Positions 1 to 64,000 of a stretch of DNA of 64,000 nt are shown one piece after another. The first letter of the stretch is position 1, and each line of letters opens with the position of its first letter. Under the pieces are notes generated by a model. The model was not told the DNA's origin, did not search any database, and was given only the letters and a program-made list of their open reading frames with translations. The position numbers and the translations under genes were made by a program. The stretch is from positions 103,085 through 167,084 of the forward strand of contig CACJJV010000001.1 in the NCBI GenBank assembly GCA_902593845.1. The letters are read 5' to 3'. The DNA comes from an uncultured Pelagibacteraceae bacterium (GTDB lineage: Bacteria; Pseudomonadota; Alphaproteobacteria; Pelagibacterales; Pelagibacteraceae).

Positions 1-176
1 ATTTTTACTGAACAATCTTTTTTAATTGAAAAATACAAATCTTTTAACTCACCATCGACGCTCATTATCAATGCTTGTTTTGATAATGATTTGCTTATTT
101 TTTCTGCAACATCTAAACCTGTAACTTCTTTGGGAAATTCAATATTTTTTCCATCTGGTAATGTAATTGTAGGCAT
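1..176 (-). CDS. thrS: Threonyl-tRNA synthetase, N-terminal TGS domain (partial, runs off window)
   Basis: Reverse-strand translation begins MPTITLPDGKNIEFPKEVTGLDVAEKISKSLSKQALIMSVDGELKDL, typical ThrRS TGS start; ATG complement at 174-176. Confidence 0.85.
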   Translation of the reverse strand, partial: MPTITLPDGKNIEFPKEVTGLDVAEKISKSLSKQALIMSVDGELKDLYFSIKKDCSVK

Positions 177-1331
177 TTAGTTTAATAGTCTTTTATACTC
201 TGAATATGTAGAAAAACACATTTTTTCAACATTAAATTTTTTTATTATATTATTTCTTCCCTCTTTGCCAATTTGATTTATAGCTGTTTCATCCATTGTT
301 AATCCACGGATAATTTTTTTACTTAAAGATTCTGCGTTTCCTGATTTAAATAAAAAGCCCGTTTTTTCATCATTAATTGTCTCGTTAGATCCTCCAATAT
401 TACTAGCTATGATTAATTTTTGCATAGATTGTGCTTCTACTGCTACTCTCCCAAAAGCTTCTGGTTCTATTGAAGCTGATACAATTATATCAGAAACTTT
501 ATAAGCTAATGCCATATCATTACAATGATCTATAAATTTTATTTGATTTGTTAAATGGTATTGCTCAGAAAGACGTATTAGTTTTTTTTTATAAAGGTCT
601 CTTCCTTGATCGTTTCCAAGTATAACTGCATGGAAAGCTTCATAACCTAATTCAATTTTAACAAGATTAATTGCCTCAATAAATAATTCTTGTCCTTTCC
701 ACGAAGTAAGCCTACCTGGCATTAAAATTATTTTTTTTTCATCATAGATGTTCCATTTTTGAAGTAAATTTTTTTCATCATTTTCTAATTTTGTGGAAGA
801 ATCAAAATAGTCAACATTTATTCCCCTAAAAATAACTAAAAGTTTTTTTTTACTTGTCAAAAATTCAGAATAATTTTCTTTAATGTGAGAAAAAATAAAA
901 TTTGATCCTGCAATAATCAAATCAGATCTTACCATCACAGAATTATAAAATTTTTTAAACTTGCCACTAAAATTGTAAGTTCCATGAAATGTGGTAACAA
1001 ACTTTCTATTAGTTAACTTTGTTGCAAATAAACAAGACCAAGCTGGTGCTCTACTCCTTGCATGAACAATTGAGATCTTAAAAAATAAAATTATCCCGAT
1101 TAATAAAATTGTATTTATTAGAATCAATAATGGGTTTTTACTATGAACTGGAAGTTTAATTAGTTTTACTTTTTTTTTATCAACGAATTTTGTTAATTCC
1201 CCTCCGCTAGTTACTATGAAAGACTCACACCCATTTTCTGGTAAATAATGAGCAATATCATAACATCCTGTTTCTGCTCCTCCGTAACCTAGTTTTGGTA
1301 TTACTTGCAGGACTTTTATATTAGACGACAT
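177..1331 (-). CDS. Group 1 glycosyltransferase
   Basis: GYGGAET N-terminal motif and SASIEPEAFGRVAVEAQSMQKLIIAS...GG C-terminal GT4 signature; directly abuts thrS. Confidence 0.85.
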   Translation of the reverse strand: MSSNIKVLQVIPKLGYGGAETGCYDIAHYLPENGCESFIVTSGGELTKFVDKKKVKLIKLPVHSKNPLLILINTILLIGIILFFKISIVHARSRAPAWSCLFATKLTNRKFVTTFHGTYNFSGKFKKFYNSVMVRSDLIIAGSNFIFSHIKENYSEFLTSKKKLLVIFRGINVDYFDSSTKLENDEKNLLQKWNIYDEKKIILMPGRLTSWKGQELFIEAINLVKIELGYEAFHAVILGNDQGRDLYKKKLIRLSEQYHLTNQIKFIDHCNDMALAYKVSDIIVSASIEPEAFGRVAVEAQSMQKLIIASNIGGSNETINDEKTGFLFKSGNAESLSKKIIRGLTMDETAINQIGKEGRNNIIKKFNVEKMCFSTYSEYKRLLN

Positions 1332-1373
1332 ACAGTTAGATTATATAATAATAGAGATAACTAATAAACTTTT

Positions 1374-2120
1374 ATGAGCAAATTCAATTACTTTAAAATA
1401 AATAAATCAAAAAAAATCAGATACTTAAAATACAACCAAAAAAATAAAGCTTACATAGTTTTTTTACACGGGTTTATGTCTGATTTAGAGGGAAAAAAAC
1501 CTAAAGTATTTTTAAATTTTGCAAAAAAAAATAAACTTGGTTTTCTTGCACTAGAATATTCTGGTCATGGAAAATCATCTGGTAAATTTACCAATGGGAA
1601 TATCTCAAAATGGACTAAAGAGACAACTTTATTAATTAAAAAAATTGTCAAAAAAAATAGAATCATCTTAGTTGGCTCAAGTATGGGGTCTTGGATTGCT
1701 TTAAATCAATTTAAATTTTTTAAAAAACAAATTGTAGGTTTTTTAGGAATTGGTTCTGCACCTCAATTTTTAGAGGGTTTAATGTGGAACAAATTTTCAA
1801 AAAAAATGAAAAAAGAAATAACAATAAATAGGATTATTAACTTAAAGCATGGAAATTATGAATATCCAATCTCTTTACAACTAATTAAAGATGGCCGGAA
1901 AAATAAAGTATTTCATAAAAAAATTTATGACAAATTAAAGATTACTATGGTTCATGGACAAAAGGATGAGTCTGTCCCTGTCAGTTATTCCAAAAAAGTT
2001 TTAAAAATTTTTGTAAATTCAAAAAAAAAATTAGTTATCATTAAAAAGGGCGATCACAGCTTATCTTCACCTAAATGGTTAGGCATATTAAAAAAAGAGT
2101 TAAAAATTATAATTAACTAA
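1374..2120 (+). CDS. Alpha/beta hydrolase
   Basis: HGF...GHGKSSG, nucleophile elbow GSSMGSW, late HGQKDESVP and GDHSL. Confidence 0.8.
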   Translation: MSKFNYFKINKSKKIRYLKYNQKNKAYIVFLHGFMSDLEGKKPKVFLNFAKKNKLGFLALEYSGHGKSSGKFTNGNISKWTKETTLLIKKIVKKNRIILVGSSMGSWIALNQFKFFKKQIVGFLGIGSAPQFLEGLMWNKFSKKMKKEITINRIINLKHGNYEYPISLQLIKDGRKNKVFHKKIYDKLKITMVHGQKDESVPVSYSKKVLKIFVNSKKKLVIIKKGDHSLSSPKWLGILKKELKIIIN

Positions 2121-5100
2121 CTTCTTTAATCTTAGACTTAAATGTAATTGGATTTTTAAGTTTATTAATCATCTCTTTTGGACAAACCTGAACAAAATTT
2201 TTAATTTCAACTTCAAAATTTTCAAAAATATTTTTTGATATCAATGATCCTGTCTCCTTTGAGTGTTCTAAAATTAATTCTTTTAAATAACTTGTCCAAT
2301 AATCTGTCTCAACATTTTGCCAAACAACTGAATCTGGATTTACTTTTTTTTCAAACTCTTTAGATTTATCATAGATAAATGCCATACCTCCGGTCATGCC
2401 AGCTGCAAAGTTGTCACCGACATTTCCTAAAATGACAACTGTTCCTCCAGTCATATATTCACAACCATTTGAGTCACAACCCTCAATAACTGTAGTTGCA
2501 CCAGAATTTCTTACAGCAAATCTATCACCTGCTTGACCCGCAGCAAAAAGTTTACCTGAAGTCGCTCCATACAGAACTGTATTTCCGATGATTGTATTTT
2601 CATTAGAGATTAAATTACTTTCATCAGAAAGTTTTATCGAGATTGTAGCACCTGACAATCCCTTGCCGACATAATCATTTGCATCACCTTTGAGATTTAA
2701 TTTTAGTCCTTTTGATGAAAAAGCACCAAATGACTGACCCGCAGAGCCTTTGAAATTTAATGTAAGAAAATTTTCATCAAGTTTTTCGTACCCATACTTT
2801 TTGTAAAGATGATGTGAAATTCTTGTACCAACTGCCCTGTTTGTATTTTTGATAATAAATTCTTTCACAACTTTTTCTGAATTATCTAAAGATTTTTCTA
2901 TTTCTGGCCAAATTTCCTGGTCTAATGTTTCTGGTACTTTATTGATCTCCAATGACTCGCAGTATCTTTTATTGTTTCCTGGGTCTGCCTGAACAAATAA
3001 TGGATTTAAATCCAAATCATCTAAATTTGGTGACGCTTTATTAACTTGCATTAATAAATCAGTTCTTCCAATTATATCATTTAATGATTTAAAACCTAAT
3101 TCAGCTAAAATTTCTCTTACTTCAGATGCAATGAAAGTGAATAAATTTACAACCTTGTCTGGAGTACCAGTAAATTTTTCTCTTAATTTTTCATCTTGTG
3201 TACAAACACCTACTGGACAAGTATTTGAGTGGCACTGTCTTACCATTATACATCCCATTGCCACTAGAGCTGTTGTTGCAACTCCATACTCCTCTGCTCC
3301 CATCATTGCAGCAATAACAACATCTCTTCCAGTTTTAATACCACCATCAGTTCTCAATGTAACTTTGTGTCTTAAATTGTTTAATGTTAAAACCTGATTT
3401 GCCTCGGTGAGACCCATCTCCCAAGGTATTCCAACATATTTGACACTTGTTTGAGGAGTTGCGCCTGTTCCTCCATTATGACCCGAAATTAAAATAATAT
3501 CTGCTTTCGCTTTAGCTACACCTGCAGCAATGGTTCCAATTCCTGATGATGCAACTAACTTGACACCAACTCGTGCTTTTGGATTTGTTTGTTTCAAATC
3601 ATAAATCAGTTGTGCCAAATCTTCTATGGAATAAATATCGTGATGTGGAGGTGGAGAAATTAATGTTACTCCTGGTGTGGAATGTCGTAGTCTTGCAATC
3701 TCCTTTGTTACTTTGAAGCCAGGTAACTGACCACCTTCCCCTGGTTTGGCACCTTGTGCCATTTTAATTTCTATTTCATTACAATTATTCAAGTAATTTA
3801 CAGTCACACCAAATCTAGCAGATGCAATTTGTTTAACTCTAGAATTGGCACTATCACCACTATCCATCACCTTAAATCTTTCTGCATCTTCCCCACCTTC
3901 ACCACTACAAGAAGCTCCTTTAATTCTATTCATTCCAATAGCAAGAGTTTCATGCGCTTCTTTAGATAAAGCACCGTGGGACATGCTTCCACTACCAAAT
4001 CTTTTTAGTATTTTTTCTATTGGTTCAACTTCAGATAAATCTATTGATGAACCCAATTTTTTTTTTCTAAAATCAATTAGATCCCTCAAATTTATTGGTG
4101 GTAAATTATATATACCTTCAGCATATTTCTTATATGCCTCATATGAATTTGAGCCTACAGCACTTTGTAATAAATGAATTAGCTTTCCTTGATATTGATG
4201 TGTTTCACCGTTTTTCCTGTATCTATAAATACCTCCAATTGGCAATATAGTTTCTGTGCTTTCAAATGCTTCTTTGTGAATTTCTCTTATTTTTTTTTCA
4301 ATTCCAACTAAACCAATGCCTGAAATTTTCGAGGTAACTCCAGGAAAGTATTCATTTACAACTGTTCTGCTCAATCCTACTGTCTCAAAATTACATCCAC
4401 CTCTGTAAGAACTTAAAACCGAAATCCCCATTTTTGACATTATCTTCAATAAACCTGCATTAACTGAATTAATGTAGCGTTGTACACATTCATCATAACT
4501 AAATTGACCAAAAAGTTTTTTTTCATATCTCTGATATAAACTATCGAAAGCCAGATATGGATTTACTGTAGTTGCTCCAACTCCAATTAATGTTGCAAAC
4601 GAATGAGTATCTATTGCCTCTCCAGACTGAACATTTATAGAAACATAACCTCTTAGTTTTTTTTGTATCAAAAATGTGTTTATGGCTCCGACACATAATA
4701 ACATAGGCATTGGCAATCTTTCAGATGAGAGATTTTTGTCACTTAAAATCAGTTGGGTAATACCTTGTCTTACTGCAATTTCAGATTCTTTTTGGATCCT
4801 GTTAATAGAATTTTCTAAATTATCATTTTGTGAAAATGAGCAATCAATAGTCACTGAACTTTTACCAAAAAAATTAGTGAATTTGTTAAATTGTGAATTT
4901 GATAAAATAGGACTATTTAAAACATAAATATTCTCTTTGGTTAAAGTATCAAAATCAAGAATATTACCTAAATTTCCAAATCTAGTTTTTAAACTCATCA
5001 CTTTATTTTCTCTTAAAGAGTCAATTGGCGGATTGGTTACTTGGCTAAAATTTTGTCTAAAAAAATGGTAAAGTGGTCTATACTTATCAGATAGTACTGC

Positions 5101-6618
5101 TAAAGGGGTATCATCACCCATTGAACCTGTTGCCTCTTTTGCATCTTCTGCCATTGGATGTAATATAAGCTCTAGATCCTCTAAACTTATTCCGAAAGTA
5201 TATTGTCTTCTCCTTAGACTTTCGCCATCAAAATTATGTTTTTCATTGGAGATTGATAATTTTTCATCAAGATCAATTATTTGAGAATTAAAATGTTTAA
5301 ATTCTTTAGCCAAATAATCTTTTATTTGACTATTAGAAAAAACTTTACCTTTTTCAATTCTGACCCCGATAATTTCACCAGGACCAAGTCTTCCCTTGGT
5401 TAAAATTTTTTTTTCATTTAAATCAATCATTCCTGTTTCTGAACCTGCAAAGATCATTTTGTCTTTTGTAATGGCATATCTCAAGGGTCTAAGACCATTT
5501 CTATCATTTGCAGCTATAACCCATTCATTGTCTGTAGCAGCAATAGCAGCAGGTCCATCCCATGGTTCCATTGTGCTATTTAAAAAATTAAATAATTGCT
5601 GATGACTTTTTGATAATGTCTTATTTTTTTTCGACCATGCATCCGGTACTAGCATTAATTTAGCTAATGGTGCAGATTGACCTGATTTATTTAATAATTC
5701 AAATACATTATCTAAAGCTGCAGAGTCAGAGACACCTTTTTGGATTACTGGTTTTAAATTTTCTATGTCCTCGAAAAGTGGGCTACTCATTTCTTGTTCA
5801 TGAACTTTCATCCAATTTTTATTTCCTTTGTAAGTATTTATCTCACCATTATGTGCTATGGCCCTAAATGGTTGAGCTAAGCTCCAGCTTGGTGCAGTGT
5901 TTGTTGAAAATCTTTGATGAAAAATTGCATATCTTGAAATAAATCTTGAATCTCTAAGATCTAAATAAAAGTCAGATAAAGACTCTGCTAAATATAGTCC
6001 TTTGTAAATTATAGATTTTGAACTAATTGAACAAATATAAAAATTATTCAATGAGGCATCAAAAGCTTTATTTTCAATTCTCTTTCTTATTTCATAAATT
6101 TTTCTCTCTAAGTTTTTATCTAATAAATTTGGATCATTAGGTTTAAAAAGAACTTGTATGATTTCTGGCATGGTTTGAAGAGCTTTTTCACCTAAAACTT
6201 TTGAATTTACTGGTACTTGTCGCCAACCATATATACTAAAATTATTTTTAGTTAGTTCACTCTCAACTATTGTTTTGCAACTCTCTTGCGCTGAATAGTC
6301 ATTTCTAGGTAAAAAAATCATTCCTACACAGATTTCAGAATTATCATAATCGTGTCCGGTAACTTGTATTTTTTCTATAAAAAAGTCTTTAGGGATTTCA
6401 ACATGTATTCCGGCTCCGTCACCCGTTTTACCATCTGCATCTACGGCACCTCTGTGCCAAACTGCTTTTAAAGCTTCAATTCCATACTCTACTATAGCCC
6501 TAGATTTTTTTCCCTCTGTAGATGCAATTAAACCAACTCCACAAGCATCGTGTTCCATCTCTTTTGAATAAACATGATTTTTTGTGAGTAACTCTAAATT
6601 TTTTTTATAATTTTCCAT
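2113..6618 (-). CDS. gltB: Glutamate synthase large subunit; the ORF call to 6705 is over-extended, start placed at MENYKKNLELL
   Basis: Class II GATase (HDACGVG), FMN/Fe-S synthase domain and GXGXG C-terminal repeats; ATG complement at 6616-6618 overlaps the gltD stop. Confidence 0.95.
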   Translation of the reverse strand: MENYKKNLELLTKNHVYSKEMEHDACGVGLIASTEGKKSRAIVEYGIEALKAVWHRGAVDADGKTGDGAGIHVEIPKDFFIEKIQVTGHDYDNSEICVGMIFLPRNDYSAQESCKTIVESELTKNNFSIYGWRQVPVNSKVLGEKALQTMPEIIQVLFKPNDPNLLDKNLERKIYEIRKRIENKAFDASLNNFYICSISSKSIIYKGLYLAESLSDFYLDLRDSRFISRYAIFHQRFSTNTAPSWSLAQPFRAIAHNGEINTYKGNKNWMKVHEQEMSSPLFEDIENLKPVIQKGVSDSAALDNVFELLNKSGQSAPLAKLMLVPDAWSKKNKTLSKSHQQLFNFLNSTMEPWDGPAAIAATDNEWVIAANDRNGLRPLRYAITKDKMIFAGSETGMIDLNEKKILTKGRLGPGEIIGVRIEKGKVFSNSQIKDYLAKEFKHFNSQIIDLDEKLSISNEKHNFDGESLRRRQYTFGISLEDLELILHPMAEDAKEATGSMGDDTPLAVLSDKYRPLYHFFRQNFSQVTNPPIDSLRENKVMSLKTRFGNLGNILDFDTLTKENIYVLNSPILSNSQFNKFTNFFGKSSVTIDCSFSQNDNLENSINRIQKESEIAVRQGITQLILSDKNLSSERLPMPMLLCVGAINTFLIQKKLRGYVSINVQSGEAIDTHSFATLIGVGATTVNPYLAFDSLYQRYEKKLFGQFSYDECVQRYINSVNAGLLKIMSKMGISVLSSYRGGCNFETVGLSRTVVNEYFPGVTSKISGIGLVGIEKKIREIHKEAFESTETILPIGGIYRYRKNGETHQYQGKLIHLLQSAVGSNSYEAYKKYAEGIYNLPPINLRDLIDFRKKKLGSSIDLSEVEPIEKILKRFGSGSMSHGALSKEAHETLAIGMNRIKGASCSGEGGEDAERFKVMDSGDSANSRVKQIASARFGVTVNYLNNCNEIEIKMAQGAKPGEGGQLPGFKVTKEIARLRHSTPGVTLISPPPHHDIYSIEDLAQLIYDLKQTNPKARVGVKLVASSGIGTIAAGVAKAKADIILISGHNGGTGATPQTSVKYVGIPWEMGLTEANQVLTLNNLRHKVTLRTDGGIKTGRDVVIAAMMGAEEYGVATTALVAMGCIMVRQCHSNTCPVGVCTQDEKLREKFTGTPDKVVNLFTFIASEVREILAELGFKSLNDIIGRTDLLMQVNKASPNLDDLDLNPLFVQADPGNNKRYCESLEINKVPETLDQEIWPEIEKSLDNSEKVVKEFIIKNTNRAVGTRISHHLYKKYGYEKLDENFLTLNFKGSAGQSFGAFSSKGLKLNLKGDANDYVGKGLSGATISIKLSDESNLISNENTIIGNTVLYGATSGKLFAAGQAGDRFAVRNSGATTVIEGCDSNGCEYMTGGTVVILGNVGDNFAAGMTGGMAFIYDKSKEFEKKVNPDSVVWQNVETDYWTSYLKELILEHSKETGSLISKNIFENFEVEIKNFVQVCPKEMINKLKNPITFKSKIKEVS

Positions 6619-8057
6619 TATGCTACTCTTGTTTTTTTTAGTTGCATATTTTCTAAATAGGTTTTCATAGAAGAAGCCGCATCTCTCCCATCTTTGATTG
6701 CCCATACTACTAACGACGCTCCTCTTACAATATCTCCTGCAGCAAAAACACCTTTTAGATTTGTTTCCATGGTATTGAAATCAGTTTTAATTGTTCCCCA
6801 TTTTGTTACTTGTAACTCTTGTGCATCAAATAATAATGGTAAATTTTCTGGATCAAATCCAAGTGCTTTGATTACCATATCGGCTTTCACCATATATTCT
6901 GAACCTTCTTTAATTTCTGGTTTTCGTCTTCCTGATTCATCTGGTTCACCTAATTCAATTTGATTAACAACTAAATTTTCAATTTTATTTTTTCCCTTAA
7001 ATTCTTTTGGACTAGAAAGCCAAACAAATTCTACACCCTCTTCCTCAGCATTTGCAACTTCTCTAGCAGATCCAGGCATATTTTCTTTATCTCTTCTATA
7101 TAAACATTTTACCGACTTTGCTTTTTGTCTTACTGAAGTTCTTACACAATCCATTGCTGTGTCACCACCACCTATCACAACAACATCTTTTCCCTCAGCG
7201 TTTAAAATTCCTTTATCAAATAACTCTACTTTATCTCCTAGGCCTTTTTTATTTGATGCTGTCAAAAACTCCATTGCAGGAAAAATATTACCTAAATCAT
7301 TACCAGGTAATTCAACTTCTCTTGGCTTATATACACCTGTCGCTATTAAAATTGCATCATGTTTTTTTCGCAACTGGTCTAGAGTTGCATCTTTACCAAC
7401 TTCAAAATTTTGAATAAATTTTATCCCGCCATCCTTTAACAACTTTGTTCTTCGCTCAACTACATGTTTTTCAAGTTTAAAATTTGGAATTCCATAAATT
7501 AATAATCCACCTGCGCGATCATATCGATCATAAACAGTAATTTTATATCCATTTTTCCTAAGCTGCTCAGCGGCTGCTAATCCTGCGGGACCAGCACCAA
7601 TTATTCCAACGCTTTGATCTTTTTCATGTTTGATAGAAATTGGTTTAACCCAGCCTTGTTCCCACGCTTTATCATTTATATATTTCTCAACTGAACCAAT
7701 AGTAACTGTTCCATGTCCTGATTGCTCAATAACGCAGTTACCCTCACACAATCTGTCCTGAGGACAAATTCTTCCACACACCTCTGGCATATTGTTAGTG
7801 CTTTGAGATAATTCGTAGGCCTCTTTTAATCTTCCTTCAGCTGTAAGTTTTAACCAATCTGGAATATTGTTGCTTAAGGGACAATGTACTTGGCAAAATG
7901 GAACTCCACATTGAGAACATCTGCTTGATTGTTCTTCAGCTTTTTTAGTTACAAACTCGTCATAGATTTCATTAAAATCCTCTTTTCTTGTGCCAATCTT
8001 TCTTTTAGGTGGAGTTTGTTGACCTATTTTCACAAATTTTAACATTTTATCAGTCAT
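6618..8057 (-). CDS. gltD: Glutamate synthase small subunit
   Basis: CxxCxxxC Fe-S motifs, GAGPAGLAAAEQL and GGGDTAMDCVRT nucleotide-binding motifs. Confidence 0.95.
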   Translation of the reverse strand: MTDKMLKFVKIGQQTPPKRKIGTRKEDFNEIYDEFVTKKAEEQSSRCSQCGVPFCQVHCPLSNNIPDWLKLTAEGRLKEAYELSQSTNNMPEVCGRICPQDRLCEGNCVIEQSGHGTVTIGSVEKYINDKAWEQGWVKPISIKHEKDQSVGIIGAGPAGLAAAEQLRKNGYKITVYDRYDRAGGLLIYGIPNFKLEKHVVERRTKLLKDGGIKFIQNFEVGKDATLDQLRKKHDAILIATGVYKPREVELPGNDLGNIFPAMEFLTASNKKGLGDKVELFDKGILNAEGKDVVVIGGGDTAMDCVRTSVRQKAKSVKCLYRRDKENMPGSAREVANAEEEGVEFVWLSSPKEFKGKNKIENLVVNQIELGEPDESGRRKPEIKEGSEYMVKADMVIKALGFDPENLPLLFDAQELQVTKWGTIKTDFNTMETNLKGVFAAGDIVRGASLVVWAIKDGRDAASSMKTYLENMQLKKTRVA

Positions 8058-8113
8058 AGAATCTTTAAATTTTCGGCAAATTATACATTGTTTTTAGTAA
8101 TAAAAGTATTATT

Positions 8114-8134
8114 TAGGTCAATAATTATGACCTA
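8114..8134. promoter_or_regulatory. Inverted repeat TAGGTCA-N7-TGACCTA in the gltD/uppP divergent intergenic region
   Basis: Perfect 7-bp arms, 7-nt spacer; TATAAT present between the dyad and gltD on the minus strand. Confidence 0.5.
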
Positions 8135-8240
8135 TAATAAACTTTATTCAGCATAAAATGTGAGAAATTTATTTTTTGCATACCTATTATGATTAAATCG
8201 AATTGTTTAAAATGAATATTTTTTAAGTTACGACATCTTT

Positions 8241-9020
8241 ATGCTTCAAGATTTTATAGAAATACTAATTCTTTCTGCAGTCCAAGGAATTTCTGAATTT
8301 TTACCTATTAGCTCTTCAGCCCATCTGATTTTAATATCAAATTTTTATGATTTTAGCTCAAGCTCTTTATTCATTGATATTGGTCTGCACTTAGGTTCTT
8401 TATTTGCAATAATCTATTACTTTAAAAAAGATTTACTAAATTTAAGAAACAATCAAGAACTATTGGTTTTGATTTTAGTTGGATCAATACCTCTTATAAT
8501 TTTTGGATATATAATATATTCGATCGAAATAATTAATCTTTTAAGAAATATAGAAATTATTGCTTGGACAACTCTATTTTTTGGTTTAGTCCTATTTTTA
8601 TCGGATAAAAGAGATACTGATCAAAATATATCAACCAACTTAAATATAAAATCAATATTATTCATAGGTTTATTTCAAATTTTAGCACTCATACCTGGTG
8701 TGAGTAGAGCAGGAATAACTTTAACAGCAGCTCGATTTTTGAAATTTAATAGAGTTGACTCAAGCAAAATCGCCTTTTTACTATCTATACCTGCGTTAGC
8801 TGGTGCAAGTTTTTTAGGTCTTCAAGATGCTGTACAACAGTCTACTGAATTTAATTATTTATTATTAATTGCAGTCACTCTTTCTTTTATCTTTTCATTT
8901 ATCACAGTTAAATATTTTATAAAATATGTAAGGAATTTTTCTTTAACCGTATTCGTAATTTATAGAATTATTATTGCTTTAGTTTTATTATTGATAATTT
9001 ATTTTCCTCATCAAGGGTAA
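8241..9020 (+). CDS. uppP: Undecaprenyl-diphosphatase
   Basis: AVQGISEFLPISSSAHL and PGVSRAGITL BacA-family motifs. Confidence 0.95.
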   Translation: MLQDFIEILILSAVQGISEFLPISSSAHLILISNFYDFSSSSLFIDIGLHLGSLFAIIYYFKKDLLNLRNNQELLVLILVGSIPLIIFGYIIYSIEIINLLRNIEIIAWTTLFFGLVLFLSDKRDTDQNISTNLNIKSILFIGLFQILALIPGVSRAGITLTAARFLKFNRVDSSKIAFLLSIPALAGASFLGLQDAVQQSTEFNYLLLIAVTLSFIFSFITVKYFIKYVRNFSLTVFVIYRIIIALVLLLIIYFPHQG

Positions 9021-9896
9021 TAATTGAGAAATTAAAACACCACACAATATGAATAAGCACCCTAATATATTATTAAAATCTAAAATTTGACTTAATAAAA
9101 ACCACGCTGCGATAGTTGCAAATACACCTTCTAATGAAAAAATTATGGCTGCTGGTGCAGGTGTTATATTTTTTTGAGCGTAAATTTGTAAAACGAATGC
9201 AAAACCACCTGATAAAATTCCTGCATAGAGTATAGAGTCTATCTCATTGAGAATATTTTCAATTACAAATTCTTCATAAATCAAACCAATGATAAAAGAA
9301 AATAAAGCCACTAATAAAGTTTGAATTGCACCTAATGTTAAGGGTAAGTTATATGTTTTAACAACCATTCCAGTAAATATGATGTGAGTACTCCAGAATA
9401 ATGCTCCAAGAATGACCAATGTGTCTCCAAGTCTAACTGTAGCATCATAAAAATTGGTTAAAAGATACCCGCCAATTAAACATAAAATGACTGAAGGCCA
9501 TACACTCCAATGCAATGAATCTCTCTTAAACATAAAAATAATAATTGGTACCATCGGAACATAAAAAATCGTAAAAAAAGCTGCATTAGCTACATCTGTA
9601 TAAAGCAGAGCTACTTGCTGCAATGCCGATCCTAAAAATAATGATAATCCTATTAAAAAAGATAGAATAGCAAAATATCTAAAACCAGTTTTAAATTCTA
9701 ATTTAAATTTTTTAGTCTCAAATAACAATGCTAAAGGTAGTATTGCCAAAAAACCCACAAAAAATCTTACTGCATTAAATGTAAACGGACCAATATCATC
9801 CATGCCAGTGTCTTGAGCAATAAATGTAGTTCCCCAAATAAATGTACACAACAAAGCACTTAACAATGAAACGCTTTTAGACATAATTTTTATCAA
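8988..9896 (-). CDS. DMT/EamA family transporter
   Basis: About 10 hydrophobic segments, LLSALLCTFIWGTTFIAQ; overlaps the aceF stop. Confidence 0.85.
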   Translation of the reverse strand: MIKIMSKSVSLLSALLCTFIWGTTFIAQDTGMDDIGPFTFNAVRFFVGFLAILPLALLFETKKFKLEFKTGFRYFAILSFLIGLSLFLGSALQQVALLYTDVANAAFFTIFYVPMVPIIIFMFKRDSLHWSVWPSVILCLIGGYLLTNFYDATVRLGDTLVILGALFWSTHIIFTGMVVKTYNLPLTLGAIQTLLVALFSFIIGLIYEEFVIENILNEIDSILYAGILSGGFAFVLQIYAQKNITPAPAAIIFSLEGVFATIAAWFLLSQILDFNNILGCLFILCGVLISQLLPLMRKINYQ

Positions 9897-11158
9897 ACGG
9901 CTAACTTATAAGCAAAATTTTTACCAAGATTTTCTTTTAAATCATTATTAAATCGTGCTGCCTCCGCACCGTCAATAATTCTATGATCATAAGATAGTGA
10001 AAGTGGCAACATAGTACGTGTTACAAATTTTCCATTCATGAATACTTGTTTTTTTTCTGCTCTTCCTACTCCTAAAATAGCAACTTCAGGATAATTTATA
10101 ATTGGGGTAAAAAAAGATCCCCCAATTCCCCCTAGGCTAGTTATCGTCATAGAACCTCCGAATAACTCTTTTTTATCAATTTTAAGATCTCTACATTGCT
10201 GACTGATATTTTTTAATTCTGTGCTTATTAAAGAAATATTTTTATTATCTGCATTTCTTAATTTAGGAACCATCAAACCATGTGGTGTATCCACTGCTAT
10301 GCCAACATGATAATACTTTTTAACAGTCATTTTACCTTTTTCGATTTGATCGATTGAAGTATTAAAATTTGGAAATTTTTTTAATGATGTTGTTAATGCT
10401 TTTACGATGAAAGCTAATGGTGTAATTTTTTTTTTTTCACCAGTATATACGTCCGTAAGAGAAGTTCTAAATTCTTCTAATTCAGTTATATCAGCTTCGT
10501 CATGATTGGTTACATGAGGAATTTTTGTCCAAGAGTTCATTAAATATTTAGACGATAACTTTTTCACTCTGGGAATGTCTTTAATATCTACTTCTCCAAA
10601 ATCTGAATGAGAATACTCTAGTTCAATTTTTTGTTCAGTTGTATTTTGATCCTTGAAACTTTTATCAGATTTAGTTGCAACAAATAACTTTACATCACTC
10701 TCGGTAACCCTGCCTTGTCTTTCACTACCCGGGACTTTGTTGATATTAACTCCAAGTTCTCTCGCAAATTTTCTAACTTTTGGTGAAGCAGAAGCTATTG
10801 TAGAAAAATCTTTAATTATTATATTTTCAGACTCATCATTTTTTTTTACATCATTTTTTTTTATTTCTTTTGGTAATTGACTTTTTGGTAATTCTTGAGC
10901 ACTTGTTCCTTTTATTTCTTTCTCGCTTTCAATTTCAATAATTTTATCACCTTCAGATACCTTGTCTCCAATTTTAACGTTCAAAGAAATTATTGTTCCA
11001 TCATCAGAAGATGGTATTTCCACACTTGATTTATCACTTTCTATAGTTATCAGTGGATCATTCTTTTTTATTTTTTGACCTTTTTTAATTAAAACTTCGA
11101 TGACTTCCACATCTTTGAATTCACCAATATTTGGAACTTTTATATCTTTCTTTGACAT
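9893..11158 (-). CDS. aceF: Pyruvate dehydrogenase E2 (dihydrolipoamide acetyltransferase)
   Basis: One lipoyl domain (ESDKSSVEIPSS), peripheral subunit-binding domain (ASPKVRKFARELGVN), catalytic LSLSYDHRIIDGAEAARF. Confidence 0.92.
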   Translation of the reverse strand: MSKKDIKVPNIGEFKDVEVIEVLIKKGQKIKKNDPLITIESDKSSVEIPSSDDGTIISLNVKIGDKVSEGDKIIEIESEKEIKGTSAQELPKSQLPKEIKKNDVKKNDESENIIIKDFSTIASASPKVRKFARELGVNINKVPGSERQGRVTESDVKLFVATKSDKSFKDQNTTEQKIELEYSHSDFGEVDIKDIPRVKKLSSKYLMNSWTKIPHVTNHDEADITELEEFRTSLTDVYTGEKKKITPLAFIVKALTTSLKKFPNFNTSIDQIEKGKMTVKKYYHVGIAVDTPHGLMVPKLRNADNKNISLISTELKNISQQCRDLKIDKKELFGGSMTITSLGGIGGSFFTPIINYPEVAILGVGRAEKKQVFMNGKFVTRTMLPLSLSYDHRIIDGAEAARFNNDLKENLGKNFAYKLAV

Positions 11159-14100
11159 TATAATTTTGTCGGCATTGGTTTATCTTTATCAATTTGATAC
11201 TTCTTTATTGCCTCTTGAGCATATTTAGATGCAATTAATTGTTCTTTAGCTAAAACACTTAGTCCATATGCAACAACATGTTCTTTATCAACCTCAAAGA
11301 ATTTCCTCAAATTTTTTCTGGTATCACTTCGACCAAATCCATCTGTTCCTAGCGAGTAAAAGCTCTTGTTAATATAAGGTCTAATTTGGTCTGAATTCAT
11401 CCTCATATAATCTGATGCAGCCAAAATTGGACCTTCAGTTTTGCCTAAACAGCTTTCAACATATGATTTTTTTGGTTCTTTCTCAGGATTTAATAAATTA
11501 TATCTTTCTACCTCTAAGCCATCTCTTCTTAATTCATTGAAACTAGTTACGCTCCAAACTTCACTATCAATTTGATATTCCTTTTGTAGAATCTCCGCAC
11601 CAGCTATCATTTCTCTTAAAATTGTGCCTGATCCTAGAAATTGAATTTTGGTTTTTTTATATTTATTAAATTCTTTAATTTTATACATTCCTTTTAAAAT
11701 GCCTTCTTCACATGATTTTTCAGTCGGCATAGCAGGATGAGGATAATTTTCGTTCATTGTTGTAATGTAATAAAAAATATTTTCTTTCTTCTCATGCATT
11801 CTTTTCAATCCTTCTCTAAAGATTGTTGCTAGTTCATAATGAAATGTTGGATCATAAGACTTACAGTTTGGAATAGTTGACGCCATTAAATGACTATGTC
11901 CATCTTGGTGCTGTAAACCTTCTCCCGCTAATGTTGTTCTCCCAGCAGTAGCACCAATTAAAAACCCTCTTGATTGACTATCTGCTCCTGCCCAAGCAAA
12001 ATCACCTATTCTTTGAAAACCAAACATCGAGTAAAAAAGATAGATAGGGATCATTTCAATATCATGATTTGTGTATGAAGTGCCTGCAGCAATCCATGAA
12101 GACATTGCACCTGCCTCGTTAATTCCTTCTTCCAAAACTTGTCCACTTTTTTCTTCTCTATATGAACTTAATTGTGCTGAGTCCTCAGGTTCATATTTTT
12201 GTCCTTCGTGAGCATAAATACCAATTTTTTGAAAAAAACCCTCCATACCAAATGTTCTCGCCTCATCAGGAATGATTGGTACTAATCTTGAGGCAACATT
12301 TTTATCTCTCAGAAGATTAGTAAGCATTCTTACTAATGCCATCGTAGTCGACATTTCTTTTTTACCTGTAGACTCCTTCATATTGTCAAAAATGTTTTTT
12401 GGAGGGGCTTTAATAGGTTTTGCATAAGTAGTTCTCTCAGGGATAAATCCTCCTAATTGAAGTCTTCTTTCTTTAATATATTTTATTTCAGGTGAGTTTT
12501 GGTCTGGCTTATAATACTCAATATTTTGCACCTGTTTATCAGTTAAAGGAACATCAAACCTGTCTCTGTAATACATCAAATCGTCTATATCTAATTTTTT
12601 AGTTTGATGTGTAGTATTTACACTCTCACCACTTTTGCCCATCCCATATCCCTTTATGGTCTTGGCAATCACAACTGTTGGGCTTCCAATATTCTTTGAG
12701 GCTTTATCATAAGCTGCAAAAACTTTGTGAGGATCATGTCCACCTCTATTCAATCTCCATATATCTTTGTCTGAAAGGCTTGAGATTAACTCTTTAGTTT
12801 CAGGATATTTGCCAAAAAACTTTTCTCGCACATAAGCTCCATCTCTTGCTTTCATCGCTTGATATTCTCCATCAACAGTTTCGTTCATAACTTTAATTAA
12901 ATGGCCAGTTTTATCGTTAGCCAATAATGGATCCCAATAAGAACCCCAAATTACTTTGATAACATTCCATCCAGCTCCTCTAAAAATACCCTCTAGTTCT
13001 TGTATGATTTTTCCATTACCCCTTACAGGCCCGTCCAATCTTTGAAGGTTACAATTGATCACAAATATTAGATTATCTAATTTTTCTCTAGCTGCTAAAC
13101 CAATTGCTCCTAAAGACTCCGGCTCATCCATTTCCCCATCTCCTAAGAAAGCCCACACTTTTCGTCCTTCATCTTTAATAAGACCCCTGTTAATCAAATA
13201 TTTCATATATCTTGCTTGATAAATAGCCAACATTGGTCCTAAACCCATTGAAACTGTAGGAAATTGCCAAAAGTTTGGCATCAGCCAAGGATGTGGGTAA
13301 GATGATAAACCTCCTGGATTAACTTCTTGTCTAAAACTATCTAATTGTTTTTCATTGAGTCTTCCCTCAAGAAATGCTCTTGCGTACATACCTGGAGCAC
13401 TATGTCCTTGAAAATAAATTAAGTCTCCTCCAAATTTATTGTTTTTTGCTCTCCAAAAATGATTCATTCCTACATCATAAAGCGTAGCCGCAGATGCAAA
13501 TGTTCCAATATGTCCTCCAAGTTCAGGAAATTTTTTATTTGCGCGAACCACCATTGCTGCGGAATTCCATCTTATCAATGACCGGATTCTTCTCTCAATA
13601 TTTTGATCACCATTTGATTTTTTCTCTTCATTTACTGGAATTGTATTTATATAGGGTGTGTTTTGTGTGTAGGGAATATTTGCACCCTCCATATAAGCTT
13701 TATTAATTAATTCCTTTATTAGATAATGGGCTCTTTGATTTCCATCTTTTTCAATTACTGCAGTGAGTGATTCTAACCATTCACCAGTTTCTAAAGGATC
13801 AATATCGTTGTCATTAACTACTTGAATTATTTCTGGTTTTTTTCTCTCAATATTATTTGTATGGATGATTTGCTCTTGTTTTTTTTCTAATGATTTTTCT
13901 GCTTCTTTAATCAAATTTTCAGTGTCTTTTGGAATAGTTTTTGTTGTAGAATATTGTTCATTTGACCCTAAAATATTCAAAATTAAATCACCTTTTGAAA
14001 CTTTATCACCTACTTTAACTTTTATTGTCTCGATTATGCCTGATAACGTTGAAGGTATTTCAACACTCGATTTATCACTTTCTATAGTAACTACTGGATC

Positions 14101-14196
14101 ATTCTTGGCAATTTTTTGCCCTTCTTTGACAAGCAATTCAATGACTTCTACATTTTCAAAGTCGCCTATATCAGGAACTAATAGTTTTTCGCTCAT
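11158..14196 (-). CDS. aceE: Pyruvate dehydrogenase E1, homodimeric type, with N-terminal lipoyl domain
   Basis: Lipoyl domain (MSEKLLVPDIGDFENVEVIELL...ESDKSSVEIPS), linker, then AceE core (FQGHSAPGMYARAFLEGRL, WAFLGDGEMDEPES). Confidence 0.92.
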   Translation of the reverse strand: MSEKLLVPDIGDFENVEVIELLVKEGQKIAKNDPVVTIESDKSSVEIPSTLSGIIETIKVKVGDKVSKGDLILNILGSNEQYSTTKTIPKDTENLIKEAEKSLEKKQEQIIHTNNIERKKPEIIQVVNDNDIDPLETGEWLESLTAVIEKDGNQRAHYLIKELINKAYMEGANIPYTQNTPYINTIPVNEEKKSNGDQNIERRIRSLIRWNSAAMVVRANKKFPELGGHIGTFASAATLYDVGMNHFWRAKNNKFGGDLIYFQGHSAPGMYARAFLEGRLNEKQLDSFRQEVNPGGLSSYPHPWLMPNFWQFPTVSMGLGPMLAIYQARYMKYLINRGLIKDEGRKVWAFLGDGEMDEPESLGAIGLAAREKLDNLIFVINCNLQRLDGPVRGNGKIIQELEGIFRGAGWNVIKVIWGSYWDPLLANDKTGHLIKVMNETVDGEYQAMKARDGAYVREKFFGKYPETKELISSLSDKDIWRLNRGGHDPHKVFAAYDKASKNIGSPTVVIAKTIKGYGMGKSGESVNTTHQTKKLDIDDLMYYRDRFDVPLTDKQVQNIEYYKPDQNSPEIKYIKERRLQLGGFIPERTTYAKPIKAPPKNIFDNMKESTGKKEMSTTMALVRMLTNLLRDKNVASRLVPIIPDEARTFGMEGFFQKIGIYAHEGQKYEPEDSAQLSSYREEKSGQVLEEGINEAGAMSSWIAAGTSYTNHDIEMIPIYLFYSMFGFQRIGDFAWAGADSQSRGFLIGATAGRTTLAGEGLQHQDGHSHLMASTIPNCKSYDPTFHYELATIFREGLKRMHEKKENIFYYITTMNENYPHPAMPTEKSCEEGILKGMYKIKEFNKYKKTKIQFLGSGTILREMIAGAEILQKEYQIDSEVWSVTSFNELRRDGLEVERYNLLNPEKEPKKSYVESCLGKTEGPILAASDYMRMNSDQIRPYINKSFYSLGTDGFGRSDTRKNLRKFFEVDKEHVVAYGLSVLAKEQLIASKYAQEAIKKYQIDKDKPMPTKL

Positions 14197-14296
14197 TTAA
14201 TATTTAGATCTTATACACTATATAATTTTACTTAATTGCTAATTTTAACACATTCTGCTCAATTTTTTGACACTCTTCTGAAGTATCCTTTAAAAA

Positions 14297-14407
14297 ATGA
14301 TTAAAAAGTTATTAAATACACTCTTGCAACCAAAAGAAAGCACTTACATTGATGCTAAAATTTGGATACAAAAAATTCTACTTGAAGAGAAATTCAAAAA
14401 AAATTAA
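14297..14407 (+). CDS. Possible 36-aa small ORF MIKKLLNTLLQPKESTYIDAKIWIQKILLEEKFKKN
   Basis: Read manually; ATG to TAA in the gap between aceE and thiolase, nearly abutting the convergent thiolase end; no similarity recognised. Confidence 0.25.
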   Translation: MIKKLLNTLLQPKESTYIDAKIWIQKILLEEKFKKN

Positions 14408-14410
14408 TTC

Positions 14411-15586
14411 TTAAATTCTCTCAACACATATGGCTATGCCCATTCCTCCACCTATGCATAGTGTAGCGCAACCTTTATTCTTTTTCTGTTTTATCATTTC
14501 ATGAATGAGAGTGACTAATATTCTAGCACCTGATGCTCCTATAGGATGACCTAAAGCTATAGCTCCTCCATTAACATTAACTTTATTCTCATCAATATTT
14601 AACTCTCGTATTACTGCAATGCTTTGGGCGGCAAAAGCTTCATTAATTTCAAAAAGATCTATATCATTTAAATTCCATTTCGCTTTTTTAACTGCTTCAC
14701 GCACAGCCTCAATTGGTCCAAGACCCATCAAAGTTGGATCGACTCCAACTGAGGCCCATGAGATTATCTTTACTAAAGGTTGAATTGATCTTTTTTTTGC
14801 CTCTTCAAAGGTTGTTAATAATAAAGCGGCTGCACCATCATTAATTCCTGATGAGTTTCCAGGTGTCACGGTCCCATCTTTTAAAAATACTGCTTTTAGC
14901 TTGCCTAAATCTGATTTATTAAGATCTTTTCTTGGATGTTCATCTTTCTCAAGATTGATACCAGATTCATTTATTTTAATTAGTTCTTCCTTAAATCTAT
15001 TGGTATTAATTGCAATTTCTGTTTTTTTTTGTGAATTTAATGCAAAGTCATCTTGTTCAACTCGTGAAATATTAAATTTCTTTGCAACATTTTCGGCAGT
15101 TACACCCATATGATAATTATTAAATGCATCTATCAATCCGTCATTTATCATTGTATCTATCAGATGTTCTTCTAAAATTTTTTTACTATCCCGGTAAAAA
15201 ATTGAATGTGGGGCTAATGACATGTTTTCTTGTCCACCAGAAATTACATTTTTTACCTCTCCTAATTTAATTGATTGATAACCTGAGATTACAGCTCTAA
15301 GTCCAGAGCCACAAACTTGATTTACTATGTGAGCTGGTTTAGAAATATTTATACCTGCATTTATCGCAGCCTGTCTTGCAGGATTTTGGCCACCACCAGC
15401 TGTAAGTACTTGGCCCATAATTACCTCATCAATATCATTTTTACCTAATTTATTTTTTCTTAAAATTTCCCTAATAACTATTGATCCCAATTTATCTGCA
15501 CTTAATTCTTTAAGAGACCCTTTATAAGCTCCAATTGGAGTTCTGATAGCTTCTACAATTACAACTTCATTCATTGAATTATTCAT
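14411..15586 (-). CDS. Acetyl-CoA C-acetyltransferase (thiolase)
   Basis: NQVCGSGLRAV, NVNGGAIALGHPIGASGARI and CIGGGMGIA thiolase signatures. Confidence 0.93.
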   Translation of the reverse strand: MNNSMNEVVIVEAIRTPIGAYKGSLKELSADKLGSIVIREILRKNKLGKNDIDEVIMGQVLTAGGGQNPARQAAINAGINISKPAHIVNQVCGSGLRAVISGYQSIKLGEVKNVISGGQENMSLAPHSIFYRDSKKILEEHLIDTMINDGLIDAFNNYHMGVTAENVAKKFNISRVEQDDFALNSQKKTEIAINTNRFKEELIKINESGINLEKDEHPRKDLNKSDLGKLKAVFLKDGTVTPGNSSGINDGAAALLLTTFEEAKKRSIQPLVKIISWASVGVDPTLMGLGPIEAVREAVKKAKWNLNDIDLFEINEAFAAQSIAVIRELNIDENKVNVNGGAIALGHPIGASGARILVTLIHEMIKQKKNKGCATLCIGGGMGIAICVERI

Positions 15587-15658
15587 AATAATTTAAATTT
15601 GTCTTAGCATTAAAATACACTAAAAAATGATATACAATAATAAATAAAATTTAAAAAT

Positions 15659-15735
15659 GCGCCTGTAGCTCAACTGGATAGAGCGCTTGGCTACGGACCA
15701 GGAGGTTCTGGGTTCGACTCCTAGCAGGCGCGCCA
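15659..15735 (+). tRNA. tRNA-Arg(ACG), CCA encoded
   Basis: GCGCCTG/CAGGCGC acceptor stem, anticodon arm CTTGG-CTACGGA-CCAGG, T-loop GTTCGACTC. Confidence 0.95.
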
Positions 15736-15750
15736 TTAATAAGATAAATT

Positions 15751-15849
15751 ATGTTGAAATGGTTGATAAAATCTTCACTACAAATGTCTGTTATTTATTT
15801 TTTCGTAATTATTCTTATAGTTTTAATTATTTTAACTTTTATACTTTAA
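15751..15849 (+). CDS. Possible 32-aa single-TM peptide MLKWLIKSSLQMSVIYFFVIILIVLIILTFIL
   Basis: Manual reading; Lys-containing N-terminus then ~20 hydrophobic residues; just downstream of tRNA-Arg and 6 nt before the thioesterase start. Confidence 0.4.
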   Translation: MLKWLIKSSLQMSVIYFFVIILIVLIILTFIL

Positions 15850-15855
15850 CAAATT

Positions 15856-16260
15856 ATGTCTAATTTATTTGAACAAATAAGTTTAAAGCATGGGTTTATG
15901 AAACATAATGGTGGTGTTATGTTTAGAAATATCTCTGAAAACGAATATGAATTTAAATCAGTTATTAATGAAAACCATTTGAATGCAGCAGGTATAACTC
16001 ACGGAGGATACTTGGCTGCTTTGATAGATGCTGGGGCTGGAACAGCAGCACACCGTAGTGCTCAAAATGCACCATGTGTAACAATTTCATTAGATCTTAA
16101 ATATATCGGTGCTTCAAAAATTGGTGATGAGATTATAGGACATGTAAAAATTTTAAAAAAAACAAAAACTTTAGTATTTTTATTTTGTGAATTAAAATGT
16201 AATAACAAAATAATTACATCTGCTTCTGGAGTTTGGAAAATTCTTAAAATAAAATCTTAA
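15856..16260 (+). CDS. PaaI/hotdog-fold thioesterase
   Basis: HLNAAGITHGGYLAALIDAGAGTAAH...TISLDLKYIG. Confidence 0.88.
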   Translation: MSNLFEQISLKHGFMKHNGGVMFRNISENEYEFKSVINENHLNAAGITHGGYLAALIDAGAGTAAHRSAQNAPCVTISLDLKYIGASKIGDEIIGHVKILKKTKTLVFLFCELKCNNKIITSASGVWKILKIKS

Positions 16261-16434
16261 GACTTTATGTTTGATAGTAATTTGAACAGTTAATCTTATT
16301 ATGCTAAGCTAAATTTTTAAAGAATTTGAAATGAGAACTTTTAATAGAACGATTCGGTCATGTTTTAGTCTATTTTTGTTCTTTACGAGTAACTACATCT
16401 TGTAGGTAAAATATTAAATATACCAAAGATAGAA

Positions 16435-18912
16435 ATGAATAAAAATAAAATCACGGCAGTGCTTGGTCCAACAAATACTGGCAAAACTCATTTAGCAATA
16501 GAAACTATGCTCTCTTTCGATACTGGGATGATTGGTTTTCCATTAAGACTTTTAGCTAGAGAAGTCTATGACAAAGTTATTAAAAAAACTAGATATGATG
16601 AAGTTGCTTTAATAACTGGTGAAGAAAAAATTATACCTTCACATGCAAAATATTTTTTGTGCACAGTAGAGTCAATGCCAATAGATAAAGATTTAGAATT
16701 TGTAGGTGTTGATGAGATTCAAATGTGTGCAGATCATGAACGAGGTCATATTTTTACAGATAGGTTACTTAATATGAGAGGAAGTAAACTTACAATGTTT
16801 ATGGGATCCAATACAATCAAAGAAATATTTTCAAAATTAAATGATGATATAGAATTCATAGATAGAAAAAGATTATCTAAACTTACTTACTCAGGTCACA
16901 AAAAAATTTCACGTATTAATAGAAAAACGGCAATTATAGCTTTTTCAACAGAAGAAGTTTATGCAATAGCAGAATTAATACGAAGACAAAAAGGTGGGGC
17001 TGCAATTGTTATGGGATCTTTAAGTCCAAAAACAAGGAATGCACAAGTAGACTTATACCAATCAGGCGATGTTGATTTTTTAGTGGCAACTGATGCAATA
17101 GGAATGGGTATAAATATGGATTTAGATCAAGTGTATTTTTCAAATTTAAAAAAGTTTGATGGAAAAAAATTAAGAAAACTAAATCTATCCGAGATAGGCC
17201 AGATTGCTGGAAGAGCAGGTAGATATCTCAATGATGGTAATTTTGGTATCACAGGTGATTGTAAAGAAATTACAGCTGAAGAAGTTGAGCTTTTGGAAAA
17301 TCATAAGTTTGAAAACATCAGAACGTTATTTTGGAGAAATTCAGATTTAAATTTTAATAACCCCACATTGTTATTAAAATCACTTGAAGAAAAGCCAAAT
17401 AAAGACTGGCTTAGAAAGATTCATGAGTGTGAGGATGAGAAAGTTTTAAAGTATTTCTTAAAGAAAATGGACTTATATAATTTTTCAAATTTAAAAGAAA
17501 AACTGATGTTATTGTGGGAATGCTGTCAAATTCCTGACTTTGTAAAGAAAACTTACGGAAACCACATCGATGTCGTTGAAAAAGTATTCAATTTTTTAAA
17601 CAGTGATAAAGGGAAAATACCCGATAATTTTATGCATTTACAGCTTATGAAGTTAGATAAATTGGACGGAAATGTAGATTCTTTAGCGAATAGAATTGCA
17701 AATGTGAGAACTTGGTCATATGTTTCAAATAAAAACAATTGGGTCGAAAACCAAGATTACTGGATTGAAAAAACTAAATTCTTAGAGGATAAACTTTCAG
17801 ATAGACTTCATGAAGAGCTTACAAAAACATTTATTGATAAAAGAGCAAGTGTACTTGCCAGAGGTTTAAAACAAGATATGGAGTTTGATACTAAAATTTT
17901 AGAAAATAATAATGTTATGATTGATGATCAATTTATAGGTAAAATAAATGGACTTAAACTAGAACTAGATCTCAAGAAAGGAGCTTTAGAGACTGATATT
18001 AAATCTCTAAAAAAAGCTGCAAGAAAAACAATAGGACCGGAGCTTGAAAAGAGAATTCAAATTGTGATTGATACAGGTCTTGTTGAGTTAAAAAATGACT
18101 CTAGAATATATTGGAACAATGCAACAATTGGCAAGTTAATTCCTGGTAAAGATTATTTGAGCCCTAATATAGAATTATTAGTGGATGACATGTTAGAGCA
18201 AAACCAAAAAAGTAAATTAATTACTTTTTTAGAAAAATGGTTAAAGAATAAAATTTCAACAGTTTTAAAAAGTCTTTACGATTTAAAAGATTTAAAAGAT
18301 AAGAATTCATCGATAAAAGCCTTAGCTTATCAACTTTATGAAAATAATGGTGTCATTAAGAGAGATAAAGTAACTGAGTATCTAAAAAAATTAGACCAAA
18401 ATGATAGAAAAATTTTAAGAGACCTGGGTGTAAAATTTGGTAGATACCATGTCTTCTTATTTAGATTAATCAAACCAGAGCCAGTTTCGTTAAGAACACT
18501 GTTGTGGAAAAATTATAATCAAAAATACTTCAATTTAGAACCTCCAACTTTCGGTCTAAATTTCTTAAATGATAACAAAATTCAAAACAAAAATTTTATG
18601 CTACTTTGTGGATTTGAAAAATTTAATAATTTCTATATTAGAATAGACATCTTAGAGAGATTATTTGTACAAATAATAAATTCAGATAAAAAAGATATGA
18701 AGGAAATAAAGATGATACCAGAGATGTTAAATTTATTGGGATGTAATAAAGATGACTTTAAAAAACTACTTAAAGCTATGAATTATAAAATTTCAGAAAA
18801 AAATAATGAAGTTTTCTTTAAATATATCCCCAAAAAGAGAGCTAAGTTTCAAAATAAAGAGAATATTAAAGAAAATCCTTTTGGTATTCTAAAAAATTTA
18901 AATCTTAATTAA
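16435..18912 (+). CDS. SUV3-like DEAD/DExH helicase
   Basis: GPTNTGKTH Walker A, VDEIQM, ATDAIGMGINM, QIAGRAGR. Confidence 0.88.
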   Translation: MNKNKITAVLGPTNTGKTHLAIETMLSFDTGMIGFPLRLLAREVYDKVIKKTRYDEVALITGEEKIIPSHAKYFLCTVESMPIDKDLEFVGVDEIQMCADHERGHIFTDRLLNMRGSKLTMFMGSNTIKEIFSKLNDDIEFIDRKRLSKLTYSGHKKISRINRKTAIIAFSTEEVYAIAELIRRQKGGAAIVMGSLSPKTRNAQVDLYQSGDVDFLVATDAIGMGINMDLDQVYFSNLKKFDGKKLRKLNLSEIGQIAGRAGRYLNDGNFGITGDCKEITAEEVELLENHKFENIRTLFWRNSDLNFNNPTLLLKSLEEKPNKDWLRKIHECEDEKVLKYFLKKMDLYNFSNLKEKLMLLWECCQIPDFVKKTYGNHIDVVEKVFNFLNSDKGKIPDNFMHLQLMKLDKLDGNVDSLANRIANVRTWSYVSNKNNWVENQDYWIEKTKFLEDKLSDRLHEELTKTFIDKRASVLARGLKQDMEFDTKILENNNVMIDDQFIGKINGLKLELDLKKGALETDIKSLKKAARKTIGPELEKRIQIVIDTGLVELKNDSRIYWNNATIGKLIPGKDYLSPNIELLVDDMLEQNQKSKLITFLEKWLKNKISTVLKSLYDLKDLKDKNSSIKALAYQLYENNGVIKRDKVTEYLKKLDQNDRKILRDLGVKFGRYHVFLFRLIKPEPVSLRTLLWKNYNQKYFNLEPPTFGLNFLNDNKIQNKNFMLLCGFEKFNNFYIRIDILERLFVQIINSDKKDMKEIKMIPEMLNLLGCNKDDFKKLLKAMNYKISEKNNEVFFKYIPKKRAKFQNKENIKENPFGILKNLNLN

Positions 18913-18916
18913 AAAT

Positions 18917-19321
18917 ATGTTTTTTAAAAAAGATAATAATGAAAGTAATAATCTATCTAAAGTAGCTGCACTTTTAATTCATGCAGCTAAAATTGATGAA
19001 AATTTTTCGAAAAGTGAAGAAACAATTATAAAACAAGCTCTTTTACAAATAGGTGCGAACGATAAAAATTTAGAAAAAATATTTTTAGATGGAAAAAAAA
19101 TTGAAGAAAATTCAAATCAAATTTTAGAATTTACAAAAGAAGTAAAAAACATGGAGGAAAATGATAAAATAAAAATAGTTGAGACGCTTTGGCGAATAAT
19201 TTACTCCAATAATGAAGCAGACATTTATGAGACAAGCTTAATGAGAAGGCTAGGTGGACTGTTATATATTGACAGTAAATTGATGGGCGATATTAAAGAG
19301 AGAATTAAAAATAAAATCTGA
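18917..19321 (+). CDS. TerB-family protein
   Basis: [23 protein letters not shown]...LMRRLGGLL pattern. Confidence 0.75.
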
Positions 19322-19323
19322 TT

Positions 19324-19650
19324 ATGACATACATAGTAAATGATAAATGTATCAAATGTAAATTAATGGACTGTGTTGAAGTCTGTCCAGTAGATTGTTT
19401 CTATGAGGGAAAAAATATGCTTGTAATTAAACCTGATGAGTGTATAGATTGTGGCGTTTGTGAACCTGAATGTCCTGTTGATGCTATTAAAGCTGATATA
19501 GAACCAGGTAGTGATAAATGGTTAGAAATCAATAAAAAATATTCTGAGATCTGGCCTAACATAAGCGAGAAAAAAGATCCACCTTCGGATAACGAAAAAT
19601 ATAAAAATGAGCAAAATAAGTTTGAAAAATATTTTAAAGAAAACCTTTAA
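19324..19650 (+). CDS. fdxA: Ferredoxin, FdxA type
   Basis: [21 protein letters not shown] and [16 protein letters not shown] clusters. Confidence 0.92.
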
Positions 19651-20476
19651 AAAAAAATCAAGTCAAAAATCAAAAAAAAAAATAAAAAAAGTTAAAAAAA
19701 CAAAAATTATCAAGTTAAAAAAAATAAAAAAAATTTCAAAAATTCCAAAAATTTCAAAGAAAGTTGAAAAAAAAAGCAAACAGAAAACTGAGACACAAAG
19801 TGAAAATTTAAGAATTCCTAAAAGTAATGAAATTAAACCTGAAATCAAAAAAGTAAAAAAACAAAATACTGAAAAGAGAGAATATAAAATAAAAGATTAT
19901 GTTGTATATCCTAAACACGGTGTTGGTCAAATTACAGAATTCAAAAAAATTAATATTGGCGGTATAGACGTTGAAACTTATATTATAAAGTTCGAAAAGG
20001 ACAAAGCTAACGGTATGGTACCAGTTAATAAACAATCTCATTTACGTCCACTTTCAACAATTAATCAAGTTAATAAAAGTATTTCAATTTTAAAAAGTAA
20101 ACCAAAAATTAAAAGGTCTATGTGGAGTAGAAGAGCTCAAGAATATGAGGCTAAAATTTCTTCTGGTAAAATTTATGAATTAGCCGAAGTAGTAAGAGAT
20201 CTTAATAAAGGTGATGATCTTATGATTGATCAATCTTATAGTGAAAGACAACTATTTGAGAAAGCTTATGATCGAATTCTTTCAGAATTCCAAATTGTTT
20301 TAAATGTTTCAAAAGAAGATACACAAAAGAAACTCGATAAAGCACTTAGAAGAAATCTTAATAAGGAGATAAAGGAGGAGGATAAAAGTGCTAAAACATC
20401 GAGTTCAACCACAAGCACAAGTGAATTAACCGTTGAAGAGCCAATTTCAGAGGATGATGAACAAATAGAAGAATAA
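19607..20476 (+). CDS. CarD-family regulator with lysine-rich N-terminal and acidic C-terminal extensions
   Basis: CarD/CdnL core [18 protein letters not shown]...[14 protein letters not shown]...[16 protein letters not shown]; first ATG lies inside the fdxA 3' end. Confidence 0.85.
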
Positions 20477-20477
20477 A

Positions 20478-20520
20478 AAAAAACGCCTCTCACACATAAA
20501 GTTATGAGAAGCGTTTTTTA
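20478..20520. terminator. Probable bidirectional intrinsic terminator
   Basis: AAACGCcTCTCA...TGAGAaGCGTTTTTT hairpin flanked by A-run and T-run between convergent genes. Confidence 0.8.
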
Positions 20521-20537
20521 TAAAGAATACTAAGTTA

Positions 20538-20615
20538 TTATCTTCTTCTTCTTTTTTTAGCTTTTTTCTTAGCTTTTTTCTTAGCCTTCTTTGCTTTTTT
20601 TCTTCTCTTAGGCAT
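20538..20615 (-). CDS. 25-aa extremely basic micropeptide MPKRRKKAKKAKKKAKKKAKKRRRR
   Basis: Manual reading; ATG complement 20613-20615, TAA complement 20538-20540; upstream AAAAAGGGAGCTAAAGATG ribosome-binding site. Confidence 0.7.
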   Translation of the reverse strand: MPKRRKKAKKAKKKAKKKAKKRRRR

Positions 20616-20638
20616 CTTTAGCTCCCTTTTTAGTTAAA

Positions 20639-20655
20639 CGAATCAAATTGATTCG
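20639..20655. promoter_or_regulatory. Dyad CGAATCAA-A-TTGATTCG upstream of the basic micropeptide
   Basis: 8-bp perfect arms, 1-nt centre; TTGACA lies further upstream on the minus strand. Confidence 0.5.
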
Positions 20656-20813
20656 CTATTAACTTATTTTTATTTTTTTATACACGTTATGTCAATTCTT
20701 TAATTGAAGTATAAAATTTTGAAAAAAAATTTTTATAAAAATATAATTTTAAATTTTTAAAAGTGTAAAAAAGTTAGTGTTTATGCGCTTTATAATCAAA
20801 TATTTTTAATAAT

Positions 20814-22514
20814 TTAATAAAGTTTTTCTAAATCATCTTTATATTTATCTAAAATTTTTTTTCTTTTTAATTTTAATGTTGGTGTTAACATTCCATTTTC
20901 AATTGAAAATTCTTCCTCAATTAATTTAAATTTTTTAACTTTTTCAACTAAAGATAAAGTTTTATTTATATTTTCTAAAAAAATTTCAATTTCTTTTCTA
21001 TTTTCGGTACTTTCAGAAACAATTAACGCAACTAAATAAGTTTTTTTGTCTCCATAAACAAAACTTTGTTTAATTTTTTCATTTAAACATAATAAATTTT
21101 CAATTTTAGATGGTGAAATGTTGTCACCACCAAGATTAACTATTATTTCTTTCTTTCTATCAGTAATTTTTAAATTTCCATCTTCTGTGATCTCTCCAAT
21201 ATCACCAGTATGCAACCAGCCATTTCTTATTACATCAGTCGTTTCCTTTTTCATGTTCCAATAACCAAGCATGACATTTTCACCTTTAACTAAGATTTCA
21301 CCATCCGCAGCTATATTTACCTGGTTTGTTTTAAAAGGAGGACCTACTGTGTCGATTTTGATTTTTCCAGGAATATTACAACTTACGACAGGTGAGGCTT
21401 CTGTAAGACCGTAGCCTTGGAGTGTTGGCAATCCTATTGCGTTTAAAAATTCTCCAATTTTTTGATCTAAGGCACCTCCCCCAGATACAAAAGCCTTTAG
21501 TTTTCCACCAAACTGATTTTTAATCTTTTTTCTTACAAGTTTTTCACAAAAAAAATTAATTAATTTTTCTCTCAATGTTAAATTCTCATTATTTAGTTTT
21601 TTGGTACCAAGTGAGATAGTGGATAATATCAGTTTTTTCTTAAAACCTTTTTGTTTTGAAAAATTCATTGAAATTTTACTGTACAAATTTTGATAAAATC
21701 TTGGGACAGCTGTCATAATCGTAGGTTTTGCAACGGACATATTGGATAATAACTTCTCTAGACTTTCAGCATAATAAATTTTTGCACCAAGTGAAATTTG
21801 AACAAATTGAACTGCATGCTCATATGAATGAGATAATGGTAACCATGTTAAAAAAGTAGGCTCACTATCCTGAACTAGTTGGTTTAATATTTCTTGAGCT
21901 CCCTCACAATTTGATAAAATTCCTCCATGACTAAGCATTACTCCTTTAGGATTACCAGTCGTTCCAGATGTATAAATTATACAGGCAAGATCTTTCCTTT
22001 CAAGATTTTGATTAAAACTTATATGAATATCTGATTTCTTTTTTTTTAAATATACATCAAATATATTTTCTAGGTTCTCAACTCTTTCATTTATATTTTC
22101 AATAGATAAAACTTTTATTTCCTCTGAAATATATTTTTGTATTTTTTTTAATTGGATTTCATTAGAGACTATACAAATTTTTGGCTTACAATCATTAATG
22201 ATGTATTCATAATCTTTCTCTGAATAAGTTGTAAATAGTGGAACCGTTACTCCACCTGCATTCATAATCGATATATCAGAGATAAGCCACTCTGGTCGGT
22301 TTTCAGATAATAGTATACATCGGTCTCCATCAGCTAAATTTGTTCTTAAGTATTCAGACAAAATTTGAATTTTTAACGCAACTTGTTCCCAAGTAAAAAA
22401 ATTTTTTTCATTTTCTTTTAACCATTTTAAAAATGGCTTATCGGCAACTGAGTTTATTTCTTTATACTTGGAAAAAAAAAGTTCTACTAAACTGTTTATT
22501 CTACTTAATTGCAT
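20814..22514 (-). CDS. Long-chain acyl-CoA synthetase (AMP-forming)
   Basis: IIYTSGTTGNPKGVMLSHG, YGLTEASPV, GWLHTGDIG. Confidence 0.92.
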   Translation of the reverse strand: MQLSRINSLVELFFSKYKEINSVADKPFLKWLKENEKNFFTWEQVALKIQILSEYLRTNLADGDRCILLSENRPEWLISDISIMNAGGVTVPLFTTYSEKDYEYIINDCKPKICIVSNEIQLKKIQKYISEEIKVLSIENINERVENLENIFDVYLKKKKSDIHISFNQNLERKDLACIIYTSGTTGNPKGVMLSHGGILSNCEGAQEILNQLVQDSEPTFLTWLPLSHSYEHAVQFVQISLGAKIYYAESLEKLLSNMSVAKPTIMTAVPRFYQNLYSKISMNFSKQKGFKKKLILSTISLGTKKLNNENLTLREKLINFFCEKLVRKKIKNQFGGKLKAFVSGGGALDQKIGEFLNAIGLPTLQGYGLTEASPVVSCNIPGKIKIDTVGPPFKTNQVNIAADGEILVKGENVMLGYWNMKKETTDVIRNGWLHTGDIGEITEDGNLKITDRKKEIIVNLGGDNISPSKIENLLCLNEKIKQSFVYGDKKTYLVALIVSESTENRKEIEIFLENINKTLSLVEKVKKFKLIEEEFSIENGMLTPTLKLKRKKILDKYKDDLEKLY

Positions 22515-22518
22515 AATT

Positions 22519-22604
22519 TGGTGGGCGAAGAGAGAATCGAACTCTCACTTCTTGCGAAACACGATTTTGAGTCGTGCGCGTCTACCAGTTCCGCCATTCG
22601 CCCC
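22519..22604 (-). tRNA. tRNA-Leu(CAA), CCA encoded
   Basis: Reverse complement GGGGCGAATGGCGGAACTGGTAGACGC...CACGA-CTCAAAA-TCGTG...GTTCGATTCTC...CCACCA, with long variable arm. Confidence 0.93.
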
Positions 22605-22661
22605 GATTGTTTAATAATTTATTAAATAGTATAAGAACTAAAATTATATTAAAACCAAAAA

Positions 22662-23267
22662 ATGTTTAAAAATCTTTACAAAAAATGTTTAGATTTAGCA
22701 GGTCACAAAAGTTCTAAATATTACTTAGCAATTGTGTCATTTGTTGAAAGCTCTTTTTTTCCTATTCCTCCTGACGTTATGGTTGTTCCGATGGTAATCT
22801 CCAAAAAAGCAGATTTTAAAAAAATTTTTTTTATAACAACAATATTTTCAGTTTTAGGTGGTATGCTCGGCTATTTTATTGGAGCATTCTTTTTCGAGTT
22901 TGGATCACATATCATGAATTTTTATGGTTATGAGGATAAACTATATAATTTAAAAGAAAGCTTGATAAAAAATGATGGTTTTTATGCTTGGCTAGGGATT
23001 CTTTTTTTAGCAGGTTTTACCCCTCTTCCTTATAAAGTTTTTACGATTGCAAGTGGTCTCATAGGATTTAATTTTTTAATATTTGTTTTAATAAGTTTAA
23101 TTTCTAGAGGGTTAAGATTTTTTTTAGTGTCATATCTCTCCTATAAGTTTGGAGACTTGTTTAATGAATTTATGGATAAACATGGGTCAAAATGGTTTAC
23201 GATAATTGGGATATTAATTGTTATTGTTGGATTAGTAGTTTATCTAATTTTTAAATCTAATGTTTAA
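22662..23267 (+). CDS. DedA/VTT (YqaA-like) membrane protein
   Basis: SFVESSFFPIPPDVMVVPM, GGMLGYFIGAF, LAGFTPLPYKVFTIASGL. Confidence 0.85.
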   Translation: MFKNLYKKCLDLAGHKSSKYYLAIVSFVESSFFPIPPDVMVVPMVISKKADFKKIFFITTIFSVLGGMLGYFIGAFFFEFGSHIMNFYGYEDKLYNLKESLIKNDGFYAWLGILFLAGFTPLPYKVFTIASGLIGFNFLIFVLISLISRGLRFFLVSYLSYKFGDLFNEFMDKHGSKWFTIIGILIVIVGLVVYLIFKSNV

Positions 23268-23745
23268 TTTAAAAGCTGAATTTTATTTAAAAATAATTTT
23301 TTTATTTAGCTTTATTGCTTTAATTTCTGCTTTTTTTATAGAATATATTCTTGGACATCAGCCTTGTAATTTATGTTTAATAGAGAGAATTCCCTATGGA
23401 TTAAGCATTATGATAATAATGGCGATCTTTTTAATTAGAAAAAATCAGAAATTTTTAGTTATGTTATTAATCCTCACTTTTATCTTCTCTTTTGCAATTT
23501 CATTTTATCATTTTGGAATTGAACAAGGTTTTTTTCAGGAGTCATCTGTTTGTGGAGTAAAGAGTTCGACAGAAATTGTCACTAAAGAAGATTTGCTTAA
23601 ACAATTAAGTGAAAAAACAATAGGTTGTAAAGATGTGACATTTAGGATTTTTGGATTATCGCTCACAAGCATTAATATTGTAATTAATTTATTGTTTATT
23701 ATAACACTTTTAAAAATTTTTAAGAAATATGAAAAAAACAAATAA
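23260..23745 (+). CDS. dsbB: Disulfide bond formation protein B
   Basis: GHQPCNLCLIERIPY motif, 4 TM segments, second Cys pair in periplasmic loop. Confidence 0.88.
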   Translation: MFNLKAEFYLKIIFLFSFIALISAFFIEYILGHQPCNLCLIERIPYGLSIMIIMAIFLIRKNQKFLVMLLILTFIFSFAISFYHFGIEQGFFQESSVCGVKSSTEIVTKEDLLKQLSEKTIGCKDVTFRIFGLSLTSINIVINLLFIITLLKIFKKYEKNK

Positions 23746-24259
23746 AAGAGTACAAGAATTTATTAGAGTCGATCATGCTGGTGAGAGGGGTGCTGTCAAA
23801 ATCTATGAAGGACAATTGTTAGCTTTAAACACTATTGTAAAAAATGAAAGTTTAAAAAAAACAATTGAAGATATGAAAGAACACGAAATAGAACATTGTC
23901 AATTTTTTGAAAAAGAAATAAAAAAAAGAAATATAGAACCAACAAAATTTTTACCCTTATGGGATTTACTAGGTGTTGGTTTGGGTTTTGGCTCTACGTT
24001 ATTAGGCAAAAAAGCTGCAATGCTGTGTACAGCATCCGTTGAAGAAGTTATTGATAAACATTATCTAGATCAAATTAATCAGCTTGGTCCTGAAGAGGAA
24101 GAATTAAAAAAGAAAATTACAAAATTTAGACAAGATGAATTAGATCATAAGGATATTGCTTATGAGGAGGGTGCAACAAAAAAAGGCTTTTACGCTATAA
24201 TGGACAGAATTATCAAAACTGGATCTAAATTAGCAATAAATATTTCTGAGAAAATTTAA
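23729..24259 (+). CDS. coq7: Demethoxyubiquinone hydroxylase
   Basis: RVDHAGERGAVKIYEGQL, EHEIEHCQFF, DELDHKDIAYEEGA diiron ligands. Confidence 0.92.
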   Translation: MKKTNKRVQEFIRVDHAGERGAVKIYEGQLLALNTIVKNESLKKTIEDMKEHEIEHCQFFEKEIKKRNIEPTKFLPLWDLLGVGLGFGSTLLGKKAAMLCTASVEEVIDKHYLDQINQLGPEEEELKKKITKFRQDELDHKDIAYEEGATKKGFYAIMDRIIKTGSKLAINISEKI

Positions 24260-24261
24260 TT

Positions 24262-24831
24262 TTAAGCTTCTAGCTCAACATCCCAATATAAATAGTCCAT
24301 CCAACTTTTATGTAAATAATTAGGAGGAAAATTCTTTCCATTTCTATGTAAATCTTCAGTTGATGGTTGATAAGGATATTGATTAAGTTTCATTCCTGAA
24401 GATTTTAATAATTTTCCACCTTTTTTAACATTACATGCAGAACATGCTGTTACAACATTATCCCAGTGTGTTTCTCCGCCTTTTGATCTTGGTAACAAAT
24501 GATCAAAAGTTAATTCCTCTCCACTTCCACAATATTGACAAGAAAATTTATCCCTTAAAAAAACATTAAACCTTGTAAAACTTGGTTTAGATTGTGGAAC
24601 TATGTAATCTTTAAGAGCAATTACGCTTGGAAGCTGCATTTTGAATGATGGACTTCGTACAATTCTATCATAACTACTTACTATAATTACTCTATCTAAA
24701 AAAACTGACTTTACTGTATCTTGCCAAGACCATAATGATAAAGGATAATAGCTTAAAGGTCTATAATCAGCATTTAAAACTAATGCAGGACATTTTTCTA
24801 ATGATACATCTTGTTCAATAAAGTTGTTCAT
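24262..24831 (-). CDS. HNH endonuclease family protein
   Basis: CQYCGSGEELTFDHLLPRSKGGETHWDNVVTACSACNVKKG. Confidence 0.88.
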   Translation of the reverse strand: MNNFIEQDVSLEKCPALVLNADYRPLSYYPLSLWSWQDTVKSVFLDRVIIVSSYDRIVRSPSFKMQLPSVIALKDYIVPQSKPSFTRFNVFLRDKFSCQYCGSGEELTFDHLLPRSKGGETHWDNVVTACSACNVKKGGKLLKSSGMKLNQYPYQPSTEDLHRNGKNFPPNYLHKSWMDYLYWDVELEA

Positions 24832-24876
24832 AAATTAATTTTAACTTAAATAAAAAATGATTTCAATATTAAGAAC

Positions 24877-25530
24877 TCATTTTATTTTTTTTAAAATATA
24901 ATTTAATGCTATACTGGAAGCTTCGATAGGAATATGATGGTCGCAATTCTTAATTAAATGGGTCTCTATTTCAATATTAGATCTGATAAAAAAATCTTTT
25001 GCCTCTAACATATAATTGGGTGAGACAACTTGATCAGAATCACCATGAATTAAAAGAATATTTGTTGATGTTCTCTTTCTTTGTTTGAGATCCTCCTGAT
25101 TAATAATCTTACCAGAGAAACCTACAACACAACTAAATTTATTTTTAGATGTAAGCCCTAAATTAATTGACATCATACATCCTTGACTAAAACCAGACAA
25201 ACAAATTTTATCGTTTTCAAGATTATATTTAATTTTTACCTCATCTATGAATTGATTGAGTTTTTTTTCAGCCTTGATTGTCTCATTTAAAATGTATTTT
25301 GGATCATCTTTTGTAAGATCAAACCATTGATACCCAGATGGATTTATTGGACAAGGTTCATGACCATTCGGGCAGAGAAAAATTGTATTTGTAAGGTGTC
25401 TTTTCCAATTTAATGAAAGCATACTTATATCTTTACCATCACCTCCGTACCCATGTAGTAAAATGACTGCGTTTTCAATTTTCACATCTTTTTCTGGTTT
25501 TATAATGGTTGTATCAAGGCAAAATGTCAT
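24877..25530 (-). CDS. Phospholipase/carboxylesterase family hydrolase
   Basis: LHGYGGDGKD, GFSQGCMMSINLGL, HGDSDQVV, CDHHIP. Confidence 0.85.
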   Translation of the reverse strand: MTFCLDTTIIKPEKDVKIENAVILLHGYGGDGKDISMLSLNWKRHLTNTIFLCPNGHEPCPINPSGYQWFDLTKDDPKYILNETIKAEKKLNQFIDEVKIKYNLENDKICLSGFSQGCMMSINLGLTSKNKFSCVVGFSGKIINQEDLKQRKRTSTNILLIHGDSDQVVSPNYMLEAKDFFIRSNIEIETHLIKNCDHHIPIEASSIALNYILKKIK

Positions 25531-25579
25531 AGTAATTGATTTATGTTTTTTTATCTATAAAACAGCCTACTATAATTTT

Positions 25580-25783
25580 ATGATTTCTGGAATATTAGTA
25601 AAAATTTTATCTATAATCTTACTTGTGGCTGTTGGTTTAGTTCTAATTCTTGGTATTGGAACTTTATTTAAAGGTGGAGAAACAAGTAAGAAATACTCTA
25701 ATAAATTAATGCAGTTAAGAGTCTTGTTACAATTTATAGCAATTATAGCCTTAGTTGCTTTTGCATATTTTTTTAAAAATTAA
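25580..25783 (+). CDS. HIG1-domain twin transmembrane protein; longer ORF start at 25463 rejected
   Basis: MISGILVKILSIILLVAVGLVLILGIGTLFKGGETSKKYSNKLMQLRVLLQFIAIIALVAFAYFFKN; two TM helices with the NKLMQLRVLLQ motif. Confidence 0.8.
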   Translation: MISGILVKILSIILLVAVGLVLILGIGTLFKGGETSKKYSNKLMQLRVLLQFIAIIALVAFAYFFKN

Positions 25784-26289
25784 TTAAAATTACTTAACCA
25801 TTTAATAAATTTTTCATCAACAAAGTCGATTGATCCAATTATTCTTGCAAACTCAAGTCCATCTTTGTTAAAAAGTATAGTTGTAGGAAGACCTCTTAAT
25901 TTAAATTTCTTTGCCAATGTATTGGGTGAGTCAAAATATATTTCTAAATTTTTTATCTTCAAATCTTTAAAGAAAGTTAAAGATTTTTGACTAGTATCCT
26001 TGCCAATATTTATAGGAAATATCTTTAGATTATCTAAATTTGGATTTTCAGCTAACAAATCTAAAGATGGCATTTCATCTTTACATGGAGCACACCAAGT
26101 TGCCCAAAAATTCAATAAAACTAGATTTCCATTATAATCATTTAAGTATAATTCTTTATTTTTAATGTTTAAAAACGTTATATCACTGTAATTTTTTAAC
26201 TCTTTATTAATGACTAAATTTTTTATATTGGATGCGTCACTAGCAAAAGAATTTGATAGCATTAAAACAAATATTATTAATAATCTCAT
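25780..26289 (-). CDS. TlpA/ResA-like thioredoxin-fold protein
   Basis: Signal peptide, LLNFWATWCAPCKDEMPSL. Confidence 0.88.
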   Translation of the reverse strand: MRLLIIFVLMLSNSFASDASNIKNLVINKELKNYSDITFLNIKNKELYLNDYNGNLVLLNFWATWCAPCKDEMPSLDLLAENPNLDNLKIFPINIGKDTSQKSLTFFKDLKIKNLEIYFDSPNTLAKKFKLRGLPTTILFNKDGLEFARIIGSIDFVDEKFIKWLSNFN

Positions 26290-26313
26290 GTTAAATAGGT
26301 ATAATTAATTATC

Positions 26314-27705
26314 ATGGTAAAAAATAAAAACAACCAGACAATATGGAATACAAGAATTAAAAATAATTCCTCTAATCTCTCACAAAAAATAGGTAGCTCT
26401 ATTGATGTAGATAAAAGACTGTATAAAGAAGATATAAATGGTTCTATTGCTCATGTAGAAATGTTATTTAAACAAAAAATAATTTCTTTTAGAACAAAAA
26501 ATAAAATTATTTATGGACTAAACAAAATTGAAAAAGAAATATCCAGTAAAAAATTTGAATTTAATAAAAAATACGAGGACATTCATATTAATATTGAAAA
26601 ACGACTTTTTCAAATAATTGGTGAAGAAGCGGGTAATGTTCACACAGCAAGATCTAGAAACGACCAAGTAATAACCGACTTTAAGATCTGGATTAAATCT
26701 GCAAATCAAAAAATTAGTGTGATGTTAAATAACGTAATTAAAAATTCAATTAATTTAGCTCAAAAAAATGTAGATACTATTATGCCAGGTTTTACTCATT
26801 TAAAAAATGCACAAGCAGTTTCATTTGCACACTATCTAATGGCATACGTAGAGATGTTTAAAAGAGATAAAGACAGATTTAAGAATAATTTAGACAGTCT
26901 AAATGAAAACCCATTAGGTGTTGCTGCATTAACTGGAACTTCTTTTAACATTGACAGGAACTATACGACAAAAAAACTTGGTTTTGAAAAGCCTACAAAT
27001 AATTCAATCGACACTGTAGCGGATAGAGATTTCGTTTTAGATTTTCTTTATAGTGTTTCTGTTTGTTCGTTGCATTTATCAAGAATTTCTGAGGAATTAA
27101 TTATCTGGAATTCTGATGGTTTTAATCTAATTAACCTCTCAGATAAAATAGTAACTGGTTCATCAATAATGCCACAAAAAAAAAATCCTGATCTTTTAGA
27201 GTACTTAAGAGGTAAATCTGGAATTACTTTTGGTAATTTATTTTCAATGTTTACTATATTAAAAGGATTGCCTCTTTCATACTTCAAAGATCTTCAAGAT
27301 GATAAAGAAATTATTTTTAAATCATATGATGTTCTTTTTCAAAGTTTAAAAGTATTTAATGAAATTCTTAAGAATGTAAGTCCTAATAAAAAAAGAATGC
27401 TTGAATTGGCATACTCAGGTTACATTACTGCAACAGATTTAGCAGATTACCTTGTTAAGAATAATTCAATGTCTTTTAGAAAAGCTTATCAAAAAACAGC
27501 TTTGCTAGTGAATTTAGCTGAAAAGAAAAAGAAAAAACTAAATGAATTATCCATGGAAGACTTAAAAAAGGTAGAACCTACATTAACAAAGGATGTGCTA
27601 AAAGTGTTTGATTTAAAGAATTCTGTCAATTCCAAAAAATCTTATGGTGGAACATCTTTTGATAACATCAAAAAGATGATAAGGAAATATAAAAAATTAA
27701 GATGA
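26314..27705 (+). CDS. argH: Argininosuccinate lyase
   Basis: HTARSRNDQV, GSSIMPQKKNPD. Confidence 0.95.
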   Translation: MVKNKNNQTIWNTRIKNNSSNLSQKIGSSIDVDKRLYKEDINGSIAHVEMLFKQKIISFRTKNKIIYGLNKIEKEISSKKFEFNKKYEDIHINIEKRLFQIIGEEAGNVHTARSRNDQVITDFKIWIKSANQKISVMLNNVIKNSINLAQKNVDTIMPGFTHLKNAQAVSFAHYLMAYVEMFKRDKDRFKNNLDSLNENPLGVAALTGTSFNIDRNYTTKKLGFEKPTNNSIDTVADRDFVLDFLYSVSVCSLHLSRISEELIIWNSDGFNLINLSDKIVTGSSIMPQKKNPDLLEYLRGKSGITFGNLFSMFTILKGLPLSYFKDLQDDKEIIFKSYDVLFQSLKVFNEILKNVSPNKKRMLELAYSGYITATDLADYLVKNNSMSFRKAYQKTALLVNLAEKKKKKLNELSMEDLKKVEPTLTKDVLKVFDLKNSVNSKKSYGGTSFDNIKKMIRKYKKLR

Positions 27706-27836
27706 TTAAAAAAATTACATTTGTTATTTTAGTTTGTTGTATTTTAGTTTCTTGTGGAAAGAAAGGTGATCCTGAATATAAAGTTTTAAATAAAGAAATT
27801 AAAGTACCAACAATTATAATTAACAAAATTTCATGA
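27702..27836 (+). CDS. Small LptM/YifL-like lipoprotein (44 aa), not in ORF track
   Basis: MIKKITFVILVCCILVSCGKKGDPEYKVLNKEIKVPTIIINKIS; lipobox followed by CGKKGDP; ATGA overlaps with argH and lysA. Confidence 0.8.
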   Translation: MIKKITFVILVCCILVSCGKKGDPEYKVLNKEIKVPTIIINKIS

Positions 27837-29047
27837 AATATATTAATAAAAGACTAACAGTGGAAAAAGTCAATTTCCAGAGAATAGCTAAAAAATTTGG
27901 AACACCTTTTTATTGTTATTCATATTCAAAATTAAAAGAAAATATAAATAAATTTAAAAAAAATTTTAAATCTTTTTCACCTTTAATTTGTTTTGCAGTA
28001 AAATCTAATACGAATGTTAATTTAATTAGAGAAATTAAAAAATTTGGTTTAGGGGCTGATGTAGTTTCTTTAGGTGAGCTCATGATAGCCATAAAAGCAG
28101 GAATAAAACCAAATAAAATAGTATTTTCTGGAGTTGGAAAAACTTCTAGTGAATTGAATTTTGCAATAAATAAAAAAATACTACTCATTAATGCTGAGTC
28201 ATTAAGTGAAATAATGGAAATAAATAGACTTGCAAAATTAAGTAACAAAAAAGTTAGAATTGGAGTTAGACTTAATCCTAATACAGATGCAAAAACACTA
28301 AATCAAATTTCTACAGGGAAAAAAGAGAATAAATTTGGAGTAAATAAAAATACATTTCATAAAATTGTTAATTTTTGTAAAAATTCAAAAAATATAGACT
28401 TAAAATGTTTGAGTGTTCATATAGGTAGCCAAATTTTAGATCACAAGCCCTATGGAAAAATGCTTAAAGCCATCAGCCATATCTTAGACAAGACTAATCA
28501 TCAATTCGAATTTATTGATTTAGGTGGAGGTATGGGAATCAATTATTCTGATAAAAACAAAACACTTAATTATAAAAAATATAACGCTGCAATTAATAAT
28601 TTTCTTAAAAGACATAAAGTAAAAATTATTTTTGAACCTGGTAGATCTATAATTGGCAATACTGGTGTGTTAATTAGTAAAGTCATTTATATTAAGGACA
28701 GTGGTAGGAAAAAATTTATAATTTTAGATGCTGCTATGAATGATCTTATGAGACCCGCATTATATGGAGCATTTCATAGGACATTGCCAGTAACAAGATC
28801 GAATAAAATATCAAATAAACCTTACGAATTCGTTGGTCCAATTTGCGAAAGTACTGATAAATTTATAACTTTGAAAAAATTCCAAAAACTAAAGGAAAAA
28901 GATTTAATAGCTATATGCGATGTTGGTGCATACGGTATGTCTTTAAGCTCAAATTATAATTTAAGACCTAAACCAATAGAATTATTAATTAAAGGTTCAA
29001 AGATTAATGTAATTAGAAAAAGACAAAAGCACACGGAAATAATCTAG
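27833..29047 (+). CDS. lysA: Diaminopimelate decarboxylase
   Basis: CFAVKSNTN PLP lysine region, SVHIGSQI, EPGRSI, CDVGAYG. Confidence 0.95.
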   Translation: MKYINKRLTVEKVNFQRIAKKFGTPFYCYSYSKLKENINKFKKNFKSFSPLICFAVKSNTNVNLIREIKKFGLGADVVSLGELMIAIKAGIKPNKIVFSGVGKTSSELNFAINKKILLINAESLSEIMEINRLAKLSNKKVRIGVRLNPNTDAKTLNQISTGKKENKFGVNKNTFHKIVNFCKNSKNIDLKCLSVHIGSQILDHKPYGKMLKAISHILDKTNHQFEFIDLGGGMGINYSDKNKTLNYKKYNAAINNFLKRHKVKIIFEPGRSIIGNTGVLISKVIYIKDSGRKKFIILDAAMNDLMRPALYGAFHRTLPVTRSNKISNKPYEFVGPICESTDKFITLKKFQKLKEKDLIAICDVGAYGMSLSSNYNLRPKPIELLIKGSKINVIRKRQKHTEII

Positions 29048-29058
29048 CTTTTAACACA

Positions 29059-29760
29059 ATGTTAAGAAACTTTATATTTTCATTATTTTTTTTTACAGGA
29101 ATTATCATTATTTCAATAATTTTTTTACCCTCATTTTTCTTACCTAAACAAGTAGTTTTATTTGGTGGTAAGTTAATGGGTCACTGGACGAGTTTTTGCT
29201 TAAAATTTTTTCTTTCAACAAAAATAATAATTAAAGGGACTGAAAATATTATTAAAGATGAAAAATTTTTTATAGCAGCATCACATCAATCAATGTTCGA
29301 AACTTTCTTTCTTCAAACTTTATTTAACTCACCAGTATTTATTCTTAAGAAAGAATTATTATTCATACCAATATTTGGATGGTATTTGAAAAAAATTGGA
29401 TCCATATCAATTAAAAGAGGTCAAATTACAAAAGATAATCTCAGTTTTTATGATGAAATTTCAAGTGTAGTTTCTAATTCAGATAGACCTTTGATAATTT
29501 TTCCTCAAGGAACTAGAGTTTTACCTAATGAAAGACCACCTTTTAAAAAAGGAGCCTCTAGAATTTATGAGAAACTTAAAATTGCTTGTCAACCAATTGC
29601 AATTAATTCTGGATATGTCTGGCCTAAATCAGGGAGAAAAATTAGTAATAAAACTATCACTGTATCTATAATGCAACGAATAAATAATGATTTGGAAAAA
29701 GAAACATTTCTTAAAACCTTAGAAGATAAAATTTACTCAGAATTAAATCTTATAAATTAG
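29059..29760 (+). CDS. plsC: 1-acyl-sn-glycerol-3-phosphate acyltransferase
   Basis: SHQSMFET (HX4-type) and FPQGTR motifs. Confidence 0.88.
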   Translation: MLRNFIFSLFFFTGIIIISIIFLPSFFLPKQVVLFGGKLMGHWTSFCLKFFLSTKIIIKGTENIIKDEKFFIAASHQSMFETFFLQTLFNSPVFILKKELLFIPIFGWYLKKIGSISIKRGQITKDNLSFYDEISSVVSNSDRPLIIFPQGTRVLPNERPPFKKGASRIYEKLKIACQPIAINSGYVWPKSGRKISNKTITVSIMQRINNDLEKETFLKTLEDKIYSELNLIN

Positions 29761-30869
29761 CCTTTCATGGGCATTACTACATAGATACTATCAAAATCAC
29801 TAGGATCTTTTATTAAAGCTGGCGATCCTGTATCATTTAAAAATAATTCAATTTTTTCACCATCAAGCTGTGAGGCAACATCTATTAAATATCTCGAATT
29901 AAAGCTAATTTCTAAATCGTGGTCAAATTGAACACCTAAAGTTTCGTTTCCATCACCACTGGTAGTATTATTGACAGAAAGATTTAATGTACCCTTAGAT
30001 AGCTTAAATTTAACTCCATCTTTTTTATCGAGTGATACTGATGCTACCCTATCAATAGATCCTAAAAATGATTTGAGATTTGTCTCTAATTTTTTTTGAT
30101 TATTTTTAGGAATTACTTGTACATAATTTGGAAATTTTCCATCAATTAATTTAGAAATTAAAATACTATTAGTTAACTCAAACTTTATTTTTGATTTTAA
30201 GTTGGATATTTTAAGATCACCATCATAATTATCTAATAAAGAGCAAAGTTGGAAAATTGTTTTTTTTGGAAGAATAATTGGGTCAAAATTTATTTTTTCA
30301 CTTAACCTTATTTTGGAAATTGACATCCTGTGACTATCAGTTGCAACAGCAGTCAAATAGATCTTATCCTCAACTTCAGTTTGGTGAAAATATATACCAC
30401 TTAAGTAATGACGTGTTTCATCATTCGATATTGAGAACTTACACTTGTTAAGTAACTTTAAAAAATGTTTTGAATTAATTGCAAAAGTATTATCATTAAA
30501 ATTTTCGTCTGTAAGCGGAAACTCTGATGAATTTATACAATTAAGATTAAATATTGATTTTTCAGACTCTAGTTGAAGTTTGTTTTCGCTATTCATTGAT
30601 AAGTTTAGTTTTTTGTCCGAGGAAAATTTTCTAACAATATCAAACATAATTGACGAAGTTGTAGTTGTATTTCCCTCCTCTAAAATTTCAACATTTTCAA
30701 TTTGATGAATAAAAATCAAATCAAGATCTGTGGCTGTGATTGTTAATTTTGAATCACTTGCATTTAGTAGAACATTAGAAAGTATCTGTAACGTACTTCT
30801 TTTTTCAATGACACCCTGACAGTAACTCAACGCTTCCTGAAGTTCTTTTTGATTAACGTTAAATTTCAT
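29757..30869 (-). CDS. dnaN: DNA polymerase III beta clamp
   Basis: Full-length clamp; TATDLDL, C-terminal YVVMPMKG; next to dnaA. Confidence 0.95.
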   Translation of the reverse strand: MKFNVNQKELQEALSYCQGVIEKRSTLQILSNVLLNASDSKLTITATDLDLIFIHQIENVEILEEGNTTTTSSIMFDIVRKFSSDKKLNLSMNSENKLQLESEKSIFNLNCINSSEFPLTDENFNDNTFAINSKHFLKLLNKCKFSISNDETRHYLSGIYFHQTEVEDKIYLTAVATDSHRMSISKIRLSEKINFDPIILPKKTIFQLCSLLDNYDGDLKISNLKSKIKFELTNSILISKLIDGKFPNYVQVIPKNNQKKLETNLKSFLGSIDRVASVSLDKKDGVKFKLSKGTLNLSVNNTTSGDGNETLGVQFDHDLEISFNSRYLIDVASQLDGEKIELFLNDTGSPALIKDPSDFDSIYVVMPMKG

Positions 30870-32266
30870 ACTTCTTTATTATATAAAATAATACTTTTTA
30901 ATTTATTTATATTGTTGTTCATATCTGGATTTTTTTCTTTTAATTTTTCAATTGTTTTTACAGAATGAATTATAGTCGTATGATCCCGATTTGAAAATTC
31001 TCGTCCAATTTCTGGTAATGATTTTGTGGTTAAAATTTTAGTTAGGTAAATAGCTGTCTGTCTCGGTCTAACTAAATATCTCGATCTTCTTGAAGATAAC
31101 ATCTCATTTTTACTAATTTTGAAAAATTTACAGACAATTGTTTGTATTTTATCTACTGTCACATTATTTTCTGTTAAATTTAACAAATCTTTCAAAATAA
31201 TCTTTGTCTCAGATAGACTTGGTAGTTTGTTATAAATCCTTGAGAATGAAACTATACGATTAATTGCTCCAACTAATTCGCGCACATTAGTGGTAATCTT
31301 ATTACTTATAAAATCTTGAATTTCATCTGTAACATTTAATTTGTCAGCATATAGAGTAGTTAATTCATTTATCTTATAATTGATAATCTTTCTTCTTAAA
31401 TCATGCTCAGGTTTTTGAATATCTACAACTAGACCTCCAGAGAATCTTGATTTAATTCTTTCTTGAATTCTAGATAGCTTATTAGGTGGTCTATCAGCTG
31501 AAACAATTATTCGTGATTCTTTATCCAAAAGTGCATTAAAAGTATGGAAAAACTCTTCCTGCATAGCCTCTTTACCATTCATGAACTGAATATCGTCTAT
31601 TAATAAAACATCTGTATTTCTAAAATACTCTTTAAATTTAACCATATCGTTAGATTTAATTGATTTCACAAATTGATACATAAAACGTTCAGCTGAAATA
31701 AACATCACTTTTTTGTTTTTACTCATTTCGTAGCCTATAGAATTTAAAAGATGAGTTTTACCTAAACCTACGCCCCCATATATATAAAGTGGATTATAAT
31801 GAGAAATATTCTCAGATACCTTTAAAGAAGCCTCAAAAGCTATTTTATTACTTGAGCCAATTAAAAAGTTTTCAAATCTTTTATTGGGATCTATTCGACT
31901 ATACTGGAGATGAGAGTCTTTGATAAATGAGACTTTTTGTGTCTCTCTTATTTGATAAAGATTATCAAATTTTTCACTTTTTGTACCCTTTTTTTCTAAA
32001 ATCTTAAATTCTATTCTGATAATTTGTTTTTTATGTTTTCTAATGGTTTGTAAAATCTGATCTAAGTATCTTGAAGTGATCCAATCACGAATAAACCTAG
32101 TAGGTACAGTTAATAAGATATAGTTATTAAACTCTTCATGTAAATCAATTTTTTTTATCCAACTCTCATAAACTTCTATACCCAATTTGAGTTTTAATTC
32201 AGATTGAATCATTTTCCAATCAAGATTAATTTTATTAAAACTTTTATTTGTGTGCGTGTTGTTCAT
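30866..32266 (-). CDS. dnaA: Chromosomal replication initiator DnaA
   Basis: GGVGLGKTHLL, LLIDDIQF, C-terminal RPRQTAIYLTK...GREFSNRDHTTIIH. Confidence 0.97.
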   Translation of the reverse strand: MNNTHTNKSFNKINLDWKMIQSELKLKLGIEVYESWIKKIDLHEEFNNYILLTVPTRFIRDWITSRYLDQILQTIRKHKKQIIRIEFKILEKKGTKSEKFDNLYQIRETQKVSFIKDSHLQYSRIDPNKRFENFLIGSSNKIAFEASLKVSENISHYNPLYIYGGVGLGKTHLLNSIGYEMSKNKKVMFISAERFMYQFVKSIKSNDMVKFKEYFRNTDVLLIDDIQFMNGKEAMQEEFFHTFNALLDKESRIIVSADRPPNKLSRIQERIKSRFSGGLVVDIQKPEHDLRRKIINYKINELTTLYADKLNVTDEIQDFISNKITTNVRELVGAINRIVSFSRIYNKLPSLSETKIILKDLLNLTENNVTVDKIQTIVCKFFKISKNEMLSSRRSRYLVRPRQTAIYLTKILTTKSLPEIGREFSNRDHTTIIHSVKTIEKLKEKNPDMNNNINKLKSIILYNKEV

Positions 32267-32537
32267 TTTTTTGGAGAGACTCCAGTTACATCAATAATGA
32301 TGGTTATTGCAACAAATTATTTTACTAAACTAAAAATAAATAAAATCTGGGATTGTGTAAAAAATTTTTTTAAAAATTTCTTTGACAAATTTTTTTTTTA
32401 TGTATCAAAAAAATAAATAAAATTTATGATTGAATTAAATATAATATCTTTTTACTAATTCTAAATATTGTAATTTAAGAATAACACATCATATATGAAG
32501 CGTATTCTTTAAGTTGAATCAACTTGAGGTATAGAAA

Positions 32538-32798
32538 TTATAAAGAACTTATTTTTTTTGTAATTCTAGATATGTTCCTAGATGCATTTTGTTTTTTTAT
32601 AATTCCAGTTTTAGCAATCTTCATTAACTCAGAATTCAACTTGGGTAAGAACTTTAAAGCCTCTGACTTTTTCTTATTTTCAATCAGAACGTTTATCTTT
32701 TTCAATGCAATTTTGTATCTACTTTTTCTCGCTTTGTTTACCGCAGTCTGTTTAGATATTCGTCTAATTCTTTTAATTGCTGATTTTGTATTAGCCAT
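32538..32798 (-). CDS. rpsT: 30S ribosomal protein S20
   Basis: MANTKSAIKRIRRISKQTAVNKARKSRYKIALKK. Confidence 0.93.
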   Translation of the reverse strand: MANTKSAIKRIRRISKQTAVNKARKSRYKIALKKINVLIENKKKSEALKFLPKLNSELMKIAKTGIIKKQNASRNISRITKKISSL

Positions 32799-32834
32799 AA
32801 TTTTGCAGGGGTATAACTGCTTAAATAGGCCCGG

Positions 32835-33713
32835 TCAATAATATATTTGTTGTTTTTGGCATATTTCACACAAAAATGTTGATCTATTAGATTGAGTTAT
32901 TTTATTAATTGTTCCCAAACAACTAAATCTTTTACACTTTTGTTTATCTCTACCATAAACCTTAAATTCTTTTTGAAAATTACCTTGATCACCTTTGGTA
33001 TTTTTAAAGTCTCTTATAGTTGATCCACCTTTTCGTATTGCATTATTTAAAATTTTTCTTGAATTTGTAACTATATTTTTACATTGGTATTTTTTCAAAT
33101 ATTTAGCTGATAGTGAAGGATTAATTTTTGATAGATATAAAATTTCGCTTGCATAAATATTTCCAATTCCAGATACAAAATTTTGGTCTAATAAAAAATT
33201 TTTTATACTCTTATCTTTTTTTTTAAAATGATTAATCAAATACTTTGAATTAAATTTTTTGTTAAAAGGTTCTGGACCGAAATTTTTAAACTTTTTTTTT
33301 ACGTTATTAAAATCATCAAAAAATTGAAAGTAACCAAATCTTCTTGGATCATTATAAACTAACCTTATATTTTTAAAGAAAAATTCAACGTGGTTGTGTT
33401 TTTTAGGCAAATTTGGTGAATTATAAAAACTAGCATTGGTAGGCGTGTTATTTTTTTTGTTTTTAACAATATGAATTGTTCCTGACATTCCTAAATGGAC
33501 TATACAAAAACTTTTATTATCCAGCTCAATAATCAAATATTTTGAGAATCTTTTGATATTTGAAATAAGTTTATTTTTTAGCTTTTTTTCGAAAGAGGTT
33601 TCCAATTTAAATCTTAAGTTTCTATTTCTAACCAAAACTTTATTGATTTTTTTACCTTTTATATTTTTTAACAAAGATTGTCGGACTATTTCTACTTCTG
33701 GTAATTCTGGCAT
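32835..33713 (-). CDS. mutM: Formamidopyrimidine-DNA glycosylase
   Basis: MPELPEVEIVRQSL, C-terminal zinc finger CKRFSC...CEICQ. Confidence 0.95.
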   Translation of the reverse strand: MPELPEVEIVRQSLLKNIKGKKINKVLVRNRNLRFKLETSFEKKLKNKLISNIKRFSKYLIIELDNKSFCIVHLGMSGTIHIVKNKKNNTPTNASFYNSPNLPKKHNHVEFFFKNIRLVYNDPRRFGYFQFFDDFNNVKKKFKNFGPEPFNKKFNSKYLINHFKKKDKSIKNFLLDQNFVSGIGNIYASEILYLSKINPSLSAKYLKKYQCKNIVTNSRKILNNAIRKGGSTIRDFKNTKGDQGNFQKEFKVYGRDKQKCKRFSCLGTINKITQSNRSTFLCEICQKQQIYY

Positions 33714-33746
33714 TTACTATTATATTAAATAAATAATTAATTAAAA

Positions 33747-34451
33747 ATGCAACAACATCTTCAAAATAAAAAAGGTTTAGTACAAGGCGTATTTGATCAA
33801 GTTTTTGATAGATATGATTTAATGAATGATTTTATGTCATTCGGAATACACAGGTTTTGGAAAAAAAATCTAATCAATATGATGAAACCGTCAAAAAATA
33901 AAAGCTTGGTTGATGTTGCTTGTGGTACAGGAGATATAGGAAAACTTTATTTAGATAACACTAATATCAATAATCATATTACTTGCATCGATCCAAATAA
34001 AGGGATGGTATCCAAAGGAAAAGAAAAGCTAAAAAATTATAAAAATATAAAATGGATAATTTCCAGTGCAGAAAAACTCCCCCTCAAAAGTAATTCTTTT
34101 GATTTTTATACGATTAGTTTTGGCTTAAGAAATACAAAAAATTTAGATAAATCTTTATCAGAGGCCTATAGAGTTTTAAAAAAAGGTGGACAATTTTTTT
34201 GTTTAGAATTTTCCAAAATACAAAATAAGAACTTAGAACTTATCTATAAAAATTATTCAAAATTAATTCCTTTAGTTGGTAAATACATTGTTGGACAAAG
34301 AGAGCCTTATGATTATCTTATTGAAAGTATTGATAATTTTGTCAATCAAGAGGAGCTTTTACAATATATGAAAGTCAATAAATTTCAAAAATGTAATTAC
34401 AGGAACTTTTCTAATGGAATAGTATCTATACACAGTGGTTGGAAAGTTTAA
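33747..34451 (+). CDS. ubiE: Ubiquinone/menaquinone methyltransferase
   Basis: YDLMNDFMSFGIHRFWK, DVACGTGDI. Confidence 0.94.
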   Translation: MQQHLQNKKGLVQGVFDQVFDRYDLMNDFMSFGIHRFWKKNLINMMKPSKNKSLVDVACGTGDIGKLYLDNTNINNHITCIDPNKGMVSKGKEKLKNYKNIKWIISSAEKLPLKSNSFDFYTISFGLRNTKNLDKSLSEAYRVLKKGGQFFCLEFSKIQNKNLELIYKNYSKLIPLVGKYIVGQREPYDYLIESIDNFVNQEELLQYMKVNKFQKCNYRNFSNGIVSIHSGWKV

Positions 34452-36016
34452 TGATAAAAAAAATTATAACTTTATTTAAGCTTGGACGAAAAATAGCTCA
34501 TTCAGATATATTGGAGATAATCTCTAAATTTCAAAAGCCACCATTAGTAATCACATTACTATTTAAATTTTTATCAATATCTTTTACACCTAAAAAAAAA
34601 GATTTTAATAAAAATGAAAGTGAGAACCTGGCAGACTCCTTAGAGTCTATGGGTACAACTTTTATAAAACTTGGACAATTTTTAGCTACACGACCAGATA
34701 TAATTGGAGAGGATCTCTCAAAACAATTAGAGAGTCTTCAAGATAAGTTGCCACCATTTTCACTTGTACAAGCTAAAGAAATTGTGAAAAATGATTTAGG
34801 GAATGAGACAAATAACTTAGTTATTAATTTAAGTGAACCCGTTGCAGCAGCTTCAATAGCTCAAGTTCATAAAGCTCAAATCAACGACAATGGGACTATC
34901 AAGGATGTTGCTATAAAAATTTTACGTCCAAACATAAAGAAAATTTTTAATGAAGAGATTGATGCAATTATGCTTTTCGCTTTTTTAGTGGAGTCGTTTA
35001 TTAAAAAGACAAAAAGGTTAAAGTTGGTCGAAGTAGTTTTTTTACTTAAAGAAATAACAAATTTAGAAATGGATTTAAGATTTGAAGCAGCTGCAGCTAA
35101 TGAATACGCAGAAAATACTAAAAATGATGTTGGGTTTAGAGTTCCAGAAATTTATTGGAATTTTACAAGTGAAAATGTAATGACATTAGATTGGGTCGAC
35201 GGAATTTCTATTAGGGAAACTGAGGAGCTAAAAAAAAGAAATTTAAATACTGAAAAAATCGCAAACGATATTATTCAAAATTTTCTAAGACATGCAGTGA
35301 GAGATGGATTTTTTCACGCTGATATGCATCAAGGAAATATATTTATAGATAATAATGGTCATATAGTTCCAATTGATTTTGGAATAATGGGTAGACTTGA
35401 TAAAATGAGTAAAAGATTTTTGGCAGAAATATTATTTGGTTTTATTCAAAGAGATTATCGTAAAGTAGCAGAAGTGCATTTAGTTGCTGGACTGGTTCCT
35501 AAAGAGGTTCCAATTGATGACCTTGCTCAAGCCCTAAGATCAATTGGTGAACCAATTTTTGGTCAAACAGTAAAAGATATTTCTGGTGGAAAATTATTAA
35601 AACAATTATTTGATGTTACAGAAAAATTTAACATGCAAACACAACCCCAGCTTCTGATGCTCCAAAAAACAATGGTTGTTGTGGAGGGGGTAGCCAGAAA
35701 ATTAAATCCAAATACAAACATTTGGACTACATCTAAACCTGTTCTAGAGAATTGGTTAAGAGAAACAAAAGATCCTATGACCACAATCAATGAAACAATT
35801 CAAAGTACATCTGAAGTGATTAAAAGATTACCAGAATTTCCGGAAATAATGGACAAAGCTAATCAAGCTCTAACATATTTAGCTAGCGGTCAAATTCCAC
35901 AAAATTCAAATTCCTATACTGCTTTGAATACAAAAAAATCAGAAATGACTGCTTTTAGAAATCAATCTATTATTGGCTTTTTAGTCCTTGTAATTTTTGG
36001 TCTATTGGTATTTTAA
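34451..36016 (+). CDS. ubiB: UbiB family protein; start placed at the second Met of the ORF
   Basis: KLGQFLATRPDIIG, AAASIAQVHKAQ, FFHADMHQGNIFI, PIDFGIMGRL. Confidence 0.93.
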   Translation: MIKKIITLFKLGRKIAHSDILEIISKFQKPPLVITLLFKFLSISFTPKKKDFNKNESENLADSLESMGTTFIKLGQFLATRPDIIGEDLSKQLESLQDKLPPFSLVQAKEIVKNDLGNETNNLVINLSEPVAAASIAQVHKAQINDNGTIKDVAIKILRPNIKKIFNEEIDAIMLFAFLVESFIKKTKRLKLVEVVFLLKEITNLEMDLRFEAAAANEYAENTKNDVGFRVPEIYWNFTSENVMTLDWVDGISIRETEELKKRNLNTEKIANDIIQNFLRHAVRDGFFHADMHQGNIFIDNNGHIVPIDFGIMGRLDKMSKRFLAEILFGFIQRDYRKVAEVHLVAGLVPKEVPIDDLAQALRSIGEPIFGQTVKDISGGKLLKQLFDVTEKFNMQTQPQLLMLQKTMVVVEGVARKLNPNTNIWTTSKPVLENWLRETKDPMTTINETIQSTSEVIKRLPEFPEIMDKANQALTYLASGQIPQNSNSYTALNTKKSEMTAFRNQSIIGFLVLVIFGLLVF

Positions 36017-36024
36017 TTCACTCC

Positions 36025-37224
36025 ATGGGTAACTTGAATAATAAAAAAATCTTATTAATAATTTGTGGAGGTATAGCCGCATATAAAAGTCTTGAATTAA
36101 TCAGACTTTTAAAAAAGGATGGTGTAATTATAAAAACAATTCTTACTAAAAGTGGTGCTGAATTTGTGACGCCTCTTTCAATTACTTCATTATCTCAATC
36201 TAAAGTTTATCAGGATCTTTTTAGTATAGAAAATGAAGTAGAAATGGATCATATTAGTCTTTCAAGATGGGCAGATCTCATTTTAATTGCCCCTGCAACA
36301 GCTAATACAATATCTAAACTTGCTAGTGGAAGTTCAGATGATTTAGCTTCAACTGTTGCTCTTGCTTCAAACAAAAAAATTTTTATTGCTCCTGCAATGA
36401 ATGTGAGGATGTGGGAACATCAATCTACTAAACAAAATATAAGAAAACTAAAAACCTATAACTATGAATTAATTGGCCCTGAAATTGGGGATATGGCATG
36501 TGGAGAATACGGAGAAGGTAAAATGTCGGAACCAAAAGAGATAATAGATAAGCTTAAAATTTATTTAAAAAATTTAAAACGAAAAAATAAATTAAAGGCA
36601 ATAGTGACCGCAGGACCAACCAAAGAATACATTGATCCAGTAAGATATATATCTAATAAATCAAGTGGTAAACAAGGCTATGAAATTGCGAAATCATTAT
36701 CAAAAAAGGGTTTTGAAACAACTTTAATTTCAGGACCAACAAACTTAGAAATAAATAATGATATCAATTTGATCAAAGTTGAAACTGCTGAAGAAATGTT
36801 TCAATCAACACTTAAAAGTTTACCAGCCGAAGTAGCAATATTTTCAGCAGCAGTGTGTGATTATAAAGTGAAAGAAATTTCTAAAACAAAAATAAAAAAG
36901 CAGAATGAAATTAGTTTAAATTTGGAAAAAAATGTCGATATTCTTGATTATGTCTCTAATCATAACTCCTTAAGACCAAAACTTGTGGTAGGCTTCGCAG
37001 CTGAAACGAATGATTTAGAAAACTATGCTAATAAAAAACTAAGTGAAAAAAATTGTGATTGGATAGTTGCAAATGATGTATCAAATAAATCAATTGGTTT
37101 TGAATCAGATTTTAATGAAGTATCAATTCTTTATAAAAATAAAAAAATAGAAAGACTTAAATATAAATCTAAATCAGAAATTTCAGATGAATTAGTTGAA
37201 AAAATCATTGATCATTTAAACTAA
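36025..37224 (+). CDS. coaBC: CoaBC bifunctional phosphopantothenoylcysteine synthetase/decarboxylase
   Basis: GGIAAYKSLELIR, PAMNVRMW, TAGPTKEYIDPVRYISNKSSGKQG. Confidence 0.95.
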   Translation: MGNLNNKKILLIICGGIAAYKSLELIRLLKKDGVIIKTILTKSGAEFVTPLSITSLSQSKVYQDLFSIENEVEMDHISLSRWADLILIAPATANTISKLASGSSDDLASTVALASNKKIFIAPAMNVRMWEHQSTKQNIRKLKTYNYELIGPEIGDMACGEYGEGKMSEPKEIIDKLKIYLKNLKRKNKLKAIVTAGPTKEYIDPVRYISNKSSGKQGYEIAKSLSKKGFETTLISGPTNLEINNDINLIKVETAEEMFQSTLKSLPAEVAIFSAAVCDYKVKEISKTKIKKQNEISLNLEKNVDILDYVSNHNSLRPKLVVGFAAETNDLENYANKKLSEKNCDWIVANDVSNKSIGFESDFNEVSILYKNKKIERLKYKSKSEISDELVEKIIDHLN

Positions 37225-37661
37225 TGATTAAAGTTTTAGTAAAAAAATTAAAACCTTCTGTAAAATTACCATCATATAAAACTGACGGCGCATCTGGCAT
37301 GGATCTGATGGCATATATAGATAAATCAATCGAATTAAAACCCGGAGAATCGTGCCTAGTACCAACAGGATTATCAGTTGCATTTCCTAAAGAATATGAA
37401 ATTCAAATAAGACCAAGGTCAGGATTAGCGGCAAAAAGCAATATTAGTGTTTTAAATACACCTGGTACAATAGATAGTGATTATAGAGGAGAAATAAAGG
37501 TTATTTTATTTAATCATGGTAACAAAAGTTTTAAAATCAATAACAACGATAGAATTGCTCAAATGATTTTAACTCCAGTTATAAAAATAGATCTAGAAGA
37601 AACAAATGAACTTCCAGAGTCAGTAAGAGGAGCAGGTGGTTTCGGTTCAACTGGTAAATGA
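37224..37661 (+). CDS. dut: dUTPase
   Basis: ASGMDLMA, RPRSGLAAK, GTIDSDYRGE, RGAGGFGSTG. Confidence 0.95.
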   Translation: MIKVLVKKLKPSVKLPSYKTDGASGMDLMAYIDKSIELKPGESCLVPTGLSVAFPKEYEIQIRPRSGLAAKSNISVLNTPGTIDSDYRGEIKVILFNHGNKSFKINNNDRIAQMILTPVIKIDLEETNELPESVRGAGGFGSTGK

Positions 37662-38395
37662 GAGAAAGTCTTAACAAATCTCAAATTGAAAGATTCTCAA
37701 GACAATTGGTTTTAAAGAATATAGGTGCGAGAGGTCAAAAAAAAATTTTATCCTCTAAAATTTTAATTGTTGGTATTGGAGGATTAGGTTGTCCTGCTGC
37801 AGAAAATCTAGTAAGAGCTGGTATTGGAACTATTGGTCTTGTTGATAATGATATCGTAAATCTTTCCAACATACATAGACAAAGTCTATTTACTTCTAAA
37901 GATATAAAAAAATCAAAAGTTAGTGTAGCTGCAAAAAAGCTGAGAGAAATAAATCCATATACTAAAATTAAAACTTATAAGTCAAGACTCAATAAGAATA
38001 ATGTCAAAAATATAATTAAAGATTATGAAATAATTATTGATGGTTCAGATAATTTTAAGACAAAATTTTTAATTAATGATTTCTGTGTAAAGTTGAAAAA
38101 AAAATTGGTAACAGGAGCAATCAGTAAATTCGATGGTCATGTATTTACATTTGATTTTAACGATAAAAAAACAGCTTCGTTAAAAAGTTTCTACCAAGAA
38201 AATGAAATTTCAGACAATGACCTAAATTGTGAATTTGAGGGAGTTCTTGGCACAACTGCATCAATTGTAGGAACAACACAAGCAAATGAAGCCTTAAAAA
38301 TGATTATGAAAATTGGGCAAACTTTAAAAAATCAAATATTAATTATTGATCTTTTAAATCTTAATTTTAGAAAAGTTAAATTTTTTAGAAAATAG
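37658..38395 (+). CDS. ThiF/MoeB/HesA-family E1-like adenylyltransferase
   Basis: RFSRQLVLKNIGARGQKKILSSKILIVGIGGLGCPAAENLVRAGIG. Confidence 0.9.
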   Translation: MRESLNKSQIERFSRQLVLKNIGARGQKKILSSKILIVGIGGLGCPAAENLVRAGIGTIGLVDNDIVNLSNIHRQSLFTSKDIKKSKVSVAAKKLREINPYTKIKTYKSRLNKNNVKNIIKDYEIIIDGSDNFKTKFLINDFCVKLKKKLVTGAISKFDGHVFTFDFNDKKTASLKSFYQENEISDNDLNCEFEGVLGTTASIVGTTQANEALKMIMKIGQTLKNQILIIDLLNLNFRKVKFFRK

Positions 38396-38408
38396 GTATA
38401 AATTAATA

Positions 38409-38849
38409 ATGAAAAAGTTATATTTTTTAATTTTACTCTGGATTTTTTTTCCATTAAATGTTTTTGCAAATGATATTTTTCTTTCATTAAAAAAAAATAA
38501 AGTAAATGTAAGATATGGTCCAGGATTTGAGTATCCTATAAAATATGTCTATAAAAAGATAGATTTACCTATTAAACAGATTGATAAAAAAGAAAATTTT
38601 AGGAGGATTATTGATCTAAAAAATAATAGTGGATGGATACATGTCTCTCAACTCAAAAAGGTAAATTCTTTAATACCAAAGGTCGATAAAATTTTGTTTA
38701 GCAGGCCATCAAATTTTTCAAAACCTTTAGCAAAAATAGAAAAGGGTAGAGTTTTGTTAATACAGAATTGTAATGATGATTGGTGTAAGGTGAAAACTGG
38801 AAACTTTAAGGGTTGGGTAAAAATAGAAAACTCCTGGGGTGTGAATTAA
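38409..38849 (+). CDS. Secreted SH3-domain protein
   Basis: Signal peptide plus two SH3-like repeats (VNVRYGPGFEYPI...GWIHVSQL; CNDDWCKVKTGNFKGWVKIENSWGV). Confidence 0.82.
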   Translation: MKKLYFLILLWIFFPLNVFANDIFLSLKKNKVNVRYGPGFEYPIKYVYKKIDLPIKQIDKKENFRRIIDLKNNSGWIHVSQLKKVNSLIPKVDKILFSRPSNFSKPLAKIEKGRVLLIQNCNDDWCKVKTGNFKGWVKIENSWGVN

Positions 38850-38884
38850 TCTAATCTACTCGACTTATATTTTTTAATGTTAAA

Positions 38885-39064
38885 CTACTTCTGTTGTTCA
38901 CAAACGTCCTTGATTACAGGAGCATTTGCACAATCTAAACATTTTGTTTTCTGAACAATACAACCATCATCAAGAACTTCAACATCAACAATTTTATCAC
39001 ACTTAGAACAAGTTGAGGAAATTGTTAGTCCACATTTTTTACAATTATAATTTTCAGTTTGCAT
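38885..39064 (-). CDS. 59-aa Cys-rich putative zinc-knuckle protein, not in ORF track
   Basis: MQTENYNCKKCGLTISSTCSKCDKIVDVEVLDDGCIVQKTKCLDCANAPVIKDVCEQQK; three CxxC pairs. Confidence 0.65.
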   Translation of the reverse strand: MQTENYNCKKCGLTISSTCSKCDKIVDVEVLDDGCIVQKTKCLDCANAPVIKDVCEQQK

Positions 39065-39108
39065 AATGATAAATTAATAAAAAATAAATTTATTTCAATA
39101 AATATTCA

Positions 39109-39150
39109 TGCGAATGATTATTATTATTGAAACTTTTTTGCGAATGATTA
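39109..39150. repeat. Two direct repeats of TGCGAATGATTA, 30 bp apart
   Basis: TGCGAATGATTA at 39109-39120 and 39139-39150, upstream of the minus-strand Cys-rich ORF. Confidence 0.7.
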
Positions 39151-39183
39151 CTAATTGCTTTTTTTTTGGTATATTAGATCAAA

Positions 39184-39423
39184 TTATTTTTTAGATTTGC
39201 TTGCCCACCATTTATCTAAAATAAAATACCAAATTGAATTTGCAATTGGTTCAACAATTGCATCTGTCAGTGCAATTTTAAAAGAAACATCTGCTACTAT
39301 CATTAAAACTGTAATCGCAATTGCAAAGTGTCCAATTGTATAAATTACAGTTCTAAGTAAAGAACCTTTATTATTTTGATAAATATTATGGGATGCTTGA
39401 AATATGCCTTTAGTAATTTCCAT
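39184..39423 (-). CDS. DUF2061 membrane protein
   Basis: SLLRTVIYTIGHFAIAITVLMIVADVSFKIALTDAIVEPIANSIWYFILDKWW. Confidence 0.78.
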   Translation of the reverse strand: MEITKGIFQASHNIYQNNKGSLLRTVIYTIGHFAIAITVLMIVADVSFKIALTDAIVEPIANSIWYFILDKWWASKSKK

Positions 39424-40019
39424 CAGTTTTTAAAAGGACTCTCAAGAACACAAGCCACAAGGTGTATTCTAGCCTGTTCACCTCCATTAAAAAAATTATG
39501 ATATTTGGTGTTATTTGTAATCCAAACTTTTCCATCAGCGGGTAAATGTTTCGCGACATTCTCTATAACCATTGAACACCCTTTGTTTGTGATTATAGGC
39601 ACATGAAGCCTACATTCAGGATCTTTGTGCCAACTCAAAGTTGATCTAGGCTCTTTTAATAAAAGTCTAACCCTTCCCAATTTAAATCTCTTGCTTAAAA
39701 CTTTGTAAACTTCTGCAAAGTATGTATTTTCAAATTCAGGTATTAATTGTGTATATTTAGACTCATCTATATCAACATCTCTTGAAACCTCTTTTCCAGT
39801 TTCATCTGCAATTGTCCAATATTTTCCTCTAATATTGCTCCCTTCAATCGAGCTTTTATCGTTTGGAATTTGATTTAATGGAATTGCACCAAAATGTGTA
39901 ACACCTGGTGTATTAAATTTTTTTAATTTCAAAATTTTATCTAAGTCATCTTTTAACTTTGAAATGTCAAAATTTAAATTTGGAACTTCGTAAAAATCCT
40001 CGAAATTTGCTGTTGCCAT
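39423..40019 (-). CDS. Aspartyl/asparaginyl beta-hydroxylase-like 2OG-Fe(II) protein
   Basis: SWHKDPECRLHVPIITNKGCSMVI...TNNTKYHNFFNGGEQARIHLVACV, HxD...H and R iron/2OG ligand spacing. Confidence 0.7.
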   Translation of the reverse strand: MATANFEDFYEVPNLNFDISKLKDDLDKILKLKKFNTPGVTHFGAIPLNQIPNDKSSIEGSNIRGKYWTIADETGKEVSRDVDIDESKYTQLIPEFENTYFAEVYKVLSKRFKLGRVRLLLKEPRSTLSWHKDPECRLHVPIITNKGCSMVIENVAKHLPADGKVWITNNTKYHNFFNGGEQARIHLVACVLESPFKN

Positions 40020-40041
40020 ATAACTTTATCTTTTTTCAAAT

Positions 40042-42279
40042 TTAATTTAATCTCAAATCAAATCGATCAGAATTCATAACTTTTACCCACGCAGCTATAA
40101 AATCTTTAACAAATTTTTCACTTGAATCCTCACAGGCATAAACTTCTGCAAGAGCTCTTAGTTGAGAATTTGAACCAAAAATCAAATCAACTCTTGTTGC
40201 TTTCCATTTGGTTTTTTGAGTTTTTCTATCTTTTCCAACAAAAGTTTGTTCTGATTTATCTTCCTCTTTCCATGTAGTATTCATGTCTAATAGATTTACG
40301 AAATAATCGTTAGTAAGAGAACCAGGTTTATTTGTAAAAACACCATAATTTGAACCGTCATAGTTAGTATTCAAAACTCTCATACCGCCTATAAGTGCTG
40401 TCATTTCTGGTGCAGTCAGACCCATTAGTTGTGCTTTATCAACCAATTTTTCTTCTGCTGAGACATTTGAAGCTCCGCTATTTAGATAGTTTCTAAAACC
40501 ATCTGCCTGAGGCTCTAGAAGACCAAAAGAATGAATATCGGTTTGATCTTGTCTTGCATCTCCTCTGCCTGCTGAAAATGGAACATTTACTTTTTGCCCT
40601 GCCTTTTTAGCAGCCATCTCAATACCAACACCACCTGCTAAGACAATCAAGTCTGCCATTGATACACTTTTCTTTTTGTTATCAAATTGATCTTTAATTT
40701 TATTTAAAGCTTTAACCACAGTTGATAATTTCTTAGGATTATTTACTGCCCAGCTTTTTTGTGGTTCTAGCATTATTCTTGCACCGTTTGCACCACCTCG
40801 TTTATCTGATCCTCTAAAAGTTGAAGCTGATGCCCATGCAGTCGAAACTAAATCTGAAATTGATATTTTTGATTTAGAAATTTTGTTTTTTAAATCTTTT
40901 ATATCTTTTGATTTAAGTTTGTACTTTGGTTTATCAATTGGATCTTGCCAAATTAAATGCTCTTTTGGAACTTCGCTACCTAAGTAACAAACTCTTGGAC
41001 CCATATCTCTATGAGTTAATTTAAACCATGCCCGAGCAAATGCATCATGAAACTCTTTAGGGTTTTGATGAAAATGCTTTGTAATTGGTCCATAACTTGG
41101 ATCAACTTTCATTGATATATCTGTTGTTTGCATCATTGGTGGATGAAGCACACCTTTTTGATGCGCGTCAGGAACCATCTTAATTTTTTGACCATTTTTC
41201 TTTGGAGTCCATTGATGAGCTCCAGCTGGACTTTTTGTTAATTCCCAATCATGACCGTATAAACAATCTAAATAACCCATATCCCATTTAGTAGGATTTT
41301 GAGTCCAAGCACCTTCGATACCACTGCTTATTGTATCGACACCTTTTCCAGATTTATATCCACTGTTCCATCCAGTAGACTGATCTTGAAGTTTTGAAGC
41401 TTCTGGATCTGGACCTTTGTAAGACTCTGATGCTGCTCCGTGAGATTTTCCAAATGTATGTCCTCCAGCAACTAAGGCTGCTGTTTCGTAATCGTTCATA
41501 GCCATTCTTCCAAATGTCTCTCTGATATCGTGTGCTGCTAGTAGTGGATCAGGATTTGCATCCGGACCTTGTGGATTTACATAAATCAAGCCCATGTGAG
41601 AAGCGCCTAACGGCTGCTCTAGATCTCTTTTTCCACTGTATCTCTCAACACCTAGCATTTCTTTTTCTGAACCCCAATAAATATCGTCCTCTGGTTCCCA
41701 GATGTCTGTTCTACCTGCACCAAAACCAAAAGTTTTAAAACCCATAGAGTCTAATGCTACGTTTCCAACTAATATAAATAAATCTGCCCATGAAATTTTT
41801 CTTCCATATTTTTTTTTGATTGGCCATAAAAGTAACCTTGCTTTATCTAAATTCACATTATCTGGCCAAGAATTGAGCGGAGCAAATCTTTGATTGCCAG
41901 TGCCGGCACCACCTCTACCATCACCTGTTCTGTAAGTTCCTGCAGCGTGCCAAGCTAATCGAATAAATAAAGGACCATAATGACCATAATCTGCAGGCCA
42001 CCATTCTTGTGAGTCTGTCATTAATTTTTTTAAATCTTTTTTTAACGCCTTGTAATTAAGTTTTTTAAATTCTTTCGCATAATTAAATTTTTTATCCATA
42101 GGGTTTGATAAATCAGAATGCTGACTAAGAATTTTTAGATTTAAACTATTTGGCCAGAAGTCTCTTACTGTTTGACCTCTTCCTGCAGAAAACTTTGCAG
42201 GTGTGCCTGCCCCTGTAAAAGGACATTTGCTTAACTCATTAGCTTTAAAAGATTTATTTTTGAAATTTTCAGTGCTCAT
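40042..42279 (-). CDS. katG: Catalase-peroxidase
   Basis: [34 protein letters not shown], two-domain KatG. Confidence 0.97.
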
Positions 42280-42317
42280 TTATTCTTTCCCCATGTTTAA
42301 ATTGGTATAATTTCCAC

Positions 42318-42334
42318 TTTATAATGGTTCTAAA
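42318..42334. promoter_or_regulatory. Irr/ICE-like dyad at the katG promoter
   Basis: Minus strand TTTAGAA-CCA-TTATAAA, between TTGACA (42339-42344) and TAAAGT (42316-42321). Confidence 0.5.
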
Positions 42335-42377
42335 TAGCTGTCAATTGGTTAATAATGACGCTTAATAAATTGATAAA

Positions 42378-42776
42378 TTAATCTTCGAGTTTGACAAGAA
42401 CTTCAATGGATTTGATTTTCTTACCATCAATTTTTCTTTTAATGTTTATAGGTCCTACATCAGAGTTTTCTAGGTCAATCAACTTTCCATCTTTCAAATT
42501 ATAAAAATGATGATGATCAGTGATGTTTGTGTCAAAATAAGTTTGGTTTGAGTTTACAGGGATTTGCTTTAAATATCCTTTTTTTTCAAAAGCATGAACT
42601 GTATTATAGATTGTTGCTAAAGATATTTTGTTATCTATTTTATCTTTAATTTTTTGCTCTAACTCATTTATTGTGAAATGAAATGTTCTTTCAGTATTAA
42701 ACAGAACCTCGCATATCTGAAGCCTTTGTTTAGTAGGTCTTAATCCAGAATTTCTTAATTTTTCAATAAATTTCAC
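42378..42776 (-). CDS. irr: Fur-superfamily regulator, Irr-like
   Basis: LRPTKQRLQIC, ISLATIYNTVHAFEKKGYLKQIPVNSNQTYFDTNITDHHHFYN; YFDTN..HHHF is Irr-like; lacks CxxC metal motifs. Confidence 0.72.
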   Translation of the reverse strand: MKFIEKLRNSGLRPTKQRLQICEVLFNTERTFHFTINELEQKIKDKIDNKISLATIYNTVHAFEKKGYLKQIPVNSNQTYFDTNITDHHHFYNLKDGKLIDLENSDVGPINIKRKIDGKKIKSIEVLVKLED

Positions 42777-42794
42777 TTTTTAAGCAAATTGTTA

Positions 42795-42811
42795 GTTAAA
42801 ATTATTCTAAA
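42795..42811. promoter_or_regulatory. Second Irr/ICE-like half-conserved dyad upstream of irr
   Basis: Minus strand TTTAGAA-TAA-TTTTAAC; left half matches the katG site exactly. Confidence 0.35.
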
Positions 42812-42870
42812 CAAGTATTATAATTATATTATATAGTTACAAAATCAAGTAAATAAGAGTATTCAATTTT

Positions 42871-43371
42871 ATGAAAAAAAACTCTTACTCATACGATGAA
42901 CTAATAAATTGTGGTGAAGGGAAATTATTTGGTCCTGGTAATGCTAAATTACCTCTTCCACCAATGCTTATGTTTGATAGAATTACAGAAATTAATGACG
43001 ACAAGGGAGCTTTTAAAAAAGGCTTATTAAAAGCTGAGTTAGATATTAAAAATGATCTTTGGTTTTTTGATTGTCACTTTAAAGAAGATCCTGTTATGCC
43101 AGGATGTTTAGGATTAGATGCTATGTGGCAATTAGTTGGTTTTTTTCTAGGTTGGAAAGGAAATCCTGGTAAGGGAAGGGCTTTAGGAGTTGGTACTGTT
43201 AAATTTACAGGTGAGGTTTTAAAAAGTGTTAAAAACGTAAGGTATGAAATAGATATGAAAAAAATAATGTCACCTGGAGGAACAACAGTCGGGCTTGCTA
43301 ATGGCATTTTACTTGCTGACGAGAAAAAAATATATTCTGCAGATAATTTAAAAGTAGGATTGTTTAAATAA
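42871..43371 (+). CDS. fabA: 3-hydroxydecanoyl-ACP dehydratase
   Basis: [43 protein letters not shown]. Confidence 0.96.
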
Positions 43372-44582
43372 TGAGGAGAGTAGTAATAACTGGTTTAGGG
43401 GTAGTATCTTGTTTAGGTAATAATCAAGATGAAGTGTATCAATCATTGTTAAATTCTAAATCAGGAATTTCTTTTGCAGAAGAATATAAAGAACATAATC
43501 TAAAAAGCCATGTCCATGGTAAACCAAATATCAAACTTGAGGATCATATAGATAGAAAAACTATTAGATTTATGGGTTCTGGCTCAGCTTATAATTATAT
43601 AGCTATGAAAGAGGCAATTAAAGATTCTGGCTTAGAGGAAAAGGATGTTAGTAATTTTAAAACAGGAATTGTGATGGGTTCAGGTGGTCCTTCAATTGAA
43701 AATGTGATTTTAGCTGCAGATAAAACACGTGCAAAAACACCAAAGCTTATGGGCCCTTTTATTGTGCCAAGAACAATGGCAAGTACTGCTTCTGCTACAC
43801 TCGCAGTTCCATTTAAAATTAAAGGCACTAACTACACTATGAGTTCAGCTTGTGCAACAAGTGGACATTGTATTGGAAATTCTATGGAATTAATTCAATT
43901 GGGTAAACAAGATATTGTTTTTGCTGGCGGTAGTGAAGAAATTCATTGGGCAATGACTGCGATGTTTGATGCTATGACTGCTTTGTCATCAAAATACAAT
44001 GATACTCCTGAGACCGCATCAAGAGCTTATGACAAAACAAGAGACGGTTTTGTAATTGCTGGGGGCGGAGGGGTGTTAGTGCTTGAAGAATATGAACACG
44101 CTAAGGCTAGAGGAGCAAAAATTTATGCAGAATTAACTGGCTATGGAGCAACTTCAGATGGATATGATATGGTAGCACCATCAGGTGAGGGAGCCGTTAG
44201 ATGTATGAAAATGGCTATGGAGACAGCAAAAAATAAAATTGATTACATAAACACACATGGAACATCTACTCCTGTTGGAGATATTACGGAATTAAATGCT
44301 GTAAAAGAAACTTTCGGTGAAAATATTCCAAAAATTAGTTCAACTAAATCTCTTTCAGGACACCCGTTGGGAGCGGCATCAGTTCATGAAGCCATATATT
44401 GTTTAATTATGATGAAAAATAATTTTATTGCTGGTTCGGCAAATATTAGTGAAATGGACGATGAAGCCAAAAAATTTCCAATAGTCGCCAAAACTGAAAC
44501 GGGACTAACTTTAAACACAGTTATGTCAAACAGTTTTGGGTTTGGTGGAACTAATGCTGCATTAATATTTGAAAAGGTTTAA
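43371..44582 (+). CDS. fabB: Beta-ketoacyl-ACP synthase I
   Basis: [41 protein letters not shown]. Confidence 0.96.
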
Positions 44583-44584
44583 TT

Positions 44585-45370
44585 ATGAGTTTGATGAAGG
44601 GTAAAAAAGGATTAATCATGGGTGTTGCCAATGAAAGATCTATCGCTTGGGGTATTTCACAGAAACTCGCTGAGGCTGGAGCTGAACTTGCATTTACTTA
44701 TTTAGGTGATGCATTAAAGAAAAGAGTAATTCCTTTAGCAGAAAAATTAAATTCAAAAACTACGTTTAGCTGTGATGTTGAAAAAAAAGAAGAAGTGGTC
44801 AAATTATTTGAGGATATTAAATCTCAATGGGGTGAAATTGATTTTGTAGTTCATGCAGTTGCTTTTTCAGATAAATCAGAGTTATCAGGCGAATATTTAA
44901 ACACGACAAGAGAAAATTTTTTAAGAAGTATGTTAATCTCTTGTTTTTCATTTACAGAAGTTGCTAAAGAGGCCACAAAAGTAATGAAACAAAGTGGTAG
45001 TCTTCTTACGTTAACTTACGAGTCTACTAAAGCTATTCCAAATTATAACGTAATGGGTGTGTGTAAATCAGCTCTTGAGGCTAGTGTTAAATACTTAGCT
45101 AGAGATTTGGGGGCTAAAGGCATCAGAGTGAATGCAATAAGCGCTGGACCTATTAAAACCTTAGCAGCTTCTGCTATTGGGGATGCAAAATTTTTATATA
45201 AATGGAATGAGGACCATTCGTTTCTAAAAAGAAATGTTGATATTCATGATGTTGGAAATTCAGCATTGTATCTTTTAAGTGAGCTTGCAAACGGTGTTAC
45301 TGGTGAAATTCACTACGTAGATGCTGGCTATAATAAAGTAGGTATGCCAGATCCTAAAAATATTACTTAA
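44585..45370 (+). CDS. fabI: Enoyl-ACP reductase
   Basis: GVANERSIAWGI, LTYESTKAIPNYNVMGVCKSALEASVKYLA. Confidence 0.96.
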   Translation: MSLMKGKKGLIMGVANERSIAWGISQKLAEAGAELAFTYLGDALKKRVIPLAEKLNSKTTFSCDVEKKEEVVKLFEDIKSQWGEIDFVVHAVAFSDKSELSGEYLNTTRENFLRSMLISCFSFTEVAKEATKVMKQSGSLLTLTYESTKAIPNYNVMGVCKSALEASVKYLARDLGAKGIRVNAISAGPIKTLAASAIGDAKFLYKWNEDHSFLKRNVDIHDVGNSALYLLSELANGVTGEIHYVDAGYNKVGMPDPKNIT

Positions 45371-45372
45371 TT

Positions 45373-47607
45373 TTAATATAAGTTTTGTCTCGATCTAACA
45401 GCTCTTAACTCTAATAAATTTTCGTGTCCTACGCCATCTTTATCAATTCTACTAATAACAGATTTAATATTCCACCCATTATCAAAAAACCAATCAAATC
45501 CGGTTTCAAAAATAATCATTGAGCTAAAGTTTTTGTCAATTGTAGTGTTATATTTGGTGGTATTTCCAACATAGTTAGCTTGTATATCTGACCCATCTGT
45601 AAGATCCTTACTAAAATCTAACTTTAAATAAGGAATAAATAATGATTCGGTAAGATATATTTCTTTCTCAATGGCAGATCCTAAAGAAATTGATGATGTT
45701 TCAAGTTCTCTTTTACCAAATTTTAACTTTGAACTACTGCTACCTGTCTCAGAATATCCATCAAAATTTACAAAACCAAAATCAAATTTGGAATAATTGT
45801 GAAATTTATAATCTTTATGGACATTCTTGAAATTATATTTAACCGAACCAAAAACTTGTTTTGCCTTGAATTTACCTTTTACAACATTAGAAGGGTTTGA
45901 GATGTCAATAATACGTGTTGTAGCGTAAGTAGTTTTTCCAAATCCTAAAAAAGAATCAATATAATTTTTTTCAGATCCTTGCCAGGTATTATATACAGAA
46001 AAATTATTAGATCTTGCTAAAAATCCAGTACTATCTTTAGTACCTATATCAGATTGATCATCTTCGTGCCTCAAAGCAAGTCCAAATAAAGAACCCTTAT
46101 CATAATTAACATCTGCACCTACTATAAAACTCTCAGTTCTATTTATTATTCCTAAATCACCAACTGAGCTAAGATTAAGTCTACCCTTATTAATTGAGCC
46201 AGCTGTCCAAAATGCCCAATCCTTGGGTGTCATATTATAATTTTCTTTTAAATATTTTGTTAATGGAAGTTCACTAATTAAATCATTAACATTTTTTGCG
46301 GATAAATTTTTATATTCATCAATGTAATGATCAAATAATTCAGTTGGTATTTGTTTATTGTAATTATTTTGATCATTGGCAAGAGTCAATCTCATATCTT
46401 TAATTCGAGTTGATTTATTAATTCCAACTCTTCTAAACTGTTCCATTCTACGCATGACTTGATTGGTGGTATTAAACATAAATCTTTTAGCATATTCTGT
46501 TTGTGCGTTTATCATTCCACTTACTTGTTTATCATTGAATGCAGTGTAAGTACTGCCACTAGCTTCTGTTGAATTAATTTTTAATGTTGTTTGACCGCTT
46601 ACTGTTGCACTTTCACCAGCTGTTCCACCATACTCAATTACATATGCTGTAGTTGTATCTTCTGTGCAATGTAAATCATTCCACTGACCTTTTACGGCAG
46701 CTGGAGAACCATACATATGAGCACAATTTTCTTCTCCGTCTTCATCACTATGATGGTCGTTAGGTTCACCACTTTTCCAATTCACATATTCATATCCTGA
46801 TGCTACCGTGCAATCTGGATGAGCAGGATCAGCTTTGGGTTCAATTTTTTCCTGGCAGTGAAAAGTTTTTCCATTATCAGGTCCTGAAACCCACTCCCAA
46901 GTACCCTCACCAGCTAGTCCATCTGTGGGATCAGATCCTGCACCACCACTAGTTATTGCTGGATGGGTATTAGATGTATGTGTTGCATCATCAGATGCAC
47001 CAATCCAAGTAGCGGTACTAATTTTATTTTTAATAAAATTATTTTCAGCTGCACTTGTAATTGTTACAAGATAACCTGTTAGACCTAGGTAAGTTGAGGC
47101 TTCTGCGGCAGTTTTTGCATCTTCCCAATTAATCGTTCCAGTTACAAGTTGATAATAATGACCATTGCCTGAAAAATAATTTGTACCAGCTGGAGTTACA
47201 GCAACAGTAATAGTAGGAGATCCAGCAACACCATCGCCTTTAAATGATAATGTTGCAAGTGCATTATTAATATCATCTTGGGTACCTCTAAAACCCACTT
47301 CTGTAAGAGAATTACCTGTACACTTAGAAGGTGCACTTGAATTATCACTTGAATAATCACAATAGCCTGCCGCCTGCATTAAATTAGTAACAGACGTTAC
47401 CTTTATATTTCCATCCGATGCTACTGCTGAAACGAGAAGGGTTCCTGTGTAACCACTAATACTAGGTGTTGTTCCTGAACTTGATAATAAAACAAAATCT
47501 GTTGTGTCAGTCGTTAAAGTTGTGGGCATTGTGAGTGTGCCTGAATAAGCTTTATTACTGTTAAAGAAAAATAATAAAATCATCAAACTTAGAACAGTAA
47601 CTCTCAT
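45373..47607 (-). CDS. Secreted protein with C-type-lectin-like domain and C-terminal outer-membrane autotransporter-type beta-barrel
   Basis: Signal peptide; CTLD aa ~149-328 with GEPND and GQWNDLHC; C-terminal barrel-like repeats ending in aromatic Y. Confidence 0.82.
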   Translation of the reverse strand: MRVTVLSLMILLFFFNSNKAYSGTLTMPTTLTTDTTDFVLLSSSGTTPSISGYTGTLLVSAVASDGNIKVTSVTNLMQAAGYCDYSSDNSSAPSKCTGNSLTEVGFRGTQDDINNALATLSFKGDGVAGSPTITVAVTPAGTNYFSGNGHYYQLVTGTINWEDAKTAAEASTYLGLTGYLVTITSAAENNFIKNKISTATWIGASDDATHTSNTHPAITSGGAGSDPTDGLAGEGTWEWVSGPDNGKTFHCQEKIEPKADPAHPDCTVASGYEYVNWKSGEPNDHHSDEDGEENCAHMYGSPAAVKGQWNDLHCTEDTTTAYVIEYGGTAGESATVSGQTTLKINSTEASGSTYTAFNDKQVSGMINAQTEYAKRFMFNTTNQVMRRMEQFRRVGINKSTRIKDMRLTLANDQNNYNKQIPTELFDHYIDEYKNLSAKNVNDLISELPLTKYLKENYNMTPKDWAFWTAGSINKGRLNLSSVGDLGIINRTESFIVGADVNYDKGSLFGLALRHEDDQSDIGTKDSTGFLARSNNFSVYNTWQGSEKNYIDSFLGFGKTTYATTRIIDISNPSNVVKGKFKAKQVFGSVKYNFKNVHKDYKFHNYSKFDFGFVNFDGYSETGSSSSKLKFGKRELETSSISLGSAIEKEIYLTESLFIPYLKLDFSKDLTDGSDIQANYVGNTTKYNTTIDKNFSSMIIFETGFDWFFDNGWNIKSVISRIDKDGVGHENLLELRAVRSRQNLY

Positions 47608-47649
47608 AAAATAATTTTAATTATTCTATTTATTATTAGATTTTACATA

Positions 47650-49722
47650 TTAAACTAAAGCTTGTTTGATCGATAGTTTTACCTTTCCTCTATCAAATCC
47701 AATCACTTTTACTTTTACCTCATCACCTTCTTTGACAACATCGGTAACTTTAGCAACTCTTTTATCCGCAAGTTCAGAAATATGAACAAGTCCATCTTGT
47801 TTGCCTAAAAAGTTTACAAATGCTCCAAATTCCATAATTTTCATTACTTTACCTGAATAAATTTTATTCAATTCAGCTTTTGCAGTAATATCTTTAATCA
47901 TTTGCATAGCAATATTTCTAGCTTCTTCATCTGGTGCAGCAACTGTAACTACGCCCTCATCATTAACATCAACTTTCGCACCTGATTTTTCTACAATCTC
48001 TCTTATTGTAGCTCCACCTTTTCCAATTACGGCAGCAATATCTTTTTTATCAACATTAATTTTTTCCATTTTTGGAGTGTGTTTTCCAACATCTGATCTT
48101 GAAGCTGATAGTGCTTTATTCATTTCACCTAAAATATGAATTCTTCCATCTTTAGCTTGGCTTAATGCCTGTTCCATAATTTCAAACGTAATACCAGTGA
48201 TTTTAATATCCATTTGAAGTGAAGTAATTCCATTTTTAGTTCCAGCTACTTTAAAATCCATATCCCCAAGATGATCTTCATCTCCTAAAATATCTGATAA
48301 GACACTAAAATCATCCCCTTCTTTAATCAATCCCATCGCAATACCTGCAACAGGTTCTTTGATAGGCACTCCCGCATCCATAAGTGCAAGTGATGTTCCA
48401 CAAACAGTAGCCATTGATGATGAGCCATTAGATTCTGTAATTTCTGAAACAACTCTAAATGTATAAGGAAATGACTCACTTGATGGTAATGAAGAGTGGA
48501 TAGCTCTCCAAGCTAATTTACCATGTCCTATTTCTCTTCTACCAGTTCCTATTCTACCTGTTTCACCAACTGAGAACGGTGGAAAATTATAGTGAAGCAT
48601 AAACCTTTCTCTTTGTAATCCATCTAAGCTTTCGATTCTTTGTTCATCATCTGAAGTTCCTAAAGTTGCAGTTACAATTGCTTGTGTTTCTCCCCTAGTG
48701 AATAAAGCCGAGCCATGAGTTCTTGGTAAAATTCCTACCTCACAAGAAATAGGTCTAACATCAGATAATCCTCTACCATCAATTCTATTTTTATTTTTAA
48801 GAATGTCAGTCCTTACAATTTTTTTTTCAAGATTTTTTAGTTCAGAGTTAACATCAAGATCAGTATAATTTTCATTCTCCTCATAAAGTTTTTTTGCTTT
48901 ATCAGTGATCTCTGAAATTTGGTTTGATCTATCTTGTTTATCTCTTGTCGCAAAAGCTTTTTTAAGATCTTCAGTAAATGTTTCTTCAAGTTTTTTCTTC
49001 ACTTCCGAAAGATCTTTCTTTTCAACAGTCCATTCAGGTTTTCTACATTCTTTTGCAAGTTCCTCAATCATTTCAATCACAGGAACAAAGCCTTCATGAC
49101 CAAATTTAACTGCATTTAACATTTCTTCCTCTGTTAAACCACTTGCCTCGGATTCAACCATTAGCACAGCATCTTTTGTACCTGCTACGACTAAATCTAA
49201 TTTTGATTTTTCCAAGTCTGTTTTTGATGGGTTCAAAACATACTTGCCATCAATATATCCAACTCTAGAAGCTCCTACTGGCCCCATAAATGGCATGCCT
49301 GAAATTGCTAATGCTGCTGAAGACGCTGTAATAGATAAAATATCAGCTTCATTTTCTTTATCATAAGAAATTACAGTTGGTAACAACTGAACTTCATTTT
49401 TAAATTCATCTGGGAATAATGGTCTGATAGGTCTGTCAATTAATCTTGAAATTAATGTTTCACTTTCAGTTGGCCTTGCTTCTCTTTTAAAATATCCACC
49501 TGGAATTTTTCCAGCTGCATAATACTTTTCTTGATAGTTCACAGATAATGGAAAATAATCCATATCTGGATTTACTTTTTTTGCTCCCACCACTGTTGCT
49601 AAAACAACTGTCTCTCCACATGTTGCTACAATTGCTCCATCTGCTTGTCTTGCTACTTTACCTGTTTCTAAACTTATTTTCTTACCTGCTACTTCAATTT
49701 CCTTCTTATATACTTTAAACAT
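47650..49722 (-). CDS. pnp: Polynucleotide phosphorylase
   Basis: Tandem RNase PH domains, KH ([14 protein letters not shown]), S1 ([28 protein letters not shown]). Confidence 0.97.
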
Positions 49723-49779
49723 TTCATTTCCATTTCGTTTCGTTCTTTTCGTTCCATTCCGTTCTATCTATCTTATCTT

Positions 49780-50028
49780 CTATTTTCTCAAATTCAGTTT
49801 CGACAGTACATTTTTGTAAGAGTCCAATTTATTATTTTTTAAATACTCTAACAATTTTTTTCTTCTATTGACGGCTCTCAACAATCCAACAGATGAATGT
49901 TTATCTTTTTTGAATTGTTTAATGTGTTTAGAGAGCGCTTCAATTTTTTCAGTTAGCAAAGCAATTTGAACTTCTGATGAACCAGTGTCCTTATCATGCA
50001 TTGCTAATTCTTGTGCTTTTTTACTCAT
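49780..50028 (-). CDS. rpsO: 30S ribosomal protein S15
   Basis: DTGSSEVQIALLTEKIEALSKHIKQFKKDKHSSVGLLRAVNRRKKLLEYL; start may be internal Met. Confidence 0.95.
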   Translation of the reverse strand: MSKKAQELAMHDKDTGSSEVQIALLTEKIEALSKHIKQFKKDKHSSVGLLRAVNRRKKLLEYLKNNKLDSYKNVLSKLNLRK

Positions 50029-50040
50029 TCTTTATTTTTC

Positions 50041-50409
50041 CTATTTATTTGTTTGTTTTATTAAATTTTCTATTTTTTCTGCATACTCAAAAGACTCATC
50101 TTTTCTAAAAAGTAATTTCGGTAAAAATTTCATGGCCACTTTTTGTGATAAAATTTTTCTAATTAAAAATGAGTATTCTTTTAAAATATTTACTGCTTCT
50201 TCTGCATCTTTTCCTCCTAGTGGAAGAACATAAGCTTTAGCAATTTTTAAATCTGGACTCATTCTTACCTCAGTTACAGTAATAGTATTTGTTTCTAAAT
50301 TCGGCACCTTAGCCTCATTTCTTATAAAAATCATGCTTAAAGACTGCTTAATCATTTCTCCAACTCTAAGCTGTCTTTGAGATACTGGTTTTCCTATTCG
50401 ATCTGCCAT
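50041..50409 (-). CDS. rbfA: Ribosome-binding factor A
   Basis: SQRQLRVGEMIKQSLS...VTEVRMSPDLKIAKAYV. Confidence 0.92.
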   Translation of the reverse strand: MADRIGKPVSQRQLRVGEMIKQSLSMIFIRNEAKVPNLETNTITVTEVRMSPDLKIAKAYVLPLGGKDAEEAVNILKEYSFLIRKILSQKVAMKFLPKLLFRKDESFEYAEKIENLIKQTNK

Positions 50410-52580
50410 TAAATTGACCTTTCTGTAGAAGTAACACTAAAAGCCTCAATTGTATCATTTTTTTGGAAATCCATATAATCTTTGACTGTAATACCACACT
50501 CTTGACCACCACTAACCTGTTTAACTTGATTTTTCTCTCTAAATATCGAGGAAACTTTTCCCGTATAAATAATAGCACCATCTCTGATAATTCTTACATC
50601 TGATGAGCTATTAATTTCTCCATCTGTCACTTTTGATCCTGCAACTTTGCCAGCTCCTGAAACTTTAAAAATTTCCAAAATTTGTGCTGTACCAGTAATT
50701 TTTTCTTGAAGATCTGGTGATAATAATCCTGACATCTTTTTTTTAATGAAATCTAAGACTTCATAAATTATGTTATAAGAAGATATTTTTATCTTTTCAT
50801 TTTCTGCAAGTTTTTTTGCTTCTTTGCTCGGCTTAACATTAAATGCAATAAGAACAGCGTTTGATGCTTTTGCTAAGGTGACATCTGTCTCCGTTACCAT
50901 ACCTATATCAGCTAAAATTATTTTTGGCTTTACTTCATCATGTTTAATTTGACTTATAGCGTTTTTAATTGCTTCTGAGGATCCATGCACATCTGATTTG
51001 ATTATTAAATTAAGTTCTTTCGATAAATTATTTGAGAAGGCAGACTCTTGCGTGGCAAAAGATAAAGGATTTTTTCCTTCTTTATTTTCTTGGGCTCTAT
51101 TTTCACTGAGTGTTTTAGCCTCTTTTTCAGTTTCTAAAACAATAAAATCATCTCCAGCTTTTGATGCACCATTAATTCCTAAAACTTCCACTGGTGTTGA
51201 GGGTGAGGCTTCATCAATATTTTGACCCCTATCATTGATAATTGCTCTAACTTTACCCCATTTCAACCCACTTACAAAAAAATCACCTTTCTTAAGCATA
51301 CCAGTTGTTACAATTATATTTGCAACTGGTCCTCTACCTATGTCTATTTTTGACTCTAAAACAATGCCAGTTGCTTTAGACTGAAAATCAGTTTTAAGAT
51401 CTAATATTTCAGCTTGAAGAATTATTGACTCAACTAATTTATCTAAATTTTTTTTTGTCTTAGTTGATATTTCAACCATTAAAGTATCTCCAGAAAGATC
51501 TTCAGCAATTAATTCGTGCTCCAATAATTGATTTTTTATTTTTTGCGGATCAGCTTCTGGTAAATCGCATTTATTAATTGCAACTACTATTGGAACATTA
51601 GCTGCTTTAGCATGCTTAATAGACTCTACAGTTTGGGGTTTTACTCCATCATCTGCAGCAACAACTAATACAACTAGGTCGGTTAATTTTGACCCTCTTG
51701 CCCTCATTTCGGTGAAGGCAGCGTGACCTGGTGTATCTATAAATGTTAATTTGTTTCCTTGGCTTTCTATTTGATAAGCTCCTATATGTTGTGTGATTCC
51801 GCCAAATTCACCAGAAACAACATTTGCGCTTCTTAAAACATCTAAAACTGAAGTTTTACCGTGATCAACGTGACCCATCACAGTTACAATTGGCGGTCTA
51901 TTTTTTAAATTTTCTGCTCTTGACGCTTTGATTTTTTGTATAATTTCCTCTGCTTTTTCCTCTCTTATTGGATTATGTCCAAATTCTTTTACTAAATATT
52001 CAGCTGTGTCTGCTGCAAGTGTTTGGTTAATCGTTACTGTAACACCCATTCCAAATAAATGCTTTATTACATTGCTTGATTGCTCTGCCATTCTATTTGC
52101 TAGTTCTCTTACTGTAATTGCTTCAGGTATATTAACATCTCTTTTAACAGGTTTGAGAGTATCTTTACTTTGGTCTTTAATTTGATTTTTATTCTCTTTT
52201 TCTCTTGCTCTCTTAACAGAGGCCAAACTTCTTTCTCTTGCCTCAATCTCATCACTTAATGCTCTAGAAACTGTTAGCTTAACTTCTCTTTTTTTTGTGC
52301 CTGATTTAAGCTTCTTATCTTTAATGCTTGCATCATCTTTAAGTCTTTTGGTAGCCCTTTGTTCTGCAAGTTTTCTTTTTTCAAAATCGTTTGGATTAAC
52401 TTGAGCTTTTGTTGAAAACTTTGTTTTGTTAGGCCTAAATGAACTTCCTTTTTTTGTGAATTTATTATGTGATTTCTCAATTACTACAGAATGTTTTCCC
52501 TGAGATTTTGTTGTTTCAAAATTCTTAAAAGATTTTTTTAGCTTTCCAGAAATTGTTAATTTTAATTTTTTGTTTTCCAT
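50409..52580 (-). CDS. infB: Translation initiation factor IF-2
   Basis: [30 protein letters not shown]. Confidence 0.97.
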
Positions 52581-52590
52581 AAGTCATCAC

Positions 52591-54144
52591 TCAATCTTTA
52601 TAGGCTATTTCTCTAGCTGACATAATTAGATTATCCGCTTCTTCTTTTGATAACGCAAAATCTTCTAGATAGCCCTCTATTTTCACTTTTGAACCTCTGA
52701 CAATATCATATCCACCAGTAAGTTCATCAGACGCTAGATCGGCAAAATTCTCCAGAGTCAATATTTTTTTCTCACCCAATGTTACTAACATTCCTGGAGT
52801 CATGCCTTTTAAATTTATTAAAGATTCCTCAAGGCCAAGCTCCTTTATTCTTTTGGAAATATCTTCTTGATCTCGCTCATGAAATTCTTTTGCTCTTTCA
52901 ATTAATGCTTTAGCCGTATCCTCTTCAATGCCCTCGATCTTGAGTAAATTTTCAGCTGAACTATCTTTAATATCATCAATTGTTGAAAAGCCTTCAGCTA
53001 CAAGTAATTGACCTAAAGTTTCATCCAATTCAAGATTTTTAACAAAATTTTCAGTTTTTTCCTTAAACTCAATCTGTCTTTTCTCTGAATCCTCTTGATC
53101 AGTCATTATATTAATCTCGAAATTTAAAAGTTTTGTTGCCAATCGAACATTTTGACCTCTTCTTCCAATAGCTTTACTTAAATTTTCGTCAGTTAATATA
53201 ACATCTAGTTTTTTTCTCTCTGTATCAACATTAACTCTGAGTACATCAGCTGGAGAAAGAGCATTCGAGACTAAAATTGCTGGGTCTTCTGACCAATTCA
53301 CAATATCAATTTTTTCACCTTGAAGTTCATTCACAACTGCTTGGACTCTTGAACCTCTCATTCCCACACACGCTCCAACAGGATCTAATGAAGTATCAAC
53401 CGCTTTTACACAGATTTTTGCTCTACTGCCAGGATCTCTTGAAGAGGATTTAATTTCTATTAGACCATCATATATTTCTGGGACCTCTTGTATAAATAAC
53501 TTTTCCATAAACTTTGGGTGTGCTCTAGACAAAAATATTTGTTGTCCACGTTGCTCTCTTCTTACATCAAAACAATATGCTTTTATTCTATCTCCAGCTT
53601 TAATGATTTCTCTTGGTATAAGCTCACTCTTTTGAATGATAGCTTCTGTTCTTCCTAGATCAACTATTACATTACCGAATTCTAATCTTTTTACTATTCC
53701 GCTTAATATACTATCTTTTTTATCTATAAATTCATTAAATTGTCTATCACGCTCAGCATCTCTAACATTTGAGCTAATCACTTGCTTAGCTATTTGAGCT
53801 GCAATACGACCAAAATCAAATGAGGGTAACGGTTGTAATATTTCATCTCCAATTGACTTACCTTTATTACTATCATTTAGATTTATTGCATCCTCAAGTT
53901 TAATTTCTGTATTAGAATTTTCTGGATTTTCTGCAATTATTAATTTTCTAAAAATTTCAATGTTACCATTATCTCTATCTATCAAAACCTTTATTTCATT
54001 CTCTTGACCAAATTTAGATTTTGCAGCTTTGGCAATCCCAATCTCCATTGAGCTAATAATAAGTTCTTTATCAATCGACTTCTCTAATGCAACAGCTTCA
54101 GCAATTCGTAACAGTTCTAGTTTATCGGCTCTTTTATTTAACAT
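52591..54144 (-). CDS. nusA: Transcription termination/antitermination factor NusA
   Basis: S1 and KH domains (VGACVGMRGSRVQAVVNELQGEKIDIV), C-terminal acidic repeats. Confidence 0.96.
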   Translation of the reverse strand: MLNKRADKLELLRIAEAVALEKSIDKELIISSMEIGIAKAAKSKFGQENEIKVLIDRDNGNIEIFRKLIIAENPENSNTEIKLEDAINLNDSNKGKSIGDEILQPLPSFDFGRIAAQIAKQVISSNVRDAERDRQFNEFIDKKDSILSGIVKRLEFGNVIVDLGRTEAIIQKSELIPREIIKAGDRIKAYCFDVRREQRGQQIFLSRAHPKFMEKLFIQEVPEIYDGLIEIKSSSRDPGSRAKICVKAVDTSLDPVGACVGMRGSRVQAVVNELQGEKIDIVNWSEDPAILVSNALSPADVLRVNVDTERKKLDVILTDENLSKAIGRRGQNVRLATKLLNFEINIMTDQEDSEKRQIEFKEKTENFVKNLELDETLGQLLVAEGFSTIDDIKDSSAENLLKIEGIEEDTAKALIERAKEFHERDQEDISKRIKELGLEESLINLKGMTPGMLVTLGEKKILTLENFADLASDELTGGYDIVRGSKVKIEGYLEDFALSKEEADNLIMSAREIAYKD

Positions 54145-54156
54145 ATTTTAGTTTGC

Positions 54157-54190
54157 TCCAAAAAAAAATGGGCTTAAGCCCATTTTGTAA
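54157..54190 (-). terminator. Intrinsic terminator after metK
   Basis: Perfect palindrome AAAATGGGCTTAAGCCCATTTT (54165-54186) followed by T-run on the minus strand. Confidence 0.85.
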
Positions 54191-54243
54191 AGATTAATAA
54201 TGTGAAGTGAATATAGTAAAGTTTTTTTTTAATTCAACAGAAA

Positions 54244-55413
54244 CTATCTTGAAAAAATGCCCTTTTTATCAGTTTTTTCCCAAGAAAATGAGCCATCACT
54301 TTCTGGCAATCTTCCAAAATGACCATATGCTGAGGTTTTTTCATATATAGGTTTATTAAGCCCCAACATTTCTCTAATTCCTCTCGGGCTTAAATCAAAA
54401 TTTTCCTCAATTTTTTTTACAACAAATCTATTTTTATCTAAGTCATTATCAAATAAGTTTACATAAATAGATAAAGGTTTCGATACGCCAATCGCATAGG
54501 CTAGTTGGATTAAACATTTATCTGCGATTTTCGAGCCAACAATATTTTTTGCAATATATCTTGCTGCATAAGCAGCTGATCTATCAACTTTTGTTGGATC
54601 TTTTCCAGAGAATGCACCACCACCATGAGGTGCTGCTCCACCATATGTATCAACTATAATCTTTCTGCCCGTTAAGCCACAATCACCATCGGGGCCACCA
54701 ATTACAAAATTACCAGTTGGATTCACATAAAACTCATCTTCATTAAATTCTTTAAGAAAATTTTCAGGTATAGATTTTAATAGATATGGTCTTAACAAAT
54801 CTCTGACTTGTACTTGATTTATATCAGCTGAATGTTGAGAAGAAATAACAACTGATTTTATTTTTGAGGGTTTACCTTCAATATACTCAAACGTTACTTG
54901 GCTTTTAGAGTCTGGTTCAATATTTTTAAGTTTTCCTAATTTTCTATCATCAGCCATTAATCTTAAAATCTTATGAGAATAATAAATCGGTGCTGGCATT
55001 AATTCTTCAGTTTCATCACATGCATAACCAAACATAATACCTTGATCTCCGGCTCCCTCATCTTTATTTCCACTTGAATCGACACCCATAGCGATATCAG
55101 TAGATTGGGAATGTAGGTGGCTTTCTACTTTAGTCGCTTCTTTCCAAGTGAAACCTTCTTGATCATAACCAATATCTTTTATACAGCCTCTAACTTTTTC
55201 AATTATTTCGTCTTTTTTAATTTTAGGTCCTCTTATCTCACCTGCTAAAACAACTTTGTTAGTTGTGGTTAAGGTTTCACAAGCTACTCTAGAATATGGA
55301 TCTTGAGAAATGTATGTATCAACAACCATATCTGAGATTCTATCAGATACCTTATCGGGGTGCCCCTCAGAGACAGACTCGCTAGTAAAAAGATAATTTT
55401 TTAAATTACTCAT
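54244..55413 (-). CDS. metK: S-adenosylmethionine synthetase
   Basis: [51 protein letters not shown]. Confidence 0.97.
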
Positions 55414-56950
55414 ATTTAATTTTATTAATTGAAAATATCAAAAAAATATACAACAAAATTATTAGCACAAAAATTTTATTTCCATATTTTGAAAATATTG
55501 TTGGTTCTATTTTTTTTGTTTTAGATAAATCAACAAAACCAGATTGATTTAAACCAATTTTTTCTTCAATAACTCCTAAAGGATTAACAATTGCAGTTAT
55601 TCCATTATTAGCAGATCTTAAAACATATTTACCACTTTCAATTGCTCTATAAATACTGTGTGCAAAATGTTGATAAGGACCTATAGACTGACCAAACCAA
55701 CCATCCTCAGAAATATTTACAATAAAATCAAAATTTCTGTCATTAAAAATATTTCCTGTATAAATTATTTCGTAACAAATAAGTGGTAATAGTCTTACCG
55801 AAAAATTAACTTTATTCACTTCTAAAACATCTCTTTTTTTTCCTCTAGAATAAGACTGATAATTATTGGTTATTGTTTTTAATCCAATAAGGCTTAGTAT
55901 CTTTTCAAAGGGTAAAAATTCGCCAAAAGGAACCAAATTAACTTTGTTATATGAATTTAATATTTCAAGGTTGTGGTCGTAAATTGTAAATGAATTAAAA
56001 GATTTTGTAATTTGACCATCTTTTTTTATTTCATTAATTCCAATTGATAATGAGTGATTTTCATTGAACTCGTTTTCAAATAAAAATTTGTATTCCTTTA
56101 ATTGATTTTTTGAAACATCGGGCAAAATACCTTCAGGCCAAATAAAGATCATTTTTTCATTATATTTTGGTGAACTAATTTTTATGAGTTCATTAATTAC
56201 CGAAATAGGATCAATATCTTTATAAAATCTATCAATACTAACATTTGAGCTTACAAGTCGTATTTTGTAATTTAGATTATTAGCTTCAATATCGTTGAAT
56301 TTTTCTAATCGTTGAGATCCAAAAAAATAAAAAGATAGAGTTATTATAAGAAACGAAATACAGACAATAATTTCTTTTTTACTATCTCTTAAAATTAAAA
56401 ATGAGGTGCTAGTAAATAAAGAAATACAAAAAAGATTAAAGCCATAAGTGCCAATTATTGATGTAATATTTAAAATCTCAATATGATTAGAAAAACTATA
56501 AGCAATTAAATTCCATGGGAACCCGGTCAATATTGTTCCTCTTATGAATTCAATTATTCCAAATATTAGAGAAAAAAGAAAAAAAGAACTTAAATTTTTC
56601 TTTGGTTTTAGAATTAAAAACAAAAATGAAGCTAAACCATAAAATAAAGCTAAAAAAGCTGGAACCAAAACTATACTTAAAGGAATCAAAAACTTAAAGC
56701 TTTCATCAAAAGTTAATGATAACGAAATCCAATAAAGATTACTTGTAAAATATCCAAGTCCAAATAACCAGCCATAGAGGAAAAATAACTTTTTGTTTTT
56801 ACTTACCTCAAAGAGTTTTATCAAAAGAATATAAAACAAACTAAAAGTTAAAAAATTAATTAGAATATAATTAAAAGGAGGTAAGCTTAATGATGAAAAG
56901 GAACCTAGTAAAATTAAAATAATGATTTCGATGTAAACTTTTTTTTTCAA
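55406..56950 (-). CDS. lnt: Apolipoprotein N-acyltransferase
   Basis: Multiple TM segments then nitrilase domain WPEGILPD...[10 protein letters not shown]...[10 protein letters not shown]. Confidence 0.92.
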
Positions 56951-56951
56951 A

Positions 56952-57413
56952 TTAATTTATTTTGGATTTTACATGTTTATATATAAAATTTTCTTCTCTT
57001 AACATTTTAAAATAATCTTTATTTTTTATGTGGTTAAATCCTAATAGGTGAAGAAAGCCATGAATAAAAATTTTAATAGTTTTTTGTTTAAATAACTCTA
57101 AATCCTGAGATTTAGGCTTATTTAAATAGTTATAACTAATTATAATATCTCCCAAATACATATTTTTTGAAAGTTTAATTTTTTTATTGAATGGAAAAGA
57201 TAAAATATCGGTAGATTTATTTTTATTTCTAAAATTTTTATTTAATTTCTTAATATTTTTATTATTAGAAAGTAACAAACTCAATGATACTTTTTTGTTT
57301 GAAAATTTATATTTCTTTGGAAAAGCTCTACAAACTTTTTTAAAAAAGAGATCGGTATTTTTTAGACTTTTTGACCACGCCTTCTCTTCAGAGAAGACAC
57401 TAACTTTTATCAT
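56952..57413 (-). CDS. ybeY: Endoribonuclease YbeY
   Basis: KSTDILSFPF, HGFLHLLGFNHIK. Confidence 0.93.
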   Translation of the reverse strand: MIKVSVFSEEKAWSKSLKNTDLFFKKVCRAFPKKYKFSNKKVSLSLLLSNNKNIKKLNKNFRNKNKSTDILSFPFNKKIKLSKNMYLGDIIISYNYLNKPKSQDLELFKQKTIKIFIHGFLHLLGFNHIKNKDYFKMLREENFIYKHVKSKIN

Positions 57414-58401
57414 TATTTGAGTAAGCTTTTACTATTTTTGATACAAGTGGATGTCTAACTACATCTGAGTGATCAAAATCAACTATTGATATCTCTTTTA
57501 AATGTCCAAGTAATTCTTTTGATCTTACTAATCCTGACATATTTTTGTTAGGTAGATCAATTTGTGTTGGATCTCCATTAACTACAATTTTTGAATTTTC
57601 ACCGATACGAGTAAGAAACATTTTGATCTGAGTATCCGTTGCATTTTGTGCTTCATCTAAAATTGCAAAGGAATTTTTAAGAGTTCGCCCTCTCATAAAA
57701 GCCAATGGTGCTATTTCTATATCTCCAATTTCAATCATTCTTTGGATTTTTTCGAAATCGAAAAGATCATATAAAGAGTCATATAAAGGTCTTAAATAGG
57801 GGTCAACTTTCTCTTTCATATCACCAGGCAAGAAACCTAAACGTTCTCCAGCCTCAACTGCAGGTCTCGATAAAATTATTCTTTCAATCTTTTTCTCCAA
57901 AAGCATAGTTAAACCAACAGCAACAGCCAAAAACGTCTTACCTGTTCCTGCTGGTCCAGCAGAAATGACAATATCACTTTGTCTCAACGCTCTAACATAA
58001 TTCTTTTGTTTCTCAGATCTAGGAATGATAGATTTTTTAGGAGTTTTAATTATATCAGTAACATTATTATTTTTTATTTTTTCATTAATCATAAATTTAT
58101 CTACCGAAGAAAGTATATCTTTATTTTCGATATTTCCATTATTAATAAATTGATTAACTAAAAATTGGATCGCATTCTTTACTTTTTCATTTGTTTCCGG
58201 ATCTGATTTAATAAGAATAGAATTTCCCCTTGAATATAAACTACATTTGGTGATTTTTTCAAGTTCCTGTAAATTTTTATTAAATTCACCAACAACACCC
58301 ATTAACAAATCGTTATCATGAAATATTACGCTCAAAGAGTTATTATCTGAGTAAACAAACTTTAGTGCCTGTTTAATATTTTTTTTTGTTATTCCACTCA
58401 A
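57400..58401 (-). CDS. phoH: PhoH-like ATPase
   Basis: SAGPAGTGKTFLAVAVGL, RPAVEAGERLGFLPGD, LDEAQNAT. Confidence 0.94.
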   Translation of the reverse strand: MSGITKKNIKQALKFVYSDNNSLSVIFHDNDLLMGVVGEFNKNLQELEKITKCSLYSRGNSILIKSDPETNEKVKNAIQFLVNQFINNGNIENKDILSSVDKFMINEKIKNNNVTDIIKTPKKSIIPRSEKQKNYVRALRQSDIVISAGPAGTGKTFLAVAVGLTMLLEKKIERIILSRPAVEAGERLGFLPGDMKEKVDPYLRPLYDSLYDLFDFEKIQRMIEIGDIEIAPLAFMRGRTLKNSFAILDEAQNATDTQIKMFLTRIGENSKIVVNGDPTQIDLPNKNMSGLVRSKELLGHLKEISIVDFDHSDVVRHPLVSKIVKAYSNNDKS

Positions 58402-58403
58402 AT

Positions 58404-59732
58404 TTATGCAACTTTCTGATTAGAATTATCTATAATTTCACCAAATAAAGTACTTCTATTACTTTTATTAATTTTTACTTGCACAATTTCTCCAATATCG
58501 CTTTTCTTACCATCAAAGATTACTGATGTCATATACTTAGTTCTTCCAAATACTTTAGTTTGATCTTCTGTAAAATTTTCAGCTAATACTTCAACAATAC
58601 TGTTTTCTAAAGATTTATTCTTTTGAAACTGATTTTCAAATAACTCAATTTGAATTTTTTCTAATCTTTCAAATGAAGTTTTCTTATCAATCAATTTTAA
58701 ATTTTCAGAGACAGTTCCAGGTCTGGGACTAAAAATATAAGAATAAGAATTTATAAACTTTACTTTTTTGATTAGATTTAAAGTGTCTTCAAAATCCTGA
58801 TTTTCTTCCCCAGGGTAAGCTATTATAAAATCACTTGAAAATTCTATTTTTGAATTAATTTCTTTAAGCTTGTTAAATGTTTCGAGGTAATTCTCAATAG
58901 AATGATTTCTATTCATTAATTTTAATATTTTATTTGATCCACTTTGCACTGGTAAATGCAGAAGTGGCATCAATTTATTAGAGCTTTTATAAACTTCAAT
59001 CAGATCATTGGTCATATCTTTTGGATGAGATGTTGTATATCTTACTCTTTTAATTTCATTCAATTTTTCAATATTTAATATTAAATCTGATAAACGAAAC
59101 CCATTACTTTCATAAGCATTAACATTTTGGCCTAACAAAGTTATTTCTCTTACTCCGTTGTCTGCTAAATATTTTGCTTCATCCAAAATTTGATCAGGCG
59201 GTCTTGAGTACTCTGGTCCTCTTGTATATGGAACTACACAAAAATGACAGAACTTATCACACCCCTCTTGAATTGTTAAAAAAGATGAAACCTTTTCTGC
59301 TTTAGTTTTTATTTTGCTCAAATATTCAAATTTTGTAACCGCATCAAACTCTGTTTCCTCATGTTTCCTTTTTTTTTCAATGTAATCTGTAATTGTATCA
59401 TTTATTTTATGGTAAGCTTGAGGGCCTATTACCAAATCAATAAAGGGCTCTCTTCTAAGCATTTCCTGATTTTCAGCTTGAGCAACACAGCCCGCAATAA
59501 TAACTAATGGTTTTTTTTTAAATCTAAAGATTTTTTTTACTCTGCCTATTTCAGAATAAACTTTTTCCTTGGCTTTATCCCTTATGTGGCATGTGTTTAA
59601 CAAATAACAATTAGCATCATCGTATTTTTGAGTCTTTTCATAACCAATTTTTTTAACAGTGTCTAATATTCTATTTGAGTCATACTCATTCATTTGGCAC
59701 CCAAAAGTTTTGATGAAAATTTTTTGACTCAT
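58404..59732 (-). CDS. miaB: tRNA methylthiotransferase MiaB
   Basis: KTFGCQMNEYDS, radical SAM CDKFCHFCVVPYTRG. Confidence 0.96.
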   Translation of the reverse strand: MSQKIFIKTFGCQMNEYDSNRILDTVKKIGYEKTQKYDDANCYLLNTCHIRDKAKEKVYSEIGRVKKIFRFKKKPLVIIAGCVAQAENQEMLRREPFIDLVIGPQAYHKINDTITDYIEKKRKHEETEFDAVTKFEYLSKIKTKAEKVSSFLTIQEGCDKFCHFCVVPYTRGPEYSRPPDQILDEAKYLADNGVREITLLGQNVNAYESNGFRLSDLILNIEKLNEIKRVRYTTSHPKDMTNDLIEVYKSSNKLMPLLHLPVQSGSNKILKLMNRNHSIENYLETFNKLKEINSKIEFSSDFIIAYPGEENQDFEDTLNLIKKVKFINSYSYIFSPRPGTVSENLKLIDKKTSFERLEKIQIELFENQFQKNKSLENSIVEVLAENFTEDQTKVFGRTKYMTSVIFDGKKSDIGEIVQVKINKSNRSTLFGEIIDNSNQKVA

Positions 59733-60173
59733 TTATTGAGGCTTTTTTTTAACCCCATATAATTCCAGTTTATGATCTACTAATTTATAACCGTATTTTT
59801 CAGCAACTTTTTTCTGAAGTTTTTCTATCTCATCATCAACAAATTCTATAATCTCACCAGTTTTGATATCTATCAAATGATCATGATGGCTTTCAATCAT
59901 TGCTTCATATCTTGCCTTTCCACCTTTAAAATCATGTTTTGTTAAGATCCCAGCCTCTTCGAATAATTTTACTGTCCTATAAACTGTGGCTATACTTATT
60001 TTTGGATCAATTTTCAAAACACGGTTGTAAAGCTCATCTACATCTGGATGATCTGACTCTCCATACTCAGACTTTGATTCCGAAATTATCTTTGCAATAA
60101 TTTTCCTTTGTTCTGTAAGTTTAACACCTTTAGCTAAGCACTTTTGTTCAATTGTATCTGTTGTATCTGACAT
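59733..60173 (-). CDS. fur: Ferric uptake regulator family protein
   Basis: KLTEQRKIIAKII, ISIATVYRTVKLFEEAGILTKHDF, ESHHDHLIDIKTGEIIEFVDDEIE. Confidence 0.9.
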   Translation of the reverse strand: MSDTTDTIEQKCLAKGVKLTEQRKIIAKIISESKSEYGESDHPDVDELYNRVLKIDPKISIATVYRTVKLFEEAGILTKHDFKGGKARYEAMIESHHDHLIDIKTGEIIEFVDDEIEKLQKKVAEKYGYKLVDHKLELYGVKKKPQ

Positions 60174-60181
60174 ACTTAATT

Positions 60182-60568
60182 TTAACTTATATAATAAGGT
60201 TTAATCAAATTTTTTTTGAGGTTAAATTTACTGCAAAGATGTGGTATATTCTCGTATTTAACATCAATTTCATTCTTAAAGTCCTTAAAACTAAAGCAAT
60301 AGTAATCAATTTTTTTAATCATATGAATAGCTTTAATTGTCGATAAAGAATTTCTAATACCTGCAAAACTACCAGGACCTCTATTTATATAAATTGATCC
60401 AATATCACTAATCCCTAAATTATTATTTTTTAAAAAATTAATAAGTAAAATAATTAGTTTTTCATAATTATTTTTGCTATTTTCATAAGTAACACTATAA
60501 GTATTATTATCACTAATGATCATAAGAAAAATATTATCTTTAACAGCATCTATAATTAATTTATTCAT
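60182..60568 (-). CDS. tsaB: TsaB-like t6A biosynthesis protein, short (128 aa); start placed at MNKLIIDAVKDN
   Basis: DIGSIYINRGPGSFAGIRNSLSTIKAI matches TsaB GPGSFTGLRIG motif; position upstream of fur/miaB. Confidence 0.78.
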   Translation of the reverse strand: MNKLIIDAVKDNIFLMIISDNNTYSVTYENSKNNYEKLIILLINFLKNNNLGISDIGSIYINRGPGSFAGIRNSLSTIKAIHMIKKIDYYCFSFKDFKNEIDVKYENIPHLCSKFNLKKNLIKPYYIS

Positions 60569-61571
60569 TTTTTTAATTATATTTACTTTTAGCTCAAACG
60601 CACAAGAAAATAATGATAGAAATTTTTCTAATGATGATGGTGTACTGTCTATTATGTACCATCGTTTTAATGAATTTAAATATCCATCAACAAATATATC
60701 AATGGATGTTTTCAAGGAACATGTTGATCTTATTTTAGATGCTAACTTGACCTTTTATCATCCAAAAAATTTTGTAAATGAGTTTGATATTCCAAAAAAA
60801 GAAAAAAAGATTCTTCTTACCGTTGATGATGCATTTCAGTCCTTTTACGATAATGCATGGCCTTACCTGAAAAAAAATCAAATTCCATTTGTATTATTTG
60901 TCTCCACTGAGCCTGTTGGTAACAATGGATACATGAATTGGGATCAGATTAAAGAAATTGAACAAAGTGAATTTGGGGTTATAGGGCATCATTCACACTC
61001 TCATGACTATTTAATTGATAAATCAGAGGAAGTTTTTTTAAATGACATAAAAACATCAAATTTAATTTTTAAAGAAAAATTAGGATATGTACCAGCTTTA
61101 TTTTCTTACCCATTTGGTGAATACTCAGGATTTATGAGAGATTATATATCTCAAAATTTCAAAATTGCATTTGGACAACATTCAGGAATTATTGATGTAA
61201 ATAAAAATAGATTTGAACTTCCACGATTTCCTATAAATGAAAAATATGGAGATATTAAAAGATTTAAATCAATAATAAACTATTTCCCCCTTGAATATAA
61301 AAACTTAGAACCACAAGAAAAAAAATTATCGAAAGAAAATAACCCACCAAAATTTAAAGTAGAATTTTTTGAAAATCAGAGAAATATTGAAAATATTAAC
61401 TGCTATTCCAATGAAGGAGATAAATGGATGAAATCAAATATTAAACTTGTTGAAAAAGAACTTACAATAGAATTTAGAGAACCATTTTTACCAAGAAGAG
61501 GTAGAATTAATTGTTCTGTAAATGACAACGGCAAATGGAGATGGTTTGGAACACAATTTATTATTAGATAA
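60516..61571 (+). CDS. Secreted polysaccharide deacetylase (NodB homology)
   Basis: Signal peptide, MYHRF, LLTVDDAFQSF, GHHSHSHDYL, SYPFGEYS. Confidence 0.88.
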   Translation: MIIRKILSLTASIINLFIFLIIFTFSSNAQENNDRNFSNDDGVLSIMYHRFNEFKYPSTNISMDVFKEHVDLILDANLTFYHPKNFVNEFDIPKKEKKILLTVDDAFQSFYDNAWPYLKKNQIPFVLFVSTEPVGNNGYMNWDQIKEIEQSEFGVIGHHSHSHDYLIDKSEEVFLNDIKTSNLIFKEKLGYVPALFSYPFGEYSGFMRDYISQNFKIAFGQHSGIIDVNKNRFELPRFPINEKYGDIKRFKSIINYFPLEYKNLEPQEKKLSKENNPPKFKVEFFENQRNIENINCYSNEGDKWMKSNIKLVEKELTIEFREPFLPRRGRINCSVNDNGKWRWFGTQFIIR

Positions 61572-61576
61572 TAATA

Positions 61577-62659
61577 TTAAATTAAACTTTCTAACTCAAT
61601 ACTTGAGGGTAATAACTTTGCATCATCAAAATCTTTTAAATTATTTTGTTGAATAATCTTTTGTAAAACTTTCACATATTCATTTCCAGTTTCAGCGTAT
61701 TTATCTAAATACTCTGATAAAATCATACTATCTAATGGTTCACCTAAATCTCTTAACTTTGCTCTCGCCAATCTAAAATCTTCATAACTAGAGTGAGTAT
61801 TTATATTTCTTTGGTAAGCTCTTACAGAAGCTTGCAAAACATTAAATTTCATTACTTTGTGGCCTTCATTTTTTTCAGCATCTTTTGGTTTCAACCCTTC
61901 ACCTGACCAAGTCCACTGTCCAAACAATGCGTTTCCTTGTTGTGCAAATCTTGAAGTTCCCCATCCTGTCTCTTTAGCAGCTTGAGCGAGTGCTAATGAA
62001 ACCGGAACTATATCCATTCTTCTTTTTAATATTGATAAATCTCTCGAAGGTATACCGTATTGTTTATATTTTTTTTCTAACCATAATTTCTCGGATTTTG
62101 AGTTATTGCTCTTATTGATTATATTGAATAATCTTTTTCTATCCAATTTAATGTTCTTATTTTCCTCTAAAATTAATGGCAATACTATTTGTATAAAGAA
62201 TTCTTTTCTTTTTTTAACGCTCTCTATCATTTTTATTTCTGCAGGAAGTAAGGTTAAAGCTATCGGCTTAACTAATTTTTTTTTTCTAACATCATCAAGC
62301 TTATAATCTGTATCTTCAAAAAGCTGTTTAATCGTTGAAGCATCTAATCTTACTGTATCTGTTTCTTGATCGTTTAAACTATAAATATCGATTAACAAAT
62401 CATCCTCATTAAGTTTTTGAGAATTTGATGAATTTGAAGATTTTTTATTAAGAGTGTATGCAAGTATTGCTTTTGAATTATTTTGAATTCCAGCTGAACT
62501 TTCGATCTTATCACTAGTAAAATTAACAACAATCGGCAAAGAATAAAAAAATAAGATAACAAGTATACTGCTCAGAATAATTCTTGGAAGTGAACTTAGG
62601 TTATTTTCATCGAAAACTCTAAATGGTTTTATTTTATTTTTTTTAAAGATTCTTTTCAT
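61577..62659 (-). CDS. Bax-like glucosaminidase-fold protein with N-terminal TM anchor
   Basis: SLALAQAAKETGWGTSRFAQQGNALFGQWTW...HKVMKFNVLQASVRAYQRNINTHSSYEDFR. Confidence 0.86.
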   Translation of the reverse strand: MKRIFKKNKIKPFRVFDENNLSSLPRIILSSILVILFFYSLPIVVNFTSDKIESSAGIQNNSKAILAYTLNKKSSNSSNSQKLNEDDLLIDIYSLNDQETDTVRLDASTIKQLFEDTDYKLDDVRKKKLVKPIALTLLPAEIKMIESVKKRKEFFIQIVLPLILEENKNIKLDRKRLFNIINKSNNSKSEKLWLEKKYKQYGIPSRDLSILKRRMDIVPVSLALAQAAKETGWGTSRFAQQGNALFGQWTWSGEGLKPKDAEKNEGHKVMKFNVLQASVRAYQRNINTHSSYEDFRLARAKLRDLGEPLDSMILSEYLDKYAETGNEYVKVLQKIIQQNNLKDFDDAKLLPSSIELESLI

Positions 62660-62662
62660 TTA

Positions 62663-63202
62663 TTAAATAGCCTCAACTTTTTTTACTTCTGGCAAATAAT
62701 GACATAAAAGATTTTGAACACCTTGTTTTAAAGTCATTGTAGAACTAGGACAGCCAGAACAGCTACCTTGTAGTTGAACTTTTACTACTCCATCCTTAAA
62801 CTCTTTAAATTTAATATCCCCTCCATCTCTAGCTATTGCTGGACGAATTTTCTCCTCAAGTAATTGTACTATTCGTTTTTCAATTTCATCAAAGCCTTTA
62901 TTTTGTTCAGTTAAATCTTTATTAATGACGAATTCTTTTCCTGATGCATAAAATTCATTAATATGAGAAATCACAATATGTTTAATGTCATCCCAAGAAT
63001 TTTCATCATATTTATTGACTGAAATGAAATCTTTACCCAAAAAAATTCCCTCAACACCATTTACTGAAAGGATATTTCTTACAAGCTCATTATTTACGTT
63101 GTCATTTTTAGTTACTTCAAATGATCCTGCACTAGAAACAACCTTGCCGGGTATGAATTTTAACGAATTAGGATTTGGTGTTATCTCGGTTTGAACGAAC
63201 AT
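62663..63202 (-). CDS. NfuA/NifU-type Fe-S scaffold
   Basis: N-terminal TEITPNPNSLKFIPGK, C-terminal RDGGDIKFKEF...GSCSGCPSSTMTLKQGVQ. Confidence 0.93.
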   Translation of the reverse strand: MFVQTEITPNPNSLKFIPGKVVSSAGSFEVTKNDNVNNELVRNILSVNGVEGIFLGKDFISVNKYDENSWDDIKHIVISHINEFYASGKEFVINKDLTEQNKGFDEIEKRIVQLLEEKIRPAIARDGGDIKFKEFKDGVVKVQLQGSCSGCPSSTMTLKQGVQNLLCHYLPEVKKVEAI

Positions 63203-63254
63203 GAATTATATATAAGCAATATTTAAAAAAATGGTACTGCTTTATGAAATATCC

Positions 63255-64000
63255 TCAAAAACCCACAATTTCGTGAATTTTTTTAATTTTTTTAGAGGCA
63301 ATTTCATTCGCTTTATCGTATCCGCCTTCAAGTATTTTTTCCAAAAAGACTTTGTCATCTAATAACTCTTTAATTTTTAATGAAATCGGATTGATTTCTT
63401 TAACAACTACATCTGATAATTTTTCTTTAAATTCTGAAAAATTTTTTCCCGCAAATTCATCAATTGATTTTTGAAGTGTATTATTCGTCAAACTTGAATA
63501 AATACCAATTAGATTTTTAGCCTCAGGTCTTTTTTCTAATTCTTCAATTGTAGATGGCAAAGGTAAGGTATCGGTTTTTGCTTTTTTAATTTTATTTATT
63601 ATTTGATCTTTATCATCAGTTAAATTTATTCTGCTTAGGTCTGATGCCTCAGATTTACTCATCTTTTTAAGACCGTCTTTAAGACTCATAATTCTAGAAA
63701 ATTCTTTTTTAATTAAAGGTTCGGGAACTACAAAAAAATTTTCGATTTTATAATCATTGTTAAATTTTTGAGCTATATCACGACATAACTCCAAATGTTG
63801 TTTTTGATCATCTCCAACGGGTACATGAGTTGAGTCGTATAATAAAATATCTGCTGCCATTAAAACAGGATATGAATAAAGACCGATACTTGCTTTCTCT
63901 TTATCTTTCCCGGCTTTTTCTTTAAATTGGGTCATCCTATTTAACCATCCCATTCTCGCAACACAGCTTAAAATCCACGCTGCCTCTGAGTGAGCGCTCA
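63255..64000 (-). CDS. trpS: Tryptophanyl-tRNA synthetase (partial, runs off window)
   Basis: Frame stays open to 64000 (SAHSEAAWILSCVARMGWLNRMTQFKEK), then PVGDDQKQHLELCRDIA and KMSKS. Confidence 0.93.
   Translation of the reverse strand, partial: SAHSEAAWILSCVARMGWLNRMTQFKEKAGKDKEKASIGLYSYPVLMAADILLYDSTHVPVGDDQKQHLELCRDIAQKFNNDYKIENFFVVPEPLIKKEFSRIMSLKDGLKKMSKSEASDLSRINLTDDKDQIINKIKKAKTDTLPLPSTIEELEKRPEAKNLIGIYSSLTNNTLQKSIDEFAGKNFSEFKEKLSDVVVKEINPISLKIKELLDDKVFLEKILEGGYDKANEIASKKIKKIHEIVGF

Follow-up and report, generated by a model that had tools for sequence, protein, structure and literature searches.

A predicted C-type-lectin-like autotransporter encoded by an accessory gene of SAR11 bacteria

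Background

Why should a streamlined ocean bacterium carry, between two of its core genes, a gene for a lectin-like surface protein, and what might that protein do? The question is raised by a stretch of 64,000 nucleotides (the window) from an uncultured member of the Pelagibacteraceae, the SAR11 bacteria (contig 1 of a genome of 1.06 Mb, 88% complete). First-pass annotation had read one of its genes as encoding a C-type-lectin-like domain (CTLD) displayed on an outer-membrane β-barrel, and had proposed that the gene is an accessory insertion. SAR11 cells are taken to be free-living, their surface equipment being minimal. A Ca2+-lectin-like domain that is predicted on the surface of some strains, exchanged between strains and sometimes lost, offers a handle on whether they recognize glycans, particles, algae or phages. 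Adhesion has not been seen in SAR11 (PMC12636525). The gene also bears on what drives single-gene turnover in SAR11 genomes, and three of its features go beyond the ordinary: a fully conserved Ca2+ site, turnover by presence and absence, and a recombinational swap of the lectin domain.

Gene and protein architecture

The reading frame is complete, and its boundaries, its length and its neighbours fabI and pnp are those given by the first-pass annotation, which had also placed the EPN and WND motifs exactly and the CTLD at residues 149-328 (46624-47163), again without error (Table 1). The end of fabI lies 2 nt from the stop end of the lectin gene, and the pnp stop 42 nt ahead of its start; the lectin gene thus fills the space between these convergent core genes, co-directional with rpsO-pnp. 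As the promoter scan of the gene gave nothing above chance and no terminator-like site was found in the scan, co-transcription with pnp is possible. Codon use (0.169) falls inside the range of the neighbours (0.131-0.224), and foreign codon use was rejected on this ground. GC content is 37-40% in the N-terminal part and the CTLD and 28-30% in the linker and barrel, a difference that may reflect amino-acid composition.

Table 1. Features of the lectin-autotransporter locus (window coordinates)
Feature	Position	Strand	Residues	Basis or remark
fabI	44585-45370	+		core gene
CTLD-autotransporter gene, complete	45373-47607	-	744 aa	ATG start, no internal stop
Signal peptide (MRVTVLSLMILLFFFNSNKAYS)	47542-47607	-	1-22	hydropathy peak 2.84 over aa 3-14; predicted helix 2-15
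N-terminal β-rich domain	47182-47541	-	23-142	29/120 columns invariant
CTLD	46618-47166	-	148-330	Pfam PF00059, PDB profile search, AlphaFold element order
Recombined segment	46618-47247	-	codons ~121-330	allele in common with L113; linker/barrel allele in common with L112/L114/L126
EPN motif	46759-46767	-	281-283	E281 and N283 align with Ca2+/sugar ligands; 52/52 identical
E293, fifth expected Ca2+ ligand	46729-46731	-	293	equivalent to Glu193 of rat MBP-A; 52/52; aligns with E of EDC in CD23
WND motif	46675-46683	-	309-311	N310 and D311 expected Ca2+ ligands; 52/52 identical
Long linker helix	46426-46530	-	360-394	AlphaFold
Autotransporter β-barrel, ~12 strands	45376-46215	-	465-744	Pfam, AlphaFold, Foldseek
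pnp	47650-49722	-		core gene

The signal peptide is borne out by a hydropathy peak and a predicted helix, its putative cleavage point having been placed by eye. The β-rich domain that follows is the most conserved region of the protein; the Pfam search matched nothing in it, and an NCBIfam search of the 744-aa protein was without a match. In Pfam, Lectin_C (PF00059) covers residues 176-317 (27.2 bits against a cut-off of 22.6, E=7e-6) and Autotransporter (PF03797) residues 466-713 (81.5 bits against a cut-off of 26, E=1e-22). The latter model is matched by all 35 homologues and the former by 33 of them (E<=0.01). When the profile of the 35 homologues was compared with the PDB, its CTLD part matched CD23 (2.5e-8), the asialoglycoprotein receptor ASGPR (3.6e-8) and mannose-binding protein MBP-A (3.4e-6), and its barrel part EstA (1.1e-7).

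The AlphaFold model of the whole protein, built on an alignment of 35 sequences, has a mean pLDDT of 78 and a pTM of 0.50, at which value the placement of the domains relative to each other is uncertain. It supports the barrel and the linker helix (pLDDT 86-90); after this helix a helical stretch of low confidence (396-457) runs into the barrel, and residues 400-450 are unreliable. Within the CTLD pLDDT is mostly about 80-93, except at 211-232, and the elements follow the canonical order β-α-α-β-long loop-β-β-β. Foldseek placed EstA (E=2.2e-14), AaaA, NalP (TMt 0.77), EspP and BrkA (TMt 0.80) at the top of the PDB matches. All the matches listed concern the barrel, and the predicted CTLD fold rests on the sequence profiles and on the order of strands and helices, not on these matches. 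Folded by itself and without an alignment, the CTLD gave a pLDDT of 36 and the model was discarded.

The C-terminal residue is aromatic (Y744), and homologues likewise end in F or Y, with the exception of G033, which reads on to ...YKN. The protein thus has the PF03797 barrel, signal peptide, aromatic C-terminus and helical linker of a type Va autotransporter, and both the C-terminal barrel and the lectin-like domain of the first-pass annotation are upheld by Pfam and the PDB profile matches, the barrel also by AlphaFold and Foldseek.

A conserved, predicted calcium site

In rat mannose-binding protein A, Ca2+ and sugar are bound by E185, N187, E193, N205 and D206. The equivalent residues here are E281, N283, E293, N310 and D311; these five, together with P282 and W309, show no change in any of the 52 homologues. 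Since this identity of EPN, E293 and WND holds in homologues as distant as 34-40% overall identity, the motifs are not due to chance, and the alignment provides strong evidence that a Ca2+ site is maintained in the family. The stretch from EPN to WND varies from 15 to 25 residues. Two cysteines, C295 and C314, are jointly present in 28 of the 52 sequences and jointly absent from 24, never occurring singly, a pattern that fits a disulfide and supports the CTLD fold. C251 and C266 occur jointly in 36 sequences and singly in 16, and no further conserved cysteine pair was found in the CTLD among the 52 homologues. All parts of the protein are under purifying selection (pN/pS 0.17-0.33), which indicates that it is functional.

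From the invariant ligand residues we infer that the CTLD would bind mannose-type sugars in a Ca2+-dependent manner. Ca2+-site residues are by themselves no proof of sugar binding, and many CTLDs that have kept their Ca2+ ligands bind proteins or other ligands. The domain might then serve in protein-protein or surface recognition, with Ca2+ doing no more than stabilizing the loop, a situation found in several non-lectin CTLDs. The wide variation in loop length would agree with such a role, which we nevertheless regard as somewhat improbable, given that the complete EPN, E and ND set is invariant together with the cis-proline position; this is the pattern of sugar-binding, not structural, CTLDs.

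Gain, loss and movement of the gene

All close homologues came from Pelagibacteraceae, either from single-cell genomes or from MAGs. Within the genus, a CTLD is present in 32 of 399 genomes, a lower bound, as the genomes are often incomplete; the genome-wide PF00059 search overlooks the window's own gene, and absences in that search carry no weight. Most CTLD-bearing frames are of the autotransporter kind (~640-750 aa), and some, of 1,730-1,912 aa, are of another kind.

The region downstream of pnp was read in 73 genomes of the genus, in 68 of which both flanks lie on one contig. A lectin gene stands between fabI and pnp in four genomes and a remnant in one; the other junctions either are empty (in about a dozen the gap is 50-160 bp) or contain different genes. 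This alternative cargo, named by eye, includes methyltransferases, 2OG oxygenases, MsrB, rhodanese, Fe-SOD and an acyltransferase, among others. The remnant (genome G036, L012 1501-1668) retains the last 165 bp of the lectin gene; by comparison with its sister L128, 2,100 bp were lost between two copies of a 9-bp direct repeat, ATTGAAAAA. Presence between fabI and pnp is therefore variable across strains (four carriers and one remnant among 68 junctions with both flanks on one contig), and the empty junctions, the alternative cargo and the deletion scar bear out the proposal of an accessory insertion.

The chromosomal sites at which homologues lie fall into at least five kinds. Those at fabI/pnp form one clade (99% support) and those at lpxB/gltX two; others lie between taurine-permease and racemase genes, at a pilus locus and in arrays of other autotransporters, sites that were named by eye from their flanks. 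Both at fabI/pnp and at lpxB/gltX the lectin gene is found between convergent core genes. The gene is accessory, and SAR11 lineages gain, lose and move it.

Several observations on the surroundings of these genes may be added. The fabI/pnp junction (45371-47649 in the window) is a genus-wide hotspot for the exchange of accessory genes. Two homologues (L139, L141) are flanked by a gene for a 1,256-1,261-aa vWA/PilY1-like protein and a prepilin-peptidase-like gene, both named by eye. In another SAR11 relative (L178, G017:C7), the position that the lectin gene has in the window is taken, after pnp, by genes (7251-14172) matching DrmA, DrmB and a DrmMII-type cytosine methyltransferase in PADLOC (E values 1e-203, 2e-76 and 6e-98), a region that by these matches is a DISARM-like phage-defence system. 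It adjoins a gene for a NERD-helicase-like protein, and the stretch ends before fabI.

Recombination of the lectin domain

Different parts of the window gene have different nearest relatives. Its nucleotide identity to L113 is 96-100% over codons 121-330 and 88-94% over the linker and barrel, whereas to L112, L114 and L126 it is 93-99% over the linker and barrel and 80-93% over most of codons 121-330 (97% at 241-270). At sites where L113 and L114 differ, the window agrees with L113 by 63:4 inside codons 121-330 and with L114 by 84:19 beyond codon 330; the p value of this split (Fisher test, p=4e-24) is to be taken as very strong, not as exact, for the boundaries were set post hoc and the sites are not independent. 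The pnp flank of the window is nearest to L126 (96%) and just 89% identical to L113, which places the exchanged tract inside the lectin gene. The CTLD segment and the barrel thus derive from different allele lineages, indicating that the CTLD is exchanged between alleles by homologous recombination. In the loop (248-318) dS reaches 0.83, compared with 0.28-0.38 in the other domains, and pN/pS stays at 0.17-0.33, a pattern that implies the import of divergent alleles under functional constraint. The loop has two main alleles, one of the type of the window and L113 and one of the type of L112 and L121.

These data may point to a pool of sugar-binding domains shared among SAR11, in which one lectin-autotransporter family occupies several sites and homologous recombination places different CTLD alleles on the resident barrels, so that variation of a receptor-like kind arises; we hold this view only tentatively. 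If true, such variation would exist in an ocean bacterium that is streamlined and is supposed to be solitary.

A protein that is predicted to be surface-exposed, dispensable and domain-swapped also invites an explanation by phage predation: its main effect would be that of a SAR11 phage receptor or decoy, and predation, not glycan use, would be what causes the lectin domain to be exchanged and lost. The DISARM-like system found after pnp in another relative is in keeping with this idea. We judge it unlikely, however, because the Ca2+/sugar residues are all strictly kept, a constraint for which pure phage escape has no need, and because the best phage CTLD, at 28%, is not close.

That the CTLD was acquired recently from a eukaryotic or phage source, as its sequence likeness to animal CTLDs might suggest, is very improbable: the nearest relatives seen outside SAR11, in a comparison of bacterial, phage and plasmid sequences, are bacterial, and phage matches reach just 28%. 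One of these relatives, in a Chromatiales MAG, is a protein with N-domain, CTLD and barrel; the others are CTLDs of Planctomycetes, Salipiger, Clostridioides and another alphaproteobacterium. In a phylum sample of 399 genomes, three matches other than the window itself turned up, all of them weak or partial. A metazoan origin was rejected on the same comparison, and a phage or plasmid origin because the matches were distant; a PHROGs search gave nothing credible. In the Chromatiales contig (L166), where Big_5 accompanies the N-domain, the CTLD and the autotransporter barrel, the N-terminal half is interrupted by one in-frame stop. Finally, that the protein is the target of a diversity-generating retroelement (DGR) is hardly credible, even though its loop is hypervariable and two papers present the CTLD fold as the standard scaffold of DGR variable proteins (PMC5006420, PMC6328139): a search for reverse transcriptase (PF00078) found none in the window's own genome (88% complete) while control genomes were positive, which largely rules out this origin, and the synonymous changes and long shared tracts fit recombination, not adenine-targeted mutation.

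Proposed function

The protein is probably a surface-displayed, Ca2+-dependent glycan-binding receptor or adhesin of SAR11. Its topology in vivo, its binding of Ca2+ and sugar, and its biological role are deduced as follows. Sec would export the protein and BAM would insert the C-terminal barrel in the outer membrane, with the helical linker holding the N-terminal domain and the CTLD outside the cell; exposure of this passenger is predicted. In seawater (~10 mM Ca2+), one Ca2+ would be held by E281, N283, E293, N310 and D311 and would coordinate a sugar of the mannose, fucose or GlcNAc type through a vicinal diol; the sugar would belong to another cell or a virion, to a particle or to a dissolved polysaccharide. 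Specificity could be tuned by the EPN-WND loop, and recombination of lectin alleles would let neighbouring strains show different binding faces. In other autotransporters of the same SAR11 genomes, this type of barrel bears passengers of the LamG, Big_5 and propeller-like kinds, from which it follows that the barrel serves generally as a platform for display. The gene is dispensable and is carried by a minority of SAR11, the most abundant bacteria of the ocean; the variation of its CTLD suggests that free-living SAR11 cells may touch glycans, particles or viruses through variable surface lectins.

Comparison with known systems

Autotransporters have been reported from hypervariable region 1 of strain HTCC1062 (SAR11_0042/0044/0046; PMC2217521), and a large "autotransporter adhesin" of 5-9.5 kb marks coastal SAR11 (PMC12636525). 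They share with the lectin gene the organism group, the barrel class (by name) and an accessory, strain-variable status. The lectin gene, at 2.2 kb, is smaller than the coastal adhesin and sits elsewhere, and a lectin domain is unmentioned in both papers. A full-text literature search for Pelagibacter with C-type lectin returned no title or abstract on a CTLD in Pelagibacter.

Two near-complete SAR11 genomes (L109, 1922-7648 on the minus strand, and L110) encode a protein of ~1,906-1,909 aa whose N-terminus is type-IV-pilin/PilX-like and which also has a LamG region and, bearing EPN...WND motifs, regions that resemble CTLDs. By its sequence this protein is a second CTLD platform in the genus, possibly a pilus-tip adhesin.

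The closest structural counterpart is EstA of Pseudomonas aeruginosa (PDB 3kvn; type Va), the best Foldseek match and best barrel profile match, which likewise consists of a signal peptide, an N-terminal passenger, a helical linker and a ~12-stranded C-terminal barrel. In EstA, however, the passenger is a GDSL esterase, whereas here it is a CTLD; the passenger here is not a β-helix. Animal C-type lectins with EPN/WND (mannose-binding protein, CD23, DC-SIGN) have the same CTLD with the full set of Ca2+-site-2 ligands, and the SAR11 protein departs from them in its bacterial outer-membrane display, its long insertions and its optional C295/C314 disulfide. Bacterial CTLDs within large Ig/cadherin-like surface proteins (Alphaproteobacterium, Planctomycetes, Gloeothece, Clostridioides) are of the same style, having in common GHYYE...GYLATITS...W.W.GPE.G...EPN...WND...YVVEYGG, yet no autotransporter barrel was seen with them, the Chromatiales contig being the sole exception. 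In intimin and invasin, which are inverse autotransporters (type Ve), a terminal CTLD is also displayed by an outer-membrane barrel, but there the barrel is N-terminal and the CTLD, which is not known to have a Ca2+/sugar site, is C-terminal. The SAR11 protein has the reversed domain order and a complete Ca2+ site.
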